64,000 nucleotides of DNA from Hydractinia symbiolongicarpus. Lineage: Eukaryota; Cnidaria; Hydrozoa; Anthoathecata; Hydractiniidae. A program made the position numbers and the translations under genes. The number at the start of each line of letters is the position of its first letter. Position 1 is the stretch's first letter. A model generated the notes under the pieces. That model saw nothing but the letters and a program-made list of their open reading frames with translations, was not told the DNA's origin and did not search any database. This document shows, piece after piece, positions 1-64,000 of the stretch. Location: NCBI RefSeq assembly GCF_029227915.1, contig NC_079886.1, forward strand, positions 23,476,501-23,540,500, in the 5' to 3' direction.

Positions 1-340
1 CACGGTAACAGCGCGGGAAAAGCTTGCTTGAAAAATTTAGTTGAGAGAAAACAGTGCCCACCATTTGCGGGGTATCGTTGGATAATGAAAGAATGGGAGA
101 TTTGCACTCATAGCACCATTGCTAGTCAAAGTTTTAATTCGCAGACATCTCTAAAAAATGGCGTACAGAAACGGCAGGTTTACTGTTCTGACGGATTCCA
201 TGCAGTGCATGATGGGATTTGTCTTGGCCTTAACAAACCGAAACCCAGTGAATATAGTGAATGCCAGATAAACTGGATGAGCACGTGTAACTTAATGCCG
301 TGGGGTGATTGGTCACAGTGCACAGAGGATTGTGGGACAG
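1..340 (+). CDS. THSD7: THSD7-like exon a (5' edge unknown)
   Basis: Frame 1 is open from the first base. It encodes the end of one TSP1 repeat (RKQCPPFAGYRW, then a Cys-rich stretch ending ECQINW) and the start of the next (PWGDWSQCTEDCGTG). The donor gtaagac follows base 340, leaving phase 1, the usual phase for TSP1 exons. Confidence 0.85.
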
Positions 341-3300
341 GTAAGACAAGTGATAAATTTTTTTAGATGCGAAAAATATATTATTATTGAAATAATACAA
401 ATAACATAAATATTGCGAAATGTTTGGCGCAAAGATGATAGAGGCTAGCAACAATTTTATCGCTAGGAGCAATCTTTAAAATCCTTAACATGTGATCAAA
501 ATCTCTAATCACTGATTGAGTAACACTTATAGCGCTAATAAAGACAGCCTTCTGCCTCCTCGTTCATGCAGGCTAGATACAATGAAGTTCTTCATGGCAG
601 AGGTTTTAAAATGTTAAATTTGTTTACTGTGAAGTAGTAAATTGGTAATGTGCAAAGGAGAGCGCTTGTACAGTAGAAAGTGATTCTGACAATTAATTAA
701 TGAGATATTTTTAATGCGACGATATATTAATTTAGTTTGCAGACATTTTCACACGAGAATTTACAAAAATTAACAAGTTTATTTGATAAATTAATAGCTT
801 GAGAATTCTTGGTTCTGTTTAGTATTAAGGGGCGTGATCATTGAAAGTAACGATATAACTTCTCCTTCTTACAACTGAACACAAAACAGTACGTAGTGGC
901 GTTTCAAGATAACACCCCTACCCGCCCTTTTCTTTCAGTTGCTTTTGTCTTTAATTGGTTTGAGGTTGTATTCAGCTTCAAATTTAATAAATACTTTATC
1001 CAGTATTTGAAAAAAAGCCCTTTTATTCTTCCGGAATATAATTTTAGGGACCCAGGAAAGGAAACGAATATTTTCTTCTGAAGATTGCAAAGATAAAAAA
1101 TTCGATCTTCTACAGACTCGAAAATGTAACACCCAGCCATGTCAGGAATACTTTCACCATTATGGAGCCTGGAGCGAGTGTCATCCAATCATAGATGACA
1201 AAAAATGTTTACATTGGAAATTTATAAATGGCGAGCAACTTCGTAACGTTACCTGTCGATCTTCTAACGGATCGGCTGTCGCGAATGTTTACTGCGAGGA
1301 GTATGACGGTGAAAAACTGAGAACAAGGGTAAATAACTTAAAATAATAACCAGCCATACCTTGAAGAATAGTTTTATTTTTATCCTCCGAGTTCATACTA
1401 ACTGTCACGGATACAAAGCTCTCGAGTTAAACAAAAATATTTTCTCCCGTGTAATCTTTCCTTGCGAAAATCAATACGTTTAAGCCTTCACAACAAAGGT
1501 CTAAAAATCAAAATAATTTAATGGTAGGAAGAATAACGTCCACATTTTGACAATTTGGTAGAGATTCCCACCACAATTGCTTGTTGTTAAAAATGCTGAA
1601 CCAACATGCTCAAACCTGCGTCCATACCTAAAAAGATAATGAATAAACAGTATATTATTAATTGGCATTTCCTACTAAAAACACAGTTTGGTCATTTCCG
1701 GCCAGTATTTAGGAATAAAAACAACATTTTTACATTTTTAGAACAGCTGCGGCGTCCAATGTGAGACTAATTGCGTGCTGTCCACTTGGTCCAGTTTCTC
1801 ACAATGTTCGGCATCTTGTGGAGCTGGAATATCTATACGATCAAGGCGTATATACGCCCAGCCTTCAATTGGTGGAAGGGCGTGCCCAGCTGCTACACAT
1901 AACTTTGTAACGGAAACCAAACCGTGCAAACTAAGAGAATGCTATGGAAATGTTTGGAAAGCAGAAGAATGGGGCGAGTGTATTATGAATAGACGAAAGC
2001 AATGTGGAAGAGGTATATTGTCTTATTGTATATATTTTGCCATGAGGAGGACTGTGTCGAGGAAGCATTGGATAAGGTCTGTAGGCAGAACGAAGTAAAG
2101 CGTTATGTCCGTGTTCTTTTTTCCTTGACAAAGGAGGCCCTTTTAGGTAAATTTTCTTTTTGAATATTTTATGTCTAGAATGAAATAGCTAAATATAAAT
2201 TATGTTCCACATTCGGGGATGACCTTGGGCTTTAAATAAAGTACCTTATGGATAGCCATAGCCAACTTCGTTCTCAGCACATGTTGTCTTATTTTTATAT
2301 TAGGGATAGCGAGTTCACCGTCCCGATATGAAAACATACCACATGGACTGAAAACGAGGTTCATAGATAAGTCAATTCTGAAGTAACCCTCTATATATAC
2401 TTTTTATAATTTGGCAATGAGGAAATATACTTCCAAATAGTTTCGAAAGAATTTATTCCAGTGATAGTATAAAATCTTTGATAGGAATCTAAATGAAGTA
2501 GTTTATCAGTCATAATCGTTAAGCTCCACTGATAACATTCATACATGTTTATTTGCCTGATGTGACGTTTAAGAAAAAAAATACTAATCCAAGAATATTT
2601 TCGAGGATTTGTTTCATTTACTTTATGTGTTTCACTTGTTAAGAACAATTTTTAAGAGTAATCACAAGACTGAAATATTTTTTGTTTTTTTCTCTAAATA
2701 CCACAACAGAACAATTTCCTCCAAAATGTGTTTCAAGATCTTGTGATTTTGCAAAATTATACTTGTGTTCGCAAAGCCGTTGTGGTCGCAAAAAGTTGCA
2801 ATGTTTTGCGTGCATAAAATATTATATCAAAATAGGAATAACTTTTAACTGGTCATGTGAAAATGTAAGAACACTTTAGCCTAAAACCAAATACCCTGTT
2901 TCTTATATTACCCGTTTATACTATGGCACATTTATGAAAAATAGGGATTCTTAAAGGCTTTTTCCAGTCTCCAATAATCAAATTTCAAAGTACAAAAAAT
3001 GTTAACTTCTACGACTTTTTTCTGTATCCATCCTATACATCTTTCCAACAATGTTTGATTTATTTCTTGACAGGAAAACGAAATCGCACTGTATCTTGTA
3101 TTGATCCTGCAACGGGAGACACATCAGGGAACTGCACTGACGCTCCACCAATTACAGAAAAGGGTTGCAAGATATATTGTGCTACAGACCAATGTGTGGT
3201 TTCTGATTGGTCAGAATGGAGTAGATGCGAGGTGAAGGACAATCAACTTATATCACAGCGAACGCGCCAAATTTTACGAGCAGGAAAGGAAAGAGCATGT

Positions 3301-6300
3301 CGCAGATTAAAGGATCGAAAGATCTGTGAGAAGTTTTCATGGAAAGCTAACGCATGGAGCAGTTGTCTTTTAAACTCAGGTAAGGTAGAAATTTGACGAG
3401 CTTATAATTCATTTTCTAATTTAATAGGCAGAACGTATTACTTGAGGAAAGTACTGGGGAGGAGAGTGTGGTAAAATAAAAATATTTGTGCTCTCTTTTT
3501 ACACAGACAATGAAACTTGTGGTGCTGGAATACGTGAAAGACTTGTTGAATGTGTAAATAAACATGGAAAAGCCGTGGACCCATTAAAATGTTATAATAT
3601 TAAGTCAGTCGCACCCCGGATGTATGAGACGTGCGTTATACTCTGCCCAGGGAAATGCGAAGTGTCGTCTTGGAGTGAATGGTCAGCGTGTGATCAAAAA
3701 TGCGACACGGTCAAGTACAGTACTAGACGAAGAGTGGTTGTGAGTCATCCCAAGAGTTGTGGCGAGACAGTTTTAACAGGTAGGCGAGTCATGCGGTGTA
3801 TTTTGAAATGATTTTTTGTTCGACGGGAGGGATCTGTTTTATTGTGTTTACAATATGTTTGTGCCATGTGACAATCCTTATCTTTTTCAATTGACAAGGA
3901 CTTTTGCTGAAAACCCAAGCGAGAGTTCTAAGTCCTTAGTTCTTAGTCAGAAGCAGGAGATGTCTCATCCGGGTAAAGTTGAAGTGAAAATAATTGTAAA
4001 TATATTATATGGCTAGTGTTGCGATAAAAAATACAAAAAGAAATTATGAGATCTGGTAAATTTCTCTTAAACTGGTTTCTAACTAGCTTAGTTAACTAAG
4101 CTTTCTTCGAAAATATCAAATTCAGTTTCTCTCAAACGAAAACTTAGCCGCAAACAAATGTCAATGCAAATCCCTAAAATTCAAATCCACCTCATAGCAA
4201 ACTCCGAATTACAATCAACCAACCACCACAAAGTCGGAGTGATCACGTCTTATCCTTTCTTAAATAATTAAAGAATCCATTAAATTTGTTTGGGTGAGTG
4301 AGGCCATTCACGCTGAAAACAAAAGATTGACCACGTGAGCAAAGAACAATAGAATTAACCAATCACAAAGCGCGGTCAGTATTCTGACCGCAGAAAAATC
4401 GTTTGAGACCCAGCGTGATTTTTCCAGCCTTAACTATTTCGATTTCCTGGTGGTAAGAAAAATTATGCTGGCTAGTTTCTAACTTGCTCTCGTGCATTTT
4501 AAAAAACAAATCATTAAATTGAAGAAGGAAAACTCACAAACAGAAGGAAAGCTATTATCCGAAAGATGATACCACTAAACTGCAGTTGCTAAGCAACTAT
4601 AAAAACAGACGCCAGTGAAAAGGAAGTCTGTCAAATTTGACGACAAGTTATGAGTATGTCGAGAACAGTTTTAGAATGCTTAATGAATTATGACGGCATA
4701 TGAACACTCGAAATTAACAAAATTGTTAACAATAGAAAATTTATCATTATCAATTTCATTCGCGTTATTTTTGGTGGTGATGATATGTGATGGCTTAATA
4801 GTGTTTGACCACAGGAAATAAGTACTTAATTTGCTATGTCGAGGTTAATGATCATTTATGGTTAAAATAGAAAGAGGGCTGGCTGTATTGTAGGGGTACA
4901 ATAAAAGGGTTTCCCTCTCACTCAGTAATATAAATGTCTGATAAAATTTTTCTCTGAAACAATTATTCGTCGGGACAAAATATTCGACACCTGTAGAAAA
5001 TTTATTTGCTTTTGTTTTTAGTTTTTAAGAGTTTTTTTTTATGTGAGATTAAAAAACAAAAAACACTATTTATAGACTACAAATTTTAAGTCAGTATTCT
5101 AACTAATTTCTCTGACAAAATTCTCCCCACCCCACCAAGAATTTGTCACTTTTGTGCGACATGTTTAGGGGAAATCAATTTTCGTAACGTAAAGCAAGGC
5201 CGAAGTCTTTTAAGAGAGGGGCTAAAAGTCATCAAAAATCTAAAAGATCTGTTATAAGCAATAGATTATTCTGGAGGAGTAATACCACTACTTTACCGCC
5301 ACCCAAACATCCAACCACGCACTAACCCACGATAATCTAAACAGGGCCTCTCTAATAAAATAAACCTTTCATTAAAGACTAATAATATATTTCCTCTAAA
5401 ACAAGAAAGTTTTTCTGCATTATAAAAATTTTTCAGTTATGTTACAGTAATCTATTCATTCATAGAATCGTTGTTCTGTCCGATCTACCCCTGCTACACA
5501 TTAGCTGTCAGTGACTGGCATCAATGCGAAGCTGTGCACAAGGACACGTGCGGTGTTGGTCAACAGAAGAGAAGTGCGGTGTGTAAAAGAAGTGATGGAA
5601 AGGAAGTCAGTTTGCCATACTGCATGGAATATGTAACAGGTAAAATAAGAAATACGTTAACGAATTTTTCTTTTGTTAATATTTATTCATTTATTTATTT
5701 ATATAATTTTACCTTTAATCTTATTGTTTTCATGCTGACGTTTGTCTAAAAAAGGAAGACCAATGATACTTTGTCAAAATTTGTCCAAGAAAGGTTTTCT
5801 ATTAACGCTCCCAAAACTGAACTGCGAGAGTTGATCACGAATCGTTAAGTATCAAGAAGAAAAAGCGTACGGGGCCGAATAAGTACCAAAAAAAGAAGAT
5901 GGAATCGGTATTTCAGCAGAATATGAATGAATCTTTCTTTACTTCTACGTATTTTTCAGGAGCCACAAGGCTGACACGTAATTGTCAAATACCATGTTGG
6001 AATGATTGCATAACAACTGATTGGTCCACGTGGTCAGAATGTTTTGGAATATGTGATTATACAAAGAAGCTTTTAATAACCCATGGGTTTACAGTTAGAT
6101 GTCGTTCAATTCTACAAAATTCTACGGCAAATGGCATTCCATGCCCAAACACGTTGCACGAAGAAAAAAAATGTTTCTCCCCAAAATGTTATACTCAAAA
6201 AAGAAGGTATGGTAACTAAGTTGCTAAAACGTATTTCACTTGTGTTGGCAACAAAAGCATAATTTGAGGACCTTTGAAAACTGGTGACTAAGTGTAGTTT

Positions 6301-7832
6301 TATGCATTTCTTTTTACCCAGGAATCATCAATGCGTCCGTTCAGACGGCACGTTTCTTTCGTATGGTTGCAAAGTTGATCACTCGCAAAAGAAATATCCC
6401 TGCAAGTGCCCTGTTCAGAATTCCAGGTGTATAAATAAACGATTTTGTCGCTGTCACCATGGTTACGTGGGTGTGACCAACAAAAGTAAATTTTTAACGA
6501 AGTGTGTACCTTTCACTGCGAAGGAGAACATTTCAGCTGGTAGGTCTTATCAGATTTTCTGTGTTTTTTTAGTGTTTTAGCGCCCTTTTGAGTGATTTCC
6601 TTTTTTGTCCTCCTAATTAATATTCATTTGGATGATTTTTGTTTAAAAACAACGTTGCTATACAAGGTTTTATTTTCAAACTAGTTGATAGCCTGTATAT
6701 AAATATCCACAGGTTCGACCGTCCTTTATGAATCGCATTTCGTGCGTCTGTTACATAGCTATAAAATCGCGCAGAGAATTAACGCTACTGTGGTACCATT
6801 TTTCGCCAAGACAGAAAAATAAAAACACTTTTATTATAATACTCGTTTGCCCGTGAAAACTCCAAGAAAATTCGCCTGTTAAAGCAAAGTTAATAAAAAC
6901 ATATCACATTTGCTACTTTTAGCTTAAAAATTTATGCGTGGTTTAGTATGACTCAGTTCTTTCCGACAGATAGACAACGGTTATTAGAAATTCTGACATA
7001 TAATAACTCAACTCACAAAAATGTTGAAAAAATAACAACAAAATATTCATATTTCCTGAAATAAATAAATATAAAAAATTGTCGAAAATTCCGTCTGTTT
7101 ATATCTCAACGGGTGTTAGTGAAGCTTGGTGGTGAAATTTATTATATATTACGAACTCATCGTTATTCAATTAAAAGGAATTGGGCGGTGTCATTTGTTT
7201 GTAGAAAAAGTAAAAGTCTTGGAATATAAGTAATCTTGTATATGCGAGAAGGTAACAATGTTTTTCTTCACAGATGAAGGAGAGATGAACATAAAAGTTA
7301 TCATCTGGGTGGTAGTTGGAAGCTTCGTGGTATATTGCGTGTTAGTCTCAGGGATAATTGTTCTATACAAAAGGTAATATATTGACATTACATTCGTTTT
7401 TCTTATTGTAAAGTTCATTAATTTTTTTTCTTCAAGAATGCAATTATGTTTTAATAAATCCTAAAAATCAACTTTGAACCCAGGACTTTTTCACGCCTAT
7501 GACATATACTTACGGGACTAATAAAAATCATTTTTTTATATTTTTTTAGGCACAGTAAAAAAAATTCCATGAAAAATACATTCTGCACAAACAATAACAA
7601 TTCTTACTATGAAGATGTGAACAACTGCGTAGAAAAACAAACCTTGGTCACGTTTACTAAAAAACAAGGGAGACCACGTCAATTATTAGCGTCACTAACG
7701 GAAGACACCGACAATTCTAGTAGTGGGATATCATCATTAACTAGCTCACAAACTTTGTTACAACTCGACGAGGAAGAACTTTTACGATATTCAGAACTGA
7801 ATGACGGTACGCAACTACATACAAAGTTGTGA
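1..7832 (+). CDS. THSD7: THSD7-like thrombospondin type-1 repeat transmembrane protein, 3' ten exons (partial at window start)
   Basis: Ten exons join in frame: 1-340, 1048-1328, 1742-2012, 3074-3379, 3507-3779, 5466-5639, 5960-6206, 6322-6539, 7274-7373 and 7550-7832. They total 2493 nt, exactly 831 codons with the stop, and every intron is GT..AG. The protein is a series of TSP1 repeats (cores PWGDWSQC, SDWSEWSRC, SSWSEWSAC, TDWSTWSEC), then a Cys-rich EGF-like segment, one hydrophobic transmembrane helix and a ~95-residue Ser/Asn-rich cytoplasmic tail. This order, and the C-terminal YPCYxxxxSDW and QCVRSDG blocks, match vertebrate THSD7A/B, type I membrane glycoproteins involved in cell migration and adhesion. 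The N-terminal half lies outside the window. Frame 1 is open to base 1, so the first exon shown may begin upstream. Family assignment is firm; the choice between A and B does not apply to an invertebrate homologue. Confidence 0.92.
1048..1328 (+). CDS. THSD7: THSD7-like exon b
   Basis: The acceptor attttag precedes base 1048 and completes a Gly codon with the previous exon. It encodes the rest of the TSP1 repeat (RKCNTQPC) and the start of another (YGAWSEC). The donor gtaaata follows base 1328 at phase 0. Confidence 0.85.
1742..2012 (+). CDS. THSD7: THSD7-like exon c
   Basis: The acceptor tacatttttag is followed in phase 0 by NSCGVQCETNC and a TSP1 core (LSTWSSFSQCSASCGAGIS). It ends in the next repeat start (EEWGEC) with donor gtatat, phase 1. 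Confidence 0.88.
3074..3379 (+). CDS. THSD7: THSD7-like exon d
   Basis: The acceptor ttcttgacag joins CGRG to KRNRTVSC, restoring a normal TSP1 strand. A full repeat core SDWSEWSRC follows, then a degenerate core (ANAWSSC). The donor gtaagg follows at phase 1. Confidence 0.9.
3507..3779 (+). CDS. THSD7: THSD7-like exon e
   Basis: The acceptor tttttacacag is followed by DNETCGAGIRERLVEC and the core SSWSEWSACDQKC. The donor gtaggc follows at phase 1. The downstream intron of 1686 bp is the longest in the gene here. Confidence 0.9.
4085..4102. repeat. 18-bp perfect palindrome in THSD7-like intron
   Basis: AGCTTAGTTAACTAAGCT reads identically on both strands. It lies in the 1.7-kb intron between the exons ending at 3779 and starting at 5466. 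No function can be assigned. Confidence 0.7.
4372..4391. repeat. Hairpin GCGGTCAG-TATT-CTGACCGC in THSD7-like intron
   Basis: A perfect 8-bp GC-rich stem with a TATT loop stands out in an AT-rich intron. It follows an AACCAATCAC stretch. It could be the tip of a degraded MITE or a cruciform; nothing here decides. Confidence 0.6.
5466..5639 (+). CDS. THSD7: THSD7-like exon f
   Basis: The acceptor attcatag gives ESLFCPIYPCYTLAVSDWHQC. This aligns with the YPCYxW...SxW block of vertebrate THSD7. The donor gtaaaa follows at phase 1. Confidence 0.9.
5960..6206 (+). CDS. THSD7: THSD7-like exon g
   Basis: The acceptor tatttttcag gives GATRLTRNCQIPCWNDC and the last strong TSP1 core, TDWSTWSEC. It ends CFSPKCYTQKR with donor gtatgg, phase 2. 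Confidence 0.9.
6322..6539 (+). CDS. THSD7: THSD7-like exon h (EGF-like segment)
   Basis: The acceptor ctttttacccag gives NHQCVRSDGTFLSYGC, then a Cys-rich EGF-like stretch (CKCPVQNSRCINKRFCRCHHG). The donor gtaggt follows at phase 1. Confidence 0.9.
7274..7373 (+). CDS. THSD7: THSD7-like exon i (transmembrane helix)
   Basis: The acceptor tttcttcacag starts a 100-nt exon. It encodes an acidic linker (DEGEMN) and about 23 hydrophobic residues (VIIWVVVGSFVVYCVLVSG..) followed by basic YKR, as expected for a type I stop-transfer segment. The donor gtaata follows at phase 2. Confidence 0.88.
7550..7832 (+). CDS. THSD7: THSD7-like terminal exon (cytoplasmic tail)
   Basis: The acceptor atttttttag precedes base 7550. 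It encodes a polar tail rich in Asn and Ser with a basic start, an acidic LDEEELL stretch and the C-terminus LHTKL, then TGA at 7830-7832. No domain is recognised in the tail. Confidence 0.88.
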
Positions 7833-8125
7833 CACCTTATATTAAATAACAGAATGACGGTGCGCGACTGAGTACCAAGTTGTGCCTTCTCATATCAACA
7901 GTGCCATGAGATTAAATTCTGCGATATGTTACCACATCAACCGCGTAATTGTCGAATGACGTCAGTGCTAGCAACTGGGGTTAGAAGGACAAAAATTCCC
8001 CAAACACGAGGGAGAGCATTCTCTCCTTCATATAGATATTTTAGTATTATTTAAAGTTTAGAATTATGTAAATTATTTTTTGCGTCATATTTGTAAAAAG
8101 AATAAATATGTAACTAAACAGGTGG
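7833..8125 (+). other. 3' UTR and poly(A) signal of the THSD7-like gene
   Basis: An AATAAA hexamer lies at 8101-8106, about 270 nt after the stop codon and preceded by A/T-rich sequence. This is a plausible cleavage signal. The exact poly(A) site is not determined. Confidence 0.6.
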
Positions 8126-11100
8126 TGATTTTTCAGTGTTGACAAGGGATCGTCTGCTTTATGTTCTGTTGGAAAACTAAGACATAGTGACGCAATAATA
8201 TTAATTCTGGCTGATTTATGTCATCAGATTGATTACTAATTGTTTATTTGGCTCGTACAAAAATTAAATTCTTTGGCGGAATATTCTCTGTTTGGCGCAA
8301 TACAGCATTACTGATAGGCAAGCAAAATTTTTTTCATTCTTTTTCGATTTTAATGTTTTTTTTTCACCATTCTCAGTTTCGAGGACAAAAGTTTTGGAAA
8401 CACTTTGGTAAGATTTGAACCAAAAGTGGACAAGCTTTTTCTACAATCTCATTTAAATGAATTAAAAGGCTCAGGGAGATGTTTTTTTAGAAGACATTTA
8501 ATCAACTTTTAGCATCTTTTTAGATTCTTAATATAAAAAACCTAGAATGAGAAGTATGCTGGAGACAAGGTTGGTTTTTCTGAAGTTCGCTTCAGATGAT
8601 GTCCGTAGTTGATGCGGAAGCTTTGCAGAGATATTCAACAGCATTATTTTTATAACACCTCTTGTATGGCTTTCTTACATCACAACATTGTGTCTTCATA
8701 AGAACATAACCGGCAACCTCATCCCCAGGGCTCTTCTATGTCTACAATATTCTGGGGAGACGGCTCCGTTATAGTGTAACTGGGACACTGTTCAACTGTT
8801 CTTAATATTTTTTTATGTTTTTGTAAAGCAAGAATCACAATGGTATTACCACCTATGGTGGTCAGATGCAAAAAATATCACAACGCGTGACTCTCTAATT
8901 ACAGCATGCGATCCTAAAATTTGCAGATGTTGTAAAACGTAGGTTTAATGTAATTAAATTAGAAGAACCGCCAGCTTATCGCGCATGCGTTCTGATAAGA
9001 TGAACTTTTAAAGCTTTCTTGTCTGTGATCCTAAAAATAAAGTACTAAGGGGTATGGAGGTGAACTTGTTCTTCTAAGGGTACCGTTACACGTAATATTT
9101 CGCCCTGCGTGGAAACTCACCCCGCTTTTGCCCGGGGATTAAATTTCAACTCACTGTTACTTAAAAATTGAACAACCCAAGAAAAAAACAAAGAAAATGA
9201 TGAATAAATAAATAAAAAAGAAAATAATATCAATAGTCTTTTTTTCGCCCTAGGGTGAATATGTGTACTCTCGCCTACATGTAACCAAGTTTTTTTCCTC
9301 CTGTGGTAAAAATTTCTCCTGGGTAACGACAGTGTACAACACTTTCTCCTAAAAACAAACAAGGCTGAGTAATCAGTATAAGTTTCCACATTGTGCGCAT
9401 TTTTAATGTACAAACTAAAATATTCTCAGCTCAGTTCTTCAAAATAAAAAGTAATTCCTATGAACAGCGAGACCATCGGCTGCATCAGTCTTACTATAAC
9501 CTTGTAAATCATTAGAAGCCATCAACTGAATCAACAAAATAAAAAAGCGTTTTTGCTATAAAAAATCCTTGAGTCAACAGTAATCGTTTTCCAATCAAAA
9601 TGTTTTAAAATGCTTTGCACAACTTGAAGGAAAAAGGATAGTTGTTGACGATCGCATTATAGCCCTCGCGCAGATCGACGAATTCAGATTTTTCGCGTAC
9701 TTACACTTTCGAAAATTAATAAATTGAGAATCTTTTGTGCACAAACTCATAATGTGACATTTTGTGCCCTCGAACGTTTCCTATAATGAAAATCCAATTT
9801 TTTTTAATGACATTCCTACAAATGGTTGGGATTAAGGCTGTTTATTTTTAATTTATTCTCGTTAAAAGATCATGAGAAGCATTGCTATCAACTTCAAAAA
9901 ATTATCGAAAGAAAAAAATTACTGAAAAGTTTGAAATACCTATACAATAAGTTCAATTAAGTGGGTTGGTTTGTAATCAACGCGAACAACAACAGAGTAT
10001 TAACATCACAAGATATGAGTAAAATGCCCTTTGTAACATTTTTGATACTCGCTAGTGGAATCAACATGCGATAACAGAAAGATGTTTCGCTATCAATGTC
10101 GTACGATTTCTGGCCAAACCAATATATTAACAAAAACACTTCTAATCCTTTACGATTAACAAAATTTTTATTCCATAGATGTTACTGTAATTTTAAATAC
10201 CCAGATCTGTACATAATTATCATTATTATTGGAGTTACTTAATTCAGGATAGCCTTTTCAGTTCCTATAGTACTGCTATCAACGTGAGTCCTGGGAGAGG
10301 GATCTAGTGCATTTAAAGCTCCTATTTGAGCTACGGAAGCCGTGCAAACACAACGATCGCTTAACTAAGAAACTGCCTTAGATATCAATCCTATTCTTAT
10401 GCTGAACGCTAAGCGGAAGGGAAAGATTACACACTTTTATAGTGTCTGACATGATTTGGCCGGGTTTTAAACCCAAAACTTTTCCCACCGGAAACGTACG
10501 CTCAACCACAAGACAAGGATACCATTGAAACAAAATATAAAAATTTTTGTCAAAATTAAAAAAGCATTTGAATAGGAAAGTCACAGAATTTAAAATCTCA
10601 TGCGCAAAGAAAATTATGCATAATCAAGGATGCCATAGGCACTTTGTACAACCCCTCGCACACAGGTGTTCAATTTTTCAAGAGTAACTTTTTTTGCGAA
10701 ATAAGCAATTTTACTGTACTTCTCGACAATTGGTTTCATAAAGTCGAACTAAACATAATAAAGTGGCGGAACAGCCGTGCAGCACAGGTTGACTAAACCT
10801 ATCTTTGCAGGAGGTACATGTATCTTGGGACAAAATTTTCAGGACAATGTCAGTTTTTAGTTATTATATTGCATTACAGAGGCTACGAACCGGTCAAAAT
10901 GTTCACATTGCGTATATTCCGCGCACATATTAAAAATCCGGCAAACGCGTTTCGCGCAATGAACAGCGCACTTTGCTCGCTGGTTCAATATTTTTAGAAA
11001 TATTTTAGCAACACTCATTGTGGATGAAAACATGACCAAGGCTGGAGAAGATAAAAATTCTAGATATATCTATATGTTCGAGTCTGTAAATTACATACAT

Positions 11101-13000
11101 GCTGAAAAGTAGCCATTTTTGTTTTTCGCCGCCATCAGCTCCACTTTTGCGTAAGTCACTAAAGTATAACATTTAAATATAACTGGACAGTCTTAATCTC
11201 TAACATAGCTTTATTACGGAGATCCACCCCACCAGATAAGGGTTTGAAAATTGAGGAAGAGAGTGATGTTGACCTCAACAATTCTTTCTATCAAAAAAAT
11301 ATTTGCAACTAGCCAAAAGTTCCATGTCTGTTTTAAACATTGACAAAAACAACGCCCGTTCTTCACTGAAAAAGCGCTAGCCTCGAAATTTACCTTCCTT
11401 CCTCAATATTTCCTTGAGATTGTAGAATGCGGCAGCTATGTTTATAAACCATGTTGGCTTCAAAATTTGCGAAATTTTTGTAAGAGTATACAATGGCTAA
11501 ATTTTTTTGAAAAAATAAGAATGTCTCGATGCAGTAGCGGCAACTTCTGTAAATGTAGGCTTAAAGATTCAAATTTTAAAAGGGGTGCTCGAGCCTTAAG
11601 GGGATTCACGTTATAAGCTGTAGTAAAATTTTAGTGTTTACCTTAAGGATACTAATTTCTGCGGCAAGTAATTTTCGCAAATTGAACAGATTTGAATATT
11701 TCGCGGGACATAATATTCTCAGTTACATGATTTAAAAAAATATTTTCCCTCACAAATTTGTTTTTTGATAGTATAAGTGGCTATACACTTTAAAAGTATC
11801 AAAATCTTCTCACAAAAGTTCGTTCTCTTAAGATGACGCACTAAAATGTTAGCTACTACGACTTCAACTAAAAAAAAGATTTTTAGCGTGACTCTGTTTC
11901 ATCACGGTATTAAAATTGTTCACAGTATGAACTATGTTATCTTTACAGGATTAGAAGTTAAAACGTTTCGTGGTAGGTCCTAATAAAACTGAGGTAATCA
12001 TATTAACAAGAGACGCGAGAAAGTACAGCATATCTTTTTCGGTGATCTCTATATAATATAAAAATATATAAGAAAGTACAATATAGTATAATACAAGTAA
12101 TGACAAAAACAAATATATTATTATAACAAAATTAGAACTTTTTATCAGGAATCTAGTTCCAATGTTGTTTCAAATAAACATATTAAAAAATATTATTAAA
12201 ATTTAAGCTTAGTTAATGTATGACAAATTTTTATCCACATAGCTTGGTCTTCTGTTACAGGTAATGAAATTGAATTTTTTTAACAATCAAATCATCCCAT
12301 ATTTTCATAAATTTCATAAAATTCATCACTATTTGTTATTTATTTACATTTGTATCGCGCTCATCTCAGTCTATATGTTTCACTAATAAATCACTTTAAA
12401 GTTATCACAATGCTCAGGTGATGAGTGGTGTGCAGGCAAGGCAATAGGCCATCCGCTGCATCAACTAAACTTTTAGTTCGTAGCAAACATTTAGTTCGTA
12501 GCATATGAAAAAAGGCCCACAAGATTTTTGTTCAAAATAAATGTTTTATGTATAAAATGAAAATACCCTGGTTGCCCGTCGTGAAAATCTTTCGTTTTGG
12601 AAAAAATGAGCCTTAAAAAATGCTTATTCGTGAGTTATCGAGCGACGTGGTGTGGTCATTCTGTATAAAACTATATTTTTCACAACCGATTTTTAGTTAG
12701 CACAACGGTAAAATATTTGTCCGGCAAAGTATCTAAAAAAATATAAACACAACAAGAAGCAAAAATGGCCGCTGAGCATCCAGCTTATGCGATCCATAGC
12801 TTCAATTCAAATGTAAATTTATTATCATTCACTACCAATTTGGCGTTAAAAGTGTTATTTGCGTAAGTTAAGGTTCGCAAAATGCAAAAATTTCCTCTTT
12901 ACATTTCCCACTAAAAATAAATTACTTTTTTTTCTCTGCCAAATAACAGCAGCCTTGATGCAATCCTTTTAAAGCAATTAAGTGTGGGAGTTCGTTTTTT
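8126..13000. other. Intergenic, no gene recognised
   Basis: I see no ORF with family similarity on either strand. The longest open stretches (for example 9117-9413 minus, 10378-10584 minus) are low-complexity or antisense-like and show no domain. The sequence is AT-rich. Around 8969-8994 an imperfect inverted repeat CTTATC..GATAAG flanks GCATGCG. At 12467-12502 the phrase TTTAGTTCGTAGCA occurs twice, 21 bp apart. Confidence 0.4.
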
Positions 13001-13099
13001 TAATTGAGTCTTAGCGTGTGACGTCACAAGCGCCAGTTAATGTTTTTATCGTCAATTCCAATCAATAATACCATTTGACGAAGGAGAGAAAAAGGGGGT

Positions 13100-13560
13100 C
13101 ATGCTTGATCAGGCGTGGAAGACGTCACAAAAGGAGTTATCGACCGCGGTGAGGGCGGTTAGTCAGTCAATTAGGGCGCGATATTTTTCCCGACAATACG
13201 ACGGGTTTTCAACCGTGGTGGCTCGTTAGTATCGGAGAATGTAACACAGTAATGCAGGTCCGACCACGCGCATAGGTTTCTATTGCTTTGACACATTACC
13301 TTTAGCCTCTAAAAAAATAAAAAGTCGTCTGGCGGTCGCACTGGTGTGTCACCGTACTAGTTTATTTTGCTACGATCTGTATTTTACAATTGATGAGGCG
13401 CGAAAGACATCACAAAAGGGATTATTTTGCTACGGCCTGAGTTTTACAGTTGATGAGGCGAGAAAGACGTTACAAGAGTTATTTATTTTGCTATGGCCTG
13501 AGTTTTGCATTTGATAAGGCCTGAAAAACGTCACAAAAGAAGTTATTTACTTTGCAATCG
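13100..13560. repeat. Degenerate ~60-bp tandem repeat (TATTTTGCTACGGCCTGA...GACGTCACAAAA)
   Basis: Three consecutive units begin near 13361, 13423 and 13484. Each holds TATTTTGCTAYGRYCTG, then ATTTGATGAGGC-like, then GAAAGACGTCACAA-like sequence. A related partial unit lies at 13107-13140 (AGGCGTGGAAGACGTCACAAAAG). The recurring GACGTCAC core resembles a CRE/ATF half-palindrome, and a further TGACGTCAC lies at 13019-13027. Confidence 0.75.
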
Positions 13561-14980
13561 CACGAAATGTATGTCAGATCAACCAAGCGATAATTCTTCA
13601 CACACCTAGCTACGCCATTATAGTTCTTAAAAAGATGTAATGTGTTTCTAACGTCACCAAAATCATAACAAAACCTCAATATCACAATTTGCTCACTAAA
13701 ATATGTGTTCGTCTCTGACTTCATGTCTGCCAGCATTTGCTAACTCTCCCTACGCAATTTCACTTTCTATCTACACAACTTGCTGTACCAAAACCTTTCG
13801 GTTGTTTAAAGAGCCTTATTTTTTGCTTCTTGTGAAATACACTTGCACATACTAATCTCCGCCATTTTAAACGTACGTACAATTATACCTGCCCTAAAAA
13901 GGGAATTCATAGTCACAAATATTTCCAGCTGTTGTTTCGTTAAGCACGGCGGAAAATAAACTCAGGTACCCATTTACGGTGGCCCATAACTGCCACGCCA
14001 AGCAGGGGCGGATACAGGAATTCTAGTCCTTTTTTTTACAAAGTGGCTAAGAAATGGGCGTTTAAGGGCGTTTTTTACCTAGAGCATAAAATCCTATTTT
14101 AAAAACACATTAAAGCCAATATGAGGAAAACCAAGCAGGGACAGGTCTATATGTTAGCCAGTTTTATACTGAGATTTAAGCCGGTTTACTTAAAATGACA
14201 TGTGTCATAAAGTGACGACCGGTTTACACACCGTGTTGACGTTAATATTTCTGCACGCTTTGAAAAAAATCCTGAGTATTTTACCCCTTTATCCAGGAGG
14301 TATTTTTTTAAGAACTACAACTTTTTGTATACCGCATGGCTTACTCTACGCTGGAGAGCATATTTCAATAGTTTTTTGGTGACCAACCGAATAAAGGTGG
14401 ATTTCCACCAGGGCTTCCTAACGCTCTAAAATTACACAAAATTTTAGTGCGACAGGAGTTCTACGCTGCAAATGAGTTTCAGTGCGATAGCTAGCCAATA
14501 CAAATTATTATTTGTGCGAAATTTTCTTATGTGAACACACACATTTCAAGATGACAGACAGTTCACAAATAAGGATAAACTTTTCCTGTTCACATCCTAA
14601 TTCCTCCTCACCTTCTTCGAAGTATTTGACACTAGATCTTTTTCTCGATATTCTTTCCAACTTTTGTTGTACAGACATAATAAAAATTCGAACAGCCTCT
14701 GCTAAATATTCACCTTCCCTTAAGTCGCACCTATTTGTTTTCCCCACTTTAAAACTTTTTTTACAACACTGCTCGGTTCACAACACATATGAAACTATTT
14801 CTTGTGCTCAACACGTGTAAGCATGTGCTGAAGTTACATTTCAATAGAATCTATTCATCACACCATTCCACGCTTTCCCGCATTGGTGTTTTCATGTTTA
14901 CAAAACACGAAAATTTCGACCAAAACAGTAGGGCATTCGCGTATGTTTTCACTGTTAATGGTCAAATGGACTACATTATG
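13561..14980. other. Intergenic; solitary hAT terminus at 14003
   Basis: No gene is supported. At 14003-14018 the sequence CAGGGGCGGATACAGG matches the terminal inverted repeats of the hAT element at 46154-50999, but no partner end is seen nearby. It is probably a remnant terminus. ORFs at 14508-14820 on both strands show no family. Confidence 0.5.
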
Positions 14981-16358
14981 CAGTGAGAAAATGCTCTAAT
15001 GGTAGCTACAAGTTAAAAAAGTTAAAGGATAGTTTTTGTGAAGTGCATCAGACAACAAAAAAAGAATGTTCGTGTAACTTATTTTCATTGATACCGTTTC
15101 CAACGATCAAGAAAGGTCCAGCTTCCAGAAAGATCTGGATCAACCTTGTGAATCGTTTAAAACCAGGCTCAAAAACTAAGTTATTTGAACCTGGAAAAGA
15201 TTCAAGAATATGTTCAGCACACTTTAAAGATTTAAAACCAACTAAAGCTAACCCTTCTCCTACTCAAAACCTTGGTTATGATGTCACAAGGAAGTTCAGT
15301 TCCTTATCATCAATGTTAACACCAAGATCTTCAGTAAAAAAATGCTTAATCCTTCATGTTCTTCTAAAAATTATGAAGTCGAAGAAGTGGATATTTATGT
15401 AAGCTGTCACAGTACTAATCCAGCCACTGATAACTATGAGAAAGACCTTTCCCATTGGGGTGTTGATGCTAATGCGGCATCTTCTTTTGTATTAGAAGAT
15501 CATACATATTTTTTACAATCACAATCTGACTATGCTGGTATCATTAACAAATTTAAAAAGGATAACCTTAAATTAAAGTCAGAAGAAGAATTTTTATTGG
15601 TGCTTATGAAACTTAGATTAGGACTACTATATAATAATTTGGTAGATAGGTTTTATGAGATGAGTTTTAATGAGTTTTGTGATGTTGTTGGCATAATTGA
15701 TTGCTCTGAGATTTTCTTAGAAACGCCAAAACATCTGGAATTACAATCAGCCACATGGTCAGGGTAGAAACACCATAACACAGTAAAATTCTAATCTCAG
15801 TTACACCAAATTCATTTATTACGTTTATGTCGGAGACATACACAGGAAGAATATCAGACAAAGCCATTACGATAGATTCTAATTATTTAGACAGTGTTCC
15901 TCCTTACTCGAGAATTATGTCTGATAAAGGCTTTAATATTTCAAAAGAGTGTGCTTCTAATCAAATTTATTTAACAGTGCCACCTGGTAAACGTGAAACT
16001 TCTCAGATGACGCCACAAGAAATAAAGAAAACAAGTCAAGTACCTTGATCGGACAAACTTTCGCGCGGATTTAATTTCGCGAGGTCAAATAAATCGTATT
16101 TCGCGAGGATTTAATTTCGCGAATTTAGTCTTTTCAAAAATTTCGCGAGGATTTAATTTCGCGAATTCAGGCTTTCTAAAAATTACGCGAGGATTTAATT
16201 TCGCGAATTCTGTCTTAACTTAAAACAAATTTTCACGAAACATTTGAATATCGTAAAAATTGTAAAGGAAAGAAAATGATTTATTGTCATCAGTATCAAG
16301 AATCATGCTTTTTCTTCCGAGTTACATGTCAAAATCTATTTACAAATCATCTTCGTCA

Positions 16359-16922
16359 TCAAAAATTCCTATCTTCATTCTCTTCATTTTCTTCGACCCA
16401 TTCTTCTTCGTCGCTTTCGTCTTCGATCCCGTAATCACTGACGTATTTTGAAGCTGTGGACAAACAAGAAGAATTGACAGCTTGAACATTAGGTTCTTCG
16501 TCTAACATTGGGTCGATGTCGTTAAACGGATCAAGGCTTGGTAAACCGGACATACCCTTGGCTACAGCATCCTTTATCCTGCTACTTGCCAACCCTTCAA
16601 GCACACCTGTTTCCCATCATCCGACGTCATTTCATTGTACATCTCAATAAGCCATTTCGCGTGTAACGGTTTGACAATCGAAAGCTTTAGTGCTACTTCA
16701 ATCGTTTCGAGCTCTTGACCTTTATCCATAGCTTGGGTGATTTGATCTGCGTACCAGGTGATAAACTTCTTTTTCAGCATGCGTTTTACATAGCCATTTA
16801 GACGTCAAGAGGTTGGAAGAGGTATGTGAAATTGGCAGGAACGCTCTCTAGCAATACATGGTTGTCAGACAATACCTTCAAGACAGGACCGGTCATTTGC
16901 TCTTTAAAGACATCCATAATCA
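16359..16922 (-). pseudogene. pogo/Tigger-type (DDE_1) transposase, C-terminal part
   Basis: Reading the minus strand from about 16922: IMDVFKEQMTGPVLKVL, then VPANFTYLFQPLDV, NGYVKRMLKKKFITWYA, KPLHAKWLIEMYN and GWQVAG. These are the last catalytic block and C-terminal landmarks of DDE_1 pogo/Tigger transposases (DVFKGQ...VPANxTxLxQPLD). A Ser/Asp/Glu-rich tail follows to the stop at 16359. Frame changes occur around 16790 and 16600. Everything 5' of the IMDVFK block is missing, so this copy could not encode a transposase. Confidence 0.8.
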
Positions 16923-16925
16923 TTA

Positions 16926-17359
16926 AAGCCGTTTACCGTGATGTTTGGAATCCCTATGAAAATGAAGAGCTTGAATGTCGTTTTGAGAAAAACAATATAT
17001 TTGATATGTTCGCGATCAAAACATGTCGCATCGAAAATAATGAAACAGTTGGTCATTTACCAAGGGAAATTTCTCGCCCTACCAAATATCTTTTGGATAG
17101 AGGGGCTACGGTTGTGGCAAAGCTGACAGCCACCCACTACAGAAGATCGCCTCTATTTCAAGGAGGTCTTGAAATTGCCTGCGAAATAACAGTTTCGATG
17201 CATGGAAGTATCAAGGGGCACATGCTTCTTCGACGCTATCAAGATATGGTGGATGAATTATATTGTCAACCAAAGAATGAGGTCATCATGGGTTCGTTTC
17301 TTGAGAACAATGTTGGCCGTACCGAACCAGCCAGAGCAAAAAAAACGCAAATGCGTTAA
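16926..17359 (+). pseudogene. HIRAN-domain protein fragment carried by pogo element 1
   Basis: From about 16926 the plus strand reads VYRDVWNPYENEELECR, NNIFDMFAIKT, VGHLPREISRPTKYLLDRG and a YRRSP...GGLEIACEI ending. These are the landmarks of a HIRAN domain, found in HLTF/Rad5-type proteins where it binds DNA ends. The very start of the domain is cut off at the deletion junction with the antisense transposase. A ~50-residue basic tail follows to the stop at 17357-17359. The longer open frame back to 16826 is antisense transposase and not part of the gene. I infer a formerly longer accessory protein. Confidence 0.72.
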
Positions 17360-18150
17360 AAAACAGTACAACCAACAGCAGGGAGCAAAGACATCCGAAA
17401 CTTTTTTCAAAAGAGATAAAATAATATTATTTACCGTATTTTTTTACGAATTTTGTTGTAAGTTTTACATAGAAAAAAATAATCGAGAACAAAACATTTC
17501 ACGAGTATTAATTTTCGCGATGGTACAAATTAAAAAAAAATTCGCGAGGATTTAATTTCGCGAATTCAGGCTTTCTAAAAATTTCGCACGGATTTAATTT
17601 CGCGATTTGACTGTTTGCAAATATTTCGCGAGGATTTAATTTCGCGAATTTGGGCAAAATTCGCGAAAACCGCGAAAATTTGTCCGACTAAGGTAGCTAA
17701 GGTTCGAATCCTTGTGGAACAAGTTATTAGGCGGGTGAAGACGTTTTGAATAATAGCAAATGAATTACCATTACCATTGTTGCCTCACTTACACGATATT
17801 TGATAATATGTGCTGCATTGGCTAACTTGAAAAACCCTATTATGAGAATTTAAACATTTTAATAGCATGGAATATTTTATATGTCATTTCATACCTTCAG
17901 ATAAACCTGTAGTCTGGTTGTTTAGGTCATGTATGTACAGATAAGAACTAAGTTTTGCCTTTTTTCAAATTGCTTCTTTCAAATTGCTATAAGAAACTGT
18001 GTTTTCTTTTATGTACAAATATATATACTAACCATATAATAAAGGTATAATTAACACAACGTAAAGCAAGTCCAGTAGTGAATTTATCTTTAACATTTTT
18101 TTACTTAGAAATCACAATTTTAATGATATCTGCTTTTAAAATGTCCTTTA

Positions 18151-21100
18151 CGTGCTATTTTAGAATAGGTAAACACTTTTGGGTAAAAATAAAAAGTTTG
18201 AATTTCTTATGAATTCACACATTTCTAAATTAACAAAATCAAAAATCAAAACTGTCTTTTCCAAAAAAAATTAGATTAAATGCCCCAACTTAAAGAGAAT
18301 AGTAAACTTTTTTCGAAAGTCGATCGATTTTTCAATCTGTTGGACGGAAAAGCTTCGTTGTAAGTTTTTGATGAAAAGGACAAGTCTTTTCAGAAAAGAA
18401 AAAAATATATTTGTATCACTTATTAAATTGTATTAAAAAACCCGATAAATTTAGCAAAATATGGAATCGTGGTATCTCACAAAATTGGAACGCCTTTAGA
18501 CAATTCCGTCCAACAGATTTTTATGCTTTTACATTAGGTTTCAGAATGTTATAAATGTTTGATGTGTATCATCTTACCGTTAACTATCGAAGAAAATTAT
18601 CATCGGTCAAAAAAATACTTAAGTCTTATTTTCGATTTTTTGTAAAATGCAGGAAAATTACGATTCCGTCCAACAGTTTTTAATCTGCTATCGTAGCCTC
18701 ATCTAGGAGCTTTCAGCAAAAGAATAACCCATTATTTTAAGATTCCCTCAAATAACCCTTTTTTAGCTTACCCAGGACATCATATTATAAGTATTTAATT
18801 TTTGTATACTTATTTCAAATAGCAAATAAAAGGTAACAATTTTCCGTCCAACAGAGTTTTTCCTCTGCATCCTTTCTCCTCGCAAAAGAAAGCCACTGTC
18901 TTGTTTTGTTTACTTTTTTGTTTTGTTCACTTTTCGTTTTCACGTGGCCGTTTGTTATGATCGAATTATAATATTAATGCAATGCAACAGCTTCTTTATG
19001 CGTTCGAATGTTGATGACGTTTATATCTTCGACGACGTTGCTTTGACAAATATGCAAAAATGAAGCCTAACGCAGCGTATTGCAAAAAGTTCAGAGAAAA
19101 TAATATTGACAAGATAAGAAAAGCAGACAAAGAAAGAAAGAAATTTGCAAGGGATTATCTGAAGTATGTAGAAGACGAGAAATACGAAGAGCAGAAAAGG
19201 AAAGATCGCGAGCGAAAACGATTGGCGAAGGAAAGAAAATTAGCAGCTGAAGCAGCAACAGCGGCGAATGAAGATCAGTTGAACGAATCAAGTTCCTCAT
19301 TTCAACATAAACAAACCAAATACCGTTTGTTGAAAAAAGCAGACCAAGCATTACCTAACAGGCCCAATAAAAGAAAAGAAATTGTTCAAAATCTGGCCGA
19401 GAAATATGAGATCAAAATTAATTTGAATGAGACGACCAAGGGAAGGAAAGCAACGCTTCTCACCAATGAAGAAGAACAATGGATTGTAAATGCTTTATTA
19501 CTTTATTTTATGTTGTCTCTTGAAAAATTTAACATGCTCTCTCTTTAGCTAGATTTTATGACTTCTCCTATTTATGGTCGCCAAGTATGTCAAATATTGG
19601 GCAAACTATGGACTTTTTCGTTTTCATTCGTTTTAGGAAAATGCTCTCGATCGGCCAGAAATTTGTTACATGAATCCTGGCAAAGGCAACCACTTACAAA
19701 AAAATTCAATGGGGAGAAAATACATGTCCAAAAGCGATACCTTTCATGGCCGTTACGTGATGTCTTGGAAATGTTGAATTAGCATCGGGTGAAGGGTTCA
19801 AAGACAGATTTGTCAAGAAACTCTCGTTTTCGCTATCAAAGCTCGTAAGCAGTACATTTTCAATAACAAAATTCCCTAATACACCTGCTTGTGCGAAGTC
19901 TTTGAGAACACCGTTTTGTTGGCCAAGGGCTTGAACCAAACGTGCAAACATAGTATACCATTAGAACCACATTCCATCGTCGAAGAATATTCATGCTCGT
20001 CGGATACTGTATGATGAGTTTATGTGACGATTGCACACTTCATGGACTCACATATGAAGATTTTGATACTAAAACAACTCAACAGATTCAAATGAGTCGG
20101 ATGGAGAATCAGATGATGGTACAACAAGCTGCACATACTTTCAATGGAAAAAAGGCTCAGATGGTTACCTCACAAAGTTCCAAATGAAAACCGACATTGA
20201 AGAGTCTCTAGTATCCTGGCAAAACAAAGTTGAAGTCATCAAAGCACACATGTATACAAAAAGAAGGCAGTTCGCTGAAATTAAAAGAATAACAGACGAG
20301 CTTGGGGAAGACGAAATCGTGATCCATCTCGAGTACAGCGAAAATTACAAGTGCAAGCAGCAGAATGAAATCCAGAGCGCTTACTTTGGTAACAAAGGTT
20401 TCAGCCTTTTCACTGCTTGCGTTTATTACAGCAAAGATGGAGAATTATGCAAGATGTCAATCACTGTAACAACAGAGGAGAATGATAAATCTCGGGTGGC
20501 GTCCAAGTCGTGTGTAAACAAAGTGATTGAACACGTTAGAGAAAAATTAGATCGTCAAATTCAAATTCGTTCATATTGTCAGCGACGGATGTAGCGCACA
20601 ATTTCGTTCGAGATTTGTGTTCAACTTGCTTATCAATTTCCATAAAGATTTGCAATTGGAGTGGCATTACAACGAAGCTCATCATGGAAAAGGGCCTATG
20701 GATGGCATTGGTGAAACAATAAAAAAATTGGTACACCGCAAAGTTATGTCAAACGCTGTTGTGATAAATTCTCCTGAGGAATTTACTTCGTGCGCAAATA
20801 AAATCAGCAACGTCGATTGTTTGTTCTTGCGAAAAGAAGATCTTTTGAAAGAGGAAGTTGCCAAAGCTATTCCAATTCCTACAACCTTGAGTTTTTTTCT
20901 TAAGTGAGGATTCAGAACCTTTCTTCACTCGTAAGTATGGCATTCAGTGTGGCCATAAAGTAATGCATTTGGGCAACGATAATCTGTGCAATTACTGCGA
21001 GAATGAGTATATCGAAGGTGAAGAATGGATTCAGTGTCCTATCTGTTCCCAGTGGTACCACGAACAATGTTTTTATAAATAGAGAATTTTCAATATACCT

Positions 21101-21828
21101 TTTTTTAAATCTGTTGGACGGAAAATTAAGTTTACTTTAACACGACTTTAAACGTGATTTTTTTTTTCCTAATTTGATATGATAAAGAGAAATACGTTCA
21201 AAAATACAGCTTTTAAATACTCATCTACACTAAAAGCAAGATGTAATAATCGTAAGAAAATCTTTTGGGCGGAATGTATTTTTTTTCATGCAATTTAAGA
21301 AAATTCAGAATTCTATTTCTACTTGCAAAATATATTTTTAAAGTCAAAGCACCAAGCTGAAAGAAAACAAAAGTTTTAGCCGCCTTATTCAAAGTGATTA
21401 ATTTTGTCGCATTTTTTCCGTCCAACAGTTCCGTGCAACTGTATTAAGGTCATATTATCTAGAGCCAATAACTTCTTAAATAATTTATACAATAAACTGA
21501 TTTCATTGTTTTTAGTTCCATAATTCATTGTTCCTGTCTAAAAGTGTAATTTGACTTATGCTATTTTTGTTATTTCGATAGAAAGACATGTTGAACATAA
21601 ATTCATTTAGAACAAAATTCTATCGATTCCGTCCAACAGATGGGTTTGCAATCTCTTTTCTTCGCACCAGCAAATTAAAATTGTTTTAAGTATACTTTAT
21701 TAGAAAGTACTCAATGAGTACTTTGATCAATCCCTCTTGTTTACTGATCTTCTAAGGAGGACGAATTTTATGACAGTTATTTCTATCGATTTCCATCCGA
21801 CAGATTTTCCCTATTCTAAAATAGCACG
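18151..21828. mobile_element. Unclassified TIR DNA transposon with 13-bp subterminal repeats (3678 bp)
   Basis: CGTGCTATTTTAGAATAGG at 18151-18169 is perfectly inverted at 21810-21828. Between the ends and the internal gene, the 13-mer TTCCGTCCAACAG occurs seven times: at 18504, 18664, 18842, 21416 and 21627 on the plus strand and at 18337 and 21111 on the minus strand. A degenerate copy lies near 21792. The repeats occur only in the arms flanking the coding region, as expected of transposase binding sites. No clear TSD is visible. The gene belongs to a transposase-like family I recognise from invertebrate elements but cannot name with certainty. Confidence 0.8.
19060..21080 (+). pseudogene. 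Transposase-like gene of the 18.15-21.83 kb element (broken)
   Basis: 19060-19490 encodes a Lys/Arg/Glu-rich coiled-coil N-terminus (KFRENNIDKIRKADKERKKF) then ALPNRPNKRKEIVQ. A possible intron starts at gtaaat near 19486 and ends at the acceptor tctcttag near 19548. 19640-19790 holds DRPEICYMNPGK and GRKYMSK in shifting frames. 20184-20900 reads LEYSENYKCKQQNEIQSAYF, then SDGCSAQFRSRFVF and NEAHHGKGPMDGIG, the most conserved core of the family. 20985-21080 ends with a C-x2-C/W-x2-C-x2-C-x3-H-x2-C PHD-like zinc motif (WIQCPICSQWYHEQC). Several stops and frame changes show it is inactive. Acidic residues in SDGC and GPMDG may be catalytic, by inference. Confidence 0.65.
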
Positions 21829-22079
21829 ACAAGTAGATTTGCAAGTTGAACAGCACATGAAATTTGTCTATGGATTTTGAAGATATAAAATATTTCAGTT
21901 CTTAATATTAGTGAAATTGTCCAAGATATTTCTTGGTGAACAAGGTCAAGACAATAAAAAAGGGGTAGAGCCTGAAAAATATCAGTTCAAATATGCAACT
22001 GAGAAGTTTACGAACTCTTTTTGCAGAAGAAAAACATTCTACTCCAGAGACAATGTTTAATTTAGCAAAGGGAGCCTGA

Positions 22080-22540
22080 GAACATTTCTACATAAATGTA
22101 ATCGTTTGCGAATCTTGCAATAACTTGATGCTCTTGAAAATGATATGATTCGTGACCGTATCGTACAAACTGATCTGTATGCGTGTTTCCAGGAAATCAG
22201 TCTAGATGAACTGCTTGAAATAGCTAGATTAGGACAATCTAATCAGATGGAAAAGGAAGAAGGTTCAGGTTATAGTAAATTAGTAGTGAAATTAGCAAAG
22301 ACTGATTTAGGAGTTAGTAAAGGCAAAAGTGAGAGTAACCAGAAATTTTAGAAGAAGTGGTAGTAGAGGGAGAACCGTTCATTTTGTAAGAGATGGGTGT
22401 GGCAGACAAGGCCATTACGCAAAAAACGCAGGGTGTCCAGCAAAACGTGTCACTGTAGGAAATGTGAAAAGGTTGGTGATTTTCTAGCCAAGAAAGAAAA
22501 AGAAGGTATTTTGAATGTTGTTGAGGTGCATTGACAGATG
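22080..22540 (+). pseudogene. Ty3/gypsy-like gag remnant with zinc knuckle
   Basis: 22145-22351 reads MIRDRIVQTDL, LDELLEIARLGQSNQM, matching the IRDRIV...L..A..I.R..E.S..QM pattern of gypsy-type gag proteins. About 30 codons later, in a changing frame, CKR..GRQGHYAKNAGCP recalls a CCHC zinc knuckle, then CRKCEKVGDF a decayed second one. No protease or reverse transcriptase is recognised downstream and no LTRs were found. Confidence 0.55.
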
Positions 22541-23949
22541 TACTGTTATGTATTGTTCACAGTATACGATAAGTAACAAGTAACGCTATCGTCTTGCAAT
22601 TAAAAAAAGCTTTCTATCGAAGTTCATCAATATAGATGTGTTTTTTGAAAAAGCAGATCCTGGTTTTTAAGGAAAAACAGTTAAAAATGTGTGGAAAGCT
22701 ATTAATGTAGCAATGAGTACAATTTTGTGACCTGTGTTTTATTCCTCACTTTCGCTATAAATTCCCTTCACCCAAAATCTCCTATTTGCAACCTTTTTTG
22801 TTCCATAAAGAATCATCAATTGCTGAAAACAAAATTTTTCTTTTCCTCACACATAAGTATATTTATACACTTCTGCGCACTTTACATTGTCAGGTAAAAG
22901 TGATAGCAGGCGATGAAAAAAGCGATAAGGATGAGAGATCATTGCCCTAATTGAGATTAAGCTTTACAGCTGCATTTTTTCATAGCTCGTGAACCACTCA
23001 AGTTTACCCAGGAAGGTCCGCCATCCAGTTCAATGTCTGATGCAAAACCTGATGCAAAACGGTTTAAAGGGAAGCACTCTTAAGAAACATGGTTTAAATG
23101 GTCGACCGTAATCACACATCTGAAACGATCCATCTTCCCAGTTGACACTGACTAAAATATTTATCGAGCCACCAAGAAATTTATTCTTTCATGTTACAGA
23201 CAGTATAAAAAATATTTAACAAGTAAAGTTTTCATATCTTGAACTCCGCAAGTACCAGCAAATCATGCATCTTAATCTTGGGGAGAAAAAAGGGTACATG
23301 TTCAGATTATGCGCCATTACGTTATATGGCAACAGAAACTCACACGACTGGCGATTATATTCTGGATGATAATTACTTTACCCTATAAGGGCTTTTGCGC
23401 TAAATTTTATCACTGAAATAATTATCCAGCCTTCTCTAGAGCATAAAAAACTTTTAACAAAAGATATTAAAATTATCCGAAAAATCGCTTTTGTGGGCAA
23501 GCATATTGTGCAAGTTATCAAGTTAAGAAAAACCGGTATATATATCATAAATGGAATTATGCCTTTTCAATGTGTTAAAGCAATGCCAAATAAAAACTCA
23601 GGGATTTACACTCAACATAAATTAATCACATTAAAGAATACCGGTTTGTTAAGGATAACCTAAATAAAGAAGAATTCTCATTTGTTATGATTGAAGCGTA
23701 CTCGTATACCATCGATATGTTTGCTCAAAAACAAATTTCATTGCACTCGGTTTACAATGCAAAAGGAGTTACGCGATCTAGCTGCAGAAATTTCATTGAT
23801 AGTCTAATCCTCTTTTAGAGTGGAATACCCATGGGATCGCAACGAAAGACAATTTCACATGCACCTCACCTTTTGTCACCACGACCCTCCAAACGAATGC
23901 AAAATAAATGATAAGTGTCGGTCGCTATTTTTTGTTTTAAAATTTTAGT
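22541..23949. other. No gene recognised
   Basis: A/T-rich sequence with many stops in all frames. A stretch around 23650-23870 has broken open segments (NKEEFSFVMIEAY, LLEWNTHGIATKDN) suggestive of an old transposon coding relic, but no family can be named. Confidence 0.3.
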
Positions 23950-24760
23950 CTTTAATTATGGACTGCGATCAATTCAGTACCGCCGTGACAGAAGATTCTG
24001 AGTTTGCCCCTCCATAAGACTCCCTTACCTTCGTGCACCAAAGACACCTCGAAAAAACAAACAAACAAAAAAACAAAGCTTGGACATGCTTCTGAAAAAA
24101 AATTAAAAAAAAAAACGGAAATCGAGAACTTTGGGCCATGCATAAATATCATCCCCACCATTTCCCTTACAAAAGACCGAATTACCCACTGGAAGCAGAT
24201 ATTTCACCACACAGCCACCTCCCTTCACCATATTTTTCTGGAACAGGTCAATTAAAACATCACGCACATGCAATCTAAATTAAATCAAATTGAGTTACAA
24301 TTACAGTACATACATAAATCAACACCCATACCAGACAACATAACGTGCGGCCAATCCTCTTCAGGTAAGTCAGGTAAATATTCCTCTACACTTCTGCCTC
24401 CTATTGTGACCACCAACAACAATCTAATAATCAAAAGAACCACACTCCTTCCTAAATAAGAAATTCCTGATCAAACGCGTCGACTAGTACCATTTATGAA
24501 CCTCAAAATCAGACCACCTAAATTACACTACAAGAAAAACACCCTAACACCTAACAACCACAACTCCAATTAAAATCGAAGAAACACCCAATCCAATGAC
24601 TACTATAAAATTCAAAGAAAAAAAAACAAAAACAACTATCAAACCTAACAAAAAGAATATAAACCAACAGCACCAGAGAGCACAATAAAATACAGGGATT
24701 ATCGCTAGTTTTAGCAATATATCTCACACACATATACACCTCCCCACTGCCATGGTAGGC
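23950..24760. other. A/C-rich, G-poor segment
   Basis: The plus strand becomes strikingly poor in G and rich in A and C from about 24040 to 24740, unlike its flanks. Open frames here (24004-24255 and 24268-24459 plus) are His/Thr/Pro/Asn-rich by composition and show no domain. Such skew is typical of a retroelement 5' region, but no identifying motif is visible. Confidence 0.4.
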
Positions 24761-25256
24761 CTTACAAAATTATTTTGCAGTATTTTTTTTAATTTCAACG
24801 TAGTCCAAATTTAAACAATCTTTGTATCCAGCCATCTACAAAATATTTTGAGAACAAGCGCGCTCGCAACATGCATTTACTTGCACTATCGCGTGCTATA
24901 ATTACAAATTTTACCTAAGTTTCTGGCCAAGAGGCTGTGGAGCGATATGCGTGATAAGGTTGAGGATAGGAGCATAAATATTAGAGTTTGCGCGATGTTA
25001 TTGTCTTGCAGTAGTTACAACTATTAAAATACAGGGTTGTTTCTTCTATCATTATTCTTTTTTGGGGATAAAGGGGCGCACGGGGCACGTGTGACTAGAC
25101 TTGTAGAAGGGCCAAGTTATAGTACAGTTTTTTGTCATATTTTAGCCTTTACATGCATTGTGCAGTGGATTTCAATGAACGCTTTGTTAAAAAATAACAA
25201 ACACACACACTAATTTATCTACAGGCACTATTTCCACAATCATAAGCTATGAAAAT

Positions 25257-25281
25257 GCACTAAATACAAGCCTGGTATGTA
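25257..25281. repeat. (TATG)n microsatellite
   Basis: About five tandem TATG units (tatgtatgtatgtatgtatg) stand immediately before the open frame at 25285. Confidence 0.85.
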
Positions 25282-25284
25282 TGT

Positions 25285-25557
25285 ATGTATGTATGCTCTA
25301 TCTATGATCAAAACTGGTACATAGGAAACATTATCGAATGCTCTTTGGAGAACAATGACCTCCTGTTAAAGTTTATGACGCGTCAAGGAACAAGTTTTAC
25401 GTGGCCTAGAGTTGATGACATATGTTGGGTACCAGTTAAGCATATTAATTGTAACATTGATACACTTGAAGTTCAAGGTCATGGTGCACGTTGCTATCAT
25501 ATATCCTCTGATGAACTGAACAAAATTTCTAGTTTGTTCACTAAAATATTTTCATAA
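25285..25557 (+). pseudogene. Fragment of a transposon-associated protein (WPRVDDICWVP type)
   Basis: The frame reads YDQNWYIGNIIEC, LLLKFMT, FTWPRVDDICWVP and ISSDELNKISSLF, then stops. I recognise this W-x-G ... FMxxxG...WPxxDDICWVP block as a C-terminal segment recurring in uncharacterised transposon-linked proteins of cnidarians and other invertebrates. No catalytic domain is present. The upstream part is absent, replaced by the microsatellite, so this is probably a relic. Its function is unknown. Confidence 0.45.
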
Positions 25558-26191
25558 TGAAAAATACTGATGTTAATAGATATATTTTTAAATTTGCTAT
25601 TCATTGATAATTGATTATGAAGCATAATTAGATCCCGTATTAAGTATATGTACAGAAGTACATGTTTAAGAGATTTTCTGTGGTTGCTACTTTGGATGGT
25701 CATAATTTGAAACATCATTGATATATAATGGCCGTGATTTAATTTAGTGCTAGTATACCATAGGTTTAAAGATAAAAATTAAGCATGAACATTATTTATC
25801 ATAACAATTTCGGTTGCAGAGGCATAAAAATCACACAAAAATTATTGCGCACAATCAGTTTTTTTTAAAAAAATTCACTACATTTGAAAACACAGATATG
25901 TATAAAAATATAGACTTTTTTGATTTATGAGGCGCCGTATCGGACAAAAGCAAATTCTCGTTTATATAAGCTATATTATTTTTATGTGACATTATTATTT
26001 TATTTTTTTACGTTTTATTTTGTGTTTGTATTTTTTGTCAGAGACTATTTTTTGTTGTATGATTTTTATATGGCACAAATTTATATTTATGCGACACAAA
26101 TGTTTTTTTATAATGCACAGTCTGGCTAAGAGATACATATTGTTAACAAAGACGCGCGAAAACACATAATAAAAAAGTTTATTTATACAAG

Positions 26192-26383
26192 ATGGCTTCT
26201 TCAGGTTCAGGAGAGTCTTTGATAAACGTAGAGTCTCTTGCTCGTATAGCAGAACGAATAGTTATGCATCCAGCATTTCAACAAAGCATCGGGCAGCTGT
26301 CGATTCTTTATCTTCAAGCTCGAATAATACCAGTGCTTCTAGACTGTAACTGTAAACTGTATAACTACAGTAAGGTCATTTAA
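26192..26383 (+). pseudogene. N-terminal fragment of the element's HECT gene (candidate)
   Basis: ATG at 26192 opens MASSGSGESLINVESLARIAERI. The frame runs to the LINE junction near 26370 and reads a few LINE codons before stopping. It lies between the left TIR and the HECT part resuming after the LINE at about 28897. I infer it is the start of the same gene, because the position and strand fit, but the middle region is missing or deleted. No domain is visible in the fragment itself. Confidence 0.4.
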
Positions 26384-28898
26384 TCGCCTACACGCATTTC
26401 AAAAGAAAGTAGAACACTAATTGATTCAATTTTTACAACCGATAAATCAAAAATAAACGACTCTTTGGTATACACTAACTCTCTCAGCGATCACTGCCTA
26501 ATCGGAATCAGCCGAAAAGCAAACTGTAAACGCTATCCTCAAAAGAACATCAAAGCAAATGATTATTCAAAATACAACAAAGAAGGTCTAAAAAATAAAA
26601 TTTGCAACGTACCAGGGGAAAATTGTTTAACTGTTACCGACTTAAACCAAGCATGGAACTTATTCAAATACTACTTATCAACTGCAATCAATAAACATGC
26701 GCCACTTAAAGAAAAAACTGTACGTGGAAAATCCAACCCCTGGATAACCAGAGAAATCAGAAACTTAATGAATACGCGTGATTATCATCATCGCCGTTTT
26801 AAACGATCAAATTCTACTGCAGACTGGGAAAGTTATAAATCTTACCGAAACTTTGTAACCAATCGCATTCGTGTTGCAAAGGCAAATCACCTTCGTGCTG
26901 CTCTTAAAAAATCTTCAGCAAATCCAAGAGATTTTTGGAAACAAATTAAGTCGTGCTACCCTACTAAAGATTCGTCAAGTCCGAGCAAAACATTCGTAAT
27001 CAATAGAACAGTACCATCCAATATTCGATCAATTGCGAACAATTTTTGCTCTTTTTTCACCAAAGTTGGTTCAAGTCTCATGAAATCATCAATAACCAAC
27101 TTTACTTGGAAACTGTTCAACATATGTAATTATATGCGCACGATTAATAAAAAGAATGTATCATTTAAATTCCAACCAGTGACAATTAATCAGGTGAATA
27201 GAGTACTAAAATCGGTTAAAACGGCTAAAGCTGCTAATATTGACACTATCCCCGGTAGGATAATTAAAGATATCTCAAACGAACTAGCTGCACCTGTCAT
27301 GTTCTTGATAAACAAGGGTTTGGAAACTGGTACATTTCCAACCTGTGAAAAATCTGCAAAAATAATACTATTGCATAAATCTGGCGATCGCTCAAACATA
27401 GATAACTACCGACCCATTTCCGTACTAAATGTGTTGTCTAAAGTCATCAAACGAATCGTCTACGACCAGCTAGCCGATTATTTAGAAAATCAAGATCTAT
27501 TGAGTGAGCACCAATATGGTTTTCGACGAAAAAGATCTACACATGAAGCGGTTAAATCACTTGTTGAATAAAAGTAAGACAACCAGAGCTCTATTCATGG
27601 ATTTGACCTTTGATACCGTAAACCATGGCTGCCTTCTCCAGAAACTGCCTTTTTATGGTATTACTAGCACTGAAATTGATTGGTTAAGCAGTTATCTTTT
27701 TAACCGAGGTCAAACTGTTTTCATTGATGGAGCATACTCAGATCCTGAAAATATGACGCATGGTGTACCCCAAGGTTCCATTCTGGGTCCATTGTTATTT
27801 ATTCTTCTTATCAATGACTTACCGTGCCAATTGAAACACTGTCGAGTATTGATGCATGCTGATGACACAGATATATATTTATCAAGCAAGTCACTAGATG
27901 AACTTGAACATTGTTTAAATTTGCATGCAAATATCATTCACGATTGGATGAAGGAAAATTGCCTAATTCTTAATTCAAAAAAGGGCTAAACAGAATTTGT
28001 CGTCTTTGCGTTCCGAAAACCACAAGCCTCTGTCAGTATTGTGATCGATCAAAATGATATAAACCAACCAGATTATTATGAATACATTGGGATTCAACTG
28101 GATACTCACCTTAACATGAACCATCACCTTAAAACATACAGGCGTATAACCTCACGCATCAAACTTTTATATAAAATACGTTACAAAATTTCTCCAAATG
28201 TTGCTGAAACCATCTTTAACTCAATGATCCATCCACTGTTCTTCTACTGCTACGACATATTTGGTGGAATGAATAAAACATGGATTGGAAAATTTTTGAG
28301 TCCTTGCTAAGAAGAGCTAAGCACATCATCAGAACCCGCAAGAATTGGTCAACATTCGTCACTCAAAGAAAACGGAAAGTAGCAATTGATGTGTTCACAG
28401 CCGTCAACGATATTACTGTTGACAGCATTTTAAAATTGGTTAGCCATTCGATTAACACCAGAGGAAAGAGATCTAAATTAGTCTTACCTAACATCAAGAC
28501 GGAAGCTGGTCGGAAACTTACGTATTATCAAGGAGCTTTAGTTTTTAATAGTCTCCCCTCTAATATCAGGGAAGAAAAGAGTATGATAAATTTTAAAAAG
28601 TTTTTGAAACAAAGTGAGTTCTAGGTCTATTACCTTAGTTTGAATCCTAAACTCAAACTTTTTCTAATTCCCATTTTTGCTAATTATCTGTTCATAGTCT
28701 GCTATTTGATTCTTATTTTTTTTTCTTTTCTTTTTTTCTAACATTCTCATAATTTTATATATATTATTTAAAACAAAAAACAATTTTGGGTCTTTTTTTA
28801 TTTTGTTTTAACAGGTCACTCGTTGATAACAGTGCAGATATATTATATCATACTGAAGATGTAAACCTGTATAAATATGATTAATAATAATAATAATT
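26370..28898 (+). mobile_element. 5'-truncated CR1/L2-like non-LTR retrotransposon (LINE)
   Basis: The sequence begins within the endonuclease 3' end (SDHCLIGI at 26489) and continues through a linker into a reverse transcriptase. The 3' UTR ends in a (TAA)n tail at 28882-28896. The insertion lies inside the IS3EU-like element and separates the two parts of its HECT gene. The truncation point is near 26370. A simple trinucleotide tail and the RT motifs fit the CR1/L2 (Jockey superfamily) clades. No clear target duplication was identified. Confidence 0.85.
26384..28624 (+). pseudogene. LINE ORF2: endonuclease end and reverse transcriptase, frame-broken
   Basis: Frame-continuous to 27571: endonuclease end (SLSDHCLIGI), PWITREIRNLM, ILLHKSGDRSNIDNYRPIS, NQDLLSEHQYGFRRKRST. 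After a frame change, 27570-27989 gives the palm: FMDLTFDTVNH, GVPQGSILGPLLF and LMHADDTDIYLS. The catalytic box is HADD where functional relatives usually have YADD or FADD. A stop at 27987 and further frame changes precede 28041-28310 (YIGIQLDTHLN) and the C-terminal part to 28624. The copy is inactive. Confidence 0.85.
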
Positions 28899-29736
28899 AC
28901 AAAAAGATCAGGTGGCAATTTGCAAATATACAAAATTTTTGGAGTAATTGTGGCCAACAGTCTTTTACAAGATGGACCTTTTTTTCAATCATTTCGCACC
29001 TTGTTACAACATGAGCATGCTAGTTCAGGAGGATTTTCTGTGACTGATATACCTTTGACATCGTCAACTGGATGTTTAATAAGTTTTATTAAAAAATTAT
29101 TAAAATGTAATGAAGATGTAGAAATTCAAGCGTTATTTAGCAGTGCTGATGGTCCAGCATATGAGCAAATTGTGGCATTATCGGACTGGAATAACGATGT
29201 AGAAGTTACAGTAAACAACAGAAATATTTTGATTGAATTATAATTCAAGATGAACTCGTTGTTCGTCGATGTAAAAAATACATGCGCTCAAAGAAGGTTT
29301 GGCTACAATGCATTTTAATGTATATTTATATATCCCTGTTTTTAGGGAGATCTTCACAGGTGTAAAGCATGTAACTTTGGACTTGGTTTTAAATATTTGT
29401 GAGTGGAAAAATGTGAACAGTTAAAGCCCAGCAGAGTCATTAGCACAACAATGGTTTAAAGATTACTTGTCACAATGCACGGAAAATAAGCTTGTGATGT
29501 TTTTGAAATTTGCAACTGGTTTCGAAAATACATTATCCTTCAACGGACGAAAAATATTAATTGGGTATATTGATGAAAATTTACCACATGCCTCTGCATG
29601 TTCATTTAGTTTCATGCTACCTTTGTGCAATAAAGATGATAAAGTCATAATCCATCGAATGATTGATATTATACTAAATTACGAAAGTGTCGGTTTTGGC
29701 GATTATTACTATTTATTACTTTTAATTTTCTTATAA
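28897..29736 (+). pseudogene. HECT-domain (E3 ubiquitin ligase-like) gene of the IS3EU-like element, C-terminal part
   Basis: 28897-29242 reads RSGGNLQIYKIFGVIVANS, LLQDGP and SDWNNDVEV, the N-lobe landmarks of HECT-like proteins. After a frame change near 29240, DELVVRRCKKYMRSK follows. 29410-29697 holds the C-lobe: FLKFATGFENTLSFNGRK, ENLPHASACSFSFMLP and the terminal ESVGFG. In HECT ligases the Cys of LPxAxTC takes ubiquitin from E2 before passing it to substrate; here the matching Cys is at 29599-29601. Frame shifts and a stop near 29430 show it is decayed. It converges on the minus-strand transposase inside the same TIRs. Identity as HECT is well supported; a role in transposition is inference. 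Confidence 0.7.
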
Positions 29737-29958
29737 TTTTGTTATGATTTCGAAAGTTATGTTTTACTATGTTTGTGGAGGCATCCTTAAGACAATTTTT
29801 TATCCAAAGTTTTAACGCATGTTTTTTCTTATGTGGAATTTATCCCAATAATTTTTGTCTTACTTTGACTCTTATAAGGTTAGTTCAAATCCAGATTTCC
29901 AGATTTAGACAAATCTGGAAATTATTTGTTAATTTTGTTTTTACTGTGTCTGGTGCTT

Positions 29959-31481
29959 TTAGTGTCCGTTTATTTCGTTTAATACATGTAGATAAACATC
30001 CACCATATTTTGTCTATATATATTTTGTCTATGCTGGGAAATATATTGTGTTAATTCATGACGTGTGTCTTCAGTTATCAAGTGATCAATCTCTAGTACC
30101 ACGACTGCTTCATTTTCTTCAGTACCATGTGTGCCCTCCTCTATCACACCGAAATTTTCCAACTCGCTATTGATTAAATGGTCGAAACTAGAAGTGTCAG
30201 AGTTAAAGATCTCTTGCATGCCCAAATGCCACATCTGATTAGGAGAAATATTTCTAGCAGAACTTAGTGGATGATTGTTCCAGTCATTAATAAGTTCAGC
30301 GAGAGACTCGTTAATTAACGGTAAAAAAACCATATGCAGCGCAAACAATTGGTGTTCCTTTAAACAATCGAGAAATCCCATGCTTTCCATCGTTTAAAAT
30401 ATTCCACTATAGTAACGAACTACCAAGCGTTTAACATCAAGCCACAATCTCTCTATACGTTGATTATGTACAGATGAGCCAACAATCATGCTAGCGCGGT
30501 TTAAACCTTTTCTTGTTATCATAAATCGAGAAACAGGAACATTTTTAACTCCCATATCACTACGCACACGAGATGGTAATCCATGTTCGTTTACAGCACT
30601 TTGGAATAGCTCCAAAACGGTGTCCGACTTGTTATTCCCGGTGCACCTTAAGTAAACAATCTTTCTGCTGAATCCATCAATGCCGCCATGAATAACAAAG
30701 CGCCAGCGTATAAGCTTATGATGGCCGTCTATGTGCCTAAATGGTAAAACATTGCCTGAACAAGAGAAATCAATTTTTATATCTAAGAAAAAAACAAACC
30801 CTACCATAAAGCATTTGGGTGTTTTACATTGTAGTCTCTAATGGTAATTCTCCTTCGCAATAATCTATTTATTGATTCAACTTCCATAATAGCATCGCGT
30901 ACTTTCCTTCTTTGCACATAAATGTACGAAGAGCACTGATGACCATTGTTTCACCAGCATCTGGAACTCTATCCAGTATAGTGCGGACAGCGTCGTTTAA
31001 TTGTTCTGAATCAACCTGGTGGTAAAAGTTTCTTGGACCACTTGTATTGGAAATTAACATTCCATATTCCAATCGTCTTCTCCTTAACGTTCTATCAAAT
31101 ATTTGCAAGATCTGAGATACAACTTTCCAACTCTTATATAAATCAAAGAGATGTTGAATGACATTCTTAGAAACATCTTTTCTAGGTCTACCGCCAGTTA
31201 ATGTCATAACAGTCTTCTCCACTGTGTGTTACTGCAATTCCCATTAAAAAGAAATCCAATTGAACTTTGATTCTTTCTGCTTCATTTTTCAGGTGTTCTA
31301 TTTCATTATAAACATCTATATTATCTGCAAATTGATGCATCAGTGTTCCCAAGAAGGATATGCTGTTCTCGATTCTTAGGTGGCAAAATTCAACAGAATC
31401 GGAATTATCTGATGACAAGGAATGCTGAGCGTTTACAATTTCACCAGAAACAGCGCGGAACAAAGAGCAGTTCATCATCAA
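29959..31481 (-). pseudogene. Integrase-core (rve, DDE) transposase of the IS3EU-like element
   Basis: On the minus strand: an N-terminal region (31481-31190), TGGRPRKDVSKN and a helix-turn-helix-like stretch, then QRRKVRDAIMEVES and [18 protein letters not shown]. After a 68-nt intron comes [11 protein letters not shown] (first Asp), [19 protein letters not shown] (second Asp) and HNQRIERLW (Glu). The C-terminal part runs to the stop at 29959. All three catalytic residues remain. Damage includes a frame change near 31200, another near 30900 and an in-frame TAA at 30394-30396 where only one codon separates it from the continuing frame. The family is widespread in cnidarians as integrase-core proteins. 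Confidence 0.82.
30737..30804 (-). other. 68-nt spliceosomal intron in the integrase-core transposase gene
   Basis: On the minus strand the sequence reads TTTATG|GTAGGG ... ACCATTTAG|GCACATAGAC. Removing it joins NAL to WHIDGHHKL, exactly the expected catalytic region; unspliced, the frame stops after NALW. The pyrimidine-rich 3' end and GT..AG borders support a real intron. Confidence 0.8.
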
Positions 31482-31752
31482 GCTCCATTATTGCTTCAAT
31501 AACAAACAACATATGTTCAGAGCTAACATTTTACTTCATAAAAAATAAGTCATACAAAAATAATACATGATTGTGCTATAAAAAAGTCATAACGCAAAAA
31601 AAAATTCATAACAGTAAAAAAAAAATTCTAACATAATAAAAATATTTTATATCGTAAAAAAATCATGCCGTAAAAAAAAACCTTTGGCATAAAAATAATA
31701 TTGGGCACCACAAAATAAAATGTCTTACTTTTGTCCGCTATGGCGCCTCATA

Positions 31753-32345
31753 AAGATTATCTTATTAAATTTTCCAAACTGAAAATTATTTCTTGCAGTA
31801 CTTTTTTTTCTCCCAAATTTTGTGAAAATTTTGCAATTTCTGTCCAGGCAATACTTTGGAAGGTCAAATTTTGAAACCCCATAAAAATAAAATGATTAAG
31901 TTTAAGTTAAATGATGGAAAATTATTAGTTTTAAAAGAAAAAAAAGTATAGACCTTTTTACACTTTGATATTTGGGTAAACGAGACATCAAAATCCTCAA
32001 AAAAATTACTTGCATGCATTTTTTTCGAAAATCGACCATATTTAAATGTAAGGTTATGTATACAAGCACTCAGAATCCCAAGATTTTTTTTAAATGTTGA
32101 TGGATACTTTGAAGATTATCTGCCGAAATTTTCAAAGACAGAAAATCTTTCCCGCACTGCTTTTTTTCACTTGGAATTTTGTGAAAATTTAGGAAATTCT
32201 GTGTGGGTGGTACTTCGGAAGGTCATATTTTGAAACCCCATCAAAATAAAATGATTAAATTTAGATTGAATGATGGAAAAGTATTTGTTCTAAAAGAAAA
32301 AATAAGTATGGACCTTATCTCACCTTGATATTTGAGTTACTGGCG
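31753..32345. repeat. Two diverged ~230-bp direct repeats, ~360-bp period
   Basis: 31753-31985 and 32112-32340 align end to end. Shared phrases include AAGATTATCT, TTTTGTGAAAATTT, GGAAGGTCA.ATTTTGAAACCCC, AAAATAAAATGATTAA and CACTTTGATATTTG-like ends. The first copy starts exactly at the right TIR of the IS3EU-like element. The second copy therefore shows what the insertion site looked like (ACTTTGAAGATTATC). Confidence 0.75.
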
Positions 32346-33856
32346 CATCTAGTCTACACCACCAAAGTTCTTCTTCAATTCTTTACAAAGTTCAGCAGTT
32401 TTAGACAGATTGTTTCGAGCCTCATAGAGAACAAGTGCACAGATTATATAATCAAAAATTCTAGAAATTAAAAAAAAGGTTGCGAAGCATTTCGCAAGTT
32501 GCAAGCAAAATTAAACTATCCAATACTTTGTCCCTAGCGCTTCTTGTCTAATTGGCGCTAACATCTTCCGAAATACATCAAAATTGAATATCATGTAGAA
32601 GAACCCTGGGGACGAGGTAGGAAAATGAACGCTCTGCGGAACAATTCGTTGCTCAAAAACAATTTTTTTGCGAATAGACTGCGCGAGTATTTGATGTGCG
32701 TGGGATATTCTTTTCAAAATGTGCGAGAAAATTAGATTACGCGAAACTAACAAAAACGAATAACGCGTGTTAAAATTTTGTACCGCCTTTTCCCACAGAA
32801 TGGTAAAAGTTAAGAGCGCAATACAAAAGTACACTTTTAGCAGTATTCCAAAAGATATGTGATACATCGAGTTGTACTACCCGCAGAAGTTGGTCCTAAC
32901 GTTAACGATTTCGCAAATGACCTCACAACAAAACATATTTTTTTCACGTAAAAATACCAGCAGTAGAAGCCACAGAATCTGCTGGAACGAATTTCGAAAA
33001 CTCACGGGAAACAATTAAAACAAAAACAAACAAATCAAAACAGTTTTTTAACTTTATCAAGATTTATTAAATAGCTTCAAATTTGGGCAGAAAAACAATA
33101 ACGGATTCGCCTTCTTTTCACCACACGCATTAGAAGATTACATCACTCACTCCCATTGTACACAATCTAAAAGAAAAAGAAAACATTTTCATATAGTGAA
33201 GCTTCCAGTGCCTTTAAGGGATGGCCAAGTCAATGGAATTGAAAGCACTGTTTTTCATCTTATAAATAATTAAGGCTAATTCGGAAAAGTATAAAAGAAA
33301 AAAACTAAACAATTTGGCAACTTTACTAATTTTATACGCAAAGTTCCAACCATACCAACAGTTTCCAAATCTGACAAAATAATTTTAGAAGTGTTTATTT
33401 TTTCAGAATTTGATTGATGCAAGGCCAAGGGAAATTAAATAAGTTTATTGTCCTAGACCCATTTAAAAACATATGCTTCTCATCATTCGGTTTTTTTTCA
33501 ACCAACATTAATGTAATCACCCAGAGGAAATTATAATGTCTCTTGTGTGTGTTTTAGAAGCTGAGTACACAAATACACAAATATTACAAGTGCTGAACTT
33601 TGGCAATCATATTTTGCAATCAGACCCTTTTAAAAACTATGCTGAACCATGTCAATTATTAAATTCAGCACTAATAGAAAAGCACCTTGGATAGGATTCA
33701 AATGGTTTATCGTGAATGAAATAGTAATTTTTACACAAATAATTTAAAAAATAATGAACTTTGTTATGTGGGTTGTTCTCAAACACACGTGGGCGGTGGA
33801 CAAAAAACTGTGATGTAATTTCTCTTGGTCTATTATTCCTGAGAATATTCTAAAAT
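32346..33856. other. No gene recognised
   Basis: The minus-strand frame at 32511-32867 has no recognisable domain. The rest is A/T-rich with no coding signal, repeat boundary or RNA gene that I can support. Confidence 0.35.
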
Positions 33857-34178
33857 AAGAGGGTGTCAATAAGCTGCAAACAGCCACATATATAAGGGCG
33901 AGTTCGGGCAACTTTTCCAATTAAATTAGTGATTGTCTTCCAAAACCGCCTGCACTTTCCCGAACTTGCCTTTCCCGAACTTGCCGAAAGTTATTTATCA
34001 AGTAAATTTTATCAAAAACCATCAAAAACAGTTCTTTTAAGAACTTTACTACCACATAGTTTACTTTATGGTCTATGCAGGTTTTTTCGGGTGAATACTT
34101 CAATTTTTTTGCAAAACGCTAAACTTGCCCAAAAACGCCTGCAAGTTATACGGCGTATGCAGCTTATCAGCACCCTTG
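33857..34178. mobile_element. MITE with ~20-bp TIRs and 9-bp target duplication (322 bp)
   Basis: The left end reads AAGAGGGTGTCAATAAGCTG and the right end, reverse-complemented, reads CAAGGGTGCTGATAAGCTG. TTCTAAAAT stands immediately outside both ends (33848-33856 and 34179-34187). A 9-bp duplication suggests a Mutator- or Merlin-type transposase, but no coding sequence is present. A related terminus lies at 44140-44192. Confidence 0.8.
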
Positions 34179-34187
34179 TTCTAAAAT

Positions 34188-37100
34188 TACAAGCAGTTTC
34201 GAAGATGCCCACGCCGTTTAGAGGACGTGGTGCGGCTTGGGCATCCTTGAAGTTCTGTTTAATGACAGTTTTAATGTTTTAATGTCGTTTTAAACCTTGT
34301 TCTCAGGGAGGGTGTACGGAAAACTAATTCCTATTGACAATTACATTGCTGTTGGTTTGATAGCAAAAGTGGATATTTTTTTAATTACTGAAACAGGTTA
34401 CTTATATAATAAATAAAAAATGATAAAAAACGGTTGGTCAGCTCACTCTAGCGCCCAGAGCTATTTGTTTTGTCTGCGCCCTAGCTACAGGTTTTCCTAT
34501 ATCTGGCTATCAGTTAGGTAGTAATACAGCTTCTCCATATGTATTCTACAAATTACTTTCAATTCTTTTATACAAAACTGAGCTCTAGCTAGCTACCTTT
34601 CGTGTGATTAAGCCTTACCTTGATTTGGATAAAACCAATTAAAATTGATAATATTGTATTCTTACATCCTCTTAGAAACAATAAAATAAAACACAGCTCG
34701 GCGCGTTATAATTGTACAAATTACTTCAATTTTTCTTTAGGAAAGGGTACCTTACACAGGAGCTTTCCAATCCAACTAAAATCTCCAGAAAAAGCACAGC
34801 AACAAAAAAGCTTAAAATACACAAGTAAAGTCGATTAGAAACAGGACTAGCAATAAATTTTTTCAAAAGAAGAAAACCGTTTTAATACTATTATGTTTCA
34901 TTAAAATACAACTATAATAGTATTAGAAGCAAAATTGCAAAGTAATTAATTAATTATTTATACCATAATTAGCTATAATACAAAGAAATAAGGCATATTT
35001 TGGGTCTGTAAAATATACGTGTCTAAAATGCCGACTACCGTTTCTTGTTCACGGCATATTCCTCCTTGTGTGTTCAAGTTCGGCGGACGTATAATCCGGA
35101 CCAAAAGACGGGGGGGGGGGGGGTCAAAATCCGGGGGTGGGGGGGTACGAGCCGTACTTATTGCATTTTTTACTAAACTTATACTTTAACCCCTCGGTCC
35201 AAACTTATTTGTTTTATTAGAAAAAAAAATACCCTAGCTTTATGTGCAAAAATATCAGTCCTATTTCTTTACGCTGATTTTATATGATTTTTTTTCTATC
35301 GAAATTTTGAGAATCTCAATAATTCTCTTGGTATACCTCGCGTGTAGCAAACGTGCTCCACAATTTCGCTTCGCTCGCTTCGCTCGCAAAGCTCAATTGC
35401 TTCGCAAAAAAAAACATTCATTGTTCCGATGCCAGTAATAAGGTAAGATTTTTTTTCTAAATATACCAAAGGGGTATAATGAAAGATTTATTTCCTAAAG
35501 GTATTTATTCGATTCAGTCAAGTTGCCAGACTACTGAGTTTCTTCTCAAAAAGGTTGAAATCTTTTGATTGAAATCAAAAGGAGTAAAAACAAAGCTTGT
35601 CAAGTCAAAATATCTGATTCAATTCCAGATTTAAATATTGTGTTGCAATTTTGCTTTTCCATAGATCCAGTAGATTCGCAAGATAAACATCAACGCTCAG
35701 GTTTAATTACCAAATTGAAAAACGTATGAGCAATGGACTATTCGGGAATTACTAGCAATCATTAATGTACAGAAAAGTCCCCATGAACGATCAGGAAATA
35801 AGAGGACGCATCAAGTACACTCTTTGTCTGTCAACAAATGAGACATCAACCAACAAATGAGACAAACATCAAGTAGCTAAAACGACAACATCATATTCAT
35901 ACGTAAATTTAAAAATACCTCTAGCTCTTTCAGGTCGTCGGAGGTATTTTAAGCTCCAACGCAAAAAATATTTTTAAAAAATACACAGGTTGGTTTCCTT
36001 TAAAATTGATAATTGTTGTTAAACAAAAAAATTCCCTACAATCAATACAACATTTGTTATGCAACATTTCTTGTGTACTTGTGTATTACAACATGTTTCC
36101 AATAAAGTTGTAACAGCGAATTTTGTACAACTGTTGCCCAACAGTTGTTATGGTCATGGAAATCAACCTCAAAAGACGCCCATACTAGACTATGCCATTA
36201 TCTTATAACTACAATGAAAACCATACCAAACAAATAAAAATGAACAACAAATGTTGGAAAGGACGAAAAATGAAAGAAAGGACATAAACCCATCATGAAA
36301 TTTTCAGGTGTATGATTGAAGGTGCGTGAATGTAGCTATTTTTCATGTTAACAAACATGCATTAATAATGAATGGCAAAAGGGTATAGAGAACTGGAGAT
36401 TGTGATAGATGACCATACAAGAATATATAGAACATCGAGATAACAAAGATTGACCTGATATATTCGTAGGATCTGACAGGACTAAAAAATGGAGCCCTGA
36501 AAAACAAAAAAACATTGAAAGTTGACAGGTAACCATGTTGCCTACTCTTTAAAGCTTGCGAAAAAAATAAGAAAAAGCCAAGTTGTTAGCTATTGAAAAG
36601 TTTTAATGATAATGTCTTCATAATGTGATGAAATTAGACTTGACTATTTATTCTTTAGTTAAAAAAGTTCACAAATCAAAGCAGATTTTCAGTCTTGTTT
36701 GACTACTGCCACATGTGTGATTTTTGGACCTTAGTAGGCCGTAGCGTTAATAGTTTTTTTTTTACTTGATCATAATTTCTAATAATTTAATTAATTTCCT
36801 AATTACGTCTAGGACTGAACTGGCCAAGTATAAGATAATTTATTTTTTTGCATCAAATGCTACTTTCATCTTGTTGGATAACAAGAATTGAAATTAGCAA
36901 CATACACGCTTCCCTTTGTATTTTTAAATTTTTTGGTTGGTTGGTTTTTGGGTTTTTAGTGCTATCAGCATGCGTTGTTTTAGGTAATATTTGCATTTCC
37001 ATTTAAAAAGCTTAAAAAAGGCAAAGAGGAAAATATTAGCAAATAGTTCCCTTAATTAACAGCTTCAATGGTTGCAATATTTTTAAATGAAATTTTGGCC

Positions 37101-40100
37101 TGAAATTTTTTTTATTATCTTAAAAGGCCTATATTGCTTACAATTCTTCGTCTTAGAATTACCCCTAGAAAAAAATGATGAATTTAATATTCCTTTTATA
37201 CTATTCAGCTTTCAATGTTATTAAGAATTGAATGAAAAAAAATTTCTCTTAGAAGCACGTAAGCTGCAAGAAGACCAAGCTATGTATGAACATAATAAGA
37301 ATAGCATAGAAAATGATCAAATAATTTACCAATATAGAATAAAGCAATAAATCAGAAAAAATAAAATATTTCTCCAGCAACCACTCTAATTCTTTCTGAT
37401 GACGCAACATTCAGCGTGACACACTACCATTTAAATTGATCAGCTACTATTAAAATTTTTCGCTTATTTACTTCCACAGCCAAACTAAAATATATAAGGA
37501 AATGACAGCCAGATTAGGAACACACTTGTTATAACAAAGAAAAAAATACACAACTATATGGGATATCTAATAACTAGAAGAAGTTGCTAGTAGAAACACC
37601 TGCAATCTTAGAAATAGTATGTAGCTTTATACATTGTCTGTTTTATTTATCTGAAATCTTGTACTTACCTCTCAATTCAATCCAATTCACATCAGATAGT
37701 GGAACAACAAACAGAATGCACACATTTTCTTCATTATAATATCATCGATATCTTGCATACTTATATGTTTTACCATAAATAGCACAACAGAAGGTAAAAA
37801 TAAATGCAGTTCTTCACCGTATCGCCTGGTCTTAAGTAAGTATAGGGAGACACAATCAACAAAAAGTATCTTCGTTATTAATTTGTTACTTAGATTACAG
37901 GGTTCGCCTCATTGCTCGTTTCATTTACTTAATAAATAATTAAAATTATTTAAAGAGATAAGTTTGTAGATAGTTACTTCCAATATGCATATTGTTTTCC
38001 AGAAGTGGACAATATCAATAACTTCTTTTAAATCTCTGATCTATTTTCTCTCTAATGATAAGTCACAAATACCAAAAACACACTGCATTCCAAACCATTA
38101 CTTTGTCTTTTTAACATCAAGTTGTTGTGATGGTATAGCAGCGATCCCAGAAAATTTCAAGAATGAACAAGTGTGAATTCTTTTCATCTTCATGCCAGTA
38201 ATAATCTTGTAGGTTTAATGCAACATATTAAAATTAAAACCAGTGGACAAAGTAAAATAAAAATGACGTTTTGTACCCTTTCATATAACCTGCAAAAAAA
38301 AACAAAAAAAAAAAAACAATTTAAAAACATTTGCATTAACAATATTATAACTATATCGCTTTTTGAGAAGTAGGGAATGGAGAAATCCTTAAAATTAATT
38401 AGTAAAATATATTCTGCTAAGTGAATTACAAAATTTACGTTCCAAATATCAATAAATAAATAAAGTAATATGTATATTATTGCTGAAATTAAGAAAAAAA
38501 AAAGGAAAATACAGTTTGTGGTGGAAAATTACTTACTACAATAAAAAGAGAATAGCAGTTGTTATTATACCGTTTGTTTTTGGGTGAAAATTTTTTTGTT
38601 AATTAAAAAACACTGCTCTCGATGTTTGTACTCTTCATTAATCAAATTAAAAATGTAACACTACACAAATTTTATCTTTCCTTAAACTCACCATTTCTCT
38701 GGTTAAAAATATATTTACACAGGTTAATAAGATAGATGTAAATCAGATTTGGTGATTCACACTGATATAAGAATAAAATTGTCTGTGTTAAGGTTTCTGA
38801 TTTCACAAAAATTGAGAGAAAATTAACACTAGTAGCATTAGAAAAGTGAAGTAACAGACAGTAATTTAAAAATAAGACAACTTCATATTCCAATTTTAAT
38901 GGCTATGCACTCTTATCACACAGAAAAAACTTTAATTTTACGTAGCAATAGAGCAAACTCATTCCCCCATTATTATTTTACATTGTAACATAACATAATG
39001 TCATTCCATAGCACGAAAAAGCATAAATTACATGGCATAAAATAACAAGATATAAAAACAAAATAATACACAAAAAGAGTGGTTTATTAACATCGCTAAA
39101 ATAGGATGTAGAGAACTGAAGCAGTGAAAACACTACTAACAACCCCTTACTAATAACAAATAAATACAAGCCAAAAAACTCATTTATATATCAAATAAAA
39201 TCAAAAAGCTTTTGTAAATACACATGTATGGATTATTTTTAGACGACATAGCTTGATCTTCTTTCACACAATAATTATACAGGATTATAATTTATTGTGC
39301 TATTTTATGCCTGTAAATTTTGTATGTGAAAACAATGCATGTTCAGTGTATCACAAATAATATAATATTGCACTTATCACAAAAAAGATTTGTTAGTAAT
39401 TTCATTAAATAAGGCTGCAAATAAAATGTTTTAAACGAAATTAACAACAACAATAAGAATGTTTAATGCCCCACACTACCGGTACATTAATTTAGAACAA
39501 CACATTACATTCCCTATGGTTTTGAAAACTCGTCACGATAAATTTAAATTAGCGCATGATTTGTTTTAAACAGAAAATGGGGCAAACTAAGCCAGTGTAT
39601 AAATAGCCTTACAATACTGTGTTCTAATCAATGCATAGTTACAAAACTTATCCAAAAACAGAGTGATAAGAAGAAAAGAGAGACAGAAAAATTGGCAAAA
39701 TTTTATTTTTTGGTTCAATGTTATTTTTTAAATAAAGGTTTAGAAAACCCTTTATGTGTTTACGTATTTAGTTTTCCCAAAGTAATAGTATTATTTTGTG
39801 AAGCATAACGGTTTCATTCTAAACTTTTAAAGTGCCTTATAGCCTGACGTTTGGCACTTTTTATTTTAGTCATTCCTGAGTAGCTGAAAGTAGGGTAAAA
39901 CGAGTTACCAATGTAGAGTGAGTTTTAATAACATTTCTTTATTTTATTATGGTACAACACATGCCCCTTCAATTGTGTTATAATAACTCTTTGGGGAGAC
40001 CATGGTAGTTGTGTCTTCCTCTACTCTGCTATGTGAATTACTGCCATTAATTTTTTCATCTTTTAAATAATTATATTTTCCTTTCTTTAGTAGAGAATAC

Positions 40101-41271
40101 ATACAAAAACCTTCCAATGCCAACTTGGAATGAAAAAGCAATGTGTGAAGCAATGTTGCAAAAGAAAAAATATCTCTCGGGAAAGCATCAAAACCATAAT
40201 ATTAATAGAGATAACTTCAACAAAAAGCCAATGGTAGCCTTATTCAAAATAAACTTAGTAAAAACAATCTTTGGTCTCTAAGTAAAAAAGAGAAAATGGA
40301 TTTAGTGAAATACATTAGGCACTTGGGAAATTTTTTTTTATGGAATCACAATACAAGAATTAGGGAAAGCTGTGTTTAAATATGTGACAAAGTAAAAAAA
40401 CTATTACCCTTTAACAAAGAGAAAAAATGGCTGGCCATGACACTGTTCGGGATTTTTTTAATGACATCCATAATGTCATTGAGAAAACTAGAGGCTCTTT
40501 TAAGTTGTGCATTTAAGTTGGACAAAACCTCTCAACTTTGAAACATTAATCACGAAATGTAATTTTTACCAAAGATATTTTACTGGACAGTCAATACTTT
40601 TGTCCAAGGTTAGATACCAAGTGTGAACCTCAGTTTGTCACGCCAACAGCCTTATCTGTTGCCTTGAGTAAGATGCAAGTTGCAGAAGCCTTCACCTTAG
40701 CATCTGATGTTACTTCCTTGACATCATTAATAATATTAAAACATGAAAAAAAAATAACTGCAGACTAATTAGAGCACAATCTAAGAAGCTTTTTTCTTTG
40801 CTTCTTTGTTATTATAATGACTAGCACTGTTATTAAAAAACGATTTAGTTTTTCTCCTTTAAGGATGACCCAGAGACAGCAACCCAGAGAAATCACCTGG
40901 CAATTAAAGCACATTTTTTACAAAACCAAAAAAAGTATTTCCAATCTAGCGAAGAATTCGATTCTTCAAGGAAAAGTGTGGTTGGGAAGCAAAGAAGAAA
41001 AAAGTGTGACTGAGTATATAGAACAACCAGAGATTATTCACACAAATATGGCGAGAAAGGAAAGTGTGTAGATCAGCAAAATCAACAACTCAAAACAATA
41101 AGTACAAAAAGATATCTCCTTTGGACTTACTCTTATGACCCAAATGATCTGATATGCACGCTAAAAAAATTATTTTAATTTAATTGTGGGATTCGCTGTC
41201 ATTATTAAGTGAATCAAGGTGAATCAAGCAACGTTGATTTGTAAGGCTGAAAAGATCAAGAAAATGACAAA
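34188..41271. other. Long AT-rich stretch without a recognisable gene
   Basis: No ORF here shows a family signature. Two runs of G lie at 35110-35146. A short repeat CTTCGCTCG occurs twice in tandem at 35368-35385. Short open segments around 40430-40510 (MAGHDTVRDFFNDIHN) and 40817-41071 (basic, no domain) have initiating Met codons but no splice or homology support. The region could be introns or intergenic DNA. Confidence 0.35.
35110..35146. repeat. G-rich tract with quadruplex potential
   Basis: A run of about 14 G is followed by TCAAAATCC, GGGGG, T and GGGGGGG. Four or more G-runs on one strand within ~37 nt are sufficient for a predicted G-quadruplex. The tract follows GGCGGACGTATAATCCGGACC, which resembles a transposon terminus, and may be a slippage product. 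Confidence 0.7.
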
Positions 41272-41377
41272 ATGTCTGGAACAGAAGAAATTATACGATG
41301 GTTGGACACAATTGCTTATCGAATAACGGGAACATATGCACAGAAATCTACAGTGCGCTTGGCAGAATCTTTACATG
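41272..41377 (+). CDS. Possible first exon of a small unknown host gene
   Basis: ATG at 41272 opens 35 codons (MSGTEEIIRWLDTIAYRITG...) ending in a GT donor after base 41377, phase 1. A candidate terminal exon lies at 45986-46035: acceptor ttttttag, compatible phase, ending ETRKSRKA and TAA. Joined, they would make about 51 residues with a 4.6-kb intron holding two transposons. I do not recognise the protein. The exon could equally belong to a longer transcript or be fortuitous. Confidence 0.25.
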
Positions 41378-41689
41378 GTAGAATATTTCCTCTGACTATT
41401 ACTACATAGATACCTTAATGCCATTAATCTTCGCGCGCCTTTTATTTTCGCGCACACTATTTTCGCGCCTTCAATTTTCGCGCACCCTTCAAAAACGCCG
41501 ATTCGCGCACCCTTTAATTTTCGCGCACCTCCAAATTTATAAGTGGGAAAATTTTAAAAGTAATTGATAGACGGTTTTTCAGCTTTCAAATGACTCTTTT
41601 CTTGTGGTTTTAAGTAAGCCCGTTGATACAAAATAACTATGATATACTAAACAATAAAACTATTTTGTAAAAACGGGTCTAAATTAATT

Positions 41690-41955
41690 TTCTTTTCAAG
41701 ATTTTCGGTAACACCGGACTTTTTCCAGCCGTTGATGATTATTTCTGGGTGGTTCTGGGCGTAGTCGTTATATTTGGTAATCCATTTAGCAGGCAATGGT
41801 TTGACGACTGAGAGTCAGACATCTACCTTAATTTAATCCGTACGCTTGCCTTCAGACATTTGCTTCGCAATTTCGTTCGAGTACCAGGTTTGCGCTTCGT
41901 CGCGCAAAAAATCCTTCCTACTTTTGTTCACAGTGATATGTAGGACATATCCTTC
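41690..41955 (-). pseudogene. pogo/Tigger-type transposase C-terminal remnant
   Basis: Reading the minus strand: NKSRKDFLRDEAQTWYSNEI, LSVVKPLPAKWITKYNDY and IIINGWKKSGV. This is the same C-terminal block (..VNK..K.F...EAQ.WY...I / KPLxAKWI / GWKxxG) as the remnant in element 1, but diverged in sequence. Two stop codons interrupt it. The catalytic domain is deleted. Confidence 0.78.
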
Positions 41956-42069
41956 GTGAAATCAGTCGTTTCTGTCATTCACGGTCGTTCAAAACCGCGA
42001 TTTTGCGGAAAAAAGTGTGCGCATGCGCTAAAAATCTTAAGCAAAATAAATTTCTCCGACTAAAATTAT

Positions 42070-42076
42070 GACGTCA
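42070..42076. promoter_or_regulatory. TGACGTC-like CRE half-site in putative promoter of the RAG1N-HIRAN gene
   Basis: ATGACGTCATC sits about 370 bp upstream of the accessory gene ATG, in the non-coding centre of pogo element 2 (41960-42440). Because the two gene remnants diverge from this interval, it is where a shared promoter would lie. The motif match is exact, but function is not shown. Confidence 0.25.
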
Positions 42077-42443
42077 TCAACATTGACCTAACCCACTAAA
42101 TACTGTATTTATTACCAAAATAAGCATACATTCACTAATTTTTCCGACTTAATTTGAGAAAGGATGACCAAGGATGCTAATTATTTTCGTACTTGCTGCC
42201 TAGCATTTTATAAACAAACAGGATAGCCGATTAAAGTCGAGAGCGCCACTTCACAAATTTGAGGGTTTTGATCACCTCTCTCTGACTTTTTAACGCAAGA
42301 TTTGCCCAAAACATAATTTTACGAAGTTAGATAAACCCTTAAACTAGACCCCTGTGGTAATACACAGTAGCTGCCACTTTGTTAAAGAACATAAATTTAA
42401 ATTTTTGAGAAGCACACAAACCAGCTTCGATCAGAAAATAAAA

Positions 42444-43333
42444 ATGGCTGACGACCAAAACAAGCATAACGTTTTACTGTCCAAGTTATGTCGAGTATGT
42501 TGAGAACATACAGGAAAGGTCGAAAAAAACAAATTTCCAGCCCTAAAGTTTGCCTCACGAATAGAAAAATGTTTCTACCAGGATGTAACTGGAGATATAG
42601 AAGATGTACACCCACCAAAATTTTCCCTCAGATGCTACTCCTTGATGAAAAATGTTGAAAAAAGGGGAACTACATCTTCAATAAAAATGAAAACGTGGAA
42701 ACCACACAAAGAAGGGGGCACAGAAAATTGTGACACGTGCAGCTTAGGCCTTAAAAAAGCACAAGGACGTTCCAGGCCACAAAAAAACAAGTCAGGCAAG
42801 CCATCTTTGAACAATCCAGTGTGGACAAAAAAAATATCTGAAGAGATAGATAACAAAACGCCTGATGATATAATTCCACAGCAGTATAATATTGAGGACT
42901 TTAAACTTAACCCATCTATTGAACTGTGCATTACTTCTTGTATTATGGTGAAAAATTGGAAACTCGTGTTACTTGTGCTAGATATAGGCCATCCCCCATT
43001 CCAACAGGAGGTTTAGAGATTCCGATTCCCTTGATTGTGCTTAAAGCAGATTCTACGGATGAAGTGTTCGAGAAAATGGAGAATCTGGTTAATAGCTATT
43101 ACATTGAGCCTGATCAGATAGTTGCTGAGGAAGGAGAAGATGACGAAGAAGGCGAAGGAGACGAAATTGATCTTGATATCGAACTTGTTCCTGAGTCTGA
43201 AATAGAGGAGGCCCAAGAGGAGATAAGTGCTCCAATAAGCGTTGACGTAGTACCAGAAACCCGGACCCGAACTGTACCTGAAACCCAAGACATTGGAAAT
43301 ACTCATTTCCGCGTGTCTTTTTATTTCGCGCAC
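42444..43333 (+). pseudogene. Accessory gene of pogo element 2: RAG1 N-terminal-like zinc region plus HIRAN-domain tail
   Basis: ATG at 42444. Residues 15-19 read KLCRVC, then a TGA (42501-42503) stands where RAG1 has the Gly of CRxCG. The frame continues with ASRIEKCFYQDVTGDIEDVH, HPPKFSLRCYSLM, WKPHKE and ENCDTC. These match the order and spacing in vertebrate RAG1 of CRICG, DVxxDVDxIHPxxFCxxCxSIM and WxPHxxxCDxC. One Cys of the FCxxC pair is Ser. The zinc part ends near 42920 (NPSIELC). A deletion and frame change then join it to a HIRAN end, YFLYYGEKLETRVT and YRPSPIPTGGLEIPIPL, and a Glu/Asp-rich tail that runs into the TIR. HIRAN domains bind DNA ends; the RAG1 N-terminal region is a zinc-binding, ubiquitin- and importin-related module. 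A decayed copy. Confidence 0.7.
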
Positions 43334-43381
43334 CTTTCCTGCGTGAAAATAAACGGCACGCGGAAATTAATGGCATTAAGG

Positions 43382-43612
43382 TATGTAATGCTTTATCATG
43401 GACTGCACATATTTGGGAGCACTAAAAGAACTAACAAAATCTCCTGGGGGATGTGGAAAAAGGCAGGAATTCAAAAAGTTTTCCTTTTTAGTTCAAATTC
43501 GAGATTGCCTATACTGACTTTTTACTACTTTAAAAAAAAATCTACAACGGGTTGTTATTACAGTACATTTCCTTATTAATTTCCGCCAGCGATAGCGGAA
43601 TCTTTAAAATGA

Positions 43613-43691
<79 letters not shown>

Positions 43692-44039
43692 TAGATAGAG
43701 GCAGCGCAGCTAGGCTGGACGCCCGAAACTTATCCAGACTTAAGTCTAAATCTTTGAGTTTTGTATTTTGGAAGCCTATGTGAGCTTATTCAGTCATAGA
43801 AACACAGAATTTATGTCAAAGTTACTTCACCTATCAACGAGCCTTTTGTTGTGAAAACTGTACGATATCGAGCCTCATACCCCAAAAGTCTTGTCACATA
43901 ACTTTAACAAAAAGTATATATAATGGCAGACAAACTGCGAGCAATGTCATAAACACTTTGTTGAAAGTTTGTTTGCATAGAGTTCTTGAAGAGGTTTATA
44001 TTTATACAATTTATACAACTCTTAACTTTGAGGGTTGTC
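43382..44039. other. No gene recognised; contains microsatellite
   Basis: Apart from the (AGAC)n/(AGAT)n array at 43613-43699 I see only A/T-rich sequence with no supported coding or RNA feature. Confidence 0.4.
43613..43699. repeat. (AGAT)n(AGAC)n(AGAT)n compound microsatellite
   Basis: About 87 bp: a few AGAT units, a long uninterrupted AGAC core and AGAT units again. It starts just after CGCCAGCGATAGCGG. Confidence 0.95.
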
Positions 44040-44192
44040 TTTTTTATGGCTATTTAGGCAAGTTCGAAAAGTATAGGAATAATTTAAAAGAGGTTGGGTA
44101 GAAAATAATGAATTTTATTCAAAAAATGCCGGAAGTTGCCTTTGTATATATGCAGCCATTTGCAGCTTATCAGCACCCTCTTGTGCATTAAA
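44040..44192. mobile_element. Fragment related to the 33857-34178 MITE
   Basis: TTTGCAGCTTATCAGCACCCT followed by CTTG at 44158-44182 is the same terminus as at 34160-34178. Inward of it, TATATGCAGCCATTTGCAG and GGAAGTTGCC match the 33857 end on the opposite strand. A second terminus was not identified, so the copy is probably truncated. Confidence 0.55.
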
Positions 44193-44349
44193 TTTGTTAT
44201 GATGTCACCTTGATTGTCATGTGCTGGGTAATAGGGTTTCTTTGAAGCCTCATTGATACTATGAAAAAGATCTAGGAGTGAGTGAAAAAGTTAAACTGAG
44301 ATGGAAGAGAAGAAATTAAATTTCTCTTTTGCATGTGACTTCAATTATA

Positions 44350-45283
44350 CAGGGGTCCCAGGGCAAAAACACAGATTTTATTTATGATTTTATGCCAATT
44401 TACACCCTATTTTTATGCTATTTTATGTTTTTTACTTCTAATTTCATGCCATTTTTTATGAAAATTTAGCTAATTTTAAGCCAATTTTATGCCAGTGCCT
44501 AATATTGATAACTGTATGGTTCAATGGTCCTTACTAATTTCTCACAGATTTGACGAATCTCCAACAAAAACTTGATAACCCTAGGGAAACTGGTTAAACA
44601 CATTAAAAGTGCTTTGAATTTGTTTTGACAGTCTATACTGTTACCACCATTGCTAAACAATGGGTTAAATCAATCAAGTCTAAGGGTTTCCCTCTTAAAA
44701 TTGTTTCTGGTTTTATCAACTATCTGCAAAGCTTGTAACATTTCTGCCTTCTTTACTAAATTTTTTTAGCTTAGGAATAAACTGCCTTGACTAAGACTTA
44801 ACTTGCCATCTTCGGCACTAGCTGTAAATGTCCTCTGATTGATAAGATCTTTTTTTGACCCAGATGCATGACACTTTTCATGTGATTTTACTTGAGATAA
44901 TCCACTGTGGTCAATTTTGAATGCTTTAACACAAATTTTACAATAAGCTGAAAATTTATTTTTAACAAAACTGAGCCAAGGATAGCTTTTTCCCCACTCT
45001 GGACGGTGTTTCATCAATCACTATTGTAATTACTAACCTTAAAAAAAGTTGTTCTACTCTCTTCTCGACTTAAACAATTGCTACAAACTCTGGGAAATGT
45101 TATAAGAACAATAAATGCTGAGTAAAGAGCAAACAAAATTAAAAACAACTGCAATTTTGGAGAACACGTAAAAAAATTATGATTTTTTATGCCAACAAAT
45201 CAATTTTATGCTAATTTTATGATTTTTGAGAAAAAAATACTCATTTTATGAATTTTATGATTTTATGCCAGCTGGGACCCCTG
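44350..45283. mobile_element. Short hAT derivative with 12-bp TIRs and 6-bp target duplication (934 bp)
   Basis: CAGGGGTCCCAG at 44350-44361 is inverted at the right end (CTGGGACCCCTG, ending 45283). ATTATA flanks both ends (44344-44349 and 45284-45289). Both arms are full of ATTTTATG(C/A) repeats facing each other. CAGGGGT-type termini are hAT hallmarks. Classic hATs duplicate 8 bp, but groups with 5-6 bp are known. Interior: an N-terminal zinc-finger remnant only. Confidence 0.82.
44766..45017 (-). pseudogene. hAT transposase N-terminal zinc-finger remnant
   Basis: The minus strand reads EWGKSYPWLSFV, FSAYCKICVKAFKIDHSG and SQVKSHEKCHAS. A C-x2-C ... H-x3/4-C/H arrangement with the conserved YPWL and GLxQVxSHxK context is typical of BED-like fingers at the start of hAT transposases. 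The rest of the transposase is deleted. Confidence 0.65.
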
Positions 45284-45289
45284 ATTATA

Positions 45290-45985
45290 TTCTTTCAGGT
45301 GTGGAGCAAACAAAATGTGTGTGAGTTGACATATACCTGCCTAAGTGGACAGTGATTTAAGCAAAAAAAAATTTTCTGGCTGGAAGAAATAGACTATATA
45401 TAGAAACCTTCTTTGTACTGTTTTTCATGTGTACAATTTTCACACATTGTTTCAAAAAAGTTTGTTATTGCACAAAATTTAGTACAAAAATTTCGTGTAA
45501 AACATTTTGCATAAAAATTAATAAGTGTGAAAGTCTACTTTCTGCAATAAACAATATGTTTTAGAGGCATCTGTATTTTGCCTAAAACTCCGAATTTTAC
45601 TGTTTTATTTCCTGTTTTTGCGTCTTTAAATTAAGTCTTTAAATTTTTAGAGCTTAAAAAGACTTGTTAACCACCTTTTTAATCTCTATAATATAAGTCC
45701 AACATCATTTTAAAAGGAAAAATGCGTAGGTAAAAATACATGAGAAATAAATCAATTTTGAACTATTTATAAATTTAATGCTAAATAAATCAGACCAAAA
45801 AGTTATTCCTAAATAAAAGAAAATAAGGATAATAAGGATAAAATTTCCTGGTTCAATACAAGGTGTATTGCCAGAAGATGCTAGAATCTTCTGTGTTAAT
45901 AATTAGCCCAACACAATGTGTATGAGTCAGCACTCATCCCTAAATTTTTCTCTCATATTATACATCTATATGTTTCCTTTTTTAG
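45290..45985. other. No gene recognised
   Basis: A/T-rich sequence between two transposons. No ORF, RNA or repeat could be supported apart from the acceptor-like tract at 45976-45985. Confidence 0.4.
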
Positions 45986-46035
45986 ATTCGTCGTCGACGT
46001 ACAAAGAAGAAACTCGGAAGAGTAGAAAAGCTTAA
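45986..46035 (+). CDS. Possible terminal exon paired with 41272-41377
   Basis: A good polypyrimidine acceptor (cctttttttag) precedes base 45986. In the phase required by the exon at 41272 it encodes SSSTYKEETRKSRKA then TAA. In another phase it would encode a basic RRRRTKKKLGRVEKLNQ ending, so the pairing is uncertain. Confidence 0.2.
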
Positions 46036-46689
46036 CCAAATAATTAATAATACAAATCTCAAATAATCAAAGCTCAAATACTCATACATCAAATATTATA
46101 CATTGACATATAAAAAAGACTTTAACAGCTTTATTGTTGTTAAATACAAACGTCAGGGGCGGATACATACCACGTCAAAGACGTCAAGTGACGAAGGTGA
46201 ATTGTCTACCTGTATAACGGACGATGTCAATCGAGAGGGGCATAGTAGTGCGTAAAGTTCTTTTTATGTAAACAACGTGCGCCAACGAGCGGGAGTTGAT
46301 ATAAAATAGGGGACCAACGGCTCAGGGTGCCGCAGAGCCACGTATGTGCGTTGTATCTGTTTTAATTTGCATGGTGCGTGATTGTTTTGACGAATATAGT
46401 CTATGGTCCGTTAAGCGGTAGTGTTTCTCACGGCGGTAAAAGTCATACAAATCTACAGGGTTGAGCAAACCTGTAACATAGACTAGTGACATATATAGTC
46501 CGTGCGGCACGATTTTTGAGTGAAAAAAAAGGTAGCCGCCCTTAACGATATAATTCGAATTACCAGTCTAGTGACTTAGCAGTCCGCTGGATACGATTAC
46601 CCCTGTGAAAAAAGGTTCTTTCTTGTTAAACATGGCTTTAAAAACCATGTCTGACAAGGTGACTAGTGCTTTTTTAAGTAGAATGTCGA

Positions 46690-46857
46690 TGTAATGAAAG
46701 AAATTTTTAACTCCCGCATTGGTGATTTGTCAAAATTACCTACAATAAATTTTTCGCAGCTGCTGGAGAATGGAAGTGTATTAAAATATAGGTTAGTTCC
46801 TTTGGACTTTCCTACAAAGTTTGTTTGAAACAACTCGGAAACACTCATTGCTTTGAG
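46690..46857 (+). CDS. Possible upstream exon of the OTU-hAT gene
   Basis: A GT donor follows base 46857 (tttgag|gtaggt) in the phase needed by the exon at 47075, where AG plus C makes Ser before SEASGNCLY. In that frame ETLIAL precedes the junction, but a TGA stands ten codons upstream. An alternative frame is open from 46690 (VMKEIFNSRIGDLSKLP). The start codon is not determined. Confidence 0.35.
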
Positions 46858-47074
46858 GTAGGTTTATTTAAACTTTTTTCTGATCCCCAAAGCTTTGTTT
46901 TTGTTAATAGACTGTGAAGTTATAACAATGCAATTTTCAGTCATAAAATAATTTTATTTTTCCAAACGTGTCATAAACAAATATATAAATGGTAGCTGAG
47001 TTGTGTTGTTATGTTTGTGAATGTATTAATAGCTAGGCACAAGACTCAGATTGGCTTTGTTTTTCTTGTTTTAG

Positions 47075-50000
47075 CTCTGAAGCAAGTGGAAACTGCTTAT
47101 ACAGCTCGGTATCATTAATGTTGTCAGGTGACAATTCATTGTGCCATGATTTAAGGTTACTTATTTCTTTAGAGTTGTTTATTAATGCTGAATCTTATTC
47201 TACGCATCCCCTTCTATACTCTATTTGAACTATTTGAACAAGGACAACTAAATAATAACCAACTTTTTAAAAATTTCAAGCAAGTATTTGATATATCTGA
47301 TAAAGATTACCCCCATGGTTCTTCACTTACAGAATTAGTGCAATTTGAAGCTCTGTATAATTGCAAAAACGGCAGATGGGCAGGTCTTTTTGACATACTT
47401 GCCCTTTCTACTGTCATTAATCACAATATAAATGTAGCATACCCCGAATGCGGCGAAACATGTTATAAGTTATTGTTTGCGGAGAAAGTTCAACCTCGAA
47501 TCCCCAATGAAAACATAGCTTCTCACATAGAGCTTTGTTATGTTATGCATGGTTATGTATCCAGACCAGGTGAAAATTATAAACCAAACCATTTTGTTCC
47601 CTGTATACGTTTGTTAAATCATAGTAGTAAGCGTAAATCCTTTTCCAATGAAAAAAAACTTGTAAAAAAAATTAAAACTGTGGGTTTTGCTAGTGATAAA
47701 GTACAAGCAAAGTTATCATTTTGGACCGATAAATGCAGCGATAAGCTTGTATTACCTAAAGTAAAAAGTATGTCCACACAAAACAGCTTGCTGATAACTA
47801 AAATAAATAGTACTGATTCAATAAAAAGTTCATCTACGTATAATTCTAAAAATAGTTTAACGGTTTCCATTTCTACTTCCAATGCCAGCCAAGTTTTTGG
47901 AAAAAATTCTACTTTTACTTCATCTGCTAATCTTTCTTCCCCTGTATCCTTTTTGTCCCAAAAACCTTTATTATTTCCTTCATTTTTCTCACAATCATCA
48001 TCAAAAGCAGGTTGCTCATCTCTTGTCACTTCTTCAATAAATGAGTGGGATGTTGCTGGATATAGGGACAAATGTAAAGGTCTTAGGCCAGAAGAATTAT
48101 ATAATTTGATAAAAAATGTTCACAAATGTGAAGACAATTTTGTTTTTCCTAAAAAAAAATCTAGAAGTTTTTGTTGGGAATGGCTTAAGTCATTTAGTTG
48201 GCTATGTTATTCTGCAAGCCAAGATGGTGCATACTGTCTTCCTTGTGTTTTATTTGGAGACAAATTTCCAACCAAGGCATATAAAATAAAGAAACTGTTG
48301 CGTGAGCCATTAACATATTGGCCTGATGCATGTGCTGCTTTCAAGCGCCATGAAAATGTTCCCAATGGAATACATAGTGATACCATAGTTGCTTTTACCT
48401 CACTGATAAATGCTGTTGAAGGTAAATCCGAACCAATTGATGTCTTAATTGACAACCAAAGGAAAACTGTTGTATTAGAAAACCGAAAAAAACTGATTCC
48501 CATTACAGATGCCATCATATTGTGTGGGTGGCAAGGTATTGCACTAAGAGGACATCGTGATGATGCTAAGTATCATCCAGTTCCAGGGGAATATTCAGTA
48601 GGGAGAACTGGCAATTTTGTAGAATTGCTGAATTTTCGAGTTCGAGGTGGTGATACTGATTTGAAAGAGCATTTATCAAAATGCCCTAAAAACGCAACAT
48701 ATATTTCCAAAACCACTCAAAATGATTTAATAAATTGTTGTGGTGAGGTAATAACTAATAAAATTGTTTCTGAAATTAGGAAGAATAAATTTTTCCCTGT
48801 CCTGGCTGATGAACTTTTAGATTGTTCTAATAAGGAACAACTTTCTTTAGTAATCCGTTATGTTGATTCAAGTAGAAATATCAAGGAAGATTTTCTTAAA
48901 TTTCTTCATTGTAAAGAGGGTTTAACAGGTGCAGATTTAGCCCAGCTTATGTTGTCTGCTCTGCAAAATTTAAATCTAGATTTCAGTAATTGCAGGGGCC
49001 AGGGTTATGATGGGGCTGGTAATGTTGCTGGACATTTAAATGGTTTATCAGCTCGTCTTCTGTCAGTTAACAAAAAGGCTATTTATGTTCATTGTCATAG
49101 CCACCGTTTAAACCTTTGTGTTGCTAAATCTTGTTCCATCACGCTGGTAAGAAATGCTATGAACAAAATTAAAGAAATTTCCAACTTCTTTAACTTTTCA
49201 CAAAAAAGGCAACAGCTCCTTGAAAAAAATGTCATTCAATATTGTCCTAATTCTGATAAGTCTAAACTTAAAGATGTCTGCCGAACACGGTGGATTGAGC
49301 GTATTGATGGCATGGAAGTTTTTCAAGAACTTTATGTTGCAATTTATGTGACCCTTGATGATATGATAGTTAATTCAAATAAAATTGTCAATAATGACAC
49401 TGCCACCAAAGCACACTCTTTTTAATGAAATTTCTACCTTTGAGTTCATTGTATCTGTTGTTGTGACCAGAAATGTTTTGGCACTAACACATGGTGTTGC
49501 AACTTTGCTTCAAGATAGAAGTATTGATATTACAGATAATGTTCAATACATTACTAATTTGAAAAATACAACTATGAGTTGCAGGAACAATGTAGATTTT
49601 TTTCACAACTCATGGTACAAGGAGGCATTAGATGTTGGGGAAAGTGTAGGAGTTGAGGAGAAAATGAAACGGGTTATCAGAAGGCAAACATTAAGGGACA
49701 ACCAACCTGCTATCAGTCCAAAGGATTATTATAAAAAAGCCTTAACCATACCAATTTTGGACCATTTAAACAGTGAACTTAACTCGAGGTTTGATTTTGA
49801 AAACTTTGTAGTGTATAATGGATTGTGCATTGTACCAGCCAAAGTAGTTTCAATGGTTTACTCCAACAAAGATTGGAAGAGCAAATTTAAAAGGTTTGTA
49901 GATTTTTACAAATCTGACATGCCAAATCCTCTTGCTCTAGAGTCTGAGTTAGAGCTGTGGGAAAAGTTTGCTTTGGATTATCAGGGTACAAGACCTGAAA

Positions 50001-50272
50001 CCATTGTTCAAACTTTAAAGTCAATAAACCTGTCTCTATTTACTAATATAAATGTTGCTATTCGCATTCTTGCTACTATCCCTATTACTTCATGTGAATG
50101 TGAAAGAAGTTTTTCATCATTAAGACGATTAAAAGATTATTGCCGTAGTACCATGACAGAAGATCGTCTTAATGGCCTTTCCTTAATGTACATTCATCAA
50201 GAAATTATTCCAAAGGTAGATGATGTACTTAATATTTTTGCCCGAGATCCTAGAAGATTACAGTTAATTTAA
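47075..50272 (+). pseudogene. hAT transposase with N-terminal OTU/vertnin-like domain (two frameshifts)
   Basis: After the acceptor ttgttttag, SEASGNCLYSSVSLMLSGDN is an OTU-like motif (usual GDGNCLF) with the Cys kept. LRLLISLELFINAESYSTHP follows, and after a frame change near 47215, WAGLFDILALSTVINHNINV completes the vertnin/OTU pattern. A Ser-rich linker (about 47640-48030) leads to a TTF zinc finger (FCWEWL...YCLPCVLFG), a DUF4371 region (GRTGNFVELLNFR), the hAT core (LADELLDCSNKEQLS, GQGYDGAGN, HCHSHRLNLC, CRTRWIERID) and, after a one-base shift near 49412, the C-terminal dimerisation block (TSCECERSFSSLRRLKDYCR) with the catalytic Glu. OTU proteins are ubiquitin-type cysteine proteases; activity here is not shown. 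Almost intact otherwise, so recently mobile. Confidence 0.85.
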
Positions 50273-50737
50273 ATTCACTTAAAACTTAATACATATTTAG
50301 ACAATTTACTTTATCCTTACTTACCCATACTTACCTCTACTTACTCATCTTTCGCTAAGTCTTACTTTTAAGTTGGTAATTATACACTTAACATCTTAGG
50401 TTCACCCTAAAAGTTTCTCAACTTTGGATTTTCTGAAGTCCTAACTCCTATTTTATAACATACATTTATTAAAATGCTTTGAGCACAACCCCTGATTTAT
50501 ATGTTAATGCTGCTTTTTAGCAAGAGTCCTTTCAGTTTATAAATTTACTTTTTGAGCCTTGTTCTTTATATGCCATATCCTTTGTTTTTTTTATATATTT
50601 TACTGAAATAGTTCTTGCACATTCATTTTTTAAATTTGTTTTTATATAATTCTTTGTTATCATGTCAACCCGGTATACTGATGTTAGATGTCAGATTCAT
50701 GTTAGATTCAATTTGTCCATGGTTTTCTACATTACGT

Positions 50738-50771
50738 GATGTGCAAGAAAGAAGAAAGAAGAAAGAAGATT
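50738..50771. repeat. (GAAAGAA)n microsatellite near the hAT right end
   Basis: AAGAAAGAAGAAAGAAGAAAGAAG, about three 7-bp units, lies inside the 3' region of the hAT element. Confidence 0.8.
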
Positions 50772-51004
50772 TTTATGGGTTATTAATGTAACCCTTCAAG
50801 TTTTCAAAAAACATTATTTTGGAATACCAGCTGCTTTGAAAAAGTAGCTAGATTTATGTTGTTTTTTCTTTTAATTTATTCTTATGAAATGTCTGATAAG
50901 TATACATTAAAAAATGATAATTCGGGCATTTGCGACAAAAAATTTTTGGCTTCACGAAAAATTTTGACTAAGGACTTTTTAAACCTGTATCCGCCCCTGA
51001 ACGT

Positions 51005-51840
51005 GGCCTTATATTTACTCCATTACATCGTATATTTTGTATTTGCAACCAATAGCAACCAATACCCTGATGGTTTTATTGACAAGTGTATTAAAACATT
51101 TTTAGATGAAATCTTTCTTCCTAAACAGCTTACTGTAGAAAAAGAACAATTATTTTTATTTTTACTATATTTAGGTATATTATCTCTACAACTCTGAACT
51201 AGCCTGGTTAACTCTTTTAACAAATCCCTTCCAGTCTGTAGTCTTAACTGATTTTTACATCATAAGTTCATTTGTCACCGCTCTTTAAATTCCAAGATCG
51301 TGTTCCTAAAGTTTTTCTATTAAATGTCATATATCAATTTAAGTGTAGTAGTTTGCAAGACTACTTATTATGGCAAAACTAACCGACATTTTAAAGTGAG
51401 AGCTTCTAAACACTTAGGAGTGTCACCGGTTACGGGTAAGGGTGTCAATTGCACCCAGTCTACGGCTGTCAAAGATCATCTATTCTCTTGTGTTATGGAA
51501 TCGTTTAACAACTTCATTGTCATAACATCAGCACAAAACAATTTTTTTTGGAAATTAAGAAAAGTTTCATGATCTATAGAGATAAACCAGCTCTTAATAG
51601 GAATATATTACATATCCATTGTACTTATTTGATAAGTTTCATTAATCACTCTTCTAGGAATACAGCAATCGTGCGTATGCTGAAGTGTGATAATGACTTG
51701 TCGATATTAGGAAGTCATTTTACGTTACATTACAAATTACGTGTTATATGTTAACAACTTTGTATTATGACTGCAGATGGCCGAAGTAACAGCCAAAAAC
51801 TTTCGTTAAATAAATTGGATTTGTCGACTCGCTTATGTCT
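51005..51840 (+). mobile_element. Penelope-like element 3' end, copy 1 (RT end and GIY-YIG endonuclease)
   Basis: 51060-51200 reads NQYPDGFIDKCIKTFLDEIF and LFLLYLGILSLQL, the distal reverse transcriptase region of cnidarian Penelope-like elements. 51240-51330 reads FKFQDRVPKVF..NVIYQF. 51345-51600 gives TTYYGKTNRHFKVRASKHLG and IYRDKPALNRNI, the GIY-YIG endonuclease with its YxGKTxRxxxxRxxEH core. The 3' UTR has GCGTATGCTGAAGTGTGATA and GATGGCCGAAGTAACAG, ending about 51840 (GACTCGCTTATG). Frame shifts occur near 51200, 51345 and 51550. The hAT element abuts its 5' side. Confidence 0.75.
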
Positions 51841-52076
51841 TTTTTATTCGTCATTTTCTGCATGAGTCAATTATACATTGAACTAGTAATAATAAACTTT
51901 GTAAAAGCTTAATCTAAAACAAGTAGTTGTGAAGCTAGATTATTTTGAAGATTAAAATAACCCTGCAAGCTTATTGCATTTTAAAAGGCGTTTTTCTACC
52001 CCATGACACCTGAATACTACATTTTTAAAGGGCGCGAGTAGAAACCCCCGTGACGCTGATTTGATCATGATTATTT
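51841..52076. other. No gene recognised
   Basis: A/T-rich spacer between the Penelope-like 3' end and the 2A-bearing frame. Nothing supported. Confidence 0.4.
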
Positions 52077-52298
52077 ATGTTTTCAAGATTTGATAAACCT
52101 ATGCGGTTGAAAAAGTTTTTCTTTGCGATGTTAACACTGTTACTATCCGGTGATATTGAAACAAATCCTGGTCCGTACGCTATTTTAAAGTCAGTGCAAG
52201 GATCATTTCACCAAGGCGATCCAAGGTTAGTAACGTTTATTGGTACACAATGCATGTGTAATTCTCTCTTTGCAATAGTTTGGTCAGTCATTAAATAG
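52077..52298 (+). pseudogene. Transposon protein N-terminus with a 2A-like (GDIETNPGP) ribosome-skipping motif
   Basis: ATG at 52077. A basic/hydrophobic leader (RLKKFFFAMLTLLLS) is followed by GDIETNPGP at 52149-52175. The D-x-E-x-N-P-G-P signature of 2A peptides makes the ribosome skip the last Gly-Pro bond; here that is at 52172/52173. After it comes LKSVQGSFHQGD and GTQCMCNSLFAIVWS, then TAG. Beyond the stop the same frame continues SIWNTGDLDHVLCEG, so a single nonsense change is likely. The downstream domain (QGSFHQGD...GTQCxxNSL) recurs in invertebrate transposon proteins; its Cys suggests a peptidase-like fold, but I cannot name it. 2A-like sequences are known in invertebrate retrotransposons. 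Confidence 0.6.
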
Positions 52299-52952
52299 GA
52301 CTCGATTTGGAACACCGGCGATCTTGATCATGTACTTTGCGAGGGAACTGTGATCCCAAACTTGCTATTAACATCTTTCTTTGCATTTATTAAAATCATA
52401 TTTTTATAATTGCATAATATAGCATGTGAAAATAATCGAGATTTTAATTTTGAAATTTTAAAATATCCTTCACCCAGCATATTTCTTGATTTCTATCTTT
52501 CAAGTTCAAGGTTTTCCATGTTATTTGAAACCTTTGTTTTTCTGTGTACGTTGTTAATGGTAGAAATCGTCAAGCCCCTTGTTATTTATTTAAACATTGA
52601 GTTTTGGAAAAATTAATGCACATGCTTGTAGCCCAGCTGAGGAAAAATATTAGACATTAAATAATCTGAAATCAGGACTTTTAACCTAAAATATACATTA
52701 AAGGGAAGACTGTGTCATTTGTATTTCTGCTGTTTTGTTTTATTCCATTATTCGTTTACTTTTCCTTTGACAAATTTTTTTTTTCAGACAAATTAGAAAA
52801 AAAATAAATGTCGATACACTGAGAGCACGTTGTTGCAATCAGCAAAGAGAAAATCAAGGGCATGTTACTTTTAATAATTATCAAAAATGACACACGCCAC
52901 TTTTATTAACACTAACTATTATTTTCAATTTAAATACTATTTTTTTTCAAGA

Positions 52953-53445
52953 ACAAACTAAAAATAAAGTTGTGCATCCGGAAATTGTAGAAGGTATGTC
53001 ACATTTTTCTTCAATTTTGATGTCATATCTTACTTGAAATCACTACCTTATTTATCTTTATGAAGGACAATCTATCATTGGGAAAAGTTAGTTGGAATGT
53101 TACACTTATTTTCACTACAATGTTAAAATTTACTGGGAAAATATCAATTTTATAAAACATATATAATCTCGCTTATCACTTAGGTAAGGGTACTGAGCAG
53201 GAAGCTAGCAAAAAAGGTATAGACGTATACAGTATTTTTTGCAGTACATTCACTTCTTTACATTTTTAACTTTAATCTTACTTTTTAGAATTGACGTTTG
53301 AAGCTTATATGGAGTTTAAAAAGGAGAATTCTGGCCCTCGGTCGCGAAACTCTTTTCAATGGTGGGTGCGGCACGGGGGTCAGGATTCAGCCAACTTTAA
53401 ATGGCGAAAGTCAAAACAAAATAAAAAAATATAAAAAAAATAAAA
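52953..53445 (+). pseudogene. Candidate short exons of a transposon relic
   Basis: Three AG..GT-bounded stretches: 52953-52993 (EQTKNKVVHPEIVE), 53185-53216 (GTEQEASKK) and from 53289 (LTFEAYMEFKKENSG, RNSFQWWVRHG) to about 53440. Each has plausible splice borders but the set was not proven to be one gene. No domain recognised. It sits between the 2A-bearing frame and a Mutator-like domain, and may be part of one relic. Confidence 0.25.
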
Positions 53446-54147
53446 GCAATCAAAAGCATACCCACGTCAATGCAAAAATACATTAAATACGCCATACATA
53501 CGCATTAAATTTATACATATATACTATTTATTTATTTATTCTTATTTATTAGCTTTTTATTTTTAACTTGTTGCTCCTAGAAAAAAACCCTGTTTTTAAG
53601 AAAAATTGTGATTTTATTATTTTGGGCGTATTTATGCAGAATTTTCTCTTTCAGATGATGTATGCATTAATTACCTTTTTTAACGAAAAACGTTGCAAAA
53701 ACTTTGTTTTGTAGACTTAGGTGAAAATTTTTCACCTTAGCAACAGTTTTTATCAAAACTTCACACTCTTAGTAGGTCTTCTTAGATACTTTTAAAGTGT
53801 ATATATTTTGTAACAAACTGCTGGGGAGATGTCTTGTAATAAACAAAATTCGCAAAGAAAGAGGCAAAGAAAGCCCCCTCAAAATAGACACTCAAAAATA
53901 AATGTGAAATGGAAGAAACTAAATACAAAGAATAAGAGCATGAATGTACCTGATGATAATATACACAACACAGACTACTTCAAGACTACAAGACTACACA
54001 AGACTGTGTCAAGACTACACAGACTACACAACACAGACTACTTCATTCTTTTTAATTACTCAATTTTAAAAATTTTAATTAAGCCACTGTTAGTTTGTCC
54101 TGAATGAAATTGTCATCAACAGTTAACTATATTCTCGAAATTTTATC

Positions 54148-54458
54148 AAGGTTATAGGATTTGGCAAAACAAAAAGGATGCACCAGAATACTGGAAAGCC
54201 AGTCATGTGTGTCACATAAACCATACCAAATCATCCGGTGCAATGGGGGCAGCTGGTGCAACAAAAATATTTAATCGTTCTGTGGAGAAAAAAAATTTAA
54301 TCTACTTAGAATATTTAGGAGATCAGGTTCCTTATAAAAATTATTACGTTCAACCAATATGTCCAAAAAGGACTTGGAAACCAGCTGCGGAATACGCCAT
54401 TTCGGAATTAGCGCAGCTTTATTTAATTTTCCTGCAAGTGGTGCAAGTTGAACTTTAA
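54148..54458 (+). pseudogene. Mutator-like transposase domain fragment
   Basis: The frame reads YWKASHVCHINHTKSSGAM, GATKIFNRSVEKKNLIYLEY and LGDQ. The C-x2-N(H/Y)xxSSGxMxxxGAxxIFxRSVEKxxLxYxxYLGDGD pattern is that of a Mutator-like transposase domain common in invertebrate elements. The following GDGDS part, where catalytic acid residues lie, is altered to GDQVP and then lost. The rest of the frame to 54458 is not recognisable. A relic. Confidence 0.5.
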
Positions 54459-54680
54459 ACCCGGCGGGCTAACATAGTAAAAAACAACAATTTTTAGTGA
54501 GATTTAAATAAGATATCAAGGTGAACACACGCGTAACAAAGATTTTGATTACTGTTTTGGAACATTTTGATTGAAACGGCATTGGACTGTCTTCTTGGAC
54601 AACAATTTAACTGTAAATAATTATTGAAATGCTACGAACTTGTGTAACAAGATATTTTCGTTTTGATCAAACTTTTAAAG

Positions 54681-56119
54681 ATGGGTAAACACACCCGTTG
54701 TGTCATAGGCGTGTGTGATAATGACAACAGATATCCAGAAAGTATGATTAAACACAGTAATGTTAAGGGAAACATAGTCATGCACAGTTTGCCCAAAGAC
54801 AAGGATGTTAGAGCTGCATGGGTTCACCAGATATTAAAAGGAATAAAAGACATAACTTTTGAAAAGGACCTTCCTAAAAACTGCCAAGTTTGTTCCATTC
54901 ATTTTTTGATGGCAAACCCACAAAATAAAAACCAGTTCCAACATTGTTTTTGACCGTTAGCACAAACACATTACCAACACCAAAATCAAGAAGGCCACAT
55001 AAACGTAGTGCTTCTGAATGTCAAAAAAAACACTGAAATTAAGAAAAAAATGTTTGAAATTGGATCACCCTTTGAAGAGCATTCTTACTGTGCATTAAAT
55101 CCAGAAAGAAGTTTAAACGAAATTGGCTCATTAAAAAAGGATATCGGTTGTAACACAGAGAAACAAGAACCAGAGCCCATACCTTTTCAGTTTGCACATA
55201 TTGCGCGTGAGTGTGATGTGTGCAACTTCACAGGTCTTGCCATGAAATGTTTAAAGCCATTTTTGACTTGCTGAAGCCAAAGGCAGCTATAATGAATTAT
55301 TGGGATGGTCAAAAAAGAGCATCCTTTGATCATTGATCCAGTACTTTTGCCTATTACAAAGTCTGGACCAAAGAAAAAACTTTCTCTTGAACAAGAAATG
55401 TTGCCGACCCTAATGAAACTAAGGATGAATCTTTTAAATGATGATTTGGCACATAGGTTTCAAATTTCAAGTGGAAAAGTATCACAAATTTTTATAACAT
55501 GGATTAAACTAATGTCCGAAGAATTATCTACTCTTATAATATCGCCGTCAAGAAGTCAAATAAGAGCGACATTACCTAAATGTTTTAGAAAGTTGTTTCT
55601 AAAAACAAGAACCATCATTGATTGTTCTGAGGTATTTATGGAAACTCCAAGTTCCTTAAAAGTGCATGCTTGTTTATGGAGTGATTACAAACACCATTGT
55701 ACAATTAAGTTTCTAGTGTGCATTACTCCAAATGTTACAGCGTCCCGGATATCTACATTATATGGTGGAAGGAGTTGGGACATTCATATTGTAAGGGACT
55801 CAGGATTTTTAAAATTGCTCGAGCCTTTTGACCAAGTAATGGCAAACCGTGGATTTAAGATGAAAACCGACTTAGCCTTGCAGCAGTGCACATTGAGCAT
55901 ACCCCCCCCCCCCCTAGTGCAGCAAAAGGAAATCAAATGGTTGCTAAGAATGTTACCAATGCATCTAACATAGGTAATGTACGTATATACCTTGAGCAAG
56001 CTATCAAAAGAATGAAAGAATTTCGAATGCTAAAACACCAAAAGCCTGTTTTGTATTTGCCAATTATTTTACGGGTAACAAGTGCATTTGTTAACTTAAA
56101 ACGACCTTTAGCAGAGTAG
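54681..56119 (+). pseudogene. ISL2EU-like THAP + DDE_Tnp_4 transposase, copy 2
   Basis: ATG at 54681 starts a THAP domain: RCVIGVCDNDNRYPE, RAAWVHQI, CQVCSIHF with the final C-x2-H. After frame changes, FDLLKPK and MNYWDG lead into GPKKKLSLEQEMLPTLMKLR, HRFQISSGKVSQIF and IIDCSEVFMETP (first Asp). The SDYKHHCTIKFLV and YGGRSWD blocks follow, then VMANRGFKM, where the second catalytic Asp is Asn. A 13-base run of C (55902-55914) sits at a frame change, after which IGNVRIYLEQAIKRMKEF holds the Glu and VTSAFVNLKRPL ends the protein; TAG at 56117-56119. Inactive but fairly complete. Confidence 0.85.
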
Positions 56120-56159
56120 TATACCACGTATTATTTACATTTTTATTATTTACAAAAGT

Positions 56160-56183
56160 TATATATATATATATATATATATA
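56160..56183. repeat. (TA)n microsatellite
   Basis: About eleven TA units, 40 bp after the stop codon of the THAP/DDE copy 2. Confidence 0.9.
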
Positions 56184-56399
56184 CTATGCATCCACTAATG
56201 ACAACAAGCATTTTGAACAAAGCCATTCGTTAGTGTCTGTTTCGTTTCCTAGCACATTCCTTGCAATCAAAAACAAAATAAAATACATGTGGCGGGTTTT
56301 ACGAAACTAAAAATATATATTTGCCCAGGAAGGACAAGGAACAAATAAACAAAATATAAGTCAGCTTCAAAGGAGTCAACAAAATAACAATCCTGTTCT

Positions 56400-57000
56400 G
56401 AACAAGGGAGAAACAAAGTTAATGGTGTTTTCAACATCACAAATGTCAAAACGACACAATATCAAGGACCTTGATTGTACTTCTATTTAACTGGATGACA
56501 TCCATATTGAAAGAATTTCAACATGGTTTGTATTGGGTGTTAAATTTGATGAACACCTAAGTTGGAATGATCATGTATAGAGTGTAGTATCATGTTGTTA
56601 TGGCGTCTTATCTATATTACATAAACTTAACACATGACACCATTTAAACTACGAAAACAATTAGCTAAAATGCTAGTCTTGTCAAAGCTGGACTTTAACG
56701 ACACTGCTTATGCTCCATTCACAGCTATCCAAATTCTAAAGTTTTGGAAAGTGATGATACATTCAGCCAGCTTTGTATAGAATAAGTACTGCCATACTGA
56801 AGATATAACATGTTTAGGTTTGTTACCTAAACAAAGACGAAAATGGTATTTGATGATCACAGCCTTTAAAAGTGTTCATCAGAAAAATTGGCCAAGGTAT
56901 TTGAAAAATGAAATTTTGTCCACAAAAGAACTCTACAAAATGCCTTTCAACCGACTTCCTAAAGAAATAAGAGAAAAATTATTATTATAATTATTTACTA
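56400..57000 (+). pseudogene. CR1/L2-like LINE reverse transcriptase tail relic
   Basis: In shifting frames: LGVKFDEHLSWNDHV, CYGVLSILHKL, LAKMLVLSKLDFNDTAYAPF and later WPRYLKNEIL. This order (LGVxxDxxLxWxxHV ... L..Y..P) is the thumb/C-terminal region after the RT palm of Jockey-superfamily LINEs. Many stops. It is not close enough by eye to the 26-28 kb LINE to call them the same family. Confidence 0.6.
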
Positions 57001-58790
57001 CAAGAATTTTAAGTCAATTTTGTGGAACATTTTACTTTATAAAATCCTGTTGTTATGCAAACTCTGAGAACCATGTTGTTAATGACCTAAAAGCCTTAGC
57101 CCGATTTTAATTTCCACTACTCCTTAATAAATAAAAATTGGTGGTGTAGAAAGTGTCTACTTTCGTATTGGGTTTCACAGCTATTTCGATTCTGTGATAT
57201 GGAGTTTGCAGACAGTTGTGTTAGGAGGTTTCGAATTAGCGAAGTACAGGGGGGGGCAAAGTTGGGAATTAGAAGGTAAATTTTTGAAGTGAAAGAAGGA
57301 TCAAATAATAAAGTTTCAAACAAGTGTGGTAAACCACGAACAATCATTCGATGTAGTACGCACTTCGAAAAAATATAATTATGCGAATCTTTAATCAAAG
57401 TGCTGAAAGAAAGATTTTTGATTATAAGAGAGACAATAATTGGAAGGCAATATTGGAAGCCAAAGATTACGGTCACAAGGAAATAAATAAATCACCTTTT
57501 TGATCACTTCAAGAAGAAAATGTAAGATTTAACCTGAAAAGATCTTTGATTGAAAGGAAAAAATTTGAAATTCATGCAACAGAACTTTACAACAGCATAG
57601 GAGTATATGTGGAAATCTGTTATAACTTATAAGCGAGATGCATTTCCAAACATAAGCATTCTTGTCTTTAAGGATATCTGGTTCAAATTCTAGCGCTGAA
57701 CGGTGCTTTAATACCCTAACCAGTGTGCTTTCCCATCGACGACTTTCAATGGCTCATTTTTTAGTAATGATAAAATGTGATGAAAAAAAACGAGTGGATT
57801 GAAATTATCGAAAGAGCGAGGGCCATATATATGACGAAAAGAAGACGAAAAACGGTAGAAACATTTTCCCTTGTCCATGTGAATGTTCCTACAGCGGATG
57901 ATAACACAGTCAAGAATAGCCCCAGCAGTGTCAAGGTTGAGATTGCAATGACAAGCTTTTTAGAGAACTTTAAAAGAACACTTTTTCTGTATTTATTTTT
58001 GCTGATGTTTTTATGAAAACATCAAATAATAACCTGAAGAAAATAAGTTAAAAACATATAATACGGCAGTAACAAATAACTCATAAGTAGATTAAAAGTG
58101 AGTCAACATAATACATAACAAAATTCCTTAACTTATTTCGACTGAGATAAAGGTTGTTTAAACCTTCAGTGTTTGGGGTTTTCCGTTTGGATCTTGCCCT
58201 GAATTTTTTTCATTTTTTTCCATAATTTTTGCATATTGGGATCGCTCGCGCAAACAAGCTTTATTTATCATACACGTGCTTGTTTCTTATTGATAGGCCT
58301 GGAACCCAACATCTGTTACCGAGGAATTTAACAGATTTGCTGTTTAAAGTTGTTAAAACAATGTGTAATAGAATTTCATGGTTTAGATTATCTGCCATTT
58401 GAATTTTCATTCTTTCTTAAAAAAAACTTATGATTTAGTAAAAAGATGCTTATACTTTTAATAATAAATTGATATTAACAATAAATTGATATTGAATGAA
58501 AAAAGATTCCACTAAATATTGGTTGCATGTTACTGTCAACATTATATTTTATTTTAAGTTACATTTATTTTAGCTATATAGTAGTTGGCCACAGTTTTTT
58601 TATTTAACCTGTAGTTATTATTTTGACTCAATCATATCACATCAATGATTGGTATTGTTTTGACAATCTTTTATGGAACTAATTTAAAAAACCCAACTAG
58701 TTTTACTACACAGCGGTCATTCTTATAGCCATAGGGCTTCTTGTTTTAGGAATGATATGAACTTTTCTTTTCTTAGATTTTATAAGTAAA
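57001..58790. other. No gene recognised
   Basis: A short G8 run lies near 57247. The plus frame at 57777-58016 (MMKKNEWIEIIERARAIY) has a Met start but no domain or splice support. The remainder is A/T-rich with no supported feature. Confidence 0.35.
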
Positions 58791-59980
58791 ATATGACCGA
58801 AAACAAGACTAATAAAGAGGCTTTAATTGGTGAAATGAAAGATGTGGGGTGAGTTAACTTGTTTCAACCTGGTTTCCAGTACACTATTTTTATGAAATTA
58901 ACTAACCTACAATTTCTTGTGCTTCGTGTAGATATGATGGTTTGGTCTTCGCGACACGACTTTGATATTCATTTTTTTAAGACAAAAACAGGGGAACACG
59001 AATAAGAAAATATGCTACACGCATTATTGCATATTGCAAGGTCCCTATATAAAAAAGAAGTTGGTCCACAGCAAGCGTCATATGGATACCCTGAAGTTGT
59101 TCTCAATTACAAAACAGAGCTGGAACCAAGTAATATCAATGGATAAATTCGGGGGTGCATATGTAGTAAACTTGGAAGAATTTTGCAAAGCTCTAAGTAT
59201 TCTTAAGTTGATGTAACTAGGTATATATTATATACAAAATAAATATAAAAAAGAAACCTATTTTTTATATTTATTTGTGTGAAAAGCTTGAGGCTTGTAT
59301 TAAACCCCTTCATATTTTTGGAATGCATAGTGTTTTTATTGTTGCCTTTTGTAAAGCCTTTTTTCATTTCAGTGTCTTCTTCAACAACCCAGTCACTATT
59401 TTCAATTGTCCAAATCTCCACTTTTGAACTGATAAAGTTAATGTGCATATTTCAGCCATTTCGAATAAATTCTCCAAGGTATTGTTTAACCCAGAGTTGT
59501 ACATACATACACCCAAGCTCAATGTCTTTAAGGCAAACTCCATACCAGGTGATTGAATGACTCATTCTTGTTTCCTTAAAAAATATTTTACATCCCTCTA
59601 CGCAAGACTTGTCTGCAAGTTTTTTAAATATTGGAGTAACAGTGTTTGAACAATAGTATCGGTGTAAGGTGATTTTGTGGGCTTTTATGTTTGGGACCTA
59701 ACTGTAATATATGAAGATGTGCTTACTAAACAGACAGTGGAAAATATTATTAAAGAATAGCTTACCTGTTACAACAAGTTATTGGAAAAGTTTTCAAAGA
59801 ATATTGAATAGAAGCTACCCAAGTCGAAAAAAATTCTTATCAAACGACAGACCTGGTCAACAATGTTACACTCTTTTGTTTTGTGGCCAATATGCACTAT
59901 ATCATAGCAGCTTTTACTTCTGCTAATGTCAGTACAACAAGTTAAAGGAAAGATAAGGCTGGAAACGTTTGTGCATTCAT
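58791..59980. other. No firm gene; weak exon-like segments
   Basis: 58793-58848 encodes MTENKTNKEALIGEMKDV before a gtgagt donor. 58975-59190 reads KKEVGPQQASYGYPEVVLN and later FGGAYVVNLEEFCKALS with a stop between. They might be exons or a transposon relic, but I could not assign a family. 59203-59560 has open frames on both strands without domain. Confidence 0.25.
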
Positions 59981-60135
59981 GCGTATGCTGAAGTGTGATA
60001 ATGACTTGTCCATATAAGGAAATAATTTTTACGTTACTTTTTCTACTTGTTAACAACTTGTATTATGACTGTAGATGGCCGAAGTTACGGTCAAAATCTT
60101 TTACTAAATATATTGGATTCGTTGACTCGCTTACG
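59981..60135 (+). mobile_element. Penelope-like element 3' end, copy 2
   Basis: GCGTATGCTGAAGTGTGATA, ATGACTTGTC, TATTATGACTGTAGATGGCC and GACTCGCTTACG match the 3' UTR of the copy ending at 51840 with small indels. Only the last ~150 bp are present, as expected from 5' truncation. Confidence 0.75.
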
Positions 60136-61589
60136 TTTTTCATGTGTATTTGTGCAAAAGTTGAGATTTAAAGGTAAAAGGCACTTTGTTATTTATCATG
60201 ACAATTGATGCAACAAGTGCAAAATTTCAAGTGTACTCGTTTAGTATATTCTTATGCATGGAATTTATCTGTATTTTTAGGGGTAAGTAATATTTGGGTG
60301 ATATTTAGGCGGCAAGGAACGTGGTTATTTTACCACCTCTATAGAATTCAGGATATGTCAAATGCTATGATGATAAAACTCTGCACAGCAACTGCCAACT
60401 GACTCAAATAACATGAAATAATAAATGCTGATGTCATTATTTTTCCAAAAATGCCTTATTTTTTCTTCATCAGTTAAAAATATGTTTCTTTGGAAAAAGT
60501 AAGTATTCAGACTTTTATTTCAAACCCCAAGGCAAAGAGCAAAGCATATCGCAACATAAAACCATGTTTGCGTCGACCTCTACTGCAGTTACAAACTACC
60601 TTGGTTATGGTACCACAAGAAACCCAAGGATGTGCGCATGGTATCATGCTAAAAAGTTGTCAACGAAGTTTTCTCCAGTATGACAATGTTCAAAGTGTGT
60701 TCTGTTAAAAGCAGGATAAATTATCTGAATGGAATGTAATATTTTTCCAAATTTGTCCCGTTTCAGAATAACAAAACACAGAAAATAATGAAGACTGGTA
60801 CTTGATAAATCCTTTGCGTCTCGCTCCCAAGGCTCTGTGGGTTCTTTAACCACTTCCAAAACAAGTTGTACAGCTGAAGGATCAGGAAATGATTTATTTG
60901 ATTCGCATAGGAAACCATCCGAATTGTATATTTTAGTGGATTCAAAAGGAGAAGTGTATGTTTCCTGGAAATGCAAAGCACTGTGAAAAGGTATTTTTTA
61001 GACAGATGCCATAAAAACAATATCAGTTCGTCAATTTTCTGAAGAAAAAAAAACCGTTGCAAAAATACTAGAAATGCTTACTCACATGATTTGGCCACAT
61101 ACCTTCAAGGTCATGACTATAATTCTTCCCCATTTCCATGTTGAAGAAGGAAAAAAAGCATCTGACATTATGTCAAATTGCAAAGCTCTTTAAAAATGGT
61201 TGTTTAACTAATGGATGGCTTGTGGAGAAATCCATTGGTTTGCTCGTCCCGTATGTACTGCATATTGTGTGCCACTGTGGTTCTGATTTTGCATGACAGT
61301 AGTATATGGGTATCATAATATAAATACAAACTTGTGGCCTATTATTATCATTGGGGTTTTTTTTCTTGAAAAAAGACACTATCTACCTATCAATGTTTTA
61401 TTTAAACTCTAATAGACGACTTTCAAGGTTTACATTATTGCTGTACTTGTGCGCATGCACGAAAATCAACAGGCAAAACATTTTCTACACCACCCTTCTT
61501 TTGGGAGGTGTTACTGTAGAGTACGGATTGAATTTGTGATATTAGCTGTATTAATCCTAAATTTTATTAGAACTGTTATTTTTATAAAA
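60136..61589. other. No gene recognised
   Basis: Open frames on both strands at 60200-61060 lack motifs. I considered an accessory gene of the following THAP/DDE copy but found no diagnostic residues. Confidence 0.3.
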
Positions 61590-62740
61590 ATGCCTGATAC
61601 CTGCTTGTTTCTAATTGCACTAACAGACAAAGAAATGGTGACAGTAATGGTGGATTTTAAAAAAATCCAAGCAAAAAATATCCTGACTTAACAGAAAGAT
61701 GGTTAGCTGCAATTGGGAGAATCCGGTGGTCAGACAAACTGATAAAAAATGCCGAAAGTCTGCTACCTGCACTTTTTATCTGGTTACACTTTCCTATTAA
61801 AAATATTTCTACCAATCTTATTAAAAACCTTTTTAGAATATTCACTCAAGCTAGCTAGCTTGTCAGTATATTAAACCGTACAGAAAAAAGGTTGACAGAA
61901 AAGAGAAAAACTCAAAAGCACGAGAGGTGCCTAAGAGTTCCTTAAAAGTGTGCAATTAATGAGAGGGGTGATCCTGTCATAGAAGAAGTATCAGGCCCTA
62001 GTGTTACAGATTCAAGATAGTTTGAGTTGGAAGAACAAGTAAAAACTGTCACACAAAAAATACAAAAAAAGCAAAAGATGGTAAAGATTATTTCAAGAAA
62101 ATGCAAATAGAACTTAATTGTAGAATAGGAGATATTCATCAATTAAGAGAAAAAATTCAGAAAAAATTATTTTTCTACTGAAATTGATAAAGATCAATTT
62201 AATTGGATATTTGACATAGTTGAGGACGAAATTATTCAAATGAAAAAATCCTTAAGACCAAGAGATCACTTATTGTTCTTGTTAAATTGAAATTAGGACT
62301 TTACTATAAAGATATAGCATATAGATTTAATGTAAAATCGGTTATAGTGTCAAAGATTTACAGACAATTATTATCCATTTTGTCTAAATCATTGTTGATC
62401 TTGCTTGTATGGCTAAAGAAGCCAGCACTGAATAAAAACTTGCCAGAATGTTTTATACAACATCTCTTATATCTTAATGCTAGAGCACAAAGTTGGTCTA
62501 ATTACAAGATCACCAACACCATAAATTATTTAGTTGCGTATACACCATCTGGTGCAGTAAGATTGTTGTAAAGAGGATGGGGAGGAAGAGTCTCCGACAA
62601 AGAGGTCACTATCAAAAGTGGTTTTTTGGACTTACTAACTCGTGGAGATATGGTATTCACATGAATGTTAAGTTTTGACGTTCCAATGTTAAGATGTGTT
62701 TGAAAGTTATAGATATAGTACCATAACATCTCTTGTTATT
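61590..62740 (+). pseudogene. ISL2EU-like THAP + DDE_Tnp_4 transposase, copy 3 (heavily decayed)
   Basis: 61590 onward: MPDTCLF, then PDLTERWLAAIGRIRWSDKL and, one frame over, AKVCYLHFLSG with the THAP C-x2-H. 62160-62740 reads FDIVEDEI, LKLKLGLYYKDIAYRFNV, LPECF, NARAQSWSNYK, LVAYTPSGAV, GWGGRVSDKE and SGFLDLLTRGDM. These are DDE_Tnp_4 blocks in the right order. The IIDCxEIF segment with the first catalytic Asp is deleted between LPECF and LNARAQ, and the sequence fades before the second Asp. Confidence 0.7.
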
Positions 62741-64000
62741 GTATGAATTAAAGATTTCATAGTAGCAAAGCTGTTTATTTAACCTGGCAAGTATATCTGG
62801 GCACTCAGTAGCCTCTTTAAATAGAATTAGAGACCTAGAAAAAACATATAAATTTTTTTAGCAATTTTACTCCTGCTCTCTCTTAGTTATTTTCCTTAGG
62901 ATCATCAGCTCACAAAGCAAAATATTCCATGAAAAAAGGTGTCAATTTTTGCCCTAAGCTATTTAACTTTGTTCTTGTAAAAAGTATGCACATTCTTAAA
63001 TAATTTTTACAAGCACAAAATTATGTTATGTCAAATTAAACATGCTCCTAGAAGATTAAGCTATGTATTTATTAAATATAAAAAATATAGTAAACAATCA
63101 AACAGATCAAAAATATGTATTAATTGATACTTCTTCTGTAATTCTATAGCAGTGCTCACCAAATACACAACACAGATTAACATGTAGCACAATGGGTACC
63201 TTTTAAAATTGATTAGAAATATGTAGAATTAAAAGGTGATCATTACTTTTCCACAATCTTCCAATGTAATGCTCGCACTAAAAGATAAATAAAAGTTTAA
63301 AATAATAAAGACAAATATAATGTTGCATAAAAGACAGAATTTGAAAAATATATTAAATATATTAAACTAAAGGTAAGGCTCCTTTGTCATCAAAAGTTGG
63401 ATTATCTAAACAGTCTTTGATCATCACCATATCTTTACAATCATTTAATTTAAGGAATTGTCATTCTTACAGCTTGTAGACACAATAAAGAATTATTTTT
63501 CCTTTTTTCTTTACCTTAATGTGTATTAACTAAAGTTTTGTTACAAACTGCTGATTTTATTTTTTTCACATGGCAAGACGTTAAACTTACCGGTTATTGT
63601 TTTAGCACTTTAATGTTTGAAATCTTGTGTCCAACAAGTTTAGAAACAAAACCATTCAACTTCACCTATAGAATGCTCTTTATACTTGTTAAAAATCGCT
63701 TTGAGATTGAATTAAAGTAGAACTTAATGCATCATTTGCATATTGCCTGGTAGCGAGCAGGATTCGACTGTGATTTTTAACTTTAAGATCTAAAGAAAGT
63801 ATAAGACCTAAAATACTTTAACGGGTTTAAGAGGTTTTATATTTAAAAAAGAAGATACATCAGGAGGTGTAATTATAAAAACTCTCTTTCATTTATTACT
63901 TTTTGTTATCAGAAAACTTATCAAAAATTAATCAAAAGCTCTTTTTTTTGTTAAAAAGTTGTAAATTGTCATTACTGGTGATTTTACACATCTAGCATTG
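62741..64000. other. No gene recognised
   Basis: Very A/T-rich. The frame at 63538-63720 has a Met start and stop but no domain. No repeat boundary or RNA gene is visible up to the window end. Confidence 0.35.

Follow-up and report, generated by a model that had tools for sequence, protein, structure and literature searches.

Two Transposons, One inside the Other

The element at 41413-43381 of the window (the whole stretch of 64,000 nucleotides analysed, C12:23476501-23540500 of the Hydractinia symbiolongicarpus genome) is almost certainly two transposons, one inside the other: a decayed pogo element with a HIRAN gene and, nested within it, a piece of a Chapaev-type transposon that brings the RAG1-like sequence. 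An earlier note on this DNA had described a single pogo-type transposon carrying a RAG1 N-terminal-like gene fused to a HIRAN domain. Each of the parts seen there is real, the pogo, RAG1-like and HIRAN sequences all being present beyond chance as judged from match scores and identities; their joining into one gene is not. The features concerned are as follows, L numbers denoting loci of the same genome.

41413..43381, no strand: pogo-type element with inverted ends; TA at 41411-41412 and 43382-43383
41671..41943, minus strand: C-terminal remnant of the pogo transposase; 82% identical over 91 aa to the DDE region of L010
41939..41979, plus strand: left part of the interrupted HIRAN frame (VGHILREISRFCH); 98% identical to L009 3387-3427
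41976..41979, no strand: left copy of the target duplication CATT
41980..42928, plus strand: left-end fragment of a Chapaev-type transposon, 949 bp (CACGGTC...CTGTG); borders set by empty sites
42444..42928, plus strand: RAG1-like (Chapa domain) frame; one stop, truncated at the start of the RING
42929..42932, no strand: right copy of the target duplication CATT
42929..43290, plus strand: right part of the interrupted pogo HIRAN frame, with an acidic tail at its end; right limit approximate
16043..17693, no strand: second pogo-type element of the window, likewise head-to-head in layout
16926-16577, minus strand: pogo remnant of the second element
16931-17416, plus strand: HIRAN of the second element

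The inverted ends and TA duplications reported in the earlier note were confirmed: the arms at 41407-41454 and 43340-43387, 48 nt long including TA and flank, are 88% complementary, with TA on either side. The pogo transposase frames lie on the minus strand, where the C-terminal remnant recognized in the note was likewise recovered, and the RAG1-like frame and the GGLEIPIPL tail lie on the plus strand. The short pogo pieces of the window element have no Pfam match of their own; the L010 transposase frame, to which the remnant aligns, matches Pfam DDE_1 at 27.7 bits (cut-off 22). About 1.6 kb of the centre is missing from the window copy by comparison with L009.

When searched at the DNA level against its own genome (481 Mb, 76 contigs), the composite element splits into two sets of matches. 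Query positions 568-1518 of the element recover one copy on C13 and one on C6, both nearly identical and in surroundings free of pogo, and positions 1-567 together with 1512-1969 recover a pogo family without 568-1511. In L009, L010 and L014, which are all the fetched copies that have both sides, the flanks are contiguous and read CTGTCATTACTTC; at the same site the window reads CTGTCATT, followed by an insert that runs from CACGG to GAACTGTG, followed by CATTACTTC. The insert (41980-42928, 949 bp) has CATT at either border, and CATT occurs once in the empty sites. Once the insert and one CATT are taken out, the joined flanks form an open HIRAN frame that matches L009, to which 42929-43093 is 85% identical over 55 aa. 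Two other readings were rejected: a hAT element with an 8-bp duplication, suggested by BLAST overlap, since the letters show 4 bp, and a deleted RING in the window tail, since L009 shows the tail to be HIRAN.

The RAG1-like frame holds a single stop, TGA at 42501-42503, and differs in phase from the HIRAN remnant, the change falling at the 42928/42929 junction; because of this stop and shift in phase there is no fusion protein. Identity of the insert to its relatives L011 and L012 is 98.6% and 97.8%, respectively, whereas that of the pogo pieces to theirs is 87-93% for pieces longer than 180 bp and 82-98% for shorter ones; the insert is therefore younger than the pogo copy. In sum, a pogo-type element, from a family with head-to-head transposase and HIRAN genes, has lost its central 1.6 kb or so, and the left-end Chapaev-type piece lies in its HIRAN codons between the copies of CATT.

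A GACA/GATA microsatellite lies to the right of the pogo element, at 43614-43700. By eye, the window also contains reverse-transcriptase-like frames of 395 and 161 aa at 26384-27989, probably a LINE; frames of 750 and 300 aa at 47173-50272 that resemble a hAT-type transposase with a TTF-type zinc finger; and exon-like frames with thrombospondin type 1 repeats at 1011-6219, probably from a host gene.

HIRAN Is the Second Gene of the pogo Element

The HIRAN assignment made in the earlier note stood through the frames of sister and fuller elements, but not through the window tail alone (42926-43290), which has no match to PF08797. Against this model (cut-off 24.7 bits), the fuller elements L060 and L062 score 32.4 and 26.1 bits; below the cut-off are the fuller element L061 (20.1 bits), the frame of the second pogo-type element of the window at 16802-17359 (22.2 bits) and the L009 and L010 frames (18.6 and 14.4 bits). 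The HIRAN frames of L009 and the second window element are 40% identical over 93 aa (E 1e-21). A protein search with the latter frame found 446 relatives among 560 candidates, of which the 120 listed are 113-220 aa long; the search admitted lengths of 0.55-1.75 times the query, and longer HIRAN relatives may exist outside this range. PF08797 is matched at E up to 0.01 by 20 of 28 aligned frames (27 relatives and that of the window). Compared with solved structures, the HIRAN profile A1 has the HIRAN domain of HLTF as its five best matches (E 7e-4 to 1e-3), the sixth being VapC21 at E 0.28. The same profile gave 35 pattern matches in viral_contigs and 279 in genome_contigs, none of them confirmed as a relative. 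A single-sequence fold of the HIRAN frame had a mean pLDDT of 38.6. The Pfam model Voldacs, which is also weakly present in the L010 frame, was set aside for the window tail at 16.5 and 17.2 bits against a cut-off of 22.1.

We then turn to the surroundings of these genes. A HIRAN search of the genome yielded 150 scored matches out of 662 candidates, and the best-scoring 30 loci were cut out, among them L030, the window's own element; because these are the best-scoring of 150, near relatives are over-represented. Pogo transposase sequence lies within the 1.5-kb flanks at 26 of the 30 loci, and in all 26 it is on the opposite strand and upstream of HIRAN, in a head-to-head arrangement. The remaining four (L048, L050, L052 and L053) are copies of the same elements minus most or all of the transposase. 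Outside this set, L009 and L014 share the layout, and L010 has a head-to-head pogo of its own, plus pogo matches in the opposite orientation that come from adjoining sequence. HIRAN is thus the pogo element's own second gene.

Intact Elements, Conservation and Recent Mobility

Both genes have open frames in three elements, L060, L061 and L062, whose inverted ends are 3.4-3.6 kb apart (L054 and L060 are one locus, as are L049 and L061). From stop to stop, the transposase frames are 540, 549 and 551 aa long and the HIRAN frames 222, 234 and 236 aa, respectively; each transposase contains DDE_1, in which 35 residues separate the second D from the third. An intact HIRAN frame of 222 aa is also found at C12:23576314. 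The transposases of L060 (L060:1771-3390) and L062 (L062:1624-3276) end in a hydrophobic-acidic tail, FDIIIDDEEE and FDFIIDDECNE, which we take to resemble a SUMO-interacting motif; that of L061 does not end in this way.

Between families, HIRAN has pS values of 0.71-0.85 (saturated) and pN values of 0.28-0.44, and the transposase has pS values of 0.82-0.84 and pN values of 0.26-0.37. Since synonymous sites are saturated while pN stays lower, both proteins were conserved. Within families, dN/dS was 0.35 (L044, L042) and 1.10 (L031, L032), from two pairs with few changes. L060 has four further family members, L055-L058, that match it at 99.96% identity over 2.4 kb, and L059 reaches 99.96% over 2.26 kb and L053 99.9% over 0.9 kb; moreover, 22 of the 150 HIRAN matches in the genome share one score and a 222-aa frame. 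This near identity, together with the shared score and frame, indicates that the L060 family moved recently.

Pogo transposons that have HIRAN as a companion gene, and that moved recently in this genome, are apparently unreported. No report of HIRAN genes in pogo elements was found in a search judged by titles and the opening lines of abstracts, and a term search of the accessible text of two pogo surveys (PMC7386202 and PMC7325037) did not return the word HIRAN. The HIRAN protein may therefore be an undescribed companion gene of pogo, a novelty that is provisional because Repbase and most subscription papers fell outside the search.

A Possible Role for the pogo HIRAN Protein

Near their C-termini, the HIRAN frames of L060 and L062 carry QKDIRNFF and QKDIRSFF, respectively, which we take to fit the PIP box, Qxx[ILMV]xx[FY][FY], and hence to be putative PCNA-binding motifs. 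Of the 30 loci, 7 have the canonical motif, each a member of the L060 family, and 11 a weaker form; the other 12, some of them decayed, have none, and the motif is absent from the HIRAN frames of L009, L010 and L014. Among the 120 relatives listed, loose ad hoc patterns picked out a DIR-type motif in 61, a SIM-like end in 30 and both in 27.

HIRAN binds 3'-OH ends, and the Drosophila pogo transposase binds PCNA. The HIRAN domain of HLTF is described as bringing HLTF to stalled forks (PMC4666394). We tentatively suggest that the HIRAN protein of the intact pogo relatives might serve as a helper, binding to exposed 3' ends of DNA and, via the PIP-type motif, to PCNA. By analogy with HLTF, the pogo transposons of this genome might be a two-gene system, in which a transposase works with a conserved HIRAN protein, equipped in some families with a PIP box at the C-terminus and a SIM-like tail; this helper might dock the transposition complex on 3' ends at replication forks or at the excision gap, and the element would thereby move, or be restored, in the course of replication. 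A helper of this kind would link the transposition of pogo with replication forks or with repair at the cut site, and, if it does bind forks and PCNA, would offer a testable route for coupling a cut-and-paste transposon to host replication.

HIRAN might instead be a passenger of pogo that plays no role in transposition, acting for example solely in its own spread or in a host-facing task such as countering silencing. We regard this as rather unlikely: the deletion copies L048, L052 and L053 do retain HIRAN without the transposase, but HIRAN is conserved between families, as the transposase is, and the head-to-head layout has been kept across families that share only about half of their HIRAN residues.

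The Nested Piece Is the Left End of a Chapaev-Type Transposon

The RAG1 N-terminal homology proposed in the earlier note was borne out by profile search. The frame at 42444-42941, with X at the stop, matches PF12560 (RAG1_imp_bd) with E 4.5e-11 and 43.3 bits (cut-off 23.3), the part downstream of the stop alone scores 40.7 bits, and solved RAG1 chains align to the frame at E 0.0028. The relatives L011 and L012 run on beyond the window breakpoint into a RING domain and transposase-like frames. A 311-aa frame of L012 scores 41.7 bits against PF12560 and reaches or exceeds the cut-offs of four RING models; among solved structures it best matches the RINGs of TRIM proteins (E 2.4e-7), and over its residues 33-234 it aligns with RAG1 147-357 (E 3.3e-6). 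Behind this Chapa-RING frame, one transposase-like frame of L012 matches DUF1280 (E 7.7e-11), and the other four scanned gave nothing above a Pfam cut-off. The candidate motifs NCLFC, HMLEDH and GEQGAE occur in this order in the L012 frames; C(2)C and H(3-4)H motifs of the DDE transposase are common to the CMC group and RAG1 (PMC12730594).

The L012 copy has both ends, spanning 5278 bp from CACGGT to ACCGTG with AGAA on either side; similarity between the L011 and L012 copies breaks off after 4.7 kb. The same ends occur in a non-autonomous family of 25 matches, from which 11 copies were fetched; all 11 are flanked by a perfect 4-bp duplication, and together they represent 9 different sites. 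Duplications of 3 to 4 bp and CAC/GTG termini are given as hallmarks of Chapaev (PMC4079192), and a RING finger is described as coming after the RAG1-like Chapa domain in two Chapaev subgroups (Kapitonov and Jurka, 2007, as cited in Kapitonov and Koonin, 2015; PMC4411706). By the ends, the 4-bp duplication and the Chapa and RING sequences ahead of transposase-like exons in its 5278-bp relative, the 949-bp piece is the left end of a Chapaev-type transposon. As PMC4411706 describes Chapa then RING in Chapaev, a RAG1-like module in this group is already known. The duplication is 4 bp rather than the 5 bp of RAG and RAG-like transposons, and the RAG1 core model had no match in the six L012 frames scanned, both of which set the element apart from them.

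In the genome, 127 of 175 candidates match the Chapa-RING frame, counted as frames, and 19 of the 127 share one score and a 347-aa frame. A Chapa-RING-like match with a stop (37% and 33%) also lies about 4.4 kb beyond the end of the window, at C12:23544908-23545569. A protein search with the broken Chapa frame (166 aa) gave one relative among 12 candidates, P0001, 62% identical over 45% of the query and itself lacking a Pfam match; a search with the full 311-aa relative gave none at E up to 1 among 399 candidates. A single-sequence fold of the Chapa-RING protein had a mean pLDDT of 34.0.

How the Piece May Have Acquired Its Right End

The right border of the piece lies at the start of the RING, and its termini are CAC...GTG with a 4-bp duplication. 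L011 and L012 both read GAACTGTTCA where the window has GAACTGTG, followed by CATT. The likeliest reading of this border, and one we consider probable, is that Chapaev transposition moved the piece by way of its true left end together with, on the right, a stand-in, the GTG inside the RING exon. Against this, neither relative shows a GTG end there, and the step would require one changed base. The outcome is a dead composite from which no fusion protein is made.

Alternatively, the 949-bp piece could have been pasted in by break repair as filler DNA, the CATT copies being due to chance or to repair microhomology. In keeping with such an origin, the piece does not close on the right with a true Chapaev end, and neither near relative has GTG there; against it, on the left the piece begins precisely with the Chapaev end CACGGTC, the same 4 bases stand at both borders and are single in the empty sites, and the piece terminates in GTG, as Chapaev ends do. 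We therefore consider repair unlikely and favor transposition from a stand-in end, of which the nested copy may be an example on the part of Chapaev transposase. Such use would be akin to the use of cryptic RSSs by RAG.

The remaining explanation, that of the earlier note, in which a pogo-type transposon took up a RAG1 N-terminal-like gene as cargo and fused it to HIRAN, is extremely improbable: all three parts do lie inside one pair of pogo TIRs, but the site is empty in three of three fetched pogo copies that retain both sides, the RAG1-like piece is flanked by the CATT duplication, its relatives sit outside pogo in a Chapaev-type element, the stop and phase change break any fusion frame, and longer relatives place the two parts in different genes of different transposons. 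A false lead on the origin of RAG1 is thereby removed, the RAG1-like module belonging to a Chapaev-type element, an already reported carrier, and not to pogo.

Comparison with Known Systems

The Chapaev-type relatives agree with the Chapa-RING Chapaevs as described in PMC4411706 in having Chapa then RING, transposase-like exons, CAC...GTG termini and a 4-bp duplication; the difference is that the window holds only the 949-bp left piece, ending inside the RING exon. N-RAG-TP of Aplysia (PMC8355894) is likewise a transposon with RAG1 N-terminal-like sequence. By its description, however, the Aplysia element is wholly RAG1 N-terminal-like, whereas the relatives found here add transposase-like frames, and the two are set apart on that basis.

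The HIRAN domain of HLTF, as presented in PMC4666394, is the sole solved family matched by profile A1 below E 0.01. In contrast to HLTF, the pogo HIRAN frames are about 200-236 aa long and come without helicase or RING, and some have a PIP-type motif near the C-terminus. With known pogo transposons, finally, the elements share the TA duplication, the DDE_1 transposase and the spacing of 35 residues between the second and third D; they depart from those covered in the accessible text of the surveys (PMC7386202, PMC7325037) in having a second gene, placed head-to-head with the transposase, for a HIRAN protein.
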